A stretch of DNA of 55,773 nucleotides, from NCBI GenBank assembly GCA_016934715.1, contig JAFGSI010000063.1, positions 1-55,773 on the forward strand, written 5' to 3'. Below, one piece after another: positions 1-55,773 of this stretch. The DNA is from Anaerolineales bacterium (GTDB lineage: Bacteria > Chloroflexota > Anaerolineae > Anaerolineales > Villigracilaceae). Within the stretch, counting starts at the first letter, position 1; each line of letters begins with the position of its first letter. Both the position numbers and the translations under genes were made by a program. Under the pieces are notes generated by a model. It did no database searches, was not told the DNA's origin, and saw only the letters and a program-made list of their open reading frames with translations.

Positions 1-224
1 CGCCGAAAGGCGGGAGCTTCTTGGGCGTAGCCCAGGGATTGGTGCCCCAATCCCAAAATATGGATCGCGGCGTTTTGGTCTCGATCGATATCGATGATCT
101 CTTTCAGGCGCTTATCCACACCCCCAACAAGCACCTTACGGCGGTACTTCGGACAAAAGACAACATGCTATTGGCAGGAGTATAGAACATGACGATTGCT
201 CTGGAAACCCCTTTCGTAGCTCAT
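1..224 (-). pseudogene. IS200/IS605 remnant: tnpA start fused to tnpB end
   Basis: Reading the minus strand from the ATG at 224 gives an IS200-type Y1 transposase N-terminus (MSYERGFQSNRHVLYSCQ). An in-frame TAG follows, then the typical TnpA stretch HVVFCPKYRRKVLVGGVDK. After about 43 codons the frame switches to the C-terminus of the companion protein TnpB (IDRDQNAAIHILGLG, then EAPAFRR at the window edge). The element has therefore lost most of tnpA and nearly all of tnpB by an internal deletion and carries a nonsense codon, so it cannot be active. The real end lies beyond the left edge. The family call is firm from motif recognition; the single-deletion history is inference. Confidence 0.8.
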
Positions 225-277
225 GTGTTCTATTATACAGCCACGTTCCAGGCAATGTCAAGCTTTGCACCTTATAT

Positions 278-298
278 CCCCACCGCGTAAGCGTGGGG
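278..298. repeat. Left-end hairpin of the IS200/IS605 remnant
   Basis: CCCCAC pairs with GTGGGG, with a short inner GC pair, a bulged C and a GTAA loop. It lies 54 bases upstream of the tnpA start, where this family keeps the subterminal hairpin that TnpA recognises. Confidence 0.6.
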
Positions 299-354
299 CT
301 TTACGGCGCTTTTTGGTAAGGTTCAGCCCAGCGATGCGGTCGACCCGTAGGGTG

Positions 355-630
355 TTAGCCCGCTTTCGGCGTTTCGGCTTCCACCTCTCGCCAAAAATCC
401 TCATGGCTTAACCCCTTGCCATCACGGATCTGCTTCTCAGCGACTTCGAGAATGCTCTGGAATTTGGGTGAGTGGGCCAACAGCAGGCGTTCGATTTCCT
501 CTTCATCCTTGACAGACAAAAGCATGGCTACCGGTTTGCCGTTTTTAGTAACCACAATCGGTCCTTGCTCGCTGGCTTTCAGATAACCACTGAATTTGGC
601 TTTCACATCTGCTACAGAAGCGATTTTCAT
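355..630 (-). CDS. Phd/YefM-type antitoxin
   Basis: 91 residues. The N-terminus has the Phd/YefM DNA-binding fold pattern: MKIASVADVKAKFSGYL, then GPIVVTKNGKPVAMLLS, followed by a charged, probably flexible C-terminal tail that in this family binds and neutralises the toxin. Its ATG overlaps the stop of the upstream toxin gene by four bases (ATGA), so the two are translationally coupled. It follows the toxin, which is the reverse of the common antitoxin-first order. It likely represses the promoter at 953-988 alone or with the toxin, as is known for the family. The pair sits among transposon remnants. Confidence 0.88.
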   Translation of the reverse strand: MKIASVADVKAKFSGYLKASEQGPIVVTKNGKPVAMLLSVKDEEEIERLLLAHSPKFQSILEVAEKQIRDGKGLSHEDFWREVEAETPKAG

Positions 631-953
631 ATCTCGACCTCCTTGCCTCCGATAAGGAGGCGATTACCGATCTTCTCGCCGATCGCCAGTAATACTACTT
701 GATGTTGGTCATAGTCGACACGGTAGAATGCCCAGAAACGATTATCTGGCCCGAAGCGGATTTCCCATCTAGCTCCGAAGATGGCAGGACGCCTGAGTGG
801 TTTGCGATTCCTTGTCTCGATGTCGGGCTGGAATTGCAGCTGTTCTTGCAGTGCTTCTCGGATGTGCGAGAAGTATCTTGGCTCTATGGACTTGAGGTGT
901 TGCTTTACAGCTGGAGCGTAGAGGAGATCAAAGCGTTTCCGCGGGGCAATCAT
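627..953 (-). CDS. RelE/ParE-superfamily toxin
   Basis: 108 residues from the ATG at 953. Motifs typical of RelE/ParE toxins are visible: FDLLYAPAVKQHLKSI near the start, ETRNRKPLRRPAIFGARWE in the middle, and RFGPDNRFWAFYRVD toward the end. Members usually cleave ribosome-bound mRNA or poison gyrase; which applies here cannot be read from the sequence. An earlier in-frame ATG at 971 is rejected as start because it lies inside the promoter. The chosen ATG is eight bases after the -10 box and has no ribosome binding site, so the message is probably leaderless. Confidence 0.87.
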   Translation of the reverse strand: MIAPRKRFDLLYAPAVKQHLKSIEPRYFSHIREALQEQLQFQPDIETRNRKPLRRPAIFGARWEIRFGPDNRFWAFYRVDYDQHQVVLLAIGEKIGNRLLIGGKEVEI

Positions 954-988
954 GACTATTATTATAGTCACAAATCGCCTATTGTCAA
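953..988 (-). promoter_or_regulatory. Toxin-antitoxin promoter with palindromic operator
   Basis: On the minus strand, TTGACA (988-983), a 16-base spacer and TATAAT (966-961) form a near-consensus sigma-70 promoter. The -10 box lies inside an inverted repeat at 953-970: TGACTAT, 4-base spacer, ATAGTCA. This fits an autoregulatory operator where a bound antitoxin would block polymerase. The expected start of transcription falls on or next to the A of the toxin ATG. Confidence 0.75.
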
Positions 989-1050
989 TGACTCTCCGTT
1001 TGGGCGAGTAGGCGCACGGTGTGTGTTACTTGCCGGGGCGGGCTTGGTGA

Positions 1051-1787
1051 CTATTCCCCACGCCGAAAGGCCGAAGGGTTACCCACATCTTCTAAAGGAG
1101 TTTGAGTAGAGGCCAAACGGGCGCTTTCGACCGAGCTCAGGAGCTGCATCCGGCCATCCCACAGCCTTCTCCAACCAGGCTCACCATCCGAACGACAATC
1201 GGGGAGGTCGCCTAATTTAGCGACTGCATGCCAGAAGGTTTTTATGGTCAGCGCCTGCGGATCGAGCTTTTCGAGTTGGGCCATGATCTGGACCAGGATC
1301 GGCGGAACGGTACGGATGGCAGGTTGGTCAGGAGCAGTGCGGGCCAGATCGCGCAGCTGCAACATGCGCACCGGGATGGCTTCGGCGAAAGCAGACCTTT
1401 GATCACACGTTTTTGGTGTGTTCTCCAATGGGCATTTCCAATTGTCGTTGACAGTTCCAACGACAGGGTTACCAATCCAAGCGCTCGAGTGCCTCTGCCA
1501 GATGTTCCACCGGGACCGAGGTCAACAAGAGCCCATCCAAGGGTGGAACGTCAGGGGGGCCGCTCTTCCCAGGTGCGCAATGCCCAGGTCTGGAAGGTGG
1601 TTGCCAAGGCGCTGTCGTTCCGTGGAGAACGCAGGGTAACGGCCAGCCTGGCACGCCGCTGCGGGTAACCCGGTGTGGCAGGCAGATCCATTTCGCGATA
1701 GCCCATAACAGGCGGTTGGCTTAATGGATCCAAAAGAAGCTTGGATTGGGCTGCTGCTTCATCCACCAGCCGCCAATTCTGGACCAT
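1051..1787 (-). pseudogene. Tn5/IS4-like transposase remnant, frameshifted
   Basis: Fragments in more than one minus-strand frame add up to a decayed DDE transposase of the Tn5-like type. From 1787: MDLPATPGYPQRRARLAVTL, then in another frame PPLDGLLLTSVPVEHLAEAL, then RMLQLRDLARTAPDQPA and the C-terminal dimerisation-region pattern KLGDLPDCRSDGEPGWRRLW. The segment between the second and third pieces is missing and the N-terminus is absent. The last residues, NPSAFRRGE, look instead like the tail of an IS605-type TnpB, so the piece at 1051-1110 may be the right end of a second IS605 remnant. Confidence 0.65.
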
Positions 1788-1853
1788 CCGAATACAATTC
1801 GGACATAATTATTGACGCAAAAAGAGACCTTGAACTTTTCCCGGAATCAGAAA

Positions 1854-1879
1854 ACCCGGAAGACAGACGTCTTCCGGGT
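1854..1879 (-). terminator. Rho-independent terminator of the DUF885 gene
   Basis: Perfect 11-bp arms (ACCCGGAAGAC / GTCTTCCGGGT) around an AGAC loop. On the minus strand it is followed by TTTT, about 20 bases after the stop codon. Confidence 0.75.
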
Positions 1880-1900
1880 CCGGTGGGTGCCAAAAAAAGA

Positions 1901-3712
1901 TCAGCCCGCCCGGGCTCTGTCGATGTAATCCTCCACCACCTGCTCAAGGATCGCCAGCGGCAGCGAACCGTTCTTCAGAACCACGTCATGGAACTGGCGC
2001 ACGTCGAACCGGTCGCCCAGCAGTTCCTCAGCCTTGTCGCGCAGTTCGACCATCTTGAGCATGCCGATCTTGTAGGCGCAGGCCTGGCCGGGCATGACGA
2101 TGTAGCGCTCGACCTCGCTGACCACGCTATCGTGGTCCTGGGCCGAGTGGGCCTGCATGTACTCGATCGCCTTCTCGCGGCTCCACTTCTTGTAGTGGAT
2201 GCCGGTGTCGACCACCAGGCGCACGGCCCGGAACAGTTCGGCATCCAGACAGCCCAGTTCACCGTAGGGATCATCGGTATACATGCCCAGCCCCCGGGCC
2301 AGCTTTTCGGCGTACAGGGCCCAGCCCTCGGCATAGGCCGTGAAGGGCAGCAGGCGGCGGAAGAAAGGCACGCCCCGGAGTTCCTGGGCGATCGAGAGTT
2401 GGAAGTGATGCCCGGGGATGCCCTCGTGATAGGCCAGGGTCTTCATACCGAATTTATGGGTTTCTTTCATGTCGCGCAGGTTGGCATAGAAGACGCCCGG
2501 GCGGGCGCCGCCCATATCCCCGGGCATGTAGTAGGCCCCGGCGGAGGTCTTCTCACGGAACTCGGGGACGCGCTCGACCCTCAACTTGGCCCGTGGACGC
2601 ACGGCCAGGATCGGGTCAAGAGCCGCGTTCATTTCATCCAGAATGCTCTGGTAGTCGGCCAGGCAAGCGGCCCGGCCTTCCTCTGTGTTGGGATACAGGA
2701 AGCGCGCTTCCTTGCCCAGATCATGCAGGACCCTGGTCGGGTTCAAAACCTCGGTGTGGCCCTGCTTTTTCAAGATGGCGGCCATCTCGGCCTCGATGCG
2801 GGCAACTTCCTTCAGGCCGGCCTCGTGCACCTGCTCGGGGGTGTAGTCGGTGCTGGTGTTCGAGCGCAGGCAGTGGGCGTAGTAAGCCTCCCCGTCGGGC
2901 AGCTTCCAGACCCCATCGTCAGTGGTGGCCTTGCCTTCCAGTTCGGTGAAATAGGCAATCAACGTCTCATAGGCAGGATAGACCGTGCGGGTGATCTCAC
3001 CCGCGGCCGCGGCCAGCAGCTTCTCGCGGCCCGCCTGGCCGACCTTCTCCAGTTTTTCCAGCTTCTCCTTGAAGGTCGTGTACAGCGGATTCTCGGTCGC
3101 CGGCTTTCCGACGAAGGCGGTCATCTCGTCCAGGACCCGCCGGATGACGAACTTCGGCGGGATGACCCCCTTCTGCTCGCGGATCTTCAGGCCTTCCAGC
3201 ACCTGGTCGAACTTGATCCCAAACTTGCTCAAACGTTTGACGTAGTTGCGCGCCTCGAGCTTGCTGACCACCGGATGGAGGGTCATCATGAAATTGGGCA
3301 GTTCCGACTGGATCCCGAACATCTGGTTGAGCGGGTAGTCGTGGAAGCGGAAGCGCTCGCCGCGAACAATGTCTCCCAGAAACCAGTCCATGACCTCGAT
3401 CGAGAGCTGGATTGGCGGCGGCTGGCGCTCGCGCTTGTAACTGCGCAGGATGCGCAGGTCACGCTTGATCATCTCGAGCTGCCTGGTCTCGTAGGCCACC
3501 GAGGCGTCCGACAGCTTGGCGTTGTGGCCGTGCAGGCCCATCTTCTCCAGGACGCCGAGCATGGTCAGCAGCTCGGGTCCCTTGAGGGCGAAGCGCAGGA
3601 AGGTGCGCATGAAGAGTCCCTTGACGCTCCACGGCTTGCCCCAGATCAGGGCGATCAGATACCAGGCCAGCAGGACGGCCAGGACAGCCAGCAGGATATA
3701 AACATAGATCAT
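1901..3712 (-). CDS. DUF885 family, membrane-anchored metallopeptidase-like protein
   Basis: 603 residues. It opens with a hydrophobic N-terminal segment (MIYVYILLAVLAVLLAWYLI) that should anchor it in the membrane. The rest matches the DUF885 family, whose hallmark is a zinc-protease-like helix pair: YHEGIPGHHFQ near residue 430 and AYAEGWALYAE near residue 457. The family is thought to be peptidase-like, but the substrate is unknown. The start at 3712 has AAGGAG seven bases upstream; a longer in-frame extension to 3808 lacks one and is rejected. It lies 49 bases beyond the WYL regulator gene on the same strand and may be read from it. Confidence 0.85.
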   Translation of the reverse strand: MIYVYILLAVLAVLLAWYLIALIWGKPWSVKGLFMRTFLRFALKGPELLTMLGVLEKMGLHGHNAKLSDASVAYETRQLEMIKRDLRILRSYKRERQPPPIQLSIEVMDWFLGDIVRGERFRFHDYPLNQMFGIQSELPNFMMTLHPVVSKLEARNYVKRLSKFGIKFDQVLEGLKIREQKGVIPPKFVIRRVLDEMTAFVGKPATENPLYTTFKEKLEKLEKVGQAGREKLLAAAAGEITRTVYPAYETLIAYFTELEGKATTDDGVWKLPDGEAYYAHCLRSNTSTDYTPEQVHEAGLKEVARIEAEMAAILKKQGHTEVLNPTRVLHDLGKEARFLYPNTEEGRAACLADYQSILDEMNAALDPILAVRPRAKLRVERVPEFREKTSAGAYYMPGDMGGARPGVFYANLRDMKETHKFGMKTLAYHEGIPGHHFQLSIAQELRGVPFFRRLLPFTAYAEGWALYAEKLARGLGMYTDDPYGELGCLDAELFRAVRLVVDTGIHYKKWSREKAIEYMQAHSAQDHDSVVSEVERYIVMPGQACAYKIGMLKMVELRDKAEELLGDRFDVRQFHDVVLKNGSLPLAILEQVVEDYIDRARAG

Positions 3713-3761
3713 ATGGGCTTCTCCTTGGGAAGGATGATGATATTGTACCGTAAAAGCCATC

Positions 3762-4739
3762 TCAAGGCTTCTTCCTCCTGCCGTAGAACGCCACCACCTG
3801 CTCGGCAAAATCGACCAGGCTTTTCCTGAGCGCCTCGGGCGCCAGGACCTCGACCGACCGCCCCAGGCCGAGCAGGCGCGTTCGCGCCGCGGGGAGCGAC
3901 TCGAACGGCAGGTCCAGAGTCAGCCAGCCTTCGGCATCCGGCGGGGAGGCCTGCGCCAGCAGATCTGTGCGGCCGCCAAAATCGCCTGCCAGGTGCGGGA
4001 GCAGGGCCGGGGAAATGCGCACCTGGACCGGATAGGTCGTCCGGTCCAGCTCATATTCGCTGCACCATGCCTCCCAGAAAGCCGCCAGGTCGAAGTCCGC
4101 TGGGCGGGTGAAGCCCTCGGGCAGCATCTCGGCTGCCACGGCCTGCGAGACGCGCACCACCCGGACGCCGCCCCGCCTGGCGTACACCAGGTGCCAGAGA
4201 TTCGCCTTTGCCACCAGTCCATACGGGGCGACGACCTGCTCCACCTCGGCCCCGAAGTTCGATCGATACGTCATCCGCAGGTAGCGGTCATTCCAGACTG
4301 CCTGCTGCATGGCCGGCAGGCACGGCACGGCTTCCCCGGACTGGAACCACCAGGACGAATCGAGATGGATGCGCTGTCGGGCCTGGAACTCCTCCTGCCG
4401 CTTCGATTCGGGCAGCGCCGCCGACAGCTTGCGCATGGCCGTCTGGAACTCCCGGCCGACGCCCAACTGCAGCAGGGGGGCCGGGATGCTCACCATGAAC
4501 AGGGCCCGGGCCTCGTCGGGGGTCAGGCCGGTCAGGGTGGTGCGGTACGTCTCGACCAGGCCAACCCCACCCCCCGGGCCGCGCTCGGTGTAGACCGGCA
4601 CACCAGAGGCCGAGAGCGCCGTCAGGTCACGGTAGATGGTCCGGACCGAGACCTCCAGTTCGGCGGCCAGGTCCTCGGCTGTCATCCGGCCGCGGGCCTG
4701 GAGCAGCATCAGCAGGGAAAGCAACCGGTCGGCACGCAT
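3762..4739 (-). CDS. YafY/DeoR-type HTH regulator with WYL domain
   Basis: 325 residues from MRADRLLSLLMLLQARGRMT. The N-terminal HTH is clear (TAEDLAAELEVSVRTIYRDL, residues about 19-38), as is the GPGGGVGL wing that follows. The middle and C-terminal part is a WYL ligand-sensing domain (VAPYGLVAKANLWHLVYARR) followed by the WCX extension. WYL regulators bind small ligands or nucleic acids. It is divergent from the GyrI-like gene, with a perfect inverted repeat between them that is a likely operator. An upstream in-frame ATG at 4787 would extend it by 16 residues with no family support. Confidence 0.9.
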   Translation of the reverse strand: MRADRLLSLLMLLQARGRMTAEDLAAELEVSVRTIYRDLTALSASGVPVYTERGPGGGVGLVETYRTTLTGLTPDEARALFMVSIPAPLLQLGVGREFQTAMRKLSAALPESKRQEEFQARQRIHLDSSWWFQSGEAVPCLPAMQQAVWNDRYLRMTYRSNFGAEVEQVVAPYGLVAKANLWHLVYARRGGVRVVRVSQAVAAEMLPEGFTRPADFDLAAFWEAWCSEYELDRTTYPVQVRISPALLPHLAGDFGGRTDLLAQASPPDAEGWLTLDLPFESLPAARTRLLGLGRSVEVLAPEALRKSLVDFAEQVVAFYGRRKKP

Positions 4740-4804
4740 GGGACAACTCCGTTCAGGCGGCTCGGTCTGAAACGCTCTTTCATCCACTGATTGTACTCGA
4801 AATT

Positions 4805-4823
4805 CCTGACACAGGATGTCAGG
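4805..4823. promoter_or_regulatory. Inverted-repeat operator between WYL regulator and GyrI-like gene
   Basis: CCTGACA and TGTCAGG, perfect 7-bp arms separated by CAGGA. It sits 66 bases upstream of the regulator and 63 bases upstream of the divergent gene. CTGACA/TGTCAG half-sites are, to my knowledge, seen beside other YafY-type regulators. It likely controls both directions. Confidence 0.65.
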
Positions 4824-4886
4824 TAATGCGTGCTATCATAAACACATCTCCGGAGAAAATCGATTACCAGGATAAGGAGTAAAGAA

Positions 4887-5366
4887 ATGAACGATCTTGA
4901 GGTCCGCATCGTCACCCTGCCGCCCCTGCGGGTGATCTGCTTCAACGGCTTCGGCCCCAGCCCGGAAAGGCTGGCCTTTGACAAGGCCAGCGCCTGGCTG
5001 AAGGCAAACGGGATGTGGGAGGACGGCCAGCAGCGCCGCTTCTTTGGCTACAACAATCCAGACCCCTCCCCTGGCTCCCCGAACTATGGCTATGACGTGT
5101 GGGTGACCGTGGACGAAACCGTCCAGGCCGGGGGCGATGGCCATATCATCGAGTTCCCAGGCGGTCTCTACGCCGTGACGCGGGTCGAAGCCGGGCCACG
5201 CGGCGAAGGGATCTACGAGACCTGGCAGGCCCTGGCCGCCTGGGTGGAACACAGCCAGTACAAGCCCGAATACTGCCGCCGCCCGTGCCTGGAGGAATCA
5301 CCCGACCCCTTCCATTCTCCTCCCGGCGGGTTCACACTCGACCTGTACGAGCCGATCAGCGGGTAG
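4887..5366 (+). CDS. GyrI-like small-molecule-binding protein
   Basis: 159 residues. The pattern VRIVTLPPLRVICFNGFGPSPE at the start (quoted to residue 27 in part) and the later YGYDVWVTVDETVQ and LYAVTRVEAG are those of GyrI-like/AraC effector-binding domains, which bind hydrophobic or cationic small molecules. There is no DNA-binding domain, so it is a stand-alone binding protein. A good ribosome site (AAGGAG) precedes the ATG. It is divergent from a WYL regulator, the common arrangement for this pair in many bacteria, and the regulator probably controls it. The true ligand is unknown. Confidence 0.85.
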   Translation: MNDLEVRIVTLPPLRVICFNGFGPSPERLAFDKASAWLKANGMWEDGQQRRFFGYNNPDPSPGSPNYGYDVWVTVDETVQAGGDGHIIEFPGGLYAVTRVEAGPRGEGIYETWQALAAWVEHSQYKPEYCRRPCLEESPDPFHSPPGGFTLDLYEPISG

Positions 5367-5385
5367 CGCCTTCCTGGGCCGTTTT

Positions 5386-5418
5386 GACCAGGGCCGGAGA
5401 TCCTTTCCGGCCCTGGTC
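5386..5418 (+). terminator. Strong hairpin after the GyrI-like gene
   Basis: Perfect 13-bp arms (GACCAGGGCCGGA / TCCGGCCCTGGTC) around a 7-base loop, 20 bases after the stop. No T-run follows, so factor-independent termination is uncertain. Confidence 0.5.
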
Positions 5419-5726
5419 ATTCCCTGCCAGCCGACCGCGAAGGTCATGGTCTGCTTGCCCATCACCTGGCCGATGCCGGGGGAAGGATGGTGGTGGTGGT
5501 CTTGGAACATTTTTCCTTTCCTCGCTTTCATCAAAAATGACGACCCGCCTGGGATATCCAGGCGCCTTCGTGTATGAACTTCGAACCTCTATTTCCTGAC
5601 CCGGGAAACCTGCCTGTTCGGCCGCGATCAACCTGCTCCTCACCATCCACCAGGTATCCTTGCCCCTCCGGCAGAGAGGTTCATCGGATTCGCCATTTCT
5701 CTATCCTTAGCATAGTGTGATGAATT
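5419..5726. other. Intergenic stretch without a recognised gene
   Basis: No reading frame here has a family pattern. A short minus-strand frame starting near 5510 has a plausible ribosome site but would run through the hairpin and into the end of the convergent gene, so it is not called. Confidence 0.5.
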
Positions 5727-5767
5727 ATACTAATAGTATTGACATACTATGCGGTATATAGTATAAT
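5727..5767 (+). promoter_or_regulatory. PadR operon promoter with two operator-like repeats
   Basis: TTGACA (5739-5744), a 17-base spacer and TATAAT (5762-5767) form a consensus promoter. Two related inverted repeats overlap it: ATACTA-A-TAGTAT at 5727-5739, just before the -35, and ATACTAT, 7-base spacer, ATAGTAT at 5744-5764 across the spacer and into the -10. PadR proteins typically bind AT-rich repeats of this form and repress their own genes. Confidence 0.75.
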
Positions 5768-5785
5768 GCGGTCATAGGTGAACAT

Positions 5786-6133
5786 ATGACCAAACAAGAA
5801 ATGCTCGAAAATACCACCCTTGAACTGCGCCGCGGCATGCTCGTCCTGGCCGTGCTGAGCCAGCTGCACGAGCCGCAGTACGGCTACTCGCTGATCAAGC
5901 GCCTGGCGGACGGCGGCCTGGAGATCGACCAGGGCACGCTCTACCCCCTGCTCCGCCGCCTGGAATCCCAGGACCTGCTGACCTCCGACTGGCGCATCGA
6001 AGGTGAACGCCCGCGGCGCTACTATGTCCTCAGTGACGAAGGGCGGGGCCTCCTGCCGCAGCTGAAACAGGAATGGAACCGCATCGTGTCCATGATGGAC
6101 CGCATGCTTGCAAACCGAAAGGAGAAAAAATGA
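5786..6133 (+). CDS. PadR family transcriptional regulator
   Basis: 115 residues. A winged helix-turn-helix of the PadR type: LELRRGMLVLAVLSQLHEPQ, then YGYSLIKRL, then EIDQGTLYPLLRRLESQDLL, with the wing RPRRYYVLSDEGR. A short C-terminal helix would give dimerisation. The ATG follows AGGTGA. Its end overlaps the next gene by four bases (ATGA), tying it to the HAAS membrane proteins that in other bacteria are paired with PadR regulators. It probably represses its own promoter, which carries two matching repeats. Confidence 0.93.
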   Translation: MTKQEMLENTTLELRRGMLVLAVLSQLHEPQYGYSLIKRLADGGLEIDQGTLYPLLRRLESQDLLTSDWRIEGERPRRYYVLSDEGRGLLPQLKQEWNRIVSMMDRMLANRKEKK

Positions 6134-7122
6134 AGCTCATCGATACCTACGTTTCCGAAGTGGGCAAGGATCTGCCCAAGAAGACCCGCCTTGACATCGA
6201 ATCCGAGATCCGCTCGATCCTCCAGGACATGGTCGACGAGCGGGCGTCCAAGACCGGCCGGCCGGTCGACGACGAACTGGTTCTGGAAGTCCTCAAGGAC
6301 TACGGCGCGCCGGAGAAGGTCGCCGCCTCCTACCAGGGCGAACACTACCTGATCGGCCCGCGCCTGTACCCGATCTTCACCAAGGTGCTTCAGATCGTCC
6401 TGACGATCTTCGGGATCCTGGCCATACTCGGCCTCGGCACCCAGCTGGCGCATGCCGGCCAGACCCTGGAGAACATCCTGGAAGGGGTCGCCGGCGTCCT
6501 GGGCTCCCTCATCACCGCCCTGGGCAACGTGGTCCTGATCTTTGCGATCATCGAATGGGCGATGCGCCGGGAAGGCCTGCAGGTGAAGGGCCTCGAAGCA
6601 AAGGCCTGGGACCCGCGCAGCCTGTTCAAGATCTCGCCCCCGAACCGGGCCAGGATCGGCGAACGGATCACCGAGATCGTCCTCAACTTCGCCGCCATCG
6701 CGATCTTCAACTTCTACCCGCACTTCCTCGGTCTCAACACCTACGTCGACGGGACCTGGACTCACACCCCGCTCTTCACGGAAGCCTTCTTCGCTTTTGT
6801 ACCCTGGCTAACCCTGATCTGGGGCCTAGACATCGCCCTGAACATCTTCGTCTTCATCCAGGGCTTCTGGAAGACCCACACCCGCCTGGTTCAAATCGGC
6901 CTGCGCCTGGCAATCATCACCGTCGGGGTCGTCATGCTGGCCACCCCCGGCCTGCTGGCCATCACCAGCGGTGTGATCGCCAGCAACAGCCCCCTCACCG
7001 GCGCGACCGCCGCGCTGATCGAAGCCGCTGCCCGCCAGGGATTCGTCTCCATCCTGATCATCATCCTGCTGTTCGAGGCCCTGGAGATCGGCCAGCATGT
7101 CTACCGGATGGTAAAAAATTGA
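6130..7122 (+). CDS. HAAS domain membrane protein, first copy
   Basis: 330 residues. Residues 1-65 form a soluble HAAS-type helical domain (MKLIDTYVSEVGKDLPKKTR, then LVLEVLKDYGAPEKVAASY). About six hydrophobic segments follow, starting near residue 80 (IFTKVLQIVLTIFGILAILG). The start overlaps the PadR stop, so expression is coupled. HAAS proteins are thought to act with PadR regulators in membrane-related signalling, but the signal is unknown. It is clearly paralogous to the gene after it: same N-terminal domain, the same WDPR motif after the central segments and the same INFxP-type motif (AIFNFYPHFLG here, LIFNFFPRIIG there). Confidence 0.85.
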   Translation: MKLIDTYVSEVGKDLPKKTRLDIESEIRSILQDMVDERASKTGRPVDDELVLEVLKDYGAPEKVAASYQGEHYLIGPRLYPIFTKVLQIVLTIFGILAILGLGTQLAHAGQTLENILEGVAGVLGSLITALGNVVLIFAIIEWAMRREGLQVKGLEAKAWDPRSLFKISPPNRARIGERITEIVLNFAAIAIFNFYPHFLGLNTYVDGTWTHTPLFTEAFFAFVPWLTLIWGLDIALNIFVFIQGFWKTHTRLVQIGLRLAIITVGVVMLATPGLLAITSGVIASNSPLTGATAALIEAAARQGFVSILIIILLFEALEIGQHVYRMVKN

Positions 7123-7126
7123 AATC

Positions 7127-7161
7127 CATGGGACAGTCGCGGCAAGAGCGACTGTCCCATG
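7127..7161 (+). repeat. Perfect hairpin between the two HAAS genes
   Basis: Fourteen-bp perfect arms (CATGGGACAGTCGC / GCGACTGTCCCATG) around GGCAAGA, between paralogous genes in one operon and just before the ribosome site of the second. It could attenuate the second gene or protect the upstream mRNA. No T-run follows. Confidence 0.7.
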
Positions 7162-7175
7162 CAGGAGAACAAAAA

Positions 7176-8252
7176 ATGAACCTGATCGATCGTTATATCG
7201 CTGAAGTCGGCAAGCACCTGACCCTGCGCAACCGGGCCGACATCCAGAAAGAGATCCATTCGACCCTGCAGGACATGCTCGAGGACCAGGCCGGGCAGGC
7301 CGGCCGCGAGCCCGACGAAGCCATGCTCGTCAAACTGCTCAAGGAGTTCGGCCGGCCGGAAGACGTGGCCGCCTCCTACCTGCCCGAACGCCAGTTGATC
7401 GGCCCGCAGTTGTACCCGATCTTCAGCCTGGTCTGCTGGGTGGCCCTGCCCGTCCTGGCAGCCGTGCTGTTGATCGTGACGGGCATCGGGGTGTTCACTG
7501 CCAACCTGACCCCCGTCGCTTTGCTCAAGGAGATCGGCCAGATGCTGCTGCAGGTCGGCAGCGCCCTGGTCTCGGCCTTCGGCAGCATCGTGATCACCTT
7601 TGCCATCCTGGAACGTGTCTTTGGGACCAAAGAGATCAAGACCCGGGTCCGGGTCGGAAAGCTGGAACACATGGCCGGGCTGACCTTCCAGGTGGAAGGC
7701 GAAGAGAAGGACTGGGACCCGCGTGACCTGCCCGAGGTCGAGGACGTGGAGAAGTTCAGCATCCCCGGCCTGGTCGCCGAGATCGTTTTCACCGTCATCG
7801 CGATCCTGATCTTCAACTTTTTTCCCCGCATCATCGGCTACGGCTTCCTGCTCAACGAACACTGGACCTTCCTGCCGCTGCTGTCTGACACCTTCTTCGG
7901 TTACCTGCCTTACCTGAACGGATTGTGGGGCCTGCAGATCGTCCTGAACCTGGTCCTGCTGCGCCAGGGACACTGGGCCACCACCACCCGCTGGCTGCGC
8001 TTCACGCTGCTGGTGCTGGGAATCATCCTGGCCGCGTTCATGCTGGCCGGCCCAGACCTGGTCGCCTCCAGCGCGGCGAGCATCTCCGTCGCCTGGCCCG
8101 ACCTGTCGTCGGAGGCCGCCAATATCCTGACCCTGATCCCGCGCATACTGGTCAAGGTCGCCCTGGGGCTGTCCATCCTGAGCAGCGGTGTCGAACTGCT
8201 CAAGATCCTGCTGCACCAGGTCAACCGTCTCAACCTGCCAGACAAAGTCTGA
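7176..8252 (+). CDS. HAAS domain membrane protein, second copy
   Basis: 358 residues. Same plan as the preceding gene: N-terminal HAAS domain (MNLIDRYIAEVGKHLTLRNR, LVKLLKEFGRPEDVAASY), then about six membrane segments. A charged insert near residues 150-195 (VRVGKLEHM, then DWDPRDLPEVEDVEKF) is longer than in the first copy. The ATG follows AGGAG with an A-rich spacer. It is separated from the first copy by a perfect hairpin, so the two may be made in different amounts from one message. It ends the PadR operon; a 19-bp hairpin lies downstream. Confidence 0.84.
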   Translation: MNLIDRYIAEVGKHLTLRNRADIQKEIHSTLQDMLEDQAGQAGREPDEAMLVKLLKEFGRPEDVAASYLPERQLIGPQLYPIFSLVCWVALPVLAAVLLIVTGIGVFTANLTPVALLKEIGQMLLQVGSALVSAFGSIVITFAILERVFGTKEIKTRVRVGKLEHMAGLTFQVEGEEKDWDPRDLPEVEDVEKFSIPGLVAEIVFTVIAILIFNFFPRIIGYGFLLNEHWTFLPLLSDTFFGYLPYLNGLWGLQIVLNLVLLRQGHWATTTRWLRFTLLVLGIILAAFMLAGPDLVASSAASISVAWPDLSSEAANILTLIPRILVKVALGLSILSSGVELLKILLHQVNRLNLPDKV

Positions 8253-8326
8253 CCTCCTGCCCGGCCTGGTCTCAGCCGTCCACCTGCCAGGCCGCGAGCT
8301 TCCCTATCGAGAAGACATCTGCCCCA

Positions 8327-8370
8327 AACGAACTTCCGTCCTCCCAAAAGCGGGAGGACGGAAGTTCGTT
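8327..8370. terminator. Long bidirectional hairpin between convergent genes
   Basis: Nineteen-bp perfect arms (AACGAACTTCCGTCCTCCC and its complement) around AAAAGC. It lies between the end of the HAAS operon and the end of the convergent FKBP gene. A T-rich but broken tract follows on the plus strand only. Confidence 0.7.
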
Positions 8371-8485
8371 CCGTCTTTCTTCCTGGAAAGACCAGGGATA
8401 CGGCGGCTCCGGCATCTGGTATTCGTGCAGCCTGGTGAACACCGCCAGGCTCGCCAGGCGGAGAACAACCCTCCTTCCGGAAGAC

Positions 8486-8821
8486 CTACTTGACCTCCAC
8501 CAGTTCGACGTCGAAGATCAGCGTGGCATTGGGCGGGATGACCCCGCCGGCGCCACGCTCCCCGTAGGCCAGATCGGGTGGAATGACCAGCTGGGCCTTG
8601 CCGCCGACTTTCATCAGGGCAATGCCCTCGTCCCAACCCTTGATCACCCGTCCGGCACCCAGAGGGAACTCGATTGGCTCGCCGCGGTGGAGGGATGAGT
8701 CGAACACCTTGCCATCCGGGAATTTGCCGGTGTAGTGCACCCGCACGGTCTTGCCGGCCTCGGCCTGTTCGCCGGCCCCGGATTCCATTTCGATGTATTC
8801 CAATCCGCTTGCAGTGATCAA
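8486..8821 (-). CDS. FKBP-type peptidyl-prolyl cis-trans isomerase
   Basis: 111 residues. The FKBP core is plain: [56 protein letters not shown] and [16 protein letters not shown]. No signal peptide, so probably a cytoplasmic single-domain folding helper. The start codon is TTG (8821), chosen because AAAGGAG lies eight bases upstream and no ATG occurs before the domain. Confidence 0.95.
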
Positions 8822-8899
8822 AATTTGCTCCTTTAGCTAGTTGCCGCGCAGCCCGCAGGAAGACCATGGAACTCTCTGCGCCCTGCGCGGCCGGATCTC

Positions 8900-11332
8900 T
8901 CACGCCAGGCTGAACTTGGCCCTGACCCGGATATCGGCCGACGAACTGCCGGCCAGGACCTCGAACTCGCCCGGCTCGGCGACCCAGGCCTTGCGGACCG
9001 GATCGTAGTATGCCAGCGAGCGCTCGTCGAGCGTGAAGGACACCGTCTTCGCCTGGCCCGGCTTGAGGGCCAGCTTGGCAAAGCCCTTGAGCTCCTTGGG
9101 CGGACGCGGCAGGCTGGACTGCGGGTCGGCCACGTACAGCTGGACGACTTCCTTGCCGGCGGCCCGGCCGGTGTTCTTGACCTTCAGGCTGACCCTGACC
9201 TTCTCGCCCGCCCTGACCTTCTTCGGAACCTTCAACTCACTGTAGGCAAACTGGGTGTAGGACAGGCCGTGTCCGAACGGGAAGAGCGGGGCGACGCCTT
9301 TGGCATCGAAGTAGCGATACCCCACGTAGACCCCCTCCCCATAGATCACTTCCCGGCAGCCGGGGTAAGAATTATTGAGATAGGCCGGGCTGTCCTCCAG
9401 GCGCTGCGGGAAGGTCACCGGCAGCTTGCCGGATGGATTCACCTCTCCCAGCAGGACGGACGCCACAGCGTTGCCGTTCTCCTGGCCGGGGTAATAGGCC
9501 AGGACCACTGCCGCCACCTGGTCGAGCCAGGGCATGGCCACCGGCGCGCCGGCGTTGAGCACCACCACCGTGCGCGGATTGGCTGCCGCGACTGCTGCGA
9601 TCAGTTCGTCCTGCCCGCCAAGCAAGTGCATCGTCGGGCGGTCGGTGCCCTCGGTCTCGAAGGCCTCCGGGTAGCCGGCGAAGACCACGGCCACGTCGCA
9701 GCGGCGGGCCGCCTCGACGGCGCGCCCGGGCCGCGGATCCGGGCCGGGGACAAAAGTGGGCCCCATCCCCAGGCTGTAGGCCACGACCTCCTGGTCCAGC
9801 GGGCGGACGTACTCGAGCGTCAGGGCGTAGTTTTTGCCGCTCTCACATGCGATCGTCGCCGATTTGAAACCCTGCGGGTGGAGGCTCTTGGGCTGGGAAG
9901 CCCGGCTGTCGAGCACGGCCTTGCCATCGATCAGGACCCGCATCGTGCCCATATGGTGCAGGCTCAGCTTGTAGGTTCCGCTCTCCGGGACGGTCAGGGT
10001 CCCGGTCCAGCGGAAGGACCTCGGCTTGACCGGCGAGTCCATCCAGGCGGTGTGCATCCAGAAATCGGAGCCCAACCCGTTGCGGGTCAGCATCGCCTCG
10101 CCGGAGAGGTCGGCGGCGGCAAAGGCCTGCCCCTGCAGGCCGCCTTCCAGCCAGGAGGGCGGGATGGACGACGGTTCGTCATAATTATCGCCGCCAGGCT
10201 CATAGACCAGTTCGACCTTGCCAGCCAGGCGTTCCTTGAGCGCCTGGAGCGGGCTGACCCGGTACAGGGCCGGAACCCGCGAGCTGCCGCCGCCCTGCAG
10301 CACCGCCTCCGCGGCGTTCGGACCGATGACGGCGACGGACTGGATCCCCTTGAGCGGCAGGACCCCGCCGTCGTTCTTGAGCAGGGTGATGGCCCCCTCC
10401 GCCAGCCGGCGGGCGAGGACCTGATGGGCCCTGGTATTGACGGAGCCTTTGGAGGTCTTCTTCTCCATCCGCCCCGAAAGCATGACTAGGCGCAGCACGC
10501 GCCGGACAGCCTCGTCCACCGCCGCCGGGTCGATCTGCCAGATCTCGACCGCATCCCGCAGGTAGCGGTGATACTTGGCCGGGCCGGGCATCTCCAGGTC
10601 CAACCCGCCGGCGATCGACTCGTAGACCGTGTGGTTGGCGCCCCAATCGGAGATCAGCGCCCCGCTGAAGCCCCACTCGTCCTTGAGGATCTGATTCAGC
10701 AGGTAATCGTGCTGGCTGGCGTAGACCCCGTTGATCCGGTTGTAGGAGCACATCACCGTCCAGGGCCGGGCCTCCTTGACCGCCATCTCGAAGTGCGGCA
10801 GGTAGATCTCGCGCAGGGTTCGCTCGTCGACCTCGGACGAGGCCCGGAAGCGCTCGATCTCGTAGTTGTTGACGGCGTAGTGCTTGAGCGAAGCCCCCAC
10901 CCCGCGGCTCTGCAGGCCTCGAATGTAGGCGACCGCCGTCCGCCCGGTAAGATAAGGGTCCTCGGAGTAGGTCTCGAAGTTGCGCCCGCCCAGTGGGTGG
11001 CGGACGATGTTGACGCACGGCCCGAGCAGGATGTCGCAGTCCATCCCCCGGGTCTCCTCGCCCAGAGCCTGGGCAACCTGCTCGACCAGTTCGGGATCCC
11101 AGCAAGCGCCCATCGAGATGCCGGGCGGGAAGGCGGTTACCGGACCGACCGGGCGGCCAGTCTCGGGGTCGGCCGAGCGCACGCCGTGCGGGCCATCGGT
11201 CATGACGATCGAAGGAATGCCCAGCCGCTCAATCGGGACAGTGAACCACAGGTCACGCCCGGAGAGCAGGGAAACCTTCTCGTCGAGGGTCAATTTTTCC
11301 AGCAGATCTGCTACACGCTTCTCAATATCCAT
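8900..11332 (-). CDS. GH3 beta-glucosidase with PA14 insert
   Basis: 810 residues, cytoplasmic by lack of a signal peptide. It begins with the GH3 barrel (LTLDEKVSLLSGRDLWFT), with substrate-site motifs MTDGPHGVR and KHYAVNNYE. The nucleophile aspartate is in SDWGAN near residue 229. The second alpha/beta domain contains an inserted PA14 carbohydrate-binding module (about residues 400-545), and a fibronectin-III-like domain ends the protein (FPFGHGLSYTQFAYSELKVP onward). It should release terminal glucose or related sugars from oligosaccharides. Start supported by AGGAG. It may be read with the FKBP gene 78 bases downstream. Confidence 0.94.
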   Translation of the reverse strand: MDIEKRVADLLEKLTLDEKVSLLSGRDLWFTVPIERLGIPSIVMTDGPHGVRSADPETGRPVGPVTAFPPGISMGACWDPELVEQVAQALGEETRGMDCDILLGPCVNIVRHPLGGRNFETYSEDPYLTGRTAVAYIRGLQSRGVGASLKHYAVNNYEIERFRASSEVDERTLREIYLPHFEMAVKEARPWTVMCSYNRINGVYASQHDYLLNQILKDEWGFSGALISDWGANHTVYESIAGGLDLEMPGPAKYHRYLRDAVEIWQIDPAAVDEAVRRVLRLVMLSGRMEKKTSKGSVNTRAHQVLARRLAEGAITLLKNDGGVLPLKGIQSVAVIGPNAAEAVLQGGGSSRVPALYRVSPLQALKERLAGKVELVYEPGGDNYDEPSSIPPSWLEGGLQGQAFAAADLSGEAMLTRNGLGSDFWMHTAWMDSPVKPRSFRWTGTLTVPESGTYKLSLHHMGTMRVLIDGKAVLDSRASQPKSLHPQGFKSATIACESGKNYALTLEYVRPLDQEVVAYSLGMGPTFVPGPDPRPGRAVEAARRCDVAVVFAGYPEAFETEGTDRPTMHLLGGQDELIAAVAAANPRTVVVLNAGAPVAMPWLDQVAAVVLAYYPGQENGNAVASVLLGEVNPSGKLPVTFPQRLEDSPAYLNNSYPGCREVIYGEGVYVGYRYFDAKGVAPLFPFGHGLSYTQFAYSELKVPKKVRAGEKVRVSLKVKNTGRAAGKEVVQLYVADPQSSLPRPPKELKGFAKLALKPGQAKTVSFTLDERSLAYYDPVRKAWVAEPGEFEVLAGSSSADIRVRAKFSLA

Positions 11333-11569
11333 GGAAATGCTCCTATATTTGACAATGTCAGATCAGGTGAGAACTTCGGCTGTATGCCGCTTAGGCAAGC
11401 GGCCGGCGGTTGAACGGGAGCAATTGACAAGATGTTACCCGACTTGTGCCTGGGCTGCTTCGGGAGACAGTTGCGGGAGAGGCAGTACCGCCCGCAACGG
11501 AAGTTGCCCCGTTTTCGTGGACAGGTAGCGACCCGGGAATCATGGGGGACGAGCATGCGGAGCTTCGTA

Positions 11570-11745
11570 CCGGTTGGGTGAGAGAGAGTCGATACCAGAG
11601 TGACGACGATGCCGATTGTACCATCATCCTTCGATGAACTAAAAAACGGCCTGGCGCGCTTCGGCCGGGGTGCAGAAGCTGGTGCGGTCGAACAGTTCGC
11701 ATTCGAGCGTGGCGAAGAAGGATGCGCACATGGCATTGTCGAAGC
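11570..11745 (-). pseudogene. IS3-family transposase (OrfB) C-terminal remnant
   Basis: The minus strand reads FDNAMCASFFATLECELFDR, then TPAEARQAVF, TAG, FIEG, TGA, WYNRHRRHSGIDSLSP. This is the end of an IS3-type DDE integrase including the last catalytic glutamate region, with two in-frame stop codons. Nothing of the rest of the element is left. It marks an old insertion downstream of the methyltransferase gene. Confidence 0.75.
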
Positions 11746-11983
11746 GGCAGCTCTCACATTCCTGCCAACCTGGATCGCAACCCGGTTCCGGGCTGTCCTG
11801 GTCGACGCCTGGAGCCGTCGGGGCATCGGCTGGGCAACACCTGCACCTTGTTTGGGGTTGAATTACTGCTTCTTGCATAAATCTCTTAACTAGATGAAAC
11901 CCAATTTCCCCATGAAACGAAAGGGGTTGGTTTAGATATTTACGCAGCACTCTGTAAAAAGTGGTCGGCGGAGCATACTTGGG

Positions 11984-12090
11984 GTGAACCACTTCCTGAT
12001 CATGAGGTCACATCTCGCCCTGGATGACCAGACGCCTGCCCAGGTCACCTTCGCAAGAACTGCTGCACAAGCGATCCCAACTGGAGGAAT
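11984..12090 (+). pseudogene. Possible second integrase-core fragment
   Basis: The plus strand reads NHFLIMRSHLALDDQTPAQ, similar to the NYxxxRPHxxLGGxTPAE tail found at the end of many DDE integrases. Only this short tail is recognisable. The rest of 11746-12158 shows no gene. Confidence 0.35.
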
Positions 12091-12158
12091 ACACCACAAA
12101 CTGACCCCTTTCCATGTCGCCACAAAGCAATCCACCTCAAAGTCCCTGCGCAGCCTTC

Positions 12159-12971
12159 TTATCCCTCTTTGCGCTGGTAGATGAAATTCATGCGGAAGGT
12201 GGCCGTGAACCAGGCGCTCAGGCGCTTGAAGGGCAGCTTCCTGGCCAGCCGGGCATAGCCGCCCCCGGCCCGGGCGATATAGAAATCCGTCAGGGAGCCA
12301 AAGTTGCCAAAGATCTTCATCGAGAGACGGCGGTACGTTCGATTGGGCCAGTAGACGATATCATATTTGCAGAATTCACAGTAGCGCTCCAGGATCCCCT
12401 GCCGGTACGGCCTGACCTGCGGGCTGTAGATGCCGCGCACGATCAGCCACAGGTTGATCCACCAGCGCGGGCAGCGCGGCCAAAAGTAATTCAGCAAGGG
12501 AATGCGGACGTGAGGCTCGTAAGGCAGGTACCACTTCCCGGGGAAGAAATGCATCGAAATGCCGCCGGGTTTCAGGATCCTTCGAATCTCGGAGAACAGC
12601 TCCTCCGTATTGCGGGCATGTTCGAGCACCGAAGTGCTGAAGACAAGATCGAAGGTGTCATCGTCGAACGGCAGGCGATAGGGTTCCTGGTCGATCAGGC
12701 GCAGCCTTTCGACCGGCGATTCCGTTCTTCCCTCCCACGCTGGCGAAATATCACAGCCCCAGGCATCATATCCCAGGGAGTGCATATGGCGGACCATGTT
12801 CCCCCGTCCGCAACCGAAATCGAGGACGCTGGGGCGCGTCTGCGGATCAAGAGAGAACCGCTCGCGGATCACAGTTTCAATGAAGATCTTATCCCTGTGG
12901 GTGATCTCCTCATAAAGACGCTCTCGCTCTGCGACCCGGTCTTCCAGACTCAGCCTGTAGAGATACATCAT
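12159..12971 (-). CDS. Class I SAM-dependent methyltransferase
   Basis: 270 residues. Motif I is VLDFGCGRGNMVRHMHSLGY (residues about 49-68), motif II region GCDISP, and LPFDDDTFDLVFSTSVLEH followed by RILKPGGISMHFFPG gives motifs III and post-motif. The aromatic- and arginine-rich C-terminal half (WPRCPRWWINLWLIVRGIY) is seen in methyltransferases near cell-envelope or glycan genes, but the substrate cannot be told. It is monocistronic, starting just after an inverted repeat (GTGGAT-TCC-ATCCAC, 12994-13008), and runs into the transposon debris downstream. Confidence 0.85.
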   Translation of the reverse strand: MMYLYRLSLEDRVAERERLYEEITHRDKIFIETVIRERFSLDPQTRPSVLDFGCGRGNMVRHMHSLGYDAWGCDISPAWEGRTESPVERLRLIDQEPYRLPFDDDTFDLVFSTSVLEHARNTEELFSEIRRILKPGGISMHFFPGKWYLPYEPHVRIPLLNYFWPRCPRWWINLWLIVRGIYSPQVRPYRQGILERYCEFCKYDIVYWPNRTYRRLSMKIFGNFGSLTDFYIARAGGGYARLARKLPFKRLSAWFTATFRMNFIYQRKEG

Positions 12972-13052
12972 TCATCCCAGATCAAGATTTCGTGGATTCC
13001 ATCCACGTCGCGCGTTATTGTAGCACAGGTCTGCCATCCAGCCTCCAGCGCA

Positions 13053-14927
13053 CTAGAACGGCCAGAACAGGGGCAGCACCAGCACGACCAGAACGGTCAG
13101 GATGGCGATCAGCGGCAGGCCGACCTTCATGTAATCGCTGAAGCGGTAATTCCCGGCCGCCATCACCAGGGTGTTGACCGGCGAAGCGACCGGCGAGGCG
13201 AAGGCCATCGAGGCCGCAATGGCCACCGCCATCAGGAAGGCCTGCGGCTGGACACCAAGATTCTGGGCTGTCGCCAGGGCCAGCGGCGCCAGCAGGACCG
13301 CCGTGGCTGTATTGGACAGCACCTGGGTGAACAGCGAAGTGACCAGGAACAGGCCGGCCAGCACCCAGACCGGTCCCAGCGTCCCCAGGCTGGCCGCCAG
13401 CTGCCCGGAGGCCAGGCTGACCAGCCCGACATTCTCCAGCGCGGTGCTCATCGGCAGCATTCCGGCCACCAGGACGATGCTCTTCCAGTCGATGAAACCA
13501 TAGGCCTCGTCGATCGTGACACACCCGCTCAGGATCATCAACAGGGCCCCGGCCATGCTGGCGGTCGTCAGGGAGACGAATTCGCCGACCATCGCCACCA
13601 GCATCCCGATCAGGATCAGGGCTGCCAGCGGTGCCCTGGATTGCTTGGTCTCGCTCAATTTCCTTTCCGGCTCGCCGATGACCACGAAGTCGCGCATCGA
13701 TTTCTTGAGCGCCAGGATGTTCTCCCAGGCCCCCTGGACCAGCAGCGTATCCCCGAAGTGCAGAACGGTGGTCTTCAGGTCCAGTTTCACGTCATGGCCC
13801 GGACGGCGGATGTCCAGGACGGTCAGGCGGTAGGTGCGGCCGAAATGCAGGTCCACCAGGGTCTTGCCGATCAGGCGTGACTCCTGCGGGAGCAGGACCT
13901 CCGCCAGACCGACCTCCTGGTTCAGCAGGGCCTGGTCATCGGCTGCCTCGGCCGGCTGCATGCCCAGGTCCCAGGAGGCCGCCAGGTGGATCGCGTTGGC
14001 CGGCTCCCCCTGGACCAGGATCACGTCGTCCGCCTGGAAGGTCGTTTCGATCGAAGGTTTCACGCCCCTGGCCCTGCCGGCCCGCCAGACCAGGAAACCT
14101 TCCGCCAGGCCAAGCAGTGGGCTGGCCCCGGGCTGGCGGCGCAGCTCGATGATGTTGACGTGGTAATCCTTGCCCAGGGCGCTCTCGGCGATCGTCTTGC
14201 CGATCAGGCTGGACGAAGCCCGCACGCGCAGGCGGAAGAGATTGTTCGGCAGCTGGTAACGGTGGACGAGGTCGCTGAGGGTCTCCACCCGCTGGACCTC
14301 CTGGACAGGGGCCCGGTCAGGCAGCAGGCGCCTGCCCACCAGGACCATGAACAGGATCCCGATCCCGATCAGGATCAGGCCGACCGGGGTGTAGTCGAAA
14401 AAACGAAAGGGCTGGTAGCCGTTCTGGCGCAACAGGTCGCTGACGATCAGGTTGGGCGGCGTACCGATCAGGGTCGCCGCGCCGCCCAGCAGGGCACCGT
14501 AGGACAGCGGGATCAGCAGGCGCGACGGGCCGATCTGGGCACTGGCGGCCAGCGCCACCACAGCCGGCAGCAGGACCGCCACCGTCCCGGTGTCGCTCAT
14601 GAACGCCGACAGCAGGGCGACGGAGGCCATGATCATGATCATCAGGCGGATGGGGTGGTTGCCGGCGATCCTGAGCATCCGCCTGCCGATCGCGCCGGCC
14701 AGGCCGGTCTGCAGGATGCCGCCGCCGATGATGAACAGGGCGGCGATCGTCAGAACGACCGGATTGGCAAACCCGGCGATCGCTTCCTGGGGACTGAGCA
14801 GCCCGGTCACCATCAGCGCCACGACCACGATCAGCGCCACCACGTCCACACGCAGCCACTCGCTGACAAAGAACAGCACCGCGAAGGCCAGGATCCCCAG
14901 GGTGAACCACATTTCCAATGTCATCAT
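13053..14927 (-). CDS. SLC13/DASS-type permease with two TrkA-C domains
   Basis: 624 residues. An N-terminal set of membrane segments (LRVDVVALIVVVALMVTGLL, GFANPVVLTIAALFIIGGGI) carries SLC13 signatures such as FMSDTGTVAVLLPAV and LIGTPPNLIVSDLL. Two RCK_C/TrkA-C cytosolic domains occupy about residues 240-430, then a second membrane half ends the protein (LSNTATAVLLAPLALATAQ). Such proteins carry sulfate or dicarboxylates with sodium. The start at 14927 has GGAAGG upstream; the 33-residue extension to 15026 has no support. It lies 185 bases beyond the AsnB-like gene with a hairpin between, so it may be separate from that operon. Confidence 0.9.
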   Translation of the reverse strand: MMTLEMWFTLGILAFAVLFFVSEWLRVDVVALIVVVALMVTGLLSPQEAIAGFANPVVLTIAALFIIGGGILQTGLAGAIGRRMLRIAGNHPIRLMIMIMASVALLSAFMSDTGTVAVLLPAVVALAASAQIGPSRLLIPLSYGALLGGAATLIGTPPNLIVSDLLRQNGYQPFRFFDYTPVGLILIGIGILFMVLVGRRLLPDRAPVQEVQRVETLSDLVHRYQLPNNLFRLRVRASSSLIGKTIAESALGKDYHVNIIELRRQPGASPLLGLAEGFLVWRAGRARGVKPSIETTFQADDVILVQGEPANAIHLAASWDLGMQPAEAADDQALLNQEVGLAEVLLPQESRLIGKTLVDLHFGRTYRLTVLDIRRPGHDVKLDLKTTVLHFGDTLLVQGAWENILALKKSMRDFVVIGEPERKLSETKQSRAPLAALILIGMLVAMVGEFVSLTTASMAGALLMILSGCVTIDEAYGFIDWKSIVLVAGMLPMSTALENVGLVSLASGQLAASLGTLGPVWVLAGLFLVTSLFTQVLSNTATAVLLAPLALATAQNLGVQPQAFLMAVAIAASMAFASPVASPVNTLVMAAGNYRFSDYMKVGLPLIAILTVLVVLVLPLFWPF

Positions 14928-15068
14928 TGCCCTTCCAGTTTCAAAGACTGTGCCTGGCCCTCGCAGGCGCGGATCCTGATCCAGGACCGGGGTCAAATTA
15001 TAAACCTGGGCAGGCATGGTTGGCAACGAAATTGCGCTGCAGGAGCGAGGGCCGATCGCGCACCAAGC

Positions 15069-15094
15069 AAGAGCCCCGAGGGCTCGGGGCTCTT
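15069..15094 (-). terminator. Hairpin after the AsnB-like gene
   Basis: AAGAGCCCCGAG / CTCGGGGCTCTT, a near-continuous perfect palindrome, 19 bases after the stop codon. No clear T-run on the minus strand. Confidence 0.55.
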
Positions 15095-15112
15095 GTGGAT
15101 AGCGAAGATCCG

Positions 15113-16456
15113 TCAGGACACCGGGGCGCCCTTGGTGCGTCCCATCCAGGACAGGTCGGTAAATTCACCGAAGTGCTCGCGGAAGAGGCGGTAGTAGAAG
15201 AGCTCCTCCTTGGTGTTGAGGCGCGAGCCGTCGGGCAGGTGACGCTGGGTGGCGAAATCGGCGTCGCTGATCTGCTCGTCGGCGTGCTCGGCCAGCAGAT
15301 CCTCCACGCCAGCCCCTTCCCAGAACTTGGCCTTGGTGCGGTCGAGGATCGGATCGGGCAGGGCATCGGCCATGGCATGACGCAGGATCGACTTCTCGAC
15401 CCCGTCGCACAGCTTGTACTCGACCGGGATCTCGAGGGCCAGGCTGACCACCTCCGGATCCAGGAAGCCAACATGGGCCACCGTCCCATGGGCCGACGAG
15501 CAGCGGTCGACCCGCTGCAGGGCGGTGTTGTGCAGCCGCCCGGCAATCTCGACCAGCTCGTCCGGCAGCCTGGAAGGAGCGAGATCCTTGAGATACCCGT
15601 AGCCAGCGAACAGTTCGTCGCCGCCCTCGCCAGAAAAGACCGCCGGAACGTAATCGGAGGCCCGTTTGGCGACCAGGTAATTCATCACGCTCGAGCGGAC
15701 CAGCAGGGCGTCGAAGGATTCGAGGTAGTAGATCACCTCGGGCAGGACAGCCAGGATATCCTCCGGCTGGATGATCACCTCATGATGCTCCGATTGGATG
15801 TAATCCGCCACCATGAGGGCGAACGCCAGGTCCGGGGCGCCGGGCAGGCCAGCCGCAAAGGTGTGCAGCTTGTCCACGTACGGTCGCGCCAGGGCTGCCA
15901 TGGTGCTCGAATCAAGCCCGCCTGAGAGCCAGGCGCCCACCTGCCCATCCCCGATGCAGCGCCTGACCGACTTCTCCAGCCGGCGGCGGAGTTCGAGGGC
16001 CAGTTCATCTTCCGGTCTCTGCAGCGGCTGCTTGACCGCCAGGCAGTAATACTCGCTGATCTCCTTGCCGTCGAACATGGCCCCCGGCGGCAGTTCGTGC
16101 ACATCGCGGGTCACCTCCAGCAGGCCCTTCACTTCCGTGGCGAAGCAGAGCAATTTTCCATCGATCCAACCGTAGTACAGCGGCGCCACGCCGAGCATGT
16201 CGCGCCGCAATTCGAAGCCGGCCCCGGTCGCCTGGGCCTGGGCCAGGCGCGTCTGGCTGGGGGCATCACTCACCAGGCCGAAGCGGCGGATGTCCTCTTT
16301 GGCCCGTTCGTCGATCTGGAGGCCCAAGGCGCCAAAGGTCTTGCCGCGCCCCCGGCGAACATCCCGCCAGTCGCCGCCGCGATGGCTCATTTTATCCAAC
16401 ATTCCTTCCACTTGCTCGAATTGGTCAGGGCTCGCGATCCCTGCAATTGCGGTCAT
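15113..16456 (-). CDS. Asparagine synthetase-like amidotransferase without glutaminase cysteine
   Basis: 447 residues. The C-terminal synthetase domain is intact: the ATP-pyrophosphatase loop AWLSGGLDSSTMAALA (near residue 177) and VFSGEGGDELFAGYGYL. The N-terminal domain keeps the class II amidotransferase fold (SHRGGDW, RRDMLGVAPLYYG) but begins MTAIAGIASP instead of MCGIAGI. It therefore lacks the Cys nucleophile, and it also lacks the NGEIYN glutamine-binding stretch. It cannot use glutamine by the usual route; it may use ammonia or, like beta-lactam synthetase and carbapenam synthetase, an amine of its own substrate. It starts 12 bases after the opine dehydrogenase stop with AAGGAG. Substrate unknown. 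Confidence 0.88.
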   Translation of the reverse strand: MTAIAGIASPDQFEQVEGMLDKMSHRGGDWRDVRRGRGKTFGALGLQIDERAKEDIRRFGLVSDAPSQTRLAQAQATGAGFELRRDMLGVAPLYYGWIDGKLLCFATEVKGLLEVTRDVHELPPGAMFDGKEISEYYCLAVKQPLQRPEDELALELRRRLEKSVRRCIGDGQVGAWLSGGLDSSTMAALARPYVDKLHTFAAGLPGAPDLAFALMVADYIQSEHHEVIIQPEDILAVLPEVIYYLESFDALLVRSSVMNYLVAKRASDYVPAVFSGEGGDELFAGYGYLKDLAPSRLPDELVEIAGRLHNTALQRVDRCSSAHGTVAHVGFLDPEVVSLALEIPVEYKLCDGVEKSILRHAMADALPDPILDRTKAKFWEGAGVEDLLAEHADEQISDADFATQRHLPDGSRLNTKEELFYYRLFREHFGEFTDLSWMGRTKGAPVS

Positions 16457-16468
16457 ATCATTTCTCCT

Positions 16469-17593
16469 TTACATTTGGTTTTCAAATCCATCCGTTACGC
16501 CTTCCTTGACGTAGCGGGTCAACTCTCCGACGCTCAGCTTGCCGATCCCCAGCTTTTCCAGGGTCCGGCCGCGCCGCCAGTAGTCGGTGCGGTGGACGAT
16601 GCAGGCGATGCGGATGATGGCGTCCATGCCGCGCACCGAGACGCCGTAGTGCTCCCCCAGCGAGGCGATCGGGACGATGCTCATCGGCACGTCCTCGAAA
16701 ATATAGCGGTGGCTGAGCGTGCTGGGAGCCTTGATGCCGTAATACCCCGGCTGGTTGTGGATCGCCTCGTGCAGGTCATCACCGACCGTGTCATACGCCA
16801 GCTTGAGCCATTCCAGTCCCGTGCGGGCCCGGATGCCCAGCGAGGAGGCCACCGTGACCCGCTCCCGGTCGAGCGCCTCCAGGACGCGCGCCACCGAGGG
16901 CGTCACCCCATCGATGTAGAACTGGTAGTCGCCGTGAGTGGCCTCGATCCAGCCCGCGTTGAGCAGGGTCAGGGTGGGATGGAAGATCGCGCCCATGTTG
17001 TTGAGACCGGTGTTGAGCACGTCGACGCCATCGATGTACTGCGGGTACGCCGGGTGGATGGCCTCCAGGACCTGCTCGGTGCGGGTGGCCGGCAGGGCCG
17101 CCAGCGGCACGGCCTCCTTGATACGGAAGATGCGCGCCTGGGCCGGGCCATCGGAACGGCTGGCGTAAATGAACGTCTCGGCCTCGGCGATGGTCACATC
17201 GGCCTTGCAGCCCTCCTCGCGCAGCACCTTGCTGAACTCGATGGCTCCGCAGGTTCGCCCGGGATGCAGGACGACGATCTGGCCGTCCTTGAGATGAGGG
17301 GCGCAGATTTTGGCCACATCTCCGTGGGCCGAGGACGGCACCACGACCATGATCACCTGGCCGAACTTGATCGCCTCCTTGATCTCGTGCGCCGCCAGGC
17401 TGAGCTTGCCAAAACCGCGCGGGCAGTTTTCCTCGCCATCCAGTTCAATGCCGCCGCGCTTTTCGATGATGCTGATATGGTCGAAGGTCCGGTTCCACAG
17501 GGCGACCTTGAAGCCCATCAGGGCCAGGTGGGCCGCCATGGCCTTGCCGCCGTGCCCGGCGCCGATGACGGTATATTTCTCGGGGGTGTTCAT
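16469..17593 (-). CDS. Opine (octopine/nopaline-type) dehydrogenase family protein
   Basis: 374 residues. An N-terminal Rossmann domain opens with YTVIGAGHGGKAMAAHLALM (GxGxxG). The C-terminal octopine-dehydrogenase domain has GLNNMGAIFHPTLTLLNAG, holding the His (near residue 204) that is catalytic in opine dehydrogenases. The family reductively joins an alpha-amino acid to an alpha-keto acid with NAD(P)H, or runs it backward. Partners here are not known. Its ATG overlaps the stop of the B12 mutase-like gene (ATGA), and the AsnB-like gene follows after 12 bases, so the three are co-made and probably act on related substrates. Confidence 0.88.
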   Translation of the reverse strand: MNTPEKYTVIGAGHGGKAMAAHLALMGFKVALWNRTFDHISIIEKRGGIELDGEENCPRGFGKLSLAAHEIKEAIKFGQVIMVVVPSSAHGDVAKICAPHLKDGQIVVLHPGRTCGAIEFSKVLREEGCKADVTIAEAETFIYASRSDGPAQARIFRIKEAVPLAALPATRTEQVLEAIHPAYPQYIDGVDVLNTGLNNMGAIFHPTLTLLNAGWIEATHGDYQFYIDGVTPSVARVLEALDRERVTVASSLGIRARTGLEWLKLAYDTVGDDLHEAIHNQPGYYGIKAPSTLSHRYIFEDVPMSIVPIASLGEHYGVSVRGMDAIIRIACIVHRTDYWRRGRTLEKLGIGKLSVGELTRYVKEGVTDGFENQM

Positions 17594-19233
17594 TCTGCCT
17601 CCTTTCCAGACAAGCGGGACAGGCGTTCGCTTTCGGTCAGCGGACGCCCGTTCTCGTCGACAGCCAGCGACTGCCCGCCGACGATCCGGGTACGGGTCTC
17701 CCCGCGCCCGTAACGGTTGTTCTTCAACTGCGGCGCGTCCATCAGCCCGAGCGTGACGGAACGTGCCAGGGTGGCTGCATCCGCCCAGGGATCCTCGACC
17801 CCCGCCGCGGCCAGGGCCCGGATGGCCTCCAGCAGGACCCGCGCCTCGGAGACCAGCTCGTCGCGGCGGGCCAGCACCTCGGGAGTCTGCACCATGTCGG
17901 GGGCGCCCAGCCCGTTCTGGATCGCCCGCCGGACGATCCTGCTGGCCTCGATCACATCGGCGGCGGTGGCGGCGTGGTGAGCCTCGGTGTGCCCGACGAT
18001 GTGGATGATGTCGGGTCGGAGGGCCATCTGCAGGTAGATGCTGGCCGCCAGGTGGCCGCGGGCCGCGTCCGGGTCGAGCGGGTGGCTGAGCAGTCCAGTG
18101 CGGGTCTGCTTCCAGATGCGGAAGTTCTCCCCCTCCAGGGGGCTGATCAGGGCGACCACGGCAGCCATCTTGGCCAGGTCCATGGCGTCGCTCAGGCCGG
18201 GCGGACTGTTGAACATCAACTGGGCGATGTAGTCCTGGACGCCGTATTTTTTGGCGTTGTAGGCGGACAGGAAGGCCGATACGACAAAGGTCACGTCGGA
18301 TGAATCGCGCATCCCCCAGTGGTGCGGCTCGTTGAGCTCGACCGGGATGCCGCGCCCGCCGTACCAGGCCATGACCTGCTGGTGTTCGCCGATCGAGCCC
18401 TCCAGGTCCCAGGGACCGCGCCCGTCCATCTGGTTGAACCAGTAGAGCGGGATGGCGCACCAGGCGTTGTGGATCGTCTCGACCAGCACCTCGGCGTAGC
18501 GGATGAAGTCATCGGTGCCCGAGTAAGCACGCATCAGCGGGTAGTTGCCCCGCCGGCTGGCAGCCAGGAGGGCCCGGAAATCGTCGGGGGTTCTGACCGG
18601 GACGCCCCCTGCCCCGGTGCGGCGCGGGTCCTGGCGCTCGGGGTGGAAGAAGTTCTCCTGGGCATCCTGGTCGGTGCCGAGCGAGATCAGGTCAAGAGCC
18701 CCGGCTTCGGCGATCGCTTCGATCCCGGTGATCGAATCGGCCATCGTCGGCAGGCCGAAGTGGTGGCGCAGGATCGGGAAGGGCCGCTTCCACAGGATGC
18801 GCTCGACGGTGGTCTGGGGGAAATCCTCCTCGCCCGGGTCGCGCGCCGGCTGACCCTTGAGATAGGCCAGGACCTGTTCAGGGGTCTCGCTGCCGTCGAA
18901 AATGGCCTCGAAGAAATCGCCCAGCGCGGCGGCCCGCTCGGCCACCGGCGGGGTACCGGCGAAAGCAAAGCGGACCCCGGCGGCGTGCAGATCGGCGGCC
19001 TCCTCAGCGAACAGGCCCAGCAGGCGTTCGCCGGTCTCGGGTGTCAGGCGGTAGGAGACACCCACCAGGTCGGCCTTTTCTCGCCGGGCGGCGGCCAGCA
19101 GCTCCCCGACCGGCACGGCCGGCCCGAGGAAGACGGTCCGCCAGCCGGCCGACTCGGCCAGGCGCAGGAAATTGGACACCCCGGCCACATGGACGCATTC
19201 GCCCAGGGCCGCAGCAACGACGGTTTTGGTCAT
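17590..19233 (-). CDS. B12-binding glutamate mutase-like protein, single chain
   Basis: 547 residues. Residues 1 to about 130 are a cobalamin-binding domain. The DxHxxG loop reads CVHVAG (Asp replaced by Cys, His and Gly kept), and the later VGVSYRLTPE fits the second motif. The remainder is a TIM-barrel related to the E subunit of methylaspartate (glutamate) mutase; the end, LGLMDAPQLKNNRYGRGETR, aligns with its C-terminus. In classic enzymes the two parts are separate subunits; here they are fused. It should catalyse a radical carbon-skeleton or amino shift, but the substrate is unknown. AGGAGG precedes the ATG at 19233; a longer frame to 19788 is a shadow of the transporter gene. Confidence 0.8.
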   Translation of the reverse strand: MTKTVVAAALGECVHVAGVSNFLRLAESAGWRTVFLGPAVPVGELLAAARREKADLVGVSYRLTPETGERLLGLFAEEAADLHAAGVRFAFAGTPPVAERAAALGDFFEAIFDGSETPEQVLAYLKGQPARDPGEEDFPQTTVERILWKRPFPILRHHFGLPTMADSITGIEAIAEAGALDLISLGTDQDAQENFFHPERQDPRRTGAGGVPVRTPDDFRALLAASRRGNYPLMRAYSGTDDFIRYAEVLVETIHNAWCAIPLYWFNQMDGRGPWDLEGSIGEHQQVMAWYGGRGIPVELNEPHHWGMRDSSDVTFVVSAFLSAYNAKKYGVQDYIAQLMFNSPPGLSDAMDLAKMAAVVALISPLEGENFRIWKQTRTGLLSHPLDPDAARGHLAASIYLQMALRPDIIHIVGHTEAHHAATAADVIEASRIVRRAIQNGLGAPDMVQTPEVLARRDELVSEARVLLEAIRALAAAGVEDPWADAATLARSVTLGLMDAPQLKNNRYGRGETRTRIVGGQSLAVDENGRPLTESERLSRLSGKEAE

Positions 19234-19289
19234 AGAACCCTCCTGAGAAACGCGAAACACTTTTGCGATCCAAGACGCTGGACACTCCC

Positions 19290-20579
19290 TCAACGCACGT
19301 ACAGGGGATAGGCGAGGATGTAGAGGCCGGTCGTGATCGCCAGGGTCAGGAACATGACCGGCAGGCCGCGCTTGCTCCACAGGACCGAGGTGATCGGTGC
19401 GCGGGTCCGCTCGGAGAGCGATACCACGACCACGTTGGCAGTCGAGCCGATGATCGTCCCGTTGCCGCCCAGGCCGGCCCCGAAGGCCAGCGCCCACCAC
19501 AGCGGGCCGATGTCGACGCCATCGGCGCCCAGTGACAGGATCACCGGGATCAGGGCGATCGTGATCGGGATGTTGTCGACCACCGCTGAAAGGATCGCCA
19601 CCATCCAGAGCATGGCAACTCCCATCAAGAGGGTCTGCTCGCGGCTGAAGGAAACGATCCAGTGGGCGACCGTCTCGAGCACCCCGGCGGCTTCCAGGCC
19701 GCCGACCAGCACGAACAGCCCGGCGAAGAAGACCAGCACGCTCCACTCGACATGCGCCAGGGTCTTTTGAATGTCTGGTCGCACCCAAACCGAAGCCACT
19801 GCAGCGCCCAGCAGGGCGATAAAGGCCGGCGACACGCCAAGCGGCTTCTGGAGAAAAAATCCAAGGATGATGAAACCCAGGATGACCATCACCTTGCAGG
19901 CCGTCCTGCCGTCGTTGAGGGCCTGGGCCGGGTTCAGGCGCAGGACCGCTTCCCGATCCACCTGGGTCTCCTTCAATTCACGCCGGAACAGGATACGCAG
20001 CAGGAGCAGGGCCGCCAGCCAGGCTACCAGGACGATCGGCAGGGCGTGGGTCAGGAAGTCATTGAAGGTCAGGTCGGCAGCCGAGGCGATCAGGACGTTG
20101 GGGGGGTCACCGACCAGGGTGGCGATGCCGCCGGTGTTCGAGAGCAGGGCCTCGGTGATCAGCAGCGGAGCCGGGCTGATGCCCAGGATCTCGCCGATCA
20201 GGATCGTCACCGGGGCGATCAGGACCACCGTGGTGACATTGTCCAGGAACATCGACAGGACCGTGGTCACTGCACCAAGCAGCAACAGCAGCCGCGCCGG
20301 CCGGCCGCGCGACAGGCGCGCCGTCTGGACCGCCAGGTACTGGAAGAAGCCGGTCGGTTCGAGCAGGGCGACCATGACCATCATGCCGGCCAGCAGGCCG
20401 ATGGTCTCGAAATCGATCGCTTCCAGGGCCTGGTGCTCACTGTAAAAACCGAAAAGCAATCCGGCCGCCACCATGGCTACCGCCCCGGCCATGGCAACGA
20501 TGGTCCGGTTGATCTTTTCAGAAAAGACGATGATCAGAGTGATGCCGAAGATGACCAACGAGACGACGACAGCACTCAT
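19290..20579 (-). CDS. ArsB/NhaD-type ion transporter
   Basis: 429 residues, about eleven membrane segments. Two inverted halves carry the family signatures: MFLDNVTTVVLIAPVTILIG and VVDNIPITIALIPVILSLG. The substrate-site pieces are LLSNTGGIATLVGDPPNVLI and GLGGNGTIIGSTANVVVV. Relatives carry arsenite, Na+/H+ or organic anions, so it could export or import the compound made or used by the enzymes that follow. Its ATG overlaps the stop of the CBS gene (ATGA); the mutase-like gene starts 56 bases beyond its end. Confidence 0.88.
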   Translation of the reverse strand: MSAVVVSLVIFGITLIIVFSEKINRTIVAMAGAVAMVAAGLLFGFYSEHQALEAIDFETIGLLAGMMVMVALLEPTGFFQYLAVQTARLSRGRPARLLLLLGAVTTVLSMFLDNVTTVVLIAPVTILIGEILGISPAPLLITEALLSNTGGIATLVGDPPNVLIASAADLTFNDFLTHALPIVLVAWLAALLLLRILFRRELKETQVDREAVLRLNPAQALNDGRTACKVMVILGFIILGFFLQKPLGVSPAFIALLGAAVASVWVRPDIQKTLAHVEWSVLVFFAGLFVLVGGLEAAGVLETVAHWIVSFSREQTLLMGVAMLWMVAILSAVVDNIPITIALIPVILSLGADGVDIGPLWWALAFGAGLGGNGTIIGSTANVVVVSLSERTRAPITSVLWSKRGLPVMFLTLAITTGLYILAYPLYVR

Positions 20580-21046
20580 CCAGTACCTGCCTGGGTCACG
20601 TTCCACCCGGAGAGAAAGGCCAGGGCGATGTCGACCCGCGAGGCGATCCCGACCAGTCGGCCATCCGAGTCGACCACGGTCAGGTCGTAGACCTGGTCGT
20701 GGTGGAGCACGGAGGAGGCCCGCAGCAGGCCGCAGTTCTCATCGACCGACAGCGGATCCTGCATATAGGCACTGACCGGGCGGCGGAGTTCGTCTTCATC
20801 AGGCTGGCGGTTCTCGACCGCGCCGAAATCCTGGACAAAGTCGAAATCATCCACCAGGCGTACAAAATCAGGCATCACCAGCGAGAGCAGGTCGCGCAGC
20901 TGCAGGATGCCGATCAGGCGCTCCTGGTCGTCGACGACCGGCAGGGTGCCGATATGGTGCTCACAAAACATCTTGACCGCATCCGCCAGGGTGGCGGAGT
21001 GGCGTATGTAGAAAACGTTGTGCTTCATACAGTCTTTGATTCGCAT
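20576..21046 (-). CDS. Tandem CBS-domain protein
   Basis: 156 residues, two CBS domains: MRIKDCMKHNVFYIRHSATL with HIGTLPVVDDQERLIGIL, and VSAYMQDPLSVDENCG with DLTVVDSDGRLVGIASRVDI. CBS pairs bind adenine nucleotides or SAM and gate attached proteins. Lying between a DUF389 membrane protein (31 bases upstream) and a transporter that it overlaps, it probably regulates one of them according to energy charge. The start at 21046 is preceded by GAGGAG; a longer frame upstream reads into the DUF389 gene and is rejected. Confidence 0.88.
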   Translation of the reverse strand: MRIKDCMKHNVFYIRHSATLADAVKMFCEHHIGTLPVVDDQERLIGILQLRDLLSLVMPDFVRLVDDFDFVQDFGAVENRQPDEDELRRPVSAYMQDPLSVDENCGLLRASSVLHHDQVYDLTVVDSDGRLVGIASRVDIALAFLSGWNVTQAGTG

Positions 21047-21077
21047 GATCGTCTCCTCTGCTCTGATGCAGATCTGG

Positions 21078-22436
21078 TCATGGTTGAATGGATATGAAAT
21101 AGGACAGGACCCAGCCGGTGTTGCCTTCGCCATCCCGGACCTCGACCCAGGTCTGCAGGCCGACCTCCCAGCGCCCCTCCAGAACTACGATCGGGGTTCC
21201 TTCCGGCAGGTAGACCAGCCGCTCGCCATCGGGTGCCTCCCGCAGGTAGACACCCTGCCCGCCGGTGCCCAGGATGCGGGCCCGCATCGGCGTGACGGTC
21301 GGCGAGGGGGTCAGCGTCGGGGTGCGGGTCACCGTCGGCGTGCGGGTCGGGCTCGGGGTCGACGTGGACGTGAAGATCGGCGTCCGCGTGGGCGTCGGCG
21401 GGTCGAACGGGTCCAGTTCGGTGATCGGGACGACGACCAGTTTCAAAGCCACAGCCCGCTGCAGGCGGGTGGCAATGGAGGTCTGCAGGGCAACCACTTC
21501 CTGATAGGTGGGCTGCTGCGAGGTCCGCACGGTAATGCGCAGGTTAAGAACATCTCTTTCGTCGTTGATGACCAGGTCGACCAGCTGTCCTTCCGAAAGA
21601 GCGGTTACCTCCTGCACGACCACGGCCCGGATGGCGCGCATTTCATTGCCCTGTTCGACAAAGCGCAGGCTCAGGCCGACCAGCGGCACCGTCGTCAACA
21701 GGACCAGCAGGGCCGAGATGGCCATGCTGGACGGGATCGGCCCCCAGCGGTTTTCGAGCCTCGTCGGGTGGAAGCCAAGGGCGGCAAACACCACGATTCC
21801 GGCAAAAGAGATGGCGGTCAGGTTGGTAACGTACAGCAGCAGGGCGCCAAAGACCACCGCCGGGTCGGCCACCGCGATCCCGACCCCGACCGTGCACAGC
21901 GGCGGCATCAAGGCGGTGGCGATGGCCACGCCCGGCAGGGCCGCGGAGATGCGCGGCTGGGCCAGGGCGTAGGCCGCTGCGGCCCCGCCCGCCAGGGCCA
22001 CCCCCAGGTCGAAGGGGTTGGGACGCGTGCGAGCCAGGACCTCGTCCGGCAGCTCGCTCAGGATGCCGAAGGGCAGCAGGCTGCCGATCCAGGATAGGAA
22101 GGCCGCCAGGGCAATCGCCATCAGGCCGCCCTCCACGAGGGCGATCAGGGAACGCTGGAACATGGGCCGCTGGCCCGCAACCGAGGCCAGCGAGACGCCC
22201 AGGATCGGCGACATCAGGGGCGCCACCAGCATGGCCCCGATGATGACGGCCGCCGAGTCAGTCAGCAGCCCGAAGGTGGCGATCGCGCACGAAAGCACGA
22301 CCAGCAGGAAGAAGTCGAATCCCGGCGAGGCGCTGGTTTCCAGTTCCTCCAACACTTCGCGCCGCCGGGCGGCGGTCAGGCGGATGCCGAAGCGTCTGAG
22401 AAAACGTTGCAGGAAGCGTGTGCGTCTCTTGGGCAC
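21078..22436 (-). CDS. DUF389 membrane protein with Thr/Pro-rich linker and SH3b domain
   Basis: 452 residues, GTG start. Residues about 40-240 are the DUF389 membrane domain (DSAAVIIGAMLVAPLMSPIL, ATALMPPLCTVGVGIAV), then a soluble domain rich in beta-strand and helix. A TPTRTP-type linker follows (TRTPTVTRTPTLTPSPTVTP), and the last 60 residues form a bacterial SH3-like domain (GVYLREAPDGERLVYLPEGT, ending TGWVLSYFISIQP). SH3b domains often bind cell-wall peptides, so the C-terminus is probably outside. DUF389 function is not settled. It appears to be the first gene of the operon running to the AsnB-like gene. Confidence 0.87.
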   Translation of the reverse strand: MPKRRTRFLQRFLRRFGIRLTAARRREVLEELETSASPGFDFFLLVVLSCAIATFGLLTDSAAVIIGAMLVAPLMSPILGVSLASVAGQRPMFQRSLIALVEGGLMAIALAAFLSWIGSLLPFGILSELPDEVLARTRPNPFDLGVALAGGAAAAYALAQPRISAALPGVAIATALMPPLCTVGVGIAVADPAVVFGALLLYVTNLTAISFAGIVVFAALGFHPTRLENRWGPIPSSMAISALLVLLTTVPLVGLSLRFVEQGNEMRAIRAVVVQEVTALSEGQLVDLVINDERDVLNLRITVRTSQQPTYQEVVALQTSIATRLQRAVALKLVVVPITELDPFDPPTPTRTPIFTSTSTPSPTRTPTVTRTPTLTPSPTVTPMRARILGTGGQGVYLREAPDGERLVYLPEGTPIVVLEGRWEVGLQTWVEVRDGEGNTGWVLSYFISIQP

Positions 22437-22696
22437 TCCAGGTCTCCGGTGAGAGGGCCGACTTCCGCCTGCCGAAGCAGGACAGGACCCTGACAGGCAC
22501 CGTGCCAGCCGGGAAATGGAACCGGCTGGCGGATGACCGTCATCAGCGGCTGGGGGGAGCCAATCTTGAATCCCGTCGTTTAGTGGATTGGACCGCCAGA
22601 TGCCGCAAGGCCACCCGGTGCGGGATCCAGTGTTTGGATTCTACCAGACAGATTGGCCAAATTATGATACCACAAAACGGCAGGGGAGAAAACAAG

Positions 22697-22712
22697 GCCG
22701 CCCGAAGGCGGC
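22697..22712 (-). terminator. Terminator of the redox lipoprotein operon
   Basis: GCCGCC / GGCGGC with a tetraloop (TTCG on the minus strand), followed there by CTTGTTTT. It lies 34 bases beyond the selenoprotein stop. The rest of 22437-22745 shows no gene and should hold the promoter of the DUF389 operon. Confidence 0.65.
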
Positions 22713-22745
22713 AGTGTGCTGGATTGAGGCCACGAGAAATAGAGA

Positions 22746-23384
22746 TCAACGCTGCAACCAGGGCTCCATCGCCCGGGCGATGTTGCCGGGGGTATTGGCG
22801 CCCCAGGCGTTGCCGTCGATCTCATCGCCGGTGGCACGACCATTCGAGTCCAGCCGGTAGAAGATCGGCACGCCTTCCACGTTGGGAAAATCGGACCCCG
22901 GGACGCCCCAGCCCCAATCGTCCACGTCCACGCAGATCAGGTAGATTCCGTCAAAGGCTTCGACCAGGTCAGGATTTTGATCAGACAGACCGTCTGATAT
23001 GACGATGCAGGCCGGTCACCACTCGGCGGTGAAATACAGGATCGGTCGCTGGCCAAGGTCCTCTGCCAGGCGGGCATGGGTCGCCAGCTGGTCCATGAGC
23101 GGACCGTCCGAGCGGCGCAGGTCCAGGACCGTGGTATTGGGGCCGGCCGGGTCGCGGGTCCGGGTGGGGGTCCGGCTAGGAGCCGGGGTGCGGGTGCCCA
23201 GCGTCGCCGGAGGGGTGTTGTCCTTGGTAGGGGTGGGGGAAGATTGCGAATCCCCCGCCCCGGGCGCAAGGGTCGGCAGGATCTGGATGGGGGCTGTACC
23301 CAGGGTGCAGGCCAGCAGCGCCCCGCTTAATAAGCACAGGTAAAGGGCTCTACGGAACACTACGCTTCTTCCTCTCATGGTCAT
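22746..23384 (-). CDS. Thioredoxin-fold lipoprotein, candidate selenoprotein (UxxC)
   Basis: 212 residues if the in-frame UGA at 23018-23016 is read as selenocysteine. Residues 1-26 are a lipoprotein signal (LYLCLLSGALLAC), followed by a Thr/Pro-rich linker (TPAPSRTPTRTRD). The thioredoxin fold begins near residue 90: PILYFTAEW-U-PACIV, with U123 and C126 where thioredoxins have CxxC. The cis-proline follows at 173 (VEGVPIFYRLD), at normal spacing, and the frame stays open to a TGA at 22746. A hairpin just after the UGA has the GGUCU loop of bacterial SECIS elements. Its ATG overlaps the stop of the DsbD-N-like gene. Simple gene calling would split it into two fragments. Confidence 0.85.
22980..23018 (-). 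promoter_or_regulatory. UGA codon and SECIS-like hairpin
   Basis: The in-frame UGA (23018-23016) is followed after 17 bases by a hairpin at 22998-22980: AUCAGAC, loop GGUCU, GUCUGAU (7 perfect pairs). The apical loop, 24 bases after the UGA, contains the same GGUCU seen in the loop of the E. coli fdhF SECIS, and the distance suits bacterial SelB recognition. Confidence 0.78.
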
Positions 23385-23917
23385 GGATTGGCGAGCAGGT
23401 CTGCGCCGGGCAGGCGGACGCTGACGAGTCTGCCCATCACCGGCTGACGACAGGTCCGGCCGTTGCAGGCCATATAGGTGACCGAGACCTGGTCTTCGAC
23501 CCAGGCGCTCCCTTCCGGCAGAGCGACCGGCAGGCGCAAGGTCACCGGACCGTCGGGATAGATCCACAGATCATCTTCGCTGTCGACCAGCGGTATCGGC
23601 GCCTGGCTGGCGCTCAAGCCGCCGAGAGCCTGCAGGCGCGCGCCCGGCGGCAGTTCGAGCAGGGTCGGACGCCCCGCCCCTTCGGGGAGGGTATCCATGG
23701 CATAGACGTGCCAGCCGGATTCCAGAGGGGTGTAGGTGGCCGCCAGCCAGGCCGCCCGATGGGCATCCACCTCGAGGGTGATCTCGACCTGGACGCCGTT
23801 CTCGGCGAAGGAGGCCAGGGAGAGCGAGGAACCGGGTCCCAGGTCCGGAGGCGCGGCGCAGGCAGCCGGCAGGCTGAGGAGCAGCAAGAACAGGATCAGG
23901 GAAGAAAAACGACGCAT
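23381..23917 (-). CDS. DsbD N-terminal-domain-like lipoprotein
   Basis: 178 residues. A lipoprotein signal (RRFSSLILFLLLLSLPAAC) leads into an immunoglobulin-like domain of the DsbD-alpha/DsbC-corrector type: VQVEITLEVDAHRAAWLAAT, then SVTYMACNGRTCRQPVMGRL, whose two cysteines (CNGRTC) match the redox pair of nDsbD. It should sit outside the membrane and pass electrons to a partner; the overlapping next gene, a thioredoxin-fold protein, is the obvious candidate. Earlier in-frame starts lie at 23926 and in the promoter; 23917 or 23926 is used. Confidence 0.82.
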   Translation of the reverse strand: MRRFSSLILFLLLLSLPAACAAPPDLGPGSSLSLASFAENGVQVEITLEVDAHRAAWLAATYTPLESGWHVYAMDTLPEGAGRPTLLELPPGARLQALGGLSASQAPIPLVDSEDDLWIYPDGPVTLRLPVALPEGSAWVEDQVSVTYMACNGRTCRQPVMGRLVSVRLPGADLLANP

Positions 23918-23945
23918 CGGAACCATCCCAAAAAAAGATATTGCC

Positions 23946-23974
23946 ATTGTACTGCTTATGGCAAAAAAATCCAA
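23946..23974 (-). promoter_or_regulatory. Promoter of the redox lipoprotein operon
   Basis: TTGGAT (23974-23969), 17-base spacer, TACAAT (23951-23946) on the minus strand, placing the RNA start about 13-22 bases before the candidate ATGs. Confidence 0.6.
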
Positions 23975-24003
23975 GCACAAGCGGCGAAAAACAACGAGCC
24001 AGT

Positions 24004-25425
24004 TCAGGCGTCAAAATACAGGCTCATCTCGTAAGGGTGTGGACGGTTGCGCACGGCGAAGTACTCCTGTTCGCGCTTGTAGTGGATCCACTGGGCGATC
24101 ATCTCCTCATGGAAGACCTCCCCGGTGGTCAGGAAGTCGTGATCGGCCTCCAGCGCCCGCAGGGCCTCATTGAGCGACGAGGGCAGGGATTTGATCTCGG
24201 CCCGCTGCGCATCGGTCCAGGCGAAGATATTCTGGTCAATCGGACCAAAACCGGCCTCGGTCGGGTCGATCCGGTTGCGGATCCCATCCAAACCAGCCAT
24301 CAGCATGGCCGCCAGAGCCAGGTAGACATTGCAGGTGGCATCCGGCGGACGGAACTCCATGCGGGCCGTCTCGGGCGTATTGGCGTACTTGGGGATGCGC
24401 ACCGCTGCGCTGCGGTTGCCGAGCGAGAAAAAGGCATTGACCGGGGCCTCATAGCCGGGCACCAGGCGGCGGTAGGAATTGGTGCTGGGATTGGTGATCG
24501 CCAGCAGGGCCGGGCCGTGCTGGAGCAGGCCGCCGATGTAATACAGGCCCTCCTGTGACAGGCAGCCATACCCGTTCGCATCGTAGAACACGTTCTGGCC
24601 CTGCTTGAACAGGTGCTGGTGGAAATGCATCCCCGAGCCGGCCTCGCCGAAGAGCGGCTTGGGCATGAAGGTCACCGTCTGGCCGCGGGCGTGGGCGGTC
24701 ATCTTGGTGACATACTTGATCATCAGCGTGGCATCCCCGGACTGGAGCAGACCCATCATCGGGGTCTCGATCTCCGACTGGCCCGGCCCGCCGACCTCGT
24801 GATGGTGGTATTTGACCGGCACGCCCATCTTCTCGAGCAGGCGGACCATCTCGGTGCGGATCTTGTAGAGCTGGTCCTTGGGGGGGATGGCGTGATATCC
24901 ACCGTGGAGCGGGATGTAGTGCCCGTGCCCGCCCTGGGCACTGTTCCAGTCGGCCTCCTGGCTGGAGATGGTGTAACTGGCCCGGTTGACTCCGTATTCG
25001 TAGGATACGCTGTCGAAAATGTAGAATTCGAACTCCGGACCCCAGCGGCTCTCGTCGGCGATGCCGGTCGTCTGGAGGTAAGCCTCGGCGCGGATCGCCA
25101 CATTGCGCGGGTCGTTCTCGAAGATGGCGTGCGTATCGGCCTCCAGGGTGGTGCAGATGAAGGACAGGGTCGGCGTGTCCCAGAACGGGTCGAGGAAGCC
25201 GGTGCCCAGTTCCGGGACCAGGATCATGTCGCCCGCCTTGATCGATTTCAGCCCGACGGCCGAACCGTCGAAGCCGATGCCTTGCTCCATCAGGTCCGGC
25301 AGGAACTGGCTGGAGGGGATGGTCAGGTGGTGCCAGCGCCCCCACAGGTCGCAGAACTTCAGGTCGATCATTTCGACGCCGTTCTTCTCCACATACTCGC
25401 CTGCCTGGGCAAAGGTTTGGAACAT
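24004..25425 (-). CDS. glnA: Glutamine synthetase, type I
   Basis: 473 residues. Makes glutamine from glutamate, ammonia and ATP in the cytoplasm. Signatures: IGFDGSAVGLKSIKAGDMIL, RWGPEFEFYIFD, the ATP-site KPLFGEAGSGMHFHQHLF, and RMEFRPPDATCNVYLALAAM. The region that carries the adenylylation tyrosine in E. coli (NLYDLPPEE) reads NIFAWTDAQ here, so the Tyr is Phe and control by adenylylation is unlikely. GGGAGG precedes the ATG at 25425. It is divergent from a GGDEF sensor; a 12-bp palindrome, AGCATATATGCT (25507-25518), lies between them. Confidence 0.96.
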   Translation of the reverse strand: MFQTFAQAGEYVEKNGVEMIDLKFCDLWGRWHHLTIPSSQFLPDLMEQGIGFDGSAVGLKSIKAGDMILVPELGTGFLDPFWDTPTLSFICTTLEADTHAIFENDPRNVAIRAEAYLQTTGIADESRWGPEFEFYIFDSVSYEYGVNRASYTISSQEADWNSAQGGHGHYIPLHGGYHAIPPKDQLYKIRTEMVRLLEKMGVPVKYHHHEVGGPGQSEIETPMMGLLQSGDATLMIKYVTKMTAHARGQTVTFMPKPLFGEAGSGMHFHQHLFKQGQNVFYDANGYGCLSQEGLYYIGGLLQHGPALLAITNPSTNSYRRLVPGYEAPVNAFFSLGNRSAAVRIPKYANTPETARMEFRPPDATCNVYLALAAMLMAGLDGIRNRIDPTEAGFGPIDQNIFAWTDAQRAEIKSLPSSLNEALRALEADHDFLTTGEVFHEEMIAQWIHYKREQEYFAVRNRPHPYEMSLYFDA

Positions 25426-25592
25426 CGTGCCTCCCGTTTTTTTTATTTGTAGCATATCCGGCAAGAAATGCTCTAGTGGCATCCGTCCTGTCTATAGAAG
25501 GCAGACAGCATATATGCTATACTGCTAGATAATCACACCAATCTCAATGCGCGATTGGCTCCCTACCGGTCTGCAAGTAAAACCACTTCACC

Positions 25593-28154
25593 ATGCAATT
25601 GACGGCTTTTAGCGTTATTACGACCCTGAATGCAATCCTGGCTGCTCTGGGGGCAATTCTGGTGTTCCGGCGCAGAACAGCCTCCGGCCGATTGCTGCTC
25701 GTGTTCATGCTGCTGGCGGTGACGGCATGGTCGCTGGGCCTGGCGATCGAATATTCCCTGGTCGCTATTCCGCACAAGATCATCCTCGCCAAGCTGGAAT
25801 ATCTGGGCACCGTTGCCACGCCGCCCCTCTTTTTCCTGTTCTCCATCGCCTATACTCGCCGCGAGCACTGGTTGAACCGCTGGATGCGGATCGGCCTGTG
25901 GGTCATCCCCATCCTGACCCTGGGGATCGTGGCCACCAACGAACACCACCATCTGCACTGGACGGATTACATCCCGATCGGGAACAACCTGCTGGAGTAT
26001 CAACACGGACCCTGGTTCTGGATCTTCACCACCTACGCCTATCTCCTGGTTGCCGGAGGAAGCGCCATCCTGATCAGCGCGGCCGCCCGCTACCCGGCTC
26101 ATTACCGCAACCAGATGCTGACGATCATGTGCGCGGCCGTTCTGCCATTTACCAGCATCGTCGTGACGATCTTCGATCAGGGGTTCTACAACCATCTCAA
26201 CCTCCATCCGATCACCCTGGCCATATCGGGTGGGATCATCGCCTATGGGATCTCGAGGTTCGAATCATTCGTCCTGCTGCCGGTGGCGCGCGACCTCCTG
26301 GTCGAAAACATGGCCGACGGCGTCCTGGTGCTCGACACCGAGGATCGGATCGTGGATATCAACCCGACCGCCCAGCAATTGCTCGGCCTGAGCAAAAAAA
26401 ACCTCGGACAGAATGCCTCCCGGGCCCTGCCGGCATTCTCCCGCCTGATCACCCACCGCGGCGACACGGTCCCGCGACGCACGGAGACCTTCCTGGCCGA
26501 TGGCGCGCTGCGCTATTTCGACATCCGCCTGACCCCCATTTACGTCCACAAGAAGGATTTCGTCGGACGGATCATGGTCCTGCGCGACGTCACCGAGCAC
26601 CGTGAAATCCAGAATAAACTGGAACGCTATGCCCGCGAACTGGTGGCCCTGAACGAAACGACCCTGGAGATCAACTCGCAACCCGACTTGAACACCCTCC
26701 TGCAGGCCATCGTCGAACGGGCCACCAGCCTGGTCGAATCGACATCCGGCAGCTTATACCTGCTCCGCCCGGACGGTAGATCCCTCGAACTGACCATCCG
26801 CTATCAGCGGAAGTCGGACACGGTTCCCCAGAACCGCGAGATCCGCCTCGGAGAAGGATACGTCGGACAGGCCGCCCAGACCGGACAGATTACCATGGCC
26901 GACGACACCAGCCTGTGGGAGCCAGGCACACCCGAAGAGAAGAATCTCCGCGGGGAGCGCATCCTGGCCATCCCGTTGATCGCCGGCGAGAAGGTCATCG
27001 GGGTGATCAGCCTGGTCGACGAAGAAAAGGCTGGCATCTTTACGCCCGAGGAAATCCGCCTGGCCAGCCTGTTCGCTGACCAGGCGGTGATCGCCATCGA
27101 GAAAGCCCGCCTGATGGACGAAACGCACCGCCGGGCGGAACACCTGGACATCCTCAACCAGATCAACGCCGCGATCACCTCCGGCCTGAACCTGGACCAC
27201 GTCCTGCGGACCCTGCACCAGCAGTGCCAGCAGGTGGCTCCCGCGGACGTGTTCTATGTGGGTTTGTACGACGAGAAAGCGGGGATCGTGCAGATCCCGG
27301 TTTTTTATGAGGGCGATTACCAGGCCAGCCAGATGGTCGACCTGCGCTCCCAACCGACCCTGACCGGCCATGTGCTCGTATCGAACCAGACCGTGTACGT
27401 AAGCGACACGACCCAGAAGCTTCCGGATCCCCTGCCGCCCCCCAACCATTTCGGCGGCGTCCCGGTGCGCTCCTATCTGGGGCTGCCGCTGCTTCTGCGT
27501 GAGAAGGTCTCCGGCGTGATGTCGGTCCAATCCTATCAACCCGAAGCCTACAGCGAGGACCAGATCCACCTGCTGGAGAATATCGCCGTGCAGGCGGCGA
27601 TCGCGATCGAGAACGCCCGCTTATATGCCGAGGTCCAGCGGCTGGCGATCGTCGATGAATTGACCGGCATCTACAATTACCGCGGCCTGCTCGAGCTCGG
27701 CGCCCGGGAAGTGGAACGGACCCGGCGGTTCAACCGGCCGCTGTCGGCCATGTTCATCGACATTGATGATTTCAATACATTCAACAACCGCTACAGTCAC
27801 GCCACCGGCAACCTGGTCCTGCAGTCCGTTGCCCAGGAGTGCCGCGCGCTGCTGCGTTCCGTGGATGTCCTGACCCGGTACGGGGGGGACGAGTTCGTCA
27901 TCCTGCTCCCCGAAGCCAACCTGACCAACGCCGCCAAATCCGCCTGGCGGCTGTGCGAGAAGATCGCGGCCCTGAAGACGAGGACAGAGCACGGGGAACT
28001 CGGCATCACCATTTCCATCGGGGTCGCCCAGTATGGTCCCGAGATGGTCGACATCCTGGCACTGATCGACAGCGCCAATCGCGCTGAACACATCGCCAAA
28101 GAGCGGGGAGATTGCGTCGTGGTGAGCGACGACCATCCTCACAGAAAAAATTGA
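25593..28154 (+). CDS. 7TM-PAS-GAF-GAF-GGDEF diguanylate cyclase
   Basis: 853 residues. Residues 1-220 form a histidine-kinase-type 7TM sensor region, then a PAS domain (about 230-340, DGVLVLDTEDRIVDINPTAQ), two GAF domains (about 365-510 and 525-680), and a C-terminal GGDEF domain (about 690-850) with DELTGIYNYRGL and an intact RYGGDEFVILLPE. It should make cyclic di-GMP in response to a signal at the membrane or a GAF ligand. No EAL or HD-GYP domain is attached. No ribosome site is seen before the ATG. Confidence 0.92.
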   Translation: MQLTAFSVITTLNAILAALGAILVFRRRTASGRLLLVFMLLAVTAWSLGLAIEYSLVAIPHKIILAKLEYLGTVATPPLFFLFSIAYTRREHWLNRWMRIGLWVIPILTLGIVATNEHHHLHWTDYIPIGNNLLEYQHGPWFWIFTTYAYLLVAGGSAILISAAARYPAHYRNQMLTIMCAAVLPFTSIVVTIFDQGFYNHLNLHPITLAISGGIIAYGISRFESFVLLPVARDLLVENMADGVLVLDTEDRIVDINPTAQQLLGLSKKNLGQNASRALPAFSRLITHRGDTVPRRTETFLADGALRYFDIRLTPIYVHKKDFVGRIMVLRDVTEHREIQNKLERYARELVALNETTLEINSQPDLNTLLQAIVERATSLVESTSGSLYLLRPDGRSLELTIRYQRKSDTVPQNREIRLGEGYVGQAAQTGQITMADDTSLWEPGTPEEKNLRGERILAIPLIAGEKVIGVISLVDEEKAGIFTPEEIRLASLFADQAVIAIEKARLMDETHRRAEHLDILNQINAAITSGLNLDHVLRTLHQQCQQVAPADVFYVGLYDEKAGIVQIPVFYEGDYQASQMVDLRSQPTLTGHVLVSNQTVYVSDTTQKLPDPLPPPNHFGGVPVRSYLGLPLLLREKVSGVMSVQSYQPEAYSEDQIHLLENIAVQAAIAIENARLYAEVQRLAIVDELTGIYNYRGLLELGAREVERTRRFNRPLSAMFIDIDDFNTFNNRYSHATGNLVLQSVAQECRALLRSVDVLTRYGGDEFVILLPEANLTNAAKSAWRLCEKIAALKTRTEHGELGITISIGVAQYGPEMVDILALIDSANRAEHIAKERGDCVVVSDDHPHRKN

Positions 28155-28180
28155 ATCCCCCACTGCGGGGGATCCTTTTT
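28155..28180 (+). terminator. Terminator of the diguanylate cyclase gene
   Basis: ATCCCCC / GGGGGAT with an ACTGC loop followed by CCTTTTT, directly at the stop codon. The T-run ends at the stop codon of the convergent small gene. Confidence 0.85.
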
Positions 28181-28560
28181 CAGGGATCGCTGAAGAATAA
28201 TTCCCACCAGATCTGCCAGTTGGGCACATCGCTCACGACCTGGGTCGGCGGCGGAGCCGGGGTCGGGGTGACGTTCTCCGCCGGGATCGGGACCACCGGT
28301 TCCTCCCCCGGGCGCACCCAGCGGCCTTCGACATAGGCCCATTCCTCGACCGCCTCGGTCGAGGAAGCGTAGGACACGGCGGTCATCAAAGCCACCTGGG
28401 TCTGCATGATCGCCGTCCCCTCGCCGCGCACGGTCGCCCGCTGCCGATCGAGGGCATCGTATTCGGCCATGCGGCGGTTGAAATTCATCATCAACATGAC
28501 CAGCAGGACCAGCCCGACGACAACCAGGACGTTCTTCCAGCCGAAACGCGCGCGGTTCAT
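28180..28560 (-). CDS. Small single-span protein, FtsB/DivIC-like
   Basis: 126 residues. One N-terminal membrane helix (WKNVLVVVGLVLLVMLMMNF) is followed by a short helical, coiled-coil-like segment (RRMAEYDALDRQRATVRGEG) and a Pro-rich tail (PTPAPPPTQ). The layout resembles septum formation initiator proteins, but the match is weak and the role is not certain. A promoter (TTGTCA, 17 bases, TAAGAT; 28597-28569) lies so close to the ATG that the leader is at most one or two bases. Confidence 0.65.
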   Translation of the reverse strand: MNRARFGWKNVLVVVGLVLLVMLMMNFNRRMAEYDALDRQRATVRGEGTAIMQTQVALMTAVSYASSTEAVEEWAYVEGRWVRPGEEPVVPIPAENVTPTPAPPPTQVVSDVPNWQIWWELFFSDP

Positions 28561-28615
28561 TAATTTCTATCTTACACTGAGTTTGTGCGTTTGACAAGCT
28601 GGGGGGAAAATCAAA

Positions 28616-28635
28616 GACCCGCTTGAAAGCGGGTC
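28616..28635 (-). terminator. Terminator of tRNA-Leu
   Basis: GACCCGC / GCGGGTC hairpin followed on the minus strand by TTTGATTTT, three bases after the tRNA end. Confidence 0.75.
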
Positions 28636-28638
28636 CTG

Positions 28639-28722
28639 TGCCGAAGGAGGGACTTGAACCCTCACGACCTTGCGGCCACTAAGCCCTGAACCTAGCGCGT
28701 CTGCCAATTCCGCCACTTCGGC
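28639..28722 (-). tRNA. tRNA-Leu (anticodon CAG)
   Basis: The minus strand folds as a class II tRNA: acceptor GCCGAAG / CTTCGGC with discriminator A, anticodon loop TTCAGGG giving anticodon CAG on the stem CTAGG / CTTAG, a variable arm, and a T-loop GTTCAAGTC. The CCA end is not encoded. It reads CUG leucine codons. Confidence 0.95.
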
Positions 28723-28733
28723 GTGCGGCTTGT

Positions 28734-28761
28734 ATTTTATCCCAAACCGTGATTTTGTCAA
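28734..28761 (-). promoter_or_regulatory. Promoter of tRNA-Leu
   Basis: TTGACA (28761-28756), 16-base spacer, TAAAAT (28739-28734), ending 11 bases before the mature tRNA. Confidence 0.75.
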
Positions 28762-28855
28762 CCTTACCCGGTCCCTGGCCCCGGAGCGAACGACGCTCCG
28801 CCCAATTCCCTGAGACAGCCAGACACGGGGGGCCTGGTTCAGGCCCAATAGCAAC

Positions 28856-28884
28856 TTGCGTGTTCCGAATTTTGGTAATAGTAT
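28856..28884 (+). promoter_or_regulatory. Promoter of the SulP gene
   Basis: TTGCGT, 17-base spacer, TAGTAT, with GGGAGG and the chosen ATG 37 bases further on. Confidence 0.5.
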
Positions 28885-28920
28885 AGAGGCAAGATCAGCT
28901 CTTTTGGGAGGATGGGCGTT

Positions 28921-31149
28921 ATGACACGACTTTTTTTTCAAAATCTGGCCGGTGAATTTCACCCCAGGCGGCTCCTTCCCAGCCTGATCGCCGGGCTGAT
29001 CTCGGGCATCATCACGATCATGGTCGAGATCTCGCTGGCCGCGTTGATCTTTACCGGCGACCTGTCTGCCTTCGTCTCGCACGGCATCGGCATCACCCTG
29101 TTCAGCTCCTGCGTGGTTGGCGTGGTTGTGGCCCTGACCAGTTCCTTCCGCGGGATGGTCAGCGTCGGGCAGGACATCCCGGCGGCGATCCTGGCCCTGA
29201 TTGCGGCGTCGCTCACCGCCCTCCTGCCCGGCACCGCTTCCGCCGAAGAAAAATACATCACCGTCGTGGCGGTCATTTCGATCGCCTCGCTGGTCACCGG
29301 CGCCGGGTTCCTCTTGATGGGGGTCTTCCGCCTGGGCGGGTTGATCCGCTACATCCCCTACCCGGTGATCGGCGGATTCCTGGCCGGCACCGGCTGGGTG
29401 CTGATCAACGGAGCCGTCGGCGTGATGGCCGGCGCTTCCTTGACGCCGGCCGGGCTTGGGCACCTGTTCCAGCCGGAGGTGACTGCCCGCTGGCTGCCGG
29501 GACTGGTCTTCGCCGTGCTCCTCTACGCCGTCACCCGGCGGACCAGCCATTTCCTGATCATCCCTGGCCTGCTGCTGGCTGCCAGCCTGGTGTTCTACGG
29601 CATCCTGTGGGGGGCAGGCATCTCGCTCGAGGCGGCCAAGTCCGCCGGCTGGCTGCTGGGACCCTTTCCGCAGGGCGCCCTCTGGCGCCCGCTGCCCCTC
29701 GCCGACCTGAGGCTGGTCGACTGGCGGGCCATCCTGGGCAACGCTGCCGGCATCAGCACGGTGCTGCTGGTCAGCGCGGTCTCGCTGCTTCTCAACGCCA
29801 GCGGGTTGGAACTGACCGCCCGTCAGGATATGGACCTCGACCACGAACTGCGCTCTTCAGGCCTGGCCAACCTGCTGGCTGCTCTCGGCGGTGGCATACC
29901 CGGCTACCAGACCCTCAGCCTGTCGGCTCTCGGTTACCGGCTCAAGGCTGACACCCGCCTCTTCGGCGTCATTTCAGCCAGCCTGTGCGGGCTGGCCCTG
30001 TTCTTCGGCGGGCCGATCCTGTCGCTGCTGCCCAAGCCGGTGATCGGCGGGTTGTTGCTCTTCCTGGGGCTGTCGTTCCTGGTCGAGTGGGTCTACGACT
30101 CCTGGTTCAAGCTGTCGCACGGCGAATACGCCATCGTGATCCTGATCCTGGTCTCCATGAACCTGTTCGGCGTGCTGCAGGGAGTGGGACTGGGGATCCT
30201 GGTTGCCATGGGGCTCTTCGTACTCGACTACAGCCGCGCCGGCGTGGTCAAGCATGCCTTCTCCGGCGAGAGCTTCCGCAGCAATGTGGATCGGCCCAAG
30301 CTCTACAACCAGATCCTGCATAAGAAAGGCGAGCTGATCCATGTCCTGCAGCTGCAGGGCTTCCTCTTCTTTGGCACCGCCAACCAGCTGCTCCACCAGG
30401 TCCGCCAGCGGGTGAGCGACCCTCGCCGGCAGGCCCTGCAGTTCCTGCTGCTCGACTTCCGCCAGGTGAGCGGCCTGGACGCTTCGGCGATCCTGAGTTT
30501 CAACAAAATGAAGCAACTGGCGCAGGCCGAACAGATCACCCTGCTCTTCACCCATCTCACCCCTGCTATCCATAAAAAACTGGAGAAGGACGTGCTCACC
30601 CAGGCTGAGGCGGGCCTGTGGCACGTTTTCGAAGATCTGAACCACGGCATGGCCTGGTGCGAGGAACAGATCATCGCCAACATCGAAGCCGTTGGCCTGA
30701 GCGCGAAGCTCAAGACCATTCTTCAGCAGTTGGAAGCCAGCCTGCCAGCTGCCGCGGGTCCCAAACAGCTGATTGGCTACTGCGAGATCATCGATGCTCC
30801 CAGCGGACAGCTGCTGATCGAGCAGGGCAGCCCTGCCAGCGGGCTGTTCTTCATCGAAACCGGCGGAGTCGAAGCCGTCCTGCAGATGGGCGACGGCAGG
30901 AGCACCCGCCTGCGCAAGATGAGCGCCGGAACGATCGTTGGCGAGATCAGCCTGTATGCCGGCCAGCCGGCTACTGCCTCGGTGACCACCGACCAACCCA
31001 GCCAGATCTACTTCCTGTCCAATGAAAAAATGAGCGTGATGGAAAGGGAACACCCTGACCTGGCCGCCGCCCTGCACAAATTCATCGCCCAACTGATGAG
31101 TGAACGCCTGATCGGCTCGACGAATATGCTCGAAACGCTGCTGAAATAA
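28921..31149 (+). CDS. SulP anion transporter with STAS and cyclic-nucleotide-binding domains
   Basis: 742 residues. About twelve membrane segments (residues 20-430) carry SulP signatures (GMVSVGQDIPAAILAL, IPYPVIGGFLAGTGW). A STAS domain follows (about 450-560, LDFRQVSGLDASAILSFNKM), then a C-terminal cNMP-binding fold (about 605-735, GSPASGLFFIETGGVEAVLQ, GTIVGEISLYAGQPATASVT). SulP proteins move sulfate, bicarbonate or similar anions. The cNMP domain suggests gating by a nucleotide. The ATG at 28921 is chosen over 28912 because GGGAGG abuts the latter. Confidence 0.92.
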   Translation: MTRLFFQNLAGEFHPRRLLPSLIAGLISGIITIMVEISLAALIFTGDLSAFVSHGIGITLFSSCVVGVVVALTSSFRGMVSVGQDIPAAILALIAASLTALLPGTASAEEKYITVVAVISIASLVTGAGFLLMGVFRLGGLIRYIPYPVIGGFLAGTGWVLINGAVGVMAGASLTPAGLGHLFQPEVTARWLPGLVFAVLLYAVTRRTSHFLIIPGLLLAASLVFYGILWGAGISLEAAKSAGWLLGPFPQGALWRPLPLADLRLVDWRAILGNAAGISTVLLVSAVSLLLNASGLELTARQDMDLDHELRSSGLANLLAALGGGIPGYQTLSLSALGYRLKADTRLFGVISASLCGLALFFGGPILSLLPKPVIGGLLLFLGLSFLVEWVYDSWFKLSHGEYAIVILILVSMNLFGVLQGVGLGILVAMGLFVLDYSRAGVVKHAFSGESFRSNVDRPKLYNQILHKKGELIHVLQLQGFLFFGTANQLLHQVRQRVSDPRRQALQFLLLDFRQVSGLDASAILSFNKMKQLAQAEQITLLFTHLTPAIHKKLEKDVLTQAEAGLWHVFEDLNHGMAWCEEQIIANIEAVGLSAKLKTILQQLEASLPAAAGPKQLIGYCEIIDAPSGQLLIEQGSPASGLFFIETGGVEAVLQMGDGRSTRLRKMSAGTIVGEISLYAGQPATASVTTDQPSQIYFLSNEKMSVMEREHPDLAAALHKFIAQLMSERLIGSTNMLETLLK

Positions 31150-31180
31150 GCTCCCGAGCCGCGGGAACTCCTGATTGCAT

Positions 31181-31669
31181 TCATTTCTTGATTTCCGGGT
31201 GCAATGCAATCATGGGAAGCAGTTCCCCCAGGGCCCGCACGTCTGCCGCGCTCCCATCCAGGCGGTAGCCCATGAAACGGGCCAGTTCGCCCAATGCAAT
31301 CGGATGACGGTGGGCATAGTCGACCAGTTCTTCACCGGCCTGGGCTGGAGTCAGGAAGGTGGCAACCATTTTCCAGGTCTGCCTCCCGCAGCGGACGGTC
31401 ACGCGCGGCTCCTTGCCCACGTTGCGATACCAGTCGGACCCCGGACCGAAGCCCGCTGCCACAACGAAGGTATTCGTCTCCCGGTCACAGCGGACGACCT
31501 CCAGCACGGTTCGACGCGGCAGCCCGGACCGGCGCCCGGTGTGGGTCAGCAGCAGGAAGCGGGTCCCGAGCAGGCCACCCAGCCCCAGGCGGTAGAACCA
31601 GATCGGGAGACGGAAGGCCAGCCGGGCCAGCCCGCGCGGCGGCCGCATGTCACGGATCTTTTCAGGCAT
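31181..31669 (-). CDS. Deazaflavin (F420)-dependent oxidoreductase family protein
   Basis: 162 residues. The pattern LLTHTGRRSGLPRRTVLEVV, then VVAAGFGPGSDWYRNVGKEP and VTVRCGRQTWKMVA, is that of the small split-barrel proteins related to F420-dependent nitroreductase-like enzymes. It should bind a deazaflavin or flavin; the substrate is unknown. Its start at 31669 lies inside the end of the upstream methyltransferase-like gene (8-base overlap), so the two form an operon. The 22-residue N-terminal extension in the same frame lies wholly inside that gene and is rejected. Confidence 0.83.
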   Translation of the reverse strand: MPEKIRDMRPPRGLARLAFRLPIWFYRLGLGGLLGTRFLLLTHTGRRSGLPRRTVLEVVRCDRETNTFVVAAGFGPGSDWYRNVGKEPRVTVRCGRQTWKMVATFLTPAQAGEELVDYAHRHPIALGELARFMGYRLDGSAADVRALGELLPMIALHPEIKK

Positions 31670-32261
31670 CGGCCACCTCCCGTTTCGGCCAGAAGGCCCC
31701 GGTGCGGCGGCAGTATTCTGCGTAGGAGTCGCCATAGCGCAGCAGCAAGTCCTGCTCCTCGGCGTAACACATGATGAGAAAGATCGGGAAGTAGATCAGC
31801 GAAAAGAGAAGCAGGAACGGCGAATGCAGCAGGATGGCGAGCACCGGGAAGAGGAAGACCTCCCCGACCGCCTGCGGATGGCGGATCCTGGCATAGATCC
31901 CGCCGTACAGCGTATGTTCCTCCTTCGGGTACATGGCCTCCTCCCCGGCATGCAGCAACCCGACAACCATCAAGATCGCAGCCGGGATTCCGATCGCCAG
32001 GGCGATGACCAGCGAGCCCCACCAGTCCCAGGGGAAGCGCACCGGCAGGGGCGTCTCAAGCGGGAAGAAGTAGTACAGGACAAAATTGACGGTGATGAGG
32101 AATTCGAATCCCCCGGCGACCAGGCGCTCGTAGAAACAGTGTCGATAGGTGCCCGGACCGACCAGCTGGGCGCGCCCCGCCGGGCTGACGCTGCGCACAT
32201 AGAAGAACAGGAACAGGATCGAGGCAAAAAGCAAGATGGCAATATTGATCCAGGCAAGCAT
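31662..32261 (-). CDS. Isoprenylcysteine methyltransferase-like membrane protein
   Basis: 199 residues, about five membrane helices. The C-terminal half has the ICMT/PEMT pattern: GIYARIRHPQAVGEVFLFPV followed by EEQDLLLRYGDSYAEYCRRT. Such bacterial enzymes methylate small lipids or other hydrophobic substrates with SAM; the exact one is not known. The start at 32261 has AAGGAG upstream. A 45-residue extension in the same frame has no such site and lacks family support. It is co-transcribed with the deazaflavin-family gene. Confidence 0.82.
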   Translation of the reverse strand: MLAWINIAILLFASILFLFFYVRSVSPAGRAQLVGPGTYRHCFYERLVAGGFEFLITVNFVLYYFFPLETPLPVRFPWDWWGSLVIALAIGIPAAILMVVGLLHAGEEAMYPKEEHTLYGGIYARIRHPQAVGEVFLFPVLAILLHSPFLLLFSLIYFPIFLIMCYAEEQDLLLRYGDSYAEYCRRTGAFWPKREVADA

Positions 32262-32400
32262 CGGTACTCCTTTGGACGAAAGATCCATGTGGTAACCACT
32301 CTCTTCCCAGGCCCGGCGCATGGCGGATTCTGGCGAAGGTAGGCGTCGACGAACGGCCTGGGAACGGCGTTCGGCGGGCATCGGAAGATTCATCAAGGAC

Positions 32401-32583
32401 GATATCGGCGGGCAGCAGATTCACCCTCGGCCCTATGCCGTGATCTTCAATGAACAACTCCGCCTGCACCGCGATCAGGCTCTCTGGCAGCTGCCCGGCG
32501 GAGGAGTTGAGCAGGGTAAGCTTCCAACCGAGACCGTCGTCCGTGAAACGAAGGAAGACACCAGCCTGAACGGAAGCCGCGCG
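32401..32583 (+). pseudogene. Decayed Nudix hydrolase fragment
   Basis: The plus strand reads RPYAVIFNEQLRLHRDQALW, then LPGGGVEQGKLPTETVVRET and KEDTSL. This is a Nudix domain whose box is damaged: GxxxxxE ends in Lys, the EE pair is ED and the late Gly is Ser. No C-terminal half or clear start is present. The rest of 32262-32833 has no recognised gene. Confidence 0.6.
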
Positions 32584-32833
32584 AACCACCGGGATCCACG
32601 CCAATCCCAACGGAAACGATCTGGTCTTCCCCTTTCTCTGTCGTGTGGTTGGAGGTCAGCTGGTAGCCAGACAGAAACTTCAACCGGGGAGAGCAGGCAG
32701 AAATTAAGCCGCAAATCTTGCGCTCACGCACACAGCAAGGGCGCAAGCGGTTGTATTATACACCGCTGGAGGACGCAAGCAGGCCTGCCTTGGCGGCATT
32801 TTCTCAGCGCACGTTTCGCCGCCTGACCAGCAT

Positions 32834-32940
32834 TCCCACAACCATCCATATGGATGGTTGTGGGATGTTTTCCTCTTGACAGCGGACGGATTCCGGGTAC
32901 AATACTCCCCATACCATCTATTTACCATCCACATGGATGG
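32834..32940 (+). promoter_or_regulatory. GNAT-RHH operon promoter flanked by two palindromic operators
   Basis: A perfect 32-bp palindrome, arm TCCCACAACCATCCAT, spans 32834-32865. Next come TTGACA (32876-32881), a 16-base spacer and TACAAT (32898-32903). A second, shorter palindrome, CCATCC-ACAT-GGATGG, spans 32925-32940, just before the ribosome site. Both share the CCATCCA/TGGATGG core. The operon ends in a ribbon-helix-helix regulator, the likely binder. Confidence 0.78.
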
Positions 32941-32953
32941 AAAGGAGAGCTCT

Positions 32954-34000
32954 ATGTCCACAATAGAAATCCTTCCGATCAACCTGAAACAGGCCAGCCA
33001 GGCCGAGTACGCCGCCCTGAACCGCCACACCAACCGCCTGCGGGCCGAACGGCTGCCTGATGACCCACCCATCCCGCTCGAGGAATCCATCCAGAACTTC
33101 CACAGCCTGCCGCCCTTCGTCGACGTGCAGGCCTGGATCGCCTGGGAGGCAGACGGGGAGGCCGTCGCAGCGGCCAATGTCAATTTCATGGATCTGGAGG
33201 AGAACCGTCACATGGCCCCATGCGATATCAGCGTCCTGCCCGGATACCGCCGGCAGGGCCTGGGCCGCCAGCTTCTGGGCCTGATCGTCGAGGCGGCGCA
33301 GGCCGAGGAGCGCCGCCTGCTGTTCACCGAGACCGTCGACCGCATCCCGGGGGGAGAAGCCTTCATGCAGCGCCTGGGGGCCCAAAAAGGCCTGGAGGGC
33401 CATGTCAACCAGCTGGAGATCGCCGATCTGGACCGCGGCCTGGTCCGGCAGTGGATCGACCGGGCGCGTCAACGCGCCAGCGGCTTCGAACTCGGCCTGT
33501 GGGATGGCCCCTATCCCGAGGAACACCTCGCCGCGGTGGCCCAGCTCTTCGATCTGACCAACCAGCAGCCTCTGGGCGACCTCGAGATCGAGGATATGCA
33601 CATGACACCCGAGCAGCTGCGCCAGATGGAGCAAAACCTCTTCGCCCGCGGCAGCCAGCGCTGGACCTTCTACGTGGTCGAAACCGCGACCGGCAGGTTC
33701 GCCGGCTACACCGAAACCGTCTGGAACCCCAACCGCCCGGAAGTCCTGCGCCAGGACATGACCGGCATCTTTCCCGAGTTCCGCAACAAGGGGCTGGGCC
33801 GCTGGCTCAAGGCCGCCATGCTCGACAAGGTCCTGCAGGACCACCCGCAGATCAAATATGTGCGCACCCAGAACGCCGACTCGAACGCCGCCATGCTGAA
33901 GATCAACACCGAACTGGGCTTCCAGCCCTACATGGCCAGCACCCTCTGGCAGGTCGAGGTCGAGCAGGTCCTGGAATACCTTGGAACGACTGGCAACTGA
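32954..34000 (+). CDS. Double-GNAT acetyltransferase-like protein
   Basis: 348 residues, two GNAT domains in tandem. The first has the acetyl-CoA loop ISVLPGYRRQGLGRQLLGLI (near residue 95), the second IFPEFRNKGLGRWLKAAML (near residue 276) with QNADSNAAMLKINTELGFQP. GNAT proteins acetylate amines of small molecules or proteins; tandem forms of this kind include mycothiol-synthase relatives, but the substrate here is unknown. AAAGGAG precedes the ATG. A longer in-frame start at 32858 lies upstream of the promoter. The RHH regulator gene follows after 12 bases. Confidence 0.88.
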   Translation: MSTIEILPINLKQASQAEYAALNRHTNRLRAERLPDDPPIPLEESIQNFHSLPPFVDVQAWIAWEADGEAVAAANVNFMDLEENRHMAPCDISVLPGYRRQGLGRQLLGLIVEAAQAEERRLLFTETVDRIPGGEAFMQRLGAQKGLEGHVNQLEIADLDRGLVRQWIDRARQRASGFELGLWDGPYPEEHLAAVAQLFDLTNQQPLGDLEIEDMHMTPEQLRQMEQNLFARGSQRWTFYVVETATGRFAGYTETVWNPNRPEVLRQDMTGIFPEFRNKGLGRWLKAAMLDKVLQDHPQIKYVRTQNADSNAAMLKINTELGFQPYMASTLWQVEVEQVLEYLGTTGN

Positions 34001-34012
34001 AAGGAGCGAGAC

Positions 34013-34399
34013 ATGCCTGAAAGCGAAAAGATCACCATCAACATGAATGCCGTCGACCTGGGCAAGGTCGACCTGCTGGTGCAGGAGGGGGTCTACTCCA
34101 ACCGTACCGACTTCATCCGCACCGCCATCCGCAACCTGCTCGACAAGCACCATCTGGAGATCCAGCAGTCGGTGACGCGACATTCCTACGGGATCGGCAT
34201 ATTTGGATACAACCGCAAGGACCTCGAGCGTCTGAAGACCAGAGGCGACAAGATCAAGTTCACCGTGATCGGCATGCTGGTCCTGAACGACGACATCCCC
34301 GTCGAACTGGCCGCCGAGGTGGTCGAAGCGGTCCAGGTACGGGGTGTCTTCCAGGCCAGCGACGAGATCAAGGCCGTCCTGGCCGACCGGATGAAGTAG
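34013..34399 (+). CDS. Ribbon-helix-helix (CopG/NikR-like) regulator
   Basis: 128 residues. The N-terminus is a ribbon-helix-helix: ITINMNAVDLGKVDLLVQEG, then YSNRTDFIRTAIRNLLDKH. The C-terminal 80 residues (IKFTVIGMLVLNDDIPVELA) may oligomerise or bind a ligand; no clear NikR metal site is visible. It is the second gene of an operon whose promoter is flanked by two palindromes, which it probably binds. A tetramer could bridge both sites and loop the DNA. Confidence 0.82.
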   Translation: MPESEKITINMNAVDLGKVDLLVQEGVYSNRTDFIRTAIRNLLDKHHLEIQQSVTRHSYGIGIFGYNRKDLERLKTRGDKIKFTVIGMLVLNDDIPVELAAEVVEAVQVRGVFQASDEIKAVLADRMK

Positions 34400-34497
34400 C
34401 CGGTTGAATCCCCAATCTTGATGATGACCTTCTGCCCGCCGCCAGGTATCCTGCCCGGGCAGGAAAAAACACCTCTTCGCGGAGCCTACTAATCCTC

Positions 34498-35790
34498 ATG
34501 AAAAACGAATCCCCCACCCCCCTCCCGCCCGGCTGGGCTGCCAGGTTCTTCACCATCTGGAGCGGCCAGGCCATCTCGCTGGTCGGCAGCGCCCTGGTCC
34601 AGTTCGCCCTGATCTGGTGGCTGACCATCGAAACCGGCTCGGCCACCATCCTGGCAACCGTCTCGCTGGTAGCCCTGCTGCCGCAGATCGTCCTCGGACC
34701 GTTCGTCGGCGCGCTGGTCGACCGCTGGAACCGACGTCTGATCATGATCGTGGCCGACTCGACGATCGCCCTGGCAACAGCCGTCCTGTTCGTGCTGTTC
34801 GCCACGGGCCAGATCCAGATCTGGCACATCTACGCCATCTCGCTGGCCCGCTCGCTGGGCGGAGCCTTCCACCACCCGGCCATGTCGGCCTCCACCTCCC
34901 TGATGGTCCCCGACAAACACCTGACAAGGGTGGCAGGCGCCAATCAACTGCTCCAGGGGCTGGTGACCATCTTCGCCCCGCCGCTGGGCGCCCTGTTGAT
35001 CGCCCTGATGCCGATCCAGAACATCCTGTTGATCGACATCGGCACCGCCCTGCTGGCCATCTTCCCGTTGTTCTTCATCGGGATCCCCCAGCCGCCGCGC
35101 CAGCTGGCCCAGGCCAACGGCAGCGCCACCAGGACTTCCTACTGGCACGACCTGATCGAGGGCTTCCGCTACGTGGTCCGCTGGCCGGGCCTGTTCGGGA
35201 TCATCCTGCTGGCCATGGCGCTCAACTTCCTGCTCAGCCCGAGTTCAGCGCTGCTGCCGCTGGTGGTGATCCAGGAATTCAGCGGCGGGGCCCAGGAACT
35301 GGCCTGGGTCGAGTCGGTCTTCGGGATCGGCATCATCCTGGGCGGCCTGACCCTGAGCGCCTGGGGCGGGTTCAAGCGCCGTATCCTGACCTCCATGATC
35401 GGTGTGATCGGGATCGGGAGCGGGGTGGTGCTCACCGGCCTGGCGCCAGCCGGATTCTTCACCCTGCTGCTGGCGGCCAATTTCCTGATCGGCTTCACCC
35501 AGGTGCTTGCCAACGGCCCGCTGCACGCCATCTTCCAGTCAGCAGTGGCACCGGACATGCAGGGCCGGGTCTTCTCGCTGATCGGGGCCGGGGCGACCGC
35601 CATGATGCCGCTCAGCCTGTTGATCGCCGGTCCGGTCGCCGACCTGCTGGGGGTCCGGGTCTGGTACATCTTCGGCGGGACGGTTTGCGTCCTGATGGCG
35701 ATGGCCGCTCTGTTCATCCCCGCGATCATGAACATCGAGCAGAACCGCCAGCCGGGGGCCGTTCCCACGCCAGAGACTCCGCCCTCTTGA
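34498..35790 (+). CDS. MFS exporter
   Basis: 430 residues, twelve membrane helices. MFS signatures: FTIWSGQAISLVGSALVQFA at the start, the loop motif GALVDRWNRRLIMIVAD after helix 2, and AVAPDMQGRVFSLIGAGATA later. It resembles the macrolide-efflux-like/DHA3 drug exporters that use the proton gradient. The substrate is unknown. No strong ribosome site or regulator is adjacent; the gene is 98 bases after the RHH gene. Confidence 0.9.
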   Translation: MKNESPTPLPPGWAARFFTIWSGQAISLVGSALVQFALIWWLTIETGSATILATVSLVALLPQIVLGPFVGALVDRWNRRLIMIVADSTIALATAVLFVLFATGQIQIWHIYAISLARSLGGAFHHPAMSASTSLMVPDKHLTRVAGANQLLQGLVTIFAPPLGALLIALMPIQNILLIDIGTALLAIFPLFFIGIPQPPRQLAQANGSATRTSYWHDLIEGFRYVVRWPGLFGIILLAMALNFLLSPSSALLPLVVIQEFSGGAQELAWVESVFGIGIILGGLTLSAWGGFKRRILTSMIGVIGIGSGVVLTGLAPAGFFTLLLAANFLIGFTQVLANGPLHAIFQSAVAPDMQGRVFSLIGAGATAMMPLSLLIAGPVADLLGVRVWYIFGGTVCVLMAMAALFIPAIMNIEQNRQPGAVPTPETPPS

Positions 35791-35937
35791 TCCCCAACTC
35801 CCAGGACCGCGGCAGGGGTGAGCAGCTGCTCATCCCTGCTTTTGGACCCGGGCATCGGCCCGGTTGAAAGGCTCGCGAAGGGTGCGCACAGGTTGGCCGC
35901 AAACCCCGATCCGGTCGTGAAAGGTTCGGCAGATCCG

Positions 35938-35979
35938 CCTAACAAGAAACAGGCCCGGATGAGCCTGTTTCTTGTTAGG
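35938..35979. terminator. Long hairpin between MFS and DUF5666 genes
   Basis: Seventeen-bp perfect arms (CCTAACAAGAAACAGGC and its complement) around an 8-base loop, between two convergent genes. No T-run on either side beyond the stem. Confidence 0.65.
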
Positions 35980-35994
35980 GGAAGAAGATGACCT

Positions 35995-36420
35995 TTACGG
36001 CAGGCAGCTCAGGCTGGCCCCGACCGTGATGCGGGTCGCCGTCCAGATGTCGTTCGCCACCGTCCCATTGACGCTAACCGGGTTTCCCACCCGCAGGTCG
36101 GCGAAGGTGATCGCCGTGGCCGTCGCGCTGGTGCTGCTCTTGAAGAGGTAGCGGGTGGCAGAGCTGACGGTGACCGTCACCGGGGTGCCAAGAAAGGGCT
36201 GGACCAGGGTGTTGCCCCGGTAGACCTGGACCGTGACCGTGTTGGCCCCGATGGCCGTGATCGTCCCGGTGATGGCGAAGGTGCCGCGCGTGTCCTGCTG
36301 GCCCTGCCCGCTGCCCTGGCCGCCCGAACCCGTCCCAGGGCCCTTCCCGCCGGCCAGGACCGGGGTGGCGAGGGCAAAAACGAGAACCAGGGTAACCATT
36401 AAAACAAGTGTCTTTTTCAT
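35995..36420 (-). CDS. Secreted DUF5666-like beta protein
   Basis: 141 residues. A signal peptide (KKTLVLMVTLVLVFALATPV) is followed by a Gly-rich spacer and one OB-like beta domain: FAITGTITAIGANTVTVQVY, then VNGTVANDIWTATRITV. DUF5666 proteins have this repeated GTITAI/NTVTV pattern; their role is unknown. AAGGAG precedes the ATG at 36420. It is divergent from an ECF sigma factor gene, which may control it. Confidence 0.75.
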   Translation of the reverse strand: MKKTLVLMVTLVLVFALATPVLAGGKGPGTGSGGQGSGQGQQDTRGTFAITGTITAIGANTVTVQVYRGNTLVQPFLGTPVTVTVSSATRYLFKSSTSATATAITFADLRVGNPVSVNGTVANDIWTATRITVGASLSCLP

Positions 36421-36559
36421 TTTTCGCTCTCCTTGTACTTGATATGACGCCAGCACCCGGCCGCAGATACGGCTTGAAGATACCCCAATTTGCGAAATTG
36501 CTTTACAATGATCGTAGCGAACAACCCGTATCCCGGCCCGCACAAGCCCGTCTTACTAT

Positions 36560-37111
36560 ATGGAAACGCAATTGCTCCCGGAAAACGAACTCCTGCAGCG
36601 CGCCCGCCGTTTCGACCGCCCGGCCCTGGCCGAGGCTTACGACCGCTACAGCCCGGCGCTCTACCGCTATGCCCTGCGCCGCCTTGGCGATCCGGAACTG
36701 GCCGAGGAGTGCGTCGCCGAGACCTTCAGCCGCCTCCTGCAGGCCCTGCGCCACGAACGCGGCCCGCGCGACCACCTGCAGGCCTACCTGTACCGGACGG
36801 CCCACAACTGGATCGTCGACCACTACCGCCGCCAGCCGCCCGCGCCGCTCGCTTTGGACGACGACCTCCCCGGCCAGGAGGAGACCCCGGAGGAGGCCGC
36901 CCGCCGACATCTGCGCCAGGGCCACCTGCGCCAGGCGCTCCAGGAACTGACCCCCGACCAGCAGCAGGTCATTTCCCTGAAATACCTGGAGGGCTGGGAG
37001 AACGAAGCCATCGCCCGGGTCCTTGCCAGGCCAGTCGGAGCGGTCAAATCACTCCAGCACCGCGCCCTGGCCCACCTGCAGCGGCTGTTGAAAGACGAGG
37101 ACTTAATATGA
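36560..37111 (+). CDS. ECF-type RNA polymerase sigma factor
   Basis: 183 residues. Region 2 is visible (YDRYSPALYRYALRRLGDPE, ETFSRLLQAL, RTAHNWIVDHYRR) and region 4 (LTPDQQQVISLKYLEGWENE followed by IARVLARPVGAVKSLQHRAL). It directs polymerase to a small set of promoters. The next gene overlaps it by four bases and encodes a membrane-spanning protein that probably holds it inactive. A TACAAT -10 box lies at about 36504-36509. Confidence 0.92.
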   Translation: METQLLPENELLQRARRFDRPALAEAYDRYSPALYRYALRRLGDPELAEECVAETFSRLLQALRHERGPRDHLQAYLYRTAHNWIVDHYRRQPPAPLALDDDLPGQEETPEEAARRHLRQGHLRQALQELTPDQQQVISLKYLEGWENEAIARVLARPVGAVKSLQHRALAHLQRLLKDEDLI

Positions 37112-38073
37112 ATGACCCGATCGACCCCAAACTGAAATCAGCCCTGGAGGAGCTCACACGCGTCCCGCGGCGCGACCCGCAGGCGGCCAACCGCGGGCGG
37201 GCGCACTTCCTGGCCCAGGCTGCAGCGCTCGCCCCCGTATCTGCGGCCCCCAAACGGCGTCATAAAGGATGGCAACCCATTCCAAAGGAGAGATTTGCAA
37301 TGAAAACGATTGGTGTCATCCTGACCGTATTCACCCTGCTGGCCGGCGGCGGCGGAGCGACCGTCTACGCCGCGCAGGACGACCTGCCTGGCCAGGCCCT
37401 TTACCCAGTTAAGACCGCCAGCGAGGACGTCCAGTTATGGTTCAACACCGACCCGGCTGAAGAGGTCAACATGCTCATGCAGCTGACCGGGACCCGGGTC
37501 GTGGAGATGATCGCCCTGGTCAACCAGGGCCAGGAGGTCCCCGGCGAAGTGGAACTGCGCCTCGAGCAGCATGTCGACCAGGCCCTGCAGGTCGCCGCTG
37601 AAATGGACGATACCACCATGCCGGGTGCCCTGCAGCAGATCCAGACCCAGCTGCAGACCCAGGAACAGGTCATGGCCCAGCTTCAGGCCGCCGGCGAGGG
37701 CGACCAGGTCATGCTGCAGACCCACAGCATGCTGCAGGAGCGCCTGCGCCTGGTGGACACCGGCCTGGCCGATCCGCAGGGCTTCCGGGCCACCATGCGC
37801 CAGGAAAATACCGGCGGGCCGAACGAAGAGCCCGGTACAGGCGGCAACGGCGCCGGCAGCGGCAACAACGACCTGCTGGGAACCCCCGAGCCCGGTGGCA
37901 GTGGGAATGGAAATGGTGACGGTGCAGGCAGTGGCTCTGGCAGCGGCTCTGGCAGTGGCTCTGGCAGCGGCTCTGGCAGCGGCTCTGGGAACCTCACCGA
38001 GACCCCCGGTCCCAATCCGAGCCGGACCCCGGGACGGGGGGGCAGCGGCAACGGCGGCGGCAACCGCCCGTAA
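37108..38073 (+). CDS. Putative anti-sigma factor, DUF5667-like, with Gly/Ser tail
   Basis: 321 residues. An N-terminal cytosolic part (about 1-65; RRDPQAANRGRAHFLAQAAA) precedes one membrane helix (TIGVILTVFTLLAGGGGATV). The outer part begins DDLPGQALYPVKTASEDVQL, the DUF5667 pattern, and is helical with many Gln and Glu. The last 90 residues are Gly/Asn/Ser-rich with an eight-fold GS run coded by a near-perfect 12-base repeat (about 37928-37990). Overlap with the sigma gene supports an anti-sigma role; the tail may contact the envelope. Confidence 0.8.
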   Translation: MNDPIDPKLKSALEELTRVPRRDPQAANRGRAHFLAQAAALAPVSAAPKRRHKGWQPIPKERFAMKTIGVILTVFTLLAGGGGATVYAAQDDLPGQALYPVKTASEDVQLWFNTDPAEEVNMLMQLTGTRVVEMIALVNQGQEVPGEVELRLEQHVDQALQVAAEMDDTTMPGALQQIQTQLQTQEQVMAQLQAAGEGDQVMLQTHSMLQERLRLVDTGLADPQGFRATMRQENTGGPNEEPGTGGNGAGSGNNDLLGTPEPGGSGNGNGDGAGSGSGSGSGSGSGSGSGSGSGNLTETPGPNPSRTPGRGGSGNGGGNRP

Positions 38074-38154
38074 TTTCTCTGGGATCGGTAAGCCCTCCCG
38101 CATGCTTGATCTTTCACTGTCCTGTTTTTCCCAGGATTGACGAACGAGCGACGG

Positions 38155-38193
38155 ACAGAGGCTGTCTGGCAACCAACTCCAGACAGCCTCTGT
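38155..38193. terminator. Terminator after the sigma/anti-sigma operon
   Basis: Fifteen-bp perfect arms (ACAGAGGCTGTCTGG and its complement) around a 9-base loop, about 80 bases after the stop. Confidence 0.7.
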
Positions 38194-38300
38194 TGTATAT
38201 TGCGAAGAAGGAACCTTGCACCTGGCTAATGGTTGGCGCATTCAGCCTCCATCAGGGTCTTTCCCCCGTCAGCCAACGCCCATGCTGGGCACACAACGAA

Positions 38301-38326
38301 ACCGGGCTCCTGTTCAGGAGCCCGGT
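38301..38326 (-). terminator. Terminator of cspA
   Basis: ACCGGGCTCCTG / CAGGAGCCCGGT around TT, 20 bases beyond the stop of the cold shock gene. The minus strand continues TTTCGTTG. Confidence 0.75.
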
Positions 38327-38346
38327 CCGGTTGTGCGGCGATGAGA

Positions 38347-38562
38347 TCAATCCACAAGGACGACGTTCGCGGCCTGCAGGCCCTTGGGGCCCTGCTCGAC
38401 CGAGAACTCAACCCTCTGGTCTTGCTCCAGCTTCTTGTATCCTTCCATCTGCAGGGCGGAGAAGTGGACGAAAACGTCTTCCCCTTCCTCGCGGCCAATG
38501 AAACCGTAGCCTTTCGTGGCATTGAACCATTTGACAGTACCAACGTAGCGATCTTCTGACAT
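38347..38562 (-). CDS. cspA: Cold shock protein
   Basis: 71 residues, one complete cold-shock domain: [20 protein letters not shown] contains RNP1 (KGYGFI), and [10 protein letters not shown] is RNP2. It binds single-stranded RNA and DNA and melts mRNA structure. The message has a leader of about 70 bases with a hairpin, fitting the leader-based control known for this family. AGGAG precedes the ATG. Confidence 0.95.
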
Positions 38563-38666
38563 CTTGCCTTACTCCTGCTTTGAAATTTTTTCGCCCGGCC
38601 CGCCAACCTGTGGTTGAGCCGGGCGTTCTAGCGCGCTAGGTTATCACGGATAGGAACGGGTGTCAA
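38563..38666 (-). promoter_or_regulatory. cspA promoter and structured leader
   Basis: TTGACA (38666-38661), 17-base spacer, TAACCT (38643-38638). A perfect 12-bp palindrome, CTAGCGCGCTAG (38628-38639), overlaps the -10 and RNA start. The leader can fold CGCCCGGC with GCCGGGCG (38592-38599 and 38618-38625), with an inner AACC/GGTT stem. Confidence 0.7.
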
Positions 38667-39203
38667 GGATTATGAGCCGGTTGGATGAGCCGGTGATTAT
38701 CCACATCGCAGGCAGCCCGGAAGAGGGGGGGTGGGAAAGGTGGGACGGCTGATCCTGACAGGCTGGCCACACATTGCCAAACCGCGCGCAGACCACGCAG
38801 CAGGTATCGATCCTCGCCCGTCAATCCACCGATCCGCGGCAACACTGCACCGGGGTAGGCGGCGCGGCCTCGGATTTGATGGCCGGGAAGGGATCGAAGG
38901 AACGCAGCGCCGCCAGCCGCCGGTGGATCGGATGGAAGGCGAGTCCCTGCGCCTGGCCGTGCTGGGCTGCGGAGCCTTGCATTGCAGCCCCTTCGGGAAC
39001 AATGCGATTTATCTGTCTTCCTGGGAACTTGATGGTCTTCTTCAACCTGTTTCCTTGGAGAGGATCACCGGTCATGCGCTTTGCATGCGGAGCCTTGTGT
39101 GGGGCTGTTCCCGGGGTGAAATCCGCATTTTTCTCTGGCTGCCGAGGGAACGGGCAGCCAGTGCCAGGGAGCCGCACGTTCAACACCCTGCAGGTGAATC
39201 CGC
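38667..39203. other. Intergenic stretch without a recognised gene
   Basis: Open frames exist on both strands, but none shows a family pattern, ribosome site and codon use together. It may hold decayed coding DNA. Confidence 0.5.
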
Positions 39204-39239
39204 GAAGCCAGACAGGTCCGCGCGGACCTGTCTGGCTTC
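39204..39239 (-). terminator. Perfect 36-base palindrome after the S9 peptidase gene
   Basis: Eighteen-bp arms, GAAGCCAGACAGGTCCGC and its complement, with no unpaired centre in DNA; 24 bases after the stop. No T-run follows. Confidence 0.6.
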
Positions 39240-39263
39240 CGCCTGTGATCTCCTGATCTCGGC

Positions 39264-41279
39264 CTACTTGAGGAACTTGTCGAACCAGCGGGCGATGTGC
39301 TTGAGCCGGACGATGCGCCGGTCGGTGCGGCCAATGCGCGACAGGCCATGAGGCTCATCGGGGAAGCGCACGAACTCGGTCTCGACTCCCAGCCGCTTGA
39401 GGGCCACGAAGACTTGTTCGCCCTGCTCGATCGGACAGCGCAGGTCGTTCTCACTGTGGATCACCAGGGTAGGGGTCCTGGCATTGCCAATGTGGGCAAT
39501 GGGTGACATCTGCCACCACTTGTGGATATCGGTGAAGGGCGGGCCAGACTCGACCTCCTGCTCGAAGGTCCAGTTCAGGTCGCTGGAACCCCATTCGCTG
39601 ACCAGGTTGCTGACGCAGCGCTGGGTCACGGCGGCCGCGAAGCGCTGCGTGTGACCGATGATCCAGACGGTCATGTAGCCGCCGTAGGAGCCGCCGGTCA
39701 CGCCCATGCGCCGGGTGTCGATGTAGGGCCGGGCAGCCATGGTGTCGGCCCAGGCCATCAGGTCGGCGTAATCGGCTCCTCCCCAGGCGCCCCAGATCGC
39801 CCGGGCGTGCTCTTCACCGTAGCCGCGCCCCCCGCGCGGGTTACAGAAATAGACCACGTAGCCCTGGGCGGCCAGGCAGTAGAACTCATGCATGAAGAAC
39901 TGGCCATACTGGGTGATCGGCCCACCGTGGATTTCCATGATCGAGGGGTACTTCTTGCGCGGGTTGAATCCCGGAGGAAAAATGATCCAGCCCTGCAGCT
40001 CGTTCCCCGCCGGGCCCTTGAACCAGGTCTCCTCGACCTTGCTCAACTGCAGGCGGTCGAGCAGGTCGCGATTGTGGCGCGTCAGGTGCCGGGTCCGGCC
40101 GCCGTCGGACAGCTCGCGCACGTAGACCTGGCCGGGGTCGGTCATCTGGCCGTAGAAGTAGGCCACTTTGCTCTGGGCGCGGTCAAAACTGAAGGCGCCC
40201 ACCACCCCTCCCTCTCCGATCACGTCGCGCAGGTTTTTCCCGTCAAGGTCGATCGCCCGCAGCAGGGCCGAGCCGTGCAGGGCGGCCGGGAGGTAGAGAG
40301 TCTGCCCGTCGTTCGACCAGACCGGGCGCATCCACTCGGGCGAGCCGCAGTCGTTGATCACATCGGGGGCAGCATGGAAGTCGTATCCAGCGGTCAGGTT
40401 ACGGGCTGGCCTTTTTCCATCCAGCGGGACCACCCACAGGCAGATGTTCTTGTAGCTGTAGCCCAGCCCCTTGCCCTCGACGCCGTAGTAGGCCAGCCAC
40501 CTGCCGTCCGGCGAGAAAGCCGGCAGCCATTTGCTGCCCTCGGGAGCCTTGAGCCGGCGGGGGGCGCCGCCGGCCGCCGGCATCAGGTACAGGTCGTCGG
40601 CATCGGGGTCGAGGTCCGGGTCGGGGGTCCGGTTGGAGACGAAGGCGATCGTCCGGCCGTCAGGCGAGAAGACCGGGTCGCGCTCATCCCAGTGCGGATG
40701 GTCGCTCAGCTGCTTCGCCCGGCCACTGCGGGCGTCGATGACCCAGAGATGGGTGCGTTCATGAGGCAGGTAACCGTAGCCGTCGAGCTTATAGAAAAGG
40801 CGTTCGTAATGACGGGCGACCACGCCGAGTTTCTTCTTCTGCTCATCCGCTTCGCGCTCGAGAACCTCGGCATCCGTCTTGCGGACGGTGCACAGAAGCC
40901 GGCGACCATCGGGCGACCAGCTGAGATCGCCGATCTCGCCCTGGACCGCGGTCAGCTGGCGGGCCTCGCCACCATCGACGGGGATCAAATAGACCTGGGG
41001 CGGCTTGTCCTTCTCGGCCCGGTTGGAAAGGAAGGCGATCGTGCGTCCGTCGGGCGACCAGCGCGGGGAGGTGTCGGACTGGTCCCCGTAGGTGAACTGA
41101 CGTGGCCGGCCAGCCTCCGCCGCTACCAGCCACAGGTTGGAGTACTTCTTCTCGGTCTTGCGATCGACGCGCTGGACCCGGTAGACGACCTGGCATCCAT
41201 CGGGCGAAAGGCGCGGCTCGGAGGGCAACTCGAGGCGGTAGAGGTCTTCGGCGGTGATGAGGCGTTTTGCAGGGGACAT
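39264..41279 (-). CDS. S9 family (prolyl oligopeptidase-type) serine peptidase
   Basis: 671 residues. The N-terminal beta-propeller shows repeated TolB/WD-like blades (SDTSPRWSPDGRTIAFLSNR, RDPVFSPDGRTIAFVSNR). The C-terminal alpha/beta hydrolase has GGSYGGYMT with the nucleophile Ser near residue 530, SENDLRCPIEQGEQ with the Asp, and EPHGLS with the His. Such acylaminoacyl-peptidase or dipeptidyl-peptidase-like enzymes trim short peptides. No signal peptide, so probably cytoplasmic. AAGGAG precedes the ATG. It lies 68 bases after the acyltransferase gene and may share its message. Confidence 0.94.
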   Translation of the reverse strand: MSPAKRLITAEDLYRLELPSEPRLSPDGCQVVYRVQRVDRKTEKKYSNLWLVAAEAGRPRQFTYGDQSDTSPRWSPDGRTIAFLSNRAEKDKPPQVYLIPVDGGEARQLTAVQGEIGDLSWSPDGRRLLCTVRKTDAEVLEREADEQKKKLGVVARHYERLFYKLDGYGYLPHERTHLWVIDARSGRAKQLSDHPHWDERDPVFSPDGRTIAFVSNRTPDPDLDPDADDLYLMPAAGGAPRRLKAPEGSKWLPAFSPDGRWLAYYGVEGKGLGYSYKNICLWVVPLDGKRPARNLTAGYDFHAAPDVINDCGSPEWMRPVWSNDGQTLYLPAALHGSALLRAIDLDGKNLRDVIGEGGVVGAFSFDRAQSKVAYFYGQMTDPGQVYVRELSDGGRTRHLTRHNRDLLDRLQLSKVEETWFKGPAGNELQGWIIFPPGFNPRKKYPSIMEIHGGPITQYGQFFMHEFYCLAAQGYVVYFCNPRGGRGYGEEHARAIWGAWGGADYADLMAWADTMAARPYIDTRRMGVTGGSYGGYMTVWIIGHTQRFAAAVTQRCVSNLVSEWGSSDLNWTFEQEVESGPPFTDIHKWWQMSPIAHIGNARTPTLVIHSENDLRCPIEQGEQVFVALKRLGVETEFVRFPDEPHGLSRIGRTDRRIVRLKHIARWFDKFLK

Positions 41280-41347
41280 AGGACTCCTTTACGGTTTCAC
41301 GAGGTACTTGAGCAGAATTGTTTCTATCTTCCCATCATTCCAGGAAA

Positions 41348-42076
41348 TTATCCCTTGTGCTGGAGTGTCAGCACCCCGGCGAGTTCGCCGCCCTCGCTCT
41401 GCAGGTACATCCGCTTGACGGACGTCTCCATCAGGTCCTTCAGGCGGTGGCGTTCGGAACCCGGCGAAGCAAACGGATTGTGGGTGGCCGGTTCGCCAAC
41501 CATCACCACCCCTGAGGCGTGGATGGCGACCGGGTAGTAGGTCAGCCATTGGCCACTGCGCTCGTGGTAGATCTCGCCCAGCCGGACGAAGCCTTTCTGG
41601 AAAGCCGACATGTGGGTGCATGGATCGTGTTCCAACGCCGGGTCCTCCGGGAAGATGAGCAGGGATCTGCCCTCCAGCAGGAGCGGCAGGCTGGCCTCCC
41701 AGGTCCTGGGCATGTTCTCGTAGCCCTGGTAGACCGGGATGCAGCCCAGCCAGCGCAGCAGCGGCACGGTGATCTTCGCCAGCGCCCGGGAGACCAGCAT
41801 GCTGAACGGCGGCTTGAGGTGCAGCTGGCGCTCGACGAAGTCCATATTGAGGTAGGCCGGGGCCAGTTCCGGATCGACCATGTCACTGTGGATCCAGGGA
41901 CACAGCCGCAGCGGGATCGAACAGACCGCCGCGATCGGCCCGATGGCATCCAGATGGTTGGCGATGAAGACCGCCGGTCCGTGTTTGGGCAGGTTCTCCT
42001 CGCCCAACAACTCCCCCCCCCAGAGGAAAAGGTCCATCATGCCGGTGATGAAGTGGTACCAGACATCGTTCATCAT
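41348..42076 (-). CDS. PlsC-like 1-acyl-glycerol-3-phosphate acyltransferase
   Basis: 242 residues from the ATG at 42076. The PlsC pattern starts at VFIANHLDAIGPIAAV, where the usual NHxxxxD motif is altered (the Asp is two residues after His, not five). Later come LRWLGCIPVYQG and LLLEGRSLLIFPED, which match motifs III and IV (EGxR-type). It may transfer acyl groups in phospholipid synthesis, but the changed motif leaves the activity open. GGGAGAGG precedes the chosen start. Confidence 0.78.
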   Translation of the reverse strand: MMNDVWYHFITGMMDLFLWGGELLGEENLPKHGPAVFIANHLDAIGPIAAVCSIPLRLCPWIHSDMVDPELAPAYLNMDFVERQLHLKPPFSMLVSRALAKITVPLLRWLGCIPVYQGYENMPRTWEASLPLLLEGRSLLIFPEDPALEHDPCTHMSAFQKGFVRLGEIYHERSGQWLTYYPVAIHASGVVMVGEPATHNPFASPGSERHRLKDLMETSVKRMYLQSEGGELAGVLTLQHKG

Positions 42077-42153
42077 GGGGCGCCTCTCCCTCAATCTTAC
42101 TCAATCAGGGCGTATTTTTCAACACCCCCGGAGGCAGGTGTATGTCCCGCTGA

Positions 42154-42459
42154 TCAGATCGACAGTTCCAGGCAGCGCAGGTGGACCTGCCGCTGGTGCG
42201 GTCGAGGGCGGTGCTCAAAAAGGTAGATTCCCTGCCAGGTTCCCAGGCTCAGGCGGCCATCGTCGACCGGGATGGTCAGGCTGCCATCGGTCAGCATGGC
42301 CCGGATGTGGGAAGCGGGTTCGTCGGCGCCTTCGAGGGTGTGCCGGTACCAGGGCAGGTCCTGCGGGACCTGCTTTTCCAGAAGAAACAGCGGGCAGGGA
42401 CTGCCGTCTTCAGGCGGCAGAGAAAATCCGTTTCCTCCTTTCTTACACCAGATCGTTAG
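42154..42459 (-). pseudogene. 5'-truncated YjbQ/UPF0047 gene
   Basis: The minus strand reads DLPWYRHTLEGADEPASHIR, AMLTDGSLTIPVDDGRLSLG and TWQGIYLFEHRPRPHQRQVH, the C-terminal two thirds of YjbQ. The usual first 60-65 residues are missing: the frame hits TAA at 42462 and has no start codon. An inverted repeat (AACAAGTA / TACTTGTT) lies at the break, about 42466-42489. The rest up to 42712 shows no gene. Confidence 0.75.
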
Positions 42460-42712
42460 TTAATAACAAGTATCGTGGTGTACTTGTTCTATGGGCGACA
42501 CGCGCTACCGCCGCAATACAGGCAGCGCGTCTTCATTAAGACTGCTTTACTCTATGGCTTCCGCGCCGATAAGATAGCCTGCCAGATGACTGGTTTGGAA
42601 CATAAAAAGTTGGTGGCTTCATCGGTTCCACTTTGCCCCTTATTCTGATCGCCAGTCTGAGGACGGTTCACACAGTCTCGCGGATTTGGCCAAGAAGCAG
42701 TAGAATCGTGTT

Positions 42713-44182
42713 ATGCGTCACATCTGGACCTTCCTGGCCAACGAAAAGCGCGTCCTGCCCTACTTGCTCTCGATCGTCAGCACGGCGATCGTGACCGCCG
42801 GCCTGCTGGCCATCCGCGAGCGGATGGAGATCGCCACCGTGGCCCTTCTCTACCTGCTGCCGGTCGGGGCCAGCGCGGCGGTGGGCGGGCTGGGTCCGGG
42901 TATCCTTGCCGCCCTGGCCGCCTTCTTCTCCCTGAACTACTTCTTCCTGCCGCCCTACGGCACCCTGCTGGTGCACCAGTCACAGGATATTCTGGTCCTG
43001 CTCATGTTCTTGGTGCTGGCCGTCAGCATCAGCCAGTTGGTCGGGCGCATGACCACCAGCCTGGCCACCGCCCGCGCCCGCGAGCACGAGACGACCCGTC
43101 TCTACGAACTCAGCCTGACCCTTTCCAAATTGCATCGCGAACCCGACCTGCTCACCCAACTAGCACAACATACCCTGGAGACCTTCCAGGCCAATCAGGT
43201 TGAGGTGTTCACTGAGAGCGAAAACCAGCCGGGCCTGATTCGGATGCCGGAGACGGGCGAGGTGGAAACCAACCTCCCCACACAGCCCACGGCCCTCGCC
43301 TCGCTGCAGGGGCGGCAGCACCTGCTGGGTGAGATCCGCCTGTGGCGGTCAGGTCGGCCGTTCAGCCCGGCAGAGGAACGCCTGCTGCGCACCTACGCCA
43401 GCCAGGGCGTGCTGGCCCTGGAGCGCATCCGCCTGGCAGCCAGCGAACGGGCGGCGCGTGTCCTAGAGGAGAGCGACCGGATAAAATCCGCCCTGCTCTC
43501 TTCCGTCTCGCACGAACTGCGCACCCCGCTGGCGACCATCAAGGCCGCCGTCACCAGCCTGCGCAGCGAGGACGTGGCCTGGGAGGCCGAGGCCCGCCGC
43601 GACCTGCTGGCCGCTGTTGAAGAGGAGACCGACCACCTCAACCAGCTGGTCGGCAACCTGCTCAACATGTCGCGCATCGAGGCCGGGGCCCTGCAACTCA
43701 AACGCCGCTGGAACGTGCTGGCCGAGATCGCCGCCCCGGCTGCCAAGCGGGCGCGCCTGGCCGGCCAGGGTCACCGCATCGAACTGGATATTCCGGAGGA
43801 ACTTCCCCTGGTCTACGTGGACGACGTCCTGATGGAACAGGTCTTCAACAACCTGCTCAGTAACAGCCTGAAATACTCGCCCCCCAGCAGCGTCATCAAG
43901 ATTACCGCCCGGCCGCAGGACGAGGCGACCGTCTGGGTGCAGGTCGACAACCAGGGCCCGGCCGTCTCCGAATCCGACCTGGAGAAGATCTTCGACAAGT
44001 TCCACCGCGTCACCGCCGCAGACCAGATTACCGGCACCGGCCTGGGGTTGTCCATCTGCAAGGGCATCGTCGCTGCCCATCAGGGACGCATCTGGGCCGA
44101 GAACCTGGCGGGCGGCTTCGCCATCCGCTTCACCCTGCCGGTCCAGGTCGAGGGGGTGGCCCCAAGGATACCCAGCGAATGA
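42713..44182 (+). CDS. KdpD-like sensor histidine kinase (DUF4118, GAF-like, HATPase)
   Basis: 489 residues. The DUF4118 four-helix membrane region seen in KdpD fills residues 15-115 (ATVALLYLLPVGASAAVGGL, FFSLNYFFLPPYGTL). A GAF-like region follows, then the dimerisation helix SSVSHELRTPLATIKAAVTS with the phospho-His, and the ATP domain with NNLLSNSLKYSPPSS and TGTGLGLSICKGIVAAHQGR. The KdpD N-terminal ATP/USP part is absent. It overlaps the response regulator gene (ATGA). TAGAAT ends six bases before the ATG and no ribosome site is seen, so the message is likely leaderless. Confidence 0.92.
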   Translation: MRHIWTFLANEKRVLPYLLSIVSTAIVTAGLLAIRERMEIATVALLYLLPVGASAAVGGLGPGILAALAAFFSLNYFFLPPYGTLLVHQSQDILVLLMFLVLAVSISQLVGRMTTSLATARAREHETTRLYELSLTLSKLHREPDLLTQLAQHTLETFQANQVEVFTESENQPGLIRMPETGEVETNLPTQPTALASLQGRQHLLGEIRLWRSGRPFSPAEERLLRTYASQGVLALERIRLAASERAARVLEESDRIKSALLSSVSHELRTPLATIKAAVTSLRSEDVAWEAEARRDLLAAVEEETDHLNQLVGNLLNMSRIEAGALQLKRRWNVLAEIAAPAAKRARLAGQGHRIELDIPEELPLVYVDDVLMEQVFNNLLSNSLKYSPPSSVIKITARPQDEATVWVQVDNQGPAVSESDLEKIFDKFHRVTAADQITGTGLGLSICKGIVAAHQGRIWAENLAGGFAIRFTLPVQVEGVAPRIPSE

Positions 44183-44877
44183 GCAACCAGCCACACATCC
44201 TCGTCATCGACGACGAACACCAGATCCTGCGCGCCCTGCGCACCATCCTGGCCGCCCGCCAGTTCCGCGTCTCGACCGCCGCGACCGGAGAGGAGGGGCT
44301 GGCCCTGGCAGCTGCCGGCCAGCCGGACGCCATCATCCTCGACCTGAGCCTGCCCGACATGGACGGGGTGAGCGTCTGCCAGCTCCTGCGTGAGTGGACC
44401 GCCACCCCGATCATCGTCCTCTCGGTGCGCGACGGGGAACAGGACAAGGTCCAGGCCCTGGATGCCGGCGCCGACGACTACCTGACCAAACCCTTTGGCA
44501 TCGACGAGCTACTGGCGCGCATCCGTGTCGCGCTGCGCCACGCCGCCGCCCAGGCCCAAGTGGACAAGAAGACGGTCGTCACCGCCGGGCCGCTGGTCAT
44601 CGACCTGGCCCAGCACTTCGTCCGGCGCGCCGGCGAGGAGGTCAAGCTGACTGCCACCGAATTCAAGCTGCTGGCCTACCTGGCCGCCAACGCCGGGCGC
44701 GTTCTGACCCACCAGACGATCCTCTCCCACGTCTGGGACCCAGCCGACGCCGACCACGTCGAGTACCTGCGCGTCTTCGTCCGCCAGTTGCGCAAAAAGC
44801 TGGAAGATGATCCCGAACAGCCGCGCTTCCTCCTGAACGAGCCCGGGATTGGTTACCGTTTCCTGGTCGACGAATGA
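44179..44877 (+). CDS. OmpR/KdpE-type response regulator
   Basis: 232 residues. The receiver has the acid pair in ILVIDDEHQILRALRTIL, the phospho-Asp in AIILDLSLPDMDGVSVC, and the Lys in DYLTKPFGIDELLARIRVAL. The C-terminal winged helix of the OmpR class is complete (LTATEFKLLAYLAANAGRVL, VEYLRVFVRQLRKKLEDDPE). Coupled to the KdpD-like kinase, it should control potassium- or osmotic-response genes; no kdpFABC is in the window, but a KimA-like permease lies 1.3 kb downstream. Confidence 0.95.
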   Translation: MSNQPHILVIDDEHQILRALRTILAARQFRVSTAATGEEGLALAAAGQPDAIILDLSLPDMDGVSVCQLLREWTATPIIVLSVRDGEQDKVQALDAGADDYLTKPFGIDELLARIRVALRHAAAQAQVDKKTVVTAGPLVIDLAQHFVRRAGEEVKLTATEFKLLAYLAANAGRVLTHQTILSHVWDPADADHVEYLRVFVRQLRKKLEDDPEQPRFLLNEPGIGYRFLVDE

Positions 44878-44923
44878 ATCGCGTTGTGAAATCGCCGGGG
44901 CGGGGTCCTCCCGCCCCCGGGGC

Positions 44924-44954
44924 ATCCCCTCCACCTTGCAAAGCTGGAGGGGAT
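44924..44954 (+). terminator. Terminator of the two-component operon
   Basis: ATCCCCTCCA / TGGAGGGGAT with extra inner pairing (CTTTGC region) and a T-rich tract (TTTTATTTTTTC). Text-book form, 47 bases after the stop. Confidence 0.9.
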
Positions 44955-45039
44955 TTTTATTTTTTCTTTATGGCATTGCCCCTTTTCTTTGTCGCCGTTT
45001 TATGAGGCATCATTATACTTCTTCACGATCGGAGTGATT

Positions 45040-46104
45040 ATGCCTCTTGAAAGACCCGTCAGCCAGTTAGCCAGAGAGTACGAAGCCCACTCCCGGCTTT
45101 TTGACGCCCAGCCACCCCTGACCCGCCATTTCCTCGACCGGCAGGCCGCAGCCCTCGCCGCCGCCCTGAGCCAGGACAGCGGGCCGATCCGCTACCAGCT
45201 ACCCAACCGGATCACCCTGGAAGGCGGCGAATTGGTCGACCTGGAAGTGGCACGGCGCAAGCGCACAGTAGGCCGCTTCTCCACCCGCTGTGAGCGGCGC
45301 GACCACCTGGTCCACAGCCTGAACAGCCTCGAGCAGAGCCTCAACCCGGCCCTGGCGGCGTGCGGCTGCCTGCTGCGGTATGCTCTGGGACGTCACATGC
45401 TCTACCAGCTCCTCCCGGATGGGCGCGATGTGCGCTACCTGCCCGAGAGCAGTGACGATATTCCCTCCATCCCGGTCGGCGAGACCCGGCCCGGGGCCCT
45501 GCTCGCCGCGAGCGACGCGGCCGCCGAGGCGGAAACGGCCCGCCCAGACGGGGATCAGTGCCAGGTCCCGTACGTGGATGCGGCCCGGCGTTTCTACCTG
45601 CCACAATGGGTCGCCCTCGGCGAGGAGGACCGGTTGCTGGTCAACTCGTTCGAGGAAGCCGAGGCCTGCGTCGCCTCGCTGCAAAAGGCCGTGTACATCC
45701 TGCAAGATGCGGCTGCCGTCTGCCCCAGCCTGGTGAGTGACGAGACCTACCAGCGCAAGCGCGCCGGTTTGCTTGGACAACTGGTCAACCAGGGCCGGGC
45801 CCTGGCGCGCGCCTACAGTCGCGAGATCGTCGCCCGGATCCGCAGCCGCGCCGCGTCCGGGACGCTGAATCGCGGCCTGCGCCTGTCGCTGCCCTTCTTC
45901 GACGACGAGGAACTGTCCCTGCGCACCTACCCGGTCGAGGTCATCCCCTACGGGCGCATCCTCTTCGTCCCGGCCTTCGTCGCGCGAGCCATGCGCCTGA
46001 GCGAAAAGCAGGTCCGGCACGACTTCCGGTTCAACCCCTCCACGCGCAAGCACCTGCTGGCGCAATTAGCCAGCATCGAACATGCCTTCAACGGGCATTC
46101 ATAA
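45040..46104 (+). CDS. Unrecognised conserved-looking protein
   Basis: 354 residues, no signal peptide and no membrane segment. I do not recognise a family. Visible features: an N-terminal helical part (SQLAREYEAHSRLFDAQPPL), a basic stretch (EVARRKRTVGRFSTRCERRD), three cysteines within about 30 residues (CERR, ACGCLL), and a C-terminal part with FDDEELSLRTYPVEVIPYGR and FVARAMRLSEKQVRHDFRFN. Codon use matches its neighbours. GGAG lies nine bases before the ATG, and a TATACT box is about 20 bases further up. It sits between a potassium-type two-component pair and a KimA-like permease. Confidence 0.72.
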   Translation: MPLERPVSQLAREYEAHSRLFDAQPPLTRHFLDRQAAALAAALSQDSGPIRYQLPNRITLEGGELVDLEVARRKRTVGRFSTRCERRDHLVHSLNSLEQSLNPALAACGCLLRYALGRHMLYQLLPDGRDVRYLPESSDDIPSIPVGETRPGALLAASDAAAEAETARPDGDQCQVPYVDAARRFYLPQWVALGEEDRLLVNSFEEAEACVASLQKAVYILQDAAAVCPSLVSDETYQRKRAGLLGQLVNQGRALARAYSREIVARIRSRAASGTLNRGLRLSLPFFDDEELSLRTYPVEVIPYGRILFVPAFVARAMRLSEKQVRHDFRFNPSTRKHLLAQLASIEHAFNGHS

Positions 46105-46178
46105 CGAACGATTAACAGGATAGTTCATCAAGAGAACTCCCGTTCTTCTCCGGTGAATTCGTCTATTCCTGAAAATCA

Positions 46179-48026
46179 ATGGCACAAAGGTTCCCCATGA
46201 TTTTTTCCATTGGATTGCTTATCGTCATCTTCTTCCTGGCATTCAAGGCCTCCCCGGTCGAGAAGCAGGAGCACGCCAACGTGCACGGCGCCGGCCAGAT
46301 CGGCCTGATGGCCGCCCTGGCCCTCTTCGGTGTGGACTACTTCACGTCCTATTTCTACGCCACTGGCGAAATGCTGCATGCCCTGCATCCGTACGGGCTT
46401 GAGCATTTCGGTTATCTCACTGCCGGGGCCATCTCCATCGCCAACATCTCTTTCGGCGCCCTGTACATGTATTCGCTGGGCATCTTCAACGAGGGCGGCG
46501 GGTCGTACACCGCCTCGATGCGCTACCTCAAGCCGGGGCTGAGCCTGATCGTGGCCGTGGTGCTCATCCAGGACTACGTCCTGACCATCGTGGTCTCTTC
46601 CCTCGGGGGCGGCGATCAGTTGCTCTCGGTCCTCAACCTGTACGGGCGCTACTGGTGGCTGCACTTTCTGATCGGTGCCGTGCTGGCAGGCATCACCTAC
46701 TGGCTGACCATCCGCGGACGCGGCGAGTCCGCCCGGGTGGTCTTCACCCTGCTGGGAGTCTTCGTGCTGCTGACGATCGTCATGGTCGTCGGCCTGCTGA
46801 TCGCCAACGGCCGGGGTGTCGCAGCCGTTCCAATGACGGAACCTCTGGAGGCTGCTCCCAGTTTCTGGCAGGCGCTCTATCACATGCTGACGGCATCCAT
46901 GAAAGGCATGGTCGCCCTGACCGGCCTGGAAGCCATGTCGAACGGCATCCAGTTCGTCATCCACGAGGACGCCGGGATCGTCAAGTGGGGCAAGAAGCGC
47001 TTTCCGAAACTCAAAGGGCTATGGGAATTCTACAGCGGCAAGGCCGGCATCGGGCGCTTCGTCCAGACCTCCTTCCTGTTCTACGGCGGCCTGACCACCT
47101 TCATGCTGACCGCCTTTGCCATCCGATTCAACGTCTTCGACGGCACGCTGGGCCGCACGCTGGTCGGCAACCTGGCCTTCATCGGCTTCGACCAGATCCC
47201 CGGTGGGATCATCCTCTTCTGGGCCTACCAGGTGCTGGCCGTCCTGCTACTGGCCGCGGCCTCGATGACCGCCATGCAAGACCTGCAGGCCACCGCCTGG
47301 CGCGACGTCGCCATCGGCGAGATTCCCGAGCTGGTCGTCTACCGCAACCTGCAAGGGACCTTCACCCGCTCGGTGACAGCCGGCTTCATCATCGCCGTCG
47401 GCCTGATGCTGCTGGTGCGCGGCCGGACCTCAGTGGCCATCCCCTACTACGGGGTGGGCGTGTTCATGCCCATCACGGTGATGGCCTTTGCCATCCGCAA
47501 GCACATCCTGGCAACCGAGACAGGCCCAAAACGCACCCGGGGAGCGCGCCTGGCCGGGACGGTCGGGGTCCTGGCGGCGGCCGTCTTCGTCGGCCAAATC
47601 GCCGGCAAGTGGACGGAAGGCGGCTGGGTGGTGCTGATCTCTTTCAGCATCCTGATCCTGGCGGCCAACGCCCTGCTGCTCTCGCCGATCGGCAAGCGCG
47701 ACCCGCAGACCATCCACCGCATCGTGCGCGAGAAGGCGCGTATCCAGGGGTCGATGGCCTCCATCGTCGAATGGCAATCCCTGAAGATGCAGGAATATCG
47801 CTACGAGCTGCTCGTCGCCCTTGGCCGGTTCTGGGAGCTTTTTGGCATCCATCGCCCGCGGCAGCTCGACGTGCCTGCCCCGGCCGGGGACTACGACCAC
47901 GCCCTGCACGTCGACCATCCTGAGGCACCCTCGCTGCTCGAGCAGTATCTCGACAACCACCACAAGCCGCCGAAACTGGGCGGCGCGCCCAAGCAGACCG
48001 TCCCGAGTTTTCCGGAAGCAAAATGA
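46179..48026 (+). CDS. APC-superfamily permease, KimA (YdaO)-like
   Basis: 615 residues, about twelve membrane segments and a cytosolic tail. Segments matching B. subtilis KimA: GGGSYTASMRYLKPGLSLIV, LIQDYVLTIVVSSLGGGDQL, MVALTGLEAMSNGIQFVIHE and VAIPYYGVGVFMPITVMAFA. KimA imports potassium with protons. The C-terminal tail here (residues about 520-615) lacks a clear USP domain. Start at 46179 or, with AAAGG upstream, at 46197. The nearby KdpDE-like pair fits a potassium role; amino acid transport remains possible. Confidence 0.8.
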   Translation: MAQRFPMIFSIGLLIVIFFLAFKASPVEKQEHANVHGAGQIGLMAALALFGVDYFTSYFYATGEMLHALHPYGLEHFGYLTAGAISIANISFGALYMYSLGIFNEGGGSYTASMRYLKPGLSLIVAVVLIQDYVLTIVVSSLGGGDQLLSVLNLYGRYWWLHFLIGAVLAGITYWLTIRGRGESARVVFTLLGVFVLLTIVMVVGLLIANGRGVAAVPMTEPLEAAPSFWQALYHMLTASMKGMVALTGLEAMSNGIQFVIHEDAGIVKWGKKRFPKLKGLWEFYSGKAGIGRFVQTSFLFYGGLTTFMLTAFAIRFNVFDGTLGRTLVGNLAFIGFDQIPGGIILFWAYQVLAVLLLAAASMTAMQDLQATAWRDVAIGEIPELVVYRNLQGTFTRSVTAGFIIAVGLMLLVRGRTSVAIPYYGVGVFMPITVMAFAIRKHILATETGPKRTRGARLAGTVGVLAAAVFVGQIAGKWTEGGWVVLISFSILILAANALLLSPIGKRDPQTIHRIVREKARIQGSMASIVEWQSLKMQEYRYELLVALGRFWELFGIHRPRQLDVPAPAGDYDHALHVDHPEAPSLLEQYLDNHHKPPKLGGAPKQTVPSFPEAK

Positions 48027-48032
48027 ACCAGA

Positions 48033-48050
48033 ACGCCCCGATTGGGGCGT
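48033..48050 (+). terminator. Terminator of the KimA-like gene
   Basis: ACGCCCC / GGGGCGT around GATT, then CTTCGCTTTC; seven bases after the stop. Confidence 0.75.
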
Positions 48051-48234
48051 CTTCGCTTTCTGCCCGCCCCTACAAGGGGGGGTAAGGGAGACTACCGAAT
48101 ATTCTGGCTTTGGTGAACAGATCCTGGCCTTTGCCGCGGGTCTGGATGGCGCGCGTTACTTGATGCCATTTCACGGTCTGTGCCTCCCTGTCACGGTGCC
48201 AGATCTCCCCCCCCACCGCGACGGGCCGAGCCCG

Positions 48235-50553
48235 TTACGAACCCTTCAATTTGGCCAGCACGTCCTGGTAATCGGCCATGTTCGGCGGGTTCATGGCCAC
48301 AATGGTCTCAATGGCCTGGATCGCTCCGCCCTTGTCGCCGGCGTCGAGCAGGATCTCGCCCAGGGCGTCCAGCTGAGCCACGGCATCAGCGACGCGCCCG
48401 TCCTGGCGGTACTCTTCGGCCAGATAACGGCGCAGCACGCCCTGCTGGGGACTTTCGGTCACCAGACCTTCCAGGAAGGGGATCGCCTCGGACCGCCGGT
48501 TATGGCTTTCAAGATGGGCGACGAAGCTGTCCAGTTCGGCCGCTGCCTGGCCGGCCTGATTGAGGCGTGTGTTCAGCTCGACCAGGCTCTTGCGCACACT
48601 GAGGTCGTCGGGATCGAGGGTGCGGATCTGCTCGAAGACCCGCAGGGCCTGGCGCCAGTCGAGGCGCTGCACGTCGATATCAGCCATGCGCTGGAGCAGC
48701 TTGACGCTCCAGGCCTGGTTGGCGCCGCCCTGCTGGGCCAGGCGCAGGGCCGTGGTGTAGGTTTTGCGGGCCATATCAAGTTCGGCCAGGCGGTAATAGA
48801 TGTCTGCCAGGTCAAGGTACTCGCCTATGGCGGCGTCCACCTGCCCGCTGACCGCGAGCTGCTCGATCAGGCGCGTTCGGACCGCCAGGTCCATCGGCGC
48901 CACTGTCACGATGCGCCGCAGCAGGTTGATGGCCTGGTTGGCCTCGCCGCGCACGCCGTAGGCATGGGCCACGACGGTGTACTTGGTGATCGCATCCTGG
49001 GTGCGCCCGTCCTGGATCAGCAGATCGCCGATCAGGGTGTGCAGCGGCAGATAAGTGGGGGCATAATGGAGCGAGTGGTAGGCCTCCTCCATCGCCGACC
49101 GCAGGTGACCGCTGCGGGCAATTTGATGAACCCTGCCGATCGCCTCGATCACGTGGCTGGACTGAGCCTGCGCCAGGACTTCGGCCAACGGCATCGGTGG
49201 GGCACCCTCGGCCGGCTTGGGCAGCTGCTCGCGGGCCTGCAGCACCTGGACCCGCCAGTTCGGACGCAGCAGGAGGGCCTCGATGTTCTTGAGCAATTGC
49301 TCGCTGCCGGCGACGTCATCCTGCTGGGCATGTGCCTCGATCAAGGGTTCGTACAGCTGGCGGATCTCGTCGGCCTGGTCCGGCCCGATGACGAAGGAAT
49401 CCGCCAGGCACAGGGCCTCCATGAACTCGGTGACCGCTTCCGGCAGGCGTTCCAGCTGGCGGTAGATCTGCCCCATCATCAGGCGCGCGCCAAGCGCGTA
49501 GTCGATGTGCTTGACCGCGTGCTGCAGGTGGCGCAGGGCGCTCTCCAGGCGTTCGCTCTTGGCGCGCAGCATGCCCAGGTCGAAGTACAGGGCCGGTTCG
49601 CGGAAACCGGCTTCCAGGGCGCGTTCCAGTTCCTCGGCGGCCTGCTCGTCCTGACCATTGGTCTGGGCGTCGATCGCCTGGCCGAGGTGGAGCACGATGG
49701 TGGTCAGTTCGCCGCGCTGCAGCGACAGGGGGCCAGTGCCCCGCACGATGGCCTGCAGCCCGCGCTTCGAGAGAGTCGACTCACTGCTCTCGTCAGACAG
49801 GTCGAACAACACCTCCGCCAGGCGAGTCAGAGCCTTCTTGCGGGCATCGGCGATCGGGTCCAGGCCGCTGTCGGTCTTCCTGGTCGGCGGTTCCATCTGC
49901 CGCACCTGGGCCATGCGCAGCGGGCCGGTGCCGCCCTTGGGGCGCATCGGCTTGGGCAGCAGCTCTCCCCCCTTGAGCATATTCCTGGCCTGCTTGGCTT
50001 CCTGGCTGCCGGGCAGCACCTTCAGCGCCCGCTCGACCATCTCGCTGGCCTTGTCAGCGTTGCCGGAGCGCTGCAGCAGGCTGGCCACGGCCAGGTACTC
50101 GATCACCGCCTGCTGCGGATGGTTGAGGCGCTCATGGACCAGCGCCAGCCGCGAATGGGCCGCGGTGTTGTCGGGGTCGAGGGTCGTGACCCGCAGCCAG
50201 TTCTCAAGAGCCTTCTCTACGTTCTGTTCCTTGACGTACAGCTCGGCCGCCTGGTTGGCCGCCTGGACCGCCGGTCTGAGATTGCCGGTCCGTTCGGAAA
50301 GCTGGGCCACCTTTTCCAGCGGGACCGGGTCGTTGGGCGAGACCCGGGCAGCCTGCTGGTATACCAGCAGGGCCTCATCGTACTTCTGCAGTTCAAACAG
50401 GGCCAGCCCCAGGCTGGTCAGGGCCTTGGGATGATCAGGGATTTCCTCCATCGCCTTGCGATAGGAATCGGCAGCCTCCTCCCACTGCTGATCCCAGGCA
50501 GCCGAGTGGCCGGCATTCATGGCTTGCTGGAAGATGTCTTCGCTTCCGGGCAT
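48235..50553 (-). CDS. Large TPR-repeat protein
   Basis: 772 residues, almost all helical tetratricopeptide repeats. Clear repeats are AWDQQWEEAADSYRKAMEEI, ALTSLGLALFELQKYDEALL, AAHSRLALVHERLNHPQQAV and, after a low-complexity break near 190-230, many more up to the C-terminus. No signal peptide or enzyme domain. TPR arrays hold protein complexes together; the partners are unknown. It follows polA on the same strand after 144 bases. Confidence 0.88.
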   Translation of the reverse strand: MPGSEDIFQQAMNAGHSAAWDQQWEEAADSYRKAMEEIPDHPKALTSLGLALFELQKYDEALLVYQQAARVSPNDPVPLEKVAQLSERTGNLRPAVQAANQAAELYVKEQNVEKALENWLRVTTLDPDNTAAHSRLALVHERLNHPQQAVIEYLAVASLLQRSGNADKASEMVERALKVLPGSQEAKQARNMLKGGELLPKPMRPKGGTGPLRMAQVRQMEPPTRKTDSGLDPIADARKKALTRLAEVLFDLSDESSESTLSKRGLQAIVRGTGPLSLQRGELTTIVLHLGQAIDAQTNGQDEQAAEELERALEAGFREPALYFDLGMLRAKSERLESALRHLQHAVKHIDYALGARLMMGQIYRQLERLPEAVTEFMEALCLADSFVIGPDQADEIRQLYEPLIEAHAQQDDVAGSEQLLKNIEALLLRPNWRVQVLQAREQLPKPAEGAPPMPLAEVLAQAQSSHVIEAIGRVHQIARSGHLRSAMEEAYHSLHYAPTYLPLHTLIGDLLIQDGRTQDAITKYTVVAHAYGVRGEANQAINLLRRIVTVAPMDLAVRTRLIEQLAVSGQVDAAIGEYLDLADIYYRLAELDMARKTYTTALRLAQQGGANQAWSVKLLQRMADIDVQRLDWRQALRVFEQIRTLDPDDLSVRKSLVELNTRLNQAGQAAAELDSFVAHLESHNRRSEAIPFLEGLVTESPQQGVLRRYLAEEYRQDGRVADAVAQLDALGEILLDAGDKGGAIQAIETIVAMNPPNMADYQDVLAKLKGS

Positions 50554-50697
50554 AGGGTTCTCTCAAGGTAACGCATCGAATTGCGTGAACAGCCTGAGCG
50601 AAATGTCAGGCGAACGCCTCAGACTCTCCACGCAGGCACACGACTCCCTCCCCGAAGGGTAAGGGCGCGAGATCCGTGCAGGGACCTCCCCGGGAGG

Positions 50698-53502
50698 TCA
50701 CGCGACCGGCTGCATGGCATCCCAGTTGAGCCCCCAGCGGGCAGCGGTGGTCAGCGGGATGGACAACTGGTAGGCGCCCTCCATCACCTGGCGCACGACC
50801 CGGGCCGACTCCTGCATTTCAGCCTGGGGGACCTCCAGAACCAACTCATCGTGCACCTGGAGCAGCATCCGGCCATGCAGCCCGGCGGCGGCAAAGGCCG
50901 GCGGGATCTGGATCATCGCGATTTTCATTATATCAGCAGCCGTGCCCTGGATGGGTGCATTGATCGCCTCGCGTTCCTCCCGGCTTCTGAGAGCCGGGTT
51001 GAGGCCGCTCTTCAGGTTGGGGAAGTAGCGCCGCCGGCCGAGCAGGGTCTCCACGTAACCGGTCTGCTTGACCTCCCGGCGGATGCCATCCAGGTACTGC
51101 TTGACACCCGGGAACTGGGTGAAATAGGCCTTGACGAACTCCTCCGACTCGGCCAGGGTCAGTTCGGTGGTGCGGGTCAGGCCGAAGGCCGACATGCCGT
51201 AGACCAGGCCGAAGTTGATCGCCTTGGCATGCCGGCGCTGGTCCCTGGTCACCGCATCAAGCGGGATCGCATAGATCGCCGCGGCGGTGGCAGCATGGAT
51301 GTCCTGGCCACGGCGGAAGGCCGCCAGCATGGCCTCGTCCCGGGCCATGTGGGCGACGATGCGCAGCTCGATCTGCGAGTAATCCAGCGAGAGCAATACG
51401 TTCCCCGGGGCAGCCACGAAGCCGCCCCGCACCCGGCGCCCCAGTTCGCTGCGGATCGGGATGTTCTGCAGGTTGGGGTTCGAGGATGACAGGCGTCCGG
51501 TCACCGCCCCGGTCTGGCTGAAAGAGGAATGGATCCGCCCGGTCCGGGGGTTGATCTGCAGAGGCAGGCTGTCCACGTAGGTCGACTTGAGCTTGGCCAT
51601 TTCGCGATATTCGAGCACCAGGTCGACCAGCGGGTGCTGGCCGCGCATTTCCTCCAGCACGCCGGCGGCCGTGGAGAAGTGACCCGAGGCGGTCTTCTTC
51701 CCCCGGTCGGGGGGGGCCAGGCGCAGGTTCACGAAAAGCACGTCGGACAGCTGCTGGGTCGAGTTGATGTTGAAGGTCTGGCCGGCCGCCTCATAGATCC
51801 GGGCTTCGATGGCCGTCAGGTCGGCGTTCAGTTCCTGGGCGAAGGCGGCGAAGAAATCCGAGTCGATGGCCACCCCGGCCATCTCCATCTCGGCCAGGAC
51901 CGGAACGAGCGGCATCTCGATCTCGGCCAGCACGGCTGGCAGGCCGGGGCTCTTTTCCAGGTCGGCCACCAGCCGCGGCCGCAGGCCCAGGACCGCCTCG
52001 GCGTCGGCCGCGGCGTAGGGAGCCGCCTCGGCGATGGCCACCTCGGCCATCGAGCGCTGGTTCTTGCCCTTGCCGATCAGGTCTTCGATGTGGGTCATCT
52101 CCAGCCCCAACCGGGCAGCGGCCAGGTTCTTCAGCCCCAGGTTGCGCGAGTTGGGGTCGATCAGCCACTCGGCGATCATCGTGTCGAAGGCCAGCGGCGC
52201 GACCCGCAGCCCGTGGCGGGCCAGCAGGATGAAGTCATACTTGAGGTTGTGCCCGACCTTGGGACGGCGCGGATCGCTCAGCGGGTCACGCAGGGCCGCC
52301 AGGACCTGTTCAGGGGGCAGCTGGTCCCCGGCGTGGTGCCCGACCGGGATATAGTACCCCTGCCCCTCCCGGACAGCCAGGGCGATCCCGACCAGTTCGG
52401 CGGCCATCTCGTCGGTCGAGGTGGTCTCGGTGTCGAAGGAGATGAATTCGGCCCGCTCCAGATCGGCGACCAGGGCGGACAACTTTGCGGGGCTGTCCAC
52501 CACGATGACCTCGATGCGCGCCTCGCCAGGCGAACCCGGGGCGGGGGCGCTCTTCTCGAGAGGCGCGCCATCGAAGAGGCTCAACTGCTGCTGGTTCCCG
52601 GAAGAGAGAGCCAGGTCGCTGCCGGTCAGCTTGCGCAGTTTGTCGACCAGCGAGCGGAACTCGAGCTCGACGAACACCGCCTCCACCCGGGCCGGATCGT
52701 AGGCATCGGTGCGGGCCTGCGCAAGGTCGAAGGCCACCTCCAGGTCGGTGCGGATCAGGGCCAGGTCGCGGCTCATGTAAGCCGATTCCCTGCCGCTCTC
52801 CAGTTTGCTGCGCCAGCGGGGTTCGATCTCCTCCAGGTGGGCGTAGACCGCATCCAGCGTGCCGTACTTGGTCAGCAGGGCTTCGGCGGTCTTCTCCCCG
52901 ACCCCCGGGACCCCCGGGATGTTGTCGGACTTGTCGCCGACGATGGCCTTGTAGTCGACCACCTGCTCGGGGCGGACGTGCAGCTTATCGAACACATCCT
53001 CGGCAGTGATGTAATTCTGGTTGTCGCCGGCCAGGTAGACGACCGTGCGCGCGTCGACCAGCTGCAGCAGGTCACGGTCGCCGGTGATGATCTTGACGCC
53101 CAGCCCCTGTCCGGCCGCCCAGCGGGCGGCCGAGCCGAGCACGTCGTCGGCTTCGAAGCCGTCCAGCTCCAGGCGCGGGATGTTGAAGGCGTCCACCAGC
53201 TGGCGGATGCGCTCGATCTGCGGGCGCAGGTCATCGGGCATCTTGGCCCGGGTGGCCTTGTAGGCAGGATAGATCTGGTCGCGGAAGGTCTTGCCGGTGT
53301 CGAAGGCCACAGCCAGATAATCGGGCTTTTCCTGCTCGAAGATCCTCAGCAGTTCGCGGGCGAAACCGTAGGTCCCGGCCGTCGGCTCGCCGCCGGAGGT
53401 CTGCCAGCGCGAGGCTGCGCCTCCAGACGAGTAGCCGGTCAGGGCGAAGTACATGCGGTACGCCAGGGCGTGTCCGTCAATGAGATAGAGGGTTGGTGGC
53501 AT
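50698..53502 (-). CDS. polA: DNA polymerase I
   Basis: 934 residues. N-terminal 5'-nuclease (1-290; YLIDGHALAYRMYFAL, GDKSDNIPGVPGVGEKTAEA), then a proofreading 3'-5' exonuclease with an intact DxE motif (SFDTETTS, near 355), then family A polymerase motifs: LLSLDYSQIELRIVAHMARD (A), RRHAKAINFGLVYGMSAFGL (B) and LLQVHDELVLEVPQAE (C). It fills gaps and removes RNA primers. TAAAAT ends six bases before the ATG with no ribosome site, suggesting a leaderless message. A hairpin (50683-50699) overlaps the stop. Confidence 0.97.
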   Translation of the reverse strand: MPPTLYLIDGHALAYRMYFALTGYSSGGAASRWQTSGGEPTAGTYGFARELLRIFEQEKPDYLAVAFDTGKTFRDQIYPAYKATRAKMPDDLRPQIERIRQLVDAFNIPRLELDGFEADDVLGSAARWAAGQGLGVKIITGDRDLLQLVDARTVVYLAGDNQNYITAEDVFDKLHVRPEQVVDYKAIVGDKSDNIPGVPGVGEKTAEALLTKYGTLDAVYAHLEEIEPRWRSKLESGRESAYMSRDLALIRTDLEVAFDLAQARTDAYDPARVEAVFVELEFRSLVDKLRKLTGSDLALSSGNQQQLSLFDGAPLEKSAPAPGSPGEARIEVIVVDSPAKLSALVADLERAEFISFDTETTSTDEMAAELVGIALAVREGQGYYIPVGHHAGDQLPPEQVLAALRDPLSDPRRPKVGHNLKYDFILLARHGLRVAPLAFDTMIAEWLIDPNSRNLGLKNLAAARLGLEMTHIEDLIGKGKNQRSMAEVAIAEAAPYAAADAEAVLGLRPRLVADLEKSPGLPAVLAEIEMPLVPVLAEMEMAGVAIDSDFFAAFAQELNADLTAIEARIYEAAGQTFNINSTQQLSDVLFVNLRLAPPDRGKKTASGHFSTAAGVLEEMRGQHPLVDLVLEYREMAKLKSTYVDSLPLQINPRTGRIHSSFSQTGAVTGRLSSSNPNLQNIPIRSELGRRVRGGFVAAPGNVLLSLDYSQIELRIVAHMARDEAMLAAFRRGQDIHAATAAAIYAIPLDAVTRDQRRHAKAINFGLVYGMSAFGLTRTTELTLAESEEFVKAYFTQFPGVKQYLDGIRREVKQTGYVETLLGRRRYFPNLKSGLNPALRSREEREAINAPIQGTAADIMKIAMIQIPPAFAAAGLHGRMLLQVHDELVLEVPQAEMQESARVVRQVMEGAYQLSIPLTTAARWGLNWDAMQPVA

Positions 53503-53676
53503 AGTCTGATTTTACCAAAAAGGACCCCCTGCCCTGGCAGCCTATACCTGCTTCTTGCAGAAAGAGCTGAACGGAAGTAGCTGCGAAGCAGGTGGGGGCA
53601 CCGATTTCGGTTCGGATATGTACGCCGTACGCTGCCAAATCCCTGCAGGGGAAGGCGGGGGCGGGAAAGCGCGGGA

Positions 53677-55245
53677 TTAGCGGGGTTGTTGGGATACGCC
53701 CTGCCGCTGGCGGGTCTGGGCGATGAATTCCTTGACGAGCTGGGCCGGAGGCGGGTTGGTGCCGCCCATGATCAGGTACCCCGGAGCCCAGAAGTCGCCG
53801 GAGGGATTCTCGCCCTTGAAGCGCGCGAATTCGCCGAAGATCTTCTCCGAGGTATGCTGGCGCAGGATGCGCATCAGGTACCCCGGCGAGGTGGCCGGCG
53901 GGACATTGACGATCCACTGCAGGTAGTCAGGCCGCACACTGATCTGCTCCAGCCGCCAGCCAAAGGCGACGCAGATCTGCGGCACCCATTCCCCCAGCCG
54001 GTCGGCCACATCGCCGACCAGGTGATGGTGGGTGAAGCGCGGGATCAGCAGGCAGGCATAGTTCAGGTTGTAGACCGAGGAGGTCGTCGGCTCGAGGACG
54101 ATCTTGCGGGCCACCTCGCTGGCCGAACGGGAGCTTCTCTCCTCCGTACCAGGCGCGGCGGCGGGTTCTTTCTTCTTCTGGGCCCTGGTTTTGCGGGTTA
54201 CCGCCAGCGGGTCGATATACTCGATCACAGTCTTGCGGGTTGGCGCCAGGTCCTCATCGGTCTCGACTCGCACGGCCGGCGAGGTCTCGCGGCTGAAGGT
54301 GGCCGCCTGGGGCATCGTTCCGGGCGTCCCGATCATCGGCGAGATCCCGACCACCGGCCTGGCACTCACATCCGGGTTCGGGGACGGGATATTGCTCAGG
54401 ATGTCGGTGAAACCGGCGATATGGACGTCCTCATCGAGTTCCGCATCCTCTTCATCGCCGCCTGCAGAGGGTTGCGGAGAAGCTGCCAGCGAACGGACCA
54501 GCCGTGTGGCCTGGGAACGAATGGTGTTGAAGGGGGTCTCGGCATCGAAGACCATCGCCAGCACCAGGTCCTCGGCCAACCGGGTGGCGTAGAGCATGTG
54601 CTCCGCCGAGGTGGCCTGCAGGCGGATGAAGCGCACCAGGTCGCTCTGCTCCTGGCGGTCCCAGTAGCGTTCGACGGCGCTGGCCACCTCGCGAGCGGCA
54701 TCCTGCGATAACTGGCCGGCGTAGGCCCACAGGTCGCAGGCCCGGGTGATCAGGGCCGCCTGGGCCGACGATTCGAGCGTCAGGCGGGTCAGGTGCTGGG
54801 CGGCCAGGTTGACGTCTGCCATCCAGGCCGTGTCGGCCGGGTCCAGCCCGAGCGCGTTCTCCTGTGACTCGCTCGCGACCTGCTGCTCGTCCTCAGGCAG
54901 CAGCCTGTCCATCATATCCAGCAGATCGGGCAGGTAGTAGGGCTTGGACAGGCGTCCGGCAGGATTCATCTCCTGCAGCAGGGACTGCCAGCCGCTCTCG
55001 GAGACCAGCACCAGCTTGATCCCGTCATTGGCCTGGCACAGCATTTCCCCGATCCGGACCGGATCGCCGTCCAGCTGGGCCACATCCAGGAAGGCCAGCG
55101 GGGACTGCATCTCGCGCACAAAGTCAACACCCGACTCGCTCTGGGCCACCACCCGGACTGCAAAGCGGTGGCCATCCTCCAGGCTCTGCCGGAGGAGCAT
55201 GCCAAACGGTGTATCGGTCGTCAATACCAGGATCGGGAGGGGCAT
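53677..55245 (-). CDS. Receiver domain fused to a dead IS200-type (Y1) transposase domain
   Basis: 522 residues. Residues 1-120 are a receiver-like domain with D11, phospho-site D54 (LAFLDVAQ), S82 and K101 (LSKPYYL). A helical middle (about 145-255) and a low-complexity acidic/Pro linker follow. Residues about 395-515 align with IS200/IS605 TnpA: FTHHHLVGDVADRLGEWVPQ, FGWRLEQISVRPDYLQWIVN and GDFWAPGYLIMGG. The HUH motif is replaced (YLQ, 441-443) and the catalytic Tyr is Phe507, so it cannot cut DNA. The ATG at 55245 is seven bases after a TACACT box with TTGCCT 17 bases further up, fitting a leaderless start. Confidence 0.8.
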   Translation of the reverse strand: MPLPILVLTTDTPFGMLLRQSLEDGHRFAVRVVAQSESGVDFVREMQSPLAFLDVAQLDGDPVRIGEMLCQANDGIKLVLVSESGWQSLLQEMNPAGRLSKPYYLPDLLDMMDRLLPEDEQQVASESQENALGLDPADTAWMADVNLAAQHLTRLTLESSAQAALITRACDLWAYAGQLSQDAAREVASAVERYWDRQEQSDLVRFIRLQATSAEHMLYATRLAEDLVLAMVFDAETPFNTIRSQATRLVRSLAASPQPSAGGDEEDAELDEDVHIAGFTDILSNIPSPNPDVSARPVVGISPMIGTPGTMPQAATFSRETSPAVRVETDEDLAPTRKTVIEYIDPLAVTRKTRAQKKKEPAAAPGTEERSSRSASEVARKIVLEPTTSSVYNLNYACLLIPRFTHHHLVGDVADRLGEWVPQICVAFGWRLEQISVRPDYLQWIVNVPPATSPGYLMRILRQHTSEKIFGEFARFKGENPSGDFWAPGYLIMGGTNPPPAQLVKEFIAQTRQRQGVSQQPR

Positions 55246-55773
55246 CTCCAAAAGTGTATCACGGCCTGCCCGGACAGGCAAGTGGGCTGACACTGGGTGT
55301 CAGGGGGTTATCAGGAGCTTCCAGGCCTGGCGGAGGCCTGGAGCAGGAAAAGCATGCTGAGCTGCCGGCCGACCTCACCCGGGCCCGGTTCTCCGCACCA
55401 CGAGTGCCGGGATCGTGCACCAAGTCGGCGAAAATAATCGTCCCGCTTTCGAACCAGAAAGTGGGACTTCTTTGGGACGGGAACCTGGAAACAAGGGCTG
55501 AAAAGGGGTTCCCGTCCCACTGCGCTTCTTTTCCGGACCCTTGCGCGTTTCCAAAAACTTGTCCAACGCAGCCCAAAGCGAGTCTTTGCGAAGACCATCC
55601 GCCACATCTGGCAAGAATGGTAGCCGTAATGAAAAAAAACCAGATAGGGCATCCCTGTGCGATCGACTTTTCGCACAACCCCATGCGGGATAGTGCAACA
55701 AGTCGGGGGATAAAAGTCAACTCAAAAAATTGAAGACGCCAACTCAGATTTAACCCGCCTTGGGAACAACACG
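55246..55773. other. Gene-poor end with inverted repeats
   Basis: No frame shows a family pattern. Two hairpins are present: TCCCGCTTTC / GAAAGTGGGA (55441-55466, one wobble) and TGGGACGGGAACC / GGTTCCCGTCCCA (55473-55485 and 55507-55519, perfect 13-bp arms). A minus-strand frame from about 55700 has some coding-like stretches but no recognisable motif. Confidence 0.5.

Follow-up and report, generated by a model that had tools for sequence, protein, structure and literature searches.

An apparently broken gene of an Anaerolineales bacterium is very probably intact, with its in-frame UGA codon read as selenocysteine (Sec) at the redox active site of a thioredoxin-like lipoprotein. (The window, in what follows, is the whole 55,773-nucleotide stretch of DNA that was analysed.) Sec decoding at UGA 23018-23016 is, in our estimate, close to certain. 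The whole explanation, in which decoding by SelA, SelB, SelC and SelD together with a downstream hairpin yields a lipid-anchored U-P-A-C protein that would serve a split DsbD-like relay, is held with strong but lesser confidence. The gene comprises the following features.

22746-23384, minus strand: selenoprotein gene encoding a 212-residue thioredoxin-like lipoprotein (ATG at 23384, UGA as codon 123, terminal TGA at 22748-22746).
23016-23018, minus strand: in-frame UGA, at the first position of UxxC (W-U-P-A-C), from comparison of TGA, TGC and TGT across the family.
22980-22998, minus strand: SECIS hairpin (5' arm 22998-22992, loop GGUCU 22991-22987, 3' arm 22986-22980), 17 nt past the UGA.
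22749-23135, minus strand: thioredoxin-fold domain (AlphaFold2 model, mean pLDDT 94.6).

The only in-frame stop ahead of the terminal TGA is the one lying between TAEW and PAC, and 89 sense codons follow it. The N-terminus, MTMRGRSVVFRRALYLCLLSGALLAC, resembles a lipoprotein signal and has a lipobox; a Pro/Thr-rich linker comes next (all judged by eye), and then the domain that holds TAEW-UGA-PAC. The ATG overlaps the stop codon of the upstream gene in the sequence ATGA (23384-23381). The initial annotation had described a frame interrupted solely by a UGA in place of the first CxxC Cys and continuing for 89 codons, with a 7-bp, GGUCU-looped hairpin 17 bases beyond the UGA; both descriptions hold, the frame being that of the minus strand and the hairpin lying at 22998-22980, and its reading of the product as a membrane-anchored UxxC oxidoreductase is supported. 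Absent from it were the DsbD-N-like lipoprotein encoded next door and a relative in the same genus that has Cys and a decayed hairpin.

A protein query against a class sample of 298 genomes finds, besides Cys forms of the same family, a same-genus form (G164) whose corresponding codon is likewise TGA. The G164 protein is 55% identical over residues 44-212 and keeps WUPAC. Profile search of 152 genomes of the family yields 32 full-length homologues; in these, the codon at the UGA column is TGA in 7 (the genome of the window, G000, with G164, G322, G377, G380, G365 and G366), TGC or TGT in 25, and TAA or TAG in none. The inspection of homologues that the initial annotation had proposed thus finds Cys or UGA at this column and nothing else. 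(Left out of the count are G370, with a 42-residue C-terminal fragment preceded by unrelated sequence, and G339, G352 and other matches below 60 bits.) A wider profile, applied to 396 genomes of a further class sample, finds matches at E ≤ 1e-10 in eight, and since seven of these belong to the same family, the family is a narrow one in that sample. Weaker class-wide matches (below G179, 26-46% identity) are, where translated, other thioredoxin-like lipoproteins or Pro/Thr-rich stretches and are not counted; a 25-bit match in the bacterium's own genome (C48:170967) is an open frame, ResA/TlpA-like by eye.

Comparison of the hairpin, like construction of the tree, uses 34 rows (7 Sec and 27 Cys), comprising the 32 full-length homologues and two loci of a named collection, L069 and L055, the latter identical to L104 in the part of the protein that is compared. 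At the position of the hairpin (ATCAGAC-GGTCT-GTCTGAT in the window) 7 of 7 pairs form in every Sec row, as against 0-5 in the Cys rows; the loops of the Sec rows are GGUCU, AGUCU or AGUUU. The arms covary: 49 of 49 cells are paired, 8 are double-change cells and the covariation score is 0.558, with none of 500 shuffles equalling any of these three values. Changes on both sides are found at three of the seven pairs, a number that 127 of 500 shuffles equal, while the number of further pair types is equalled in 30 of 500. Slid control structures are 22-39% paired, and mononucleotide shuffling of the 60 nt past the UGA generates 7/7 pairs at that place in 146 of 200,000 trials.

The rule for bacterial SECIS elements, as given in a 2026 review (PMC13188914), specifies a loop of 3-9 nt with G in its first two positions, a stem of 4-16 bp, a distance of 16-37 nt from UGA to loop and an energy of -7.5 kcal/mol or lower. 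All seven Sec rows conform to it, compared with one Cys row of 27 (L093), the energy being that of the hairpin alone. The hairpin of the window (7 bp, GGUCU, 24 nt) passes narrowly, at -7.6 against the limit of -7.5. Evaluation of the sequence after the UGA with a bacterial SECIS model, which the initial annotation had recommended, therefore comes out in favour of a SECIS element, with conformity to the published rule and covariation in seven genomes. Folding energy is set aside as proof: in 44-nt sections the minimum-energy fold is something other than the hairpin for three of the seven Sec forms, that of the window among them, and the z-scores of the seven are modest (+0.36 to -2.07). (In 50-nt sections, the hairpin is within the minimum-energy fold of the window sequence, and of six of the seven Sec forms.) The terminal TGA was also considered as a Sec codon and rejected: the stable hairpin following it starts 33 nt on, which places the loop 39 nt away, beyond the SECIS range. 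By eye, this second hairpin and the T-rich stretch after it constitute a terminator.

The top fold match of the domain model is thioredoxin (Z 10.5, 102 aligned, rmsd 2.7), with DsbD-gamma at Z 9.6-10.0 (1vrs_E at Z 10.0, rmsd 3.1, 110 aligned), so that DsbD-gamma and ordinary thioredoxins are tied. The modelled domain belongs to the thioredoxin fold also by its active site, W-U/C-P-x-C, and by a conserved downstream Pro (P90), which is invariant among 22 aligned homologues. In sequence scoring against Pfam Thioredoxin (PF00085, cut-off 23.5 bits) the window protein and a second Sec form, L020, are below the cut-off (14.4 and 15.2), and the Cys homologues L022 and L021 above it (27.3 and 26). 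At E ≤ 0.1 the window protein is matched by none of the NCBIfam models.

Two genes lie immediately upstream on the same strand.

23381-23926, minus strand: upstream partner, a probable lipoprotein that has an invariant C-x4-C and the fold of the N-terminal (alpha) domain of DsbD (start at either 23926 or 23917).
24004-25482, minus strand: glutamine synthetase, by sequence match (in relatives by eye).

A lipoprotein-type signal can be recognised by eye in the upstream partner, two of whose Cys are invariant in 19 rows. The best 11 fold matches of its model are all N-terminal domains of DsbD or ScsB (Z 8.8-10.2), and the twelfth is an adaptin ear (Z 8.0). Its score against DsbD_N (PF11412) is 14.2 bits, below the cut-off of 25; 16 of the 19 members of its family match DsbD_N at E ≤ 1 (best 4.9e-6). 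A profile search of the PDB with this protein returned nothing at E ≤ 5, and its likeness to nDsbD is accordingly drawn from fold comparison and from Pfam scores that are weak. It precedes the homologue in 20 of 21 loci of the named collection (L049-L069, some partial; the exception is L069) and in all six further stretches (G164, G322, G377, G365, G366 and G345), three of which overlap the 21. A glutamine synthetase-like gene (by eye) stands before the pair in five of six relatives, G322 being the exception. On the downstream side, the product of the next gene (21078-22436, minus strand) is a DUF389 protein whose C-terminal, SH3_3-like part scores below its cut-off.

DsbD_TM, the remaining component of a DsbD-like system, is found above cut-off in 11 of 11 genomes, mostly as 240-290-residue frames. 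None of the ten family genomes encodes it on the contig of the pair, and because of this separation a relay through all three proteins is something that we infer. As proposed, the bacterium's own SelA, SelB, SelC and SelD would decode UGA 23018-23016, directed by the hairpin, and the product would be an extracytoplasmic, presumably lipid-anchored thioredoxin-fold protein, with the Sec of its U-P-A-C active site as the probable attacking residue. The electrons of cytoplasmic thioredoxin would be taken up by a DsbD_TM/CcdA-type membrane protein and handed to the selenoprotein, placed in the role of DsbD-gamma, from there to the neighbouring DsbD-alpha-like lipoprotein, and finally to oxidised extracytoplasmic proteins. 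We somewhat favour the view that the selenoprotein is a reductase partnered with its DsbD-alpha-like neighbour. On the more general proposition, that Anaerolineales have a three-protein split DsbD relay in which a selenoenzyme anchored to the membrane serves as the gamma-like thioredoxin, its Sec and Cys versions replacing one another from one sister species to the next, our judgement is evenly poised. If true, this would be a selenium-dependent passage of reducing power through the membrane to the cell surface.

On the other hand, the selenoprotein might act alone as a terminal reductase (serving methionine sulfoxide reductase, peroxides or apocytochrome c), on the model of Etrx or of ResA/CcmG proteins, and leave the DsbD-N-like neighbour to a separate pathway. 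We consider this possible but rather unlikely. Its fold matches ordinary thioredoxins as well as it does DsbD-gamma, and the surface thioredoxin lipoproteins Etrx1/2 of Streptococcus pneumoniae are described as serving methionine sulfoxide reductase (PMC3914529), but the two genes adjoin in nearly all loci, Sec and Cys alike, and overlap in the window; moreover, in DsbD the N- and C-terminal domains make a disulfide-linked complex, according to the title of PDB entry 1vrs.

In each of the seven comparisons made of the codons past the UGA, dN < dS; two of these comparisons set a Sec form against the Cys form G345. The values of dN and dS are 0.23 and 0.74 for the window gene and the same-genus Sec form, and 0.15 and 0.90 for G365/G366. 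Sequence comparison thus supports the view that the UGA stands for Cys, is tied to the SECIS element and lies in a frame that is evidently under purifying selection. A pseudogene or a sequencing error, with TGC or TGT mutated to or misread as TGA, would demand a single change, the named Sec genomes are metagenome assemblies and related genome G370 retains only its C-terminal fragment; we nevertheless give this explanation almost no credence. TGA occupies the same codon in seven separate genomes, which makes a sequencing error very unlikely, the frame beyond it is intact with dN < dS, and the covarying hairpin is missing from the Cys forms. The initial annotation had named a further sign of decay, close relatives that keep the UGA and accumulate frameshifts downstream: the frame is intact in six of six UGA relatives, and the sole damaged copy, that of G370, lacks the UGA region. 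TGA in seven genomes, covariation and dN < dS are the grounds for rejecting a pseudogene, a sequencing error and code-4 readthrough together.

A caution is that the seven Sec genomes are relatives of one another, and that the tree of the 34 rows accounts for the Sec label with only two changes. G345, a Cys form (WCPSC) of the same genus as the window, sits in a clade otherwise made up of Sec forms and keeps 5 of the 7 hairpin pairs; on both counts its sequence suggests that Sec has recently reverted to Cys and that the SECIS element is decaying. One origin of Sec and one loss fit the tree, and two origins are also compatible with it, the fork being weak (59/91). The family provides a clean series of Sec and Cys relatives, and G345 in particular should be useful for asking why Sec persists in an extracytoplasmic thioredoxin.

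The assembly that contains the window (4.09 Mb, 97.8% complete) has all four of the genes that the initial annotation had asked after: selA, selB and selD score 527, 357 and 367 bits, all above their cut-offs, and tRNA-Sec (selC) scores 70 bits and is called SeC by ARAGORN, with anticodon tca (UCA). (A second Rfam tRNA-Sec match, at 48.2 bits barely above threshold, is tRNA-Ser according to ARAGORN and is discarded.) Genes selA and selB are above cut-off in all seven TGA genomes, selC and selD having been searched for in the bacterium's own genome. Across the family, selA is above cut-off in 141 of 152 genomes and selB in 139; such near universality means that possession of the machinery cannot tell Sec from Cys forms, and it fails as a discriminator between them. 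The selD of this genome (G000:C14:882-1811) is itself a selenoprotein gene, with one in-frame TGA (CAG-U-ASK), and this UGA also has a SECIS-like hairpin with a GGUC-type loop. Readthrough of the UGA as another amino acid, whether Trp (genetic code 4) or, through a suppressor tRNA, Cys, might appeal to the Cys found at the site in homologues, but is improbable in the extreme in a genome that has the full Sec machinery and in which UGA terminates both the selenoprotein gene and the gene upstream of it, and at a site with a hairpin that obeys the SECIS rule.

Other candidate Sec-containing thioredoxin-like proteins are found in the class. A second subfamily of thioredoxin-fold lipoproteins with UGA at the first Cys is widespread (L117, L033, L140-L169) and has a member in the genome of the window (L143, G000:C48:76198-76689) with FFAFW-U-GTC; others have FFRFT-U-GTC. 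With L117 as query, 156 of 396 class genomes match at E ≤ 1e-9; among matches of at least 100.7 bits, 44 of 45 rows have an in-frame TGA (G288 does not), and weaker rows are mixed. Thirty loci of this subfamily were fetched: 14 have W-U-x-x-C, 12 of these conforming to the SECIS rule, and nine of 10 further loci that were translated have T-U-x-T-C. All NCBIfam scores for L117 are below cut-off. L033 (G127:C13:52609-55091), from another family of the class, is a W-U-S-A-C thioredoxin lipoprotein; a partial DsbD_TM/CcdA match is found on its strand no more than ~2 kb away, and the genome has selA. The hairpin of L033 (-5.7) misses the SECIS energy limit. Some L117 matches (among them G013, G252, G281, G094 and G516) have two or three in-frame TGA codons and are possibly multi-Sec proteins, or decaying.

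A 2006 survey counts three selenoproteins in Chloroflexi (PMC1794560); the 2026 review (PMC13188914) contains in its main text no word starting with Chloroflex- or Anaerolin-, and a search of open-licence PMC papers, judged by their titles and the starts of their abstracts, brought up no recognisable report of the window protein. UxxC thioredoxin-fold selenoproteins are a well-stocked class, represented in Table 1 of that review by thioredoxin (PF00085), PF13098 (thiol:disulfide interchange protein) and cd02966 (thiol-disulfide isomerase-like) (PMC13188914). The window protein resembles them in having Sec at the first position of UxxC in a thioredoxin-type protein; it differs in falling below the Pfam Thioredoxin cut-off, in its lipobox and Pro/Thr-rich linker, and in its DsbD-N-like lipoprotein partner. 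The Rcas_1661 thioredoxin-like (seleno)lipoprotein family, NF041057, has by its name a member that is presumably from Roseiflexus castenholzii, also of the Chloroflexota. This family, listed as DsbG-like and UxxC (PMC13188914), likewise consists of thioredoxin-like selenolipoproteins, but the window protein does not match its model at E ≤ 0.1. NF045694, the TsoB rhodanese/DsbD fusion-like selenoprotein, shares with our system a DsbD-like part in a selenoprotein; in contrast, its model has 572 positions and its motif is UxxxxU (PMC13188914), and while the window protein matched no model, Cys homologue L022 matches the C-terminal part of TsoB weakly (19.5 bits, cut-off 805).

DsbD and ScsB are comparable in that the neighbour has the alpha fold, the selenoprotein model aligns with DsbD-gamma and a DsbD_TM protein is present in the genome. 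DsbD itself comprises alpha, transmembrane beta and gamma in one chain; here, in contrast, the genes are separate, with DsbD_TM on another contig, two of the products are probable lipoproteins, and Sec is placed in the gamma-like active site. Etrx1 and Etrx2, whose host is Gram-positive, are to our knowledge not selenoproteins. They are described as thioredoxin lipoproteins that take part in the CcdA-Etrx-SpMsrAB2 pathways of S. pneumoniae (PMC3914529), and are likened to the window protein by that description, not by sequence, as surface thioredoxin-fold lipoproteins linked to CcdA. With no NCBIfam match at E ≤ 0.1, the window protein is called a new selenoprotein family of an already known kind, UxxC thioredoxin-fold with selenolipoprotein precedent. 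It adds a family that is missing from the NCBIfam models, and hints that ordinary annotation may readily truncate or overlook genes of this sort in the class.
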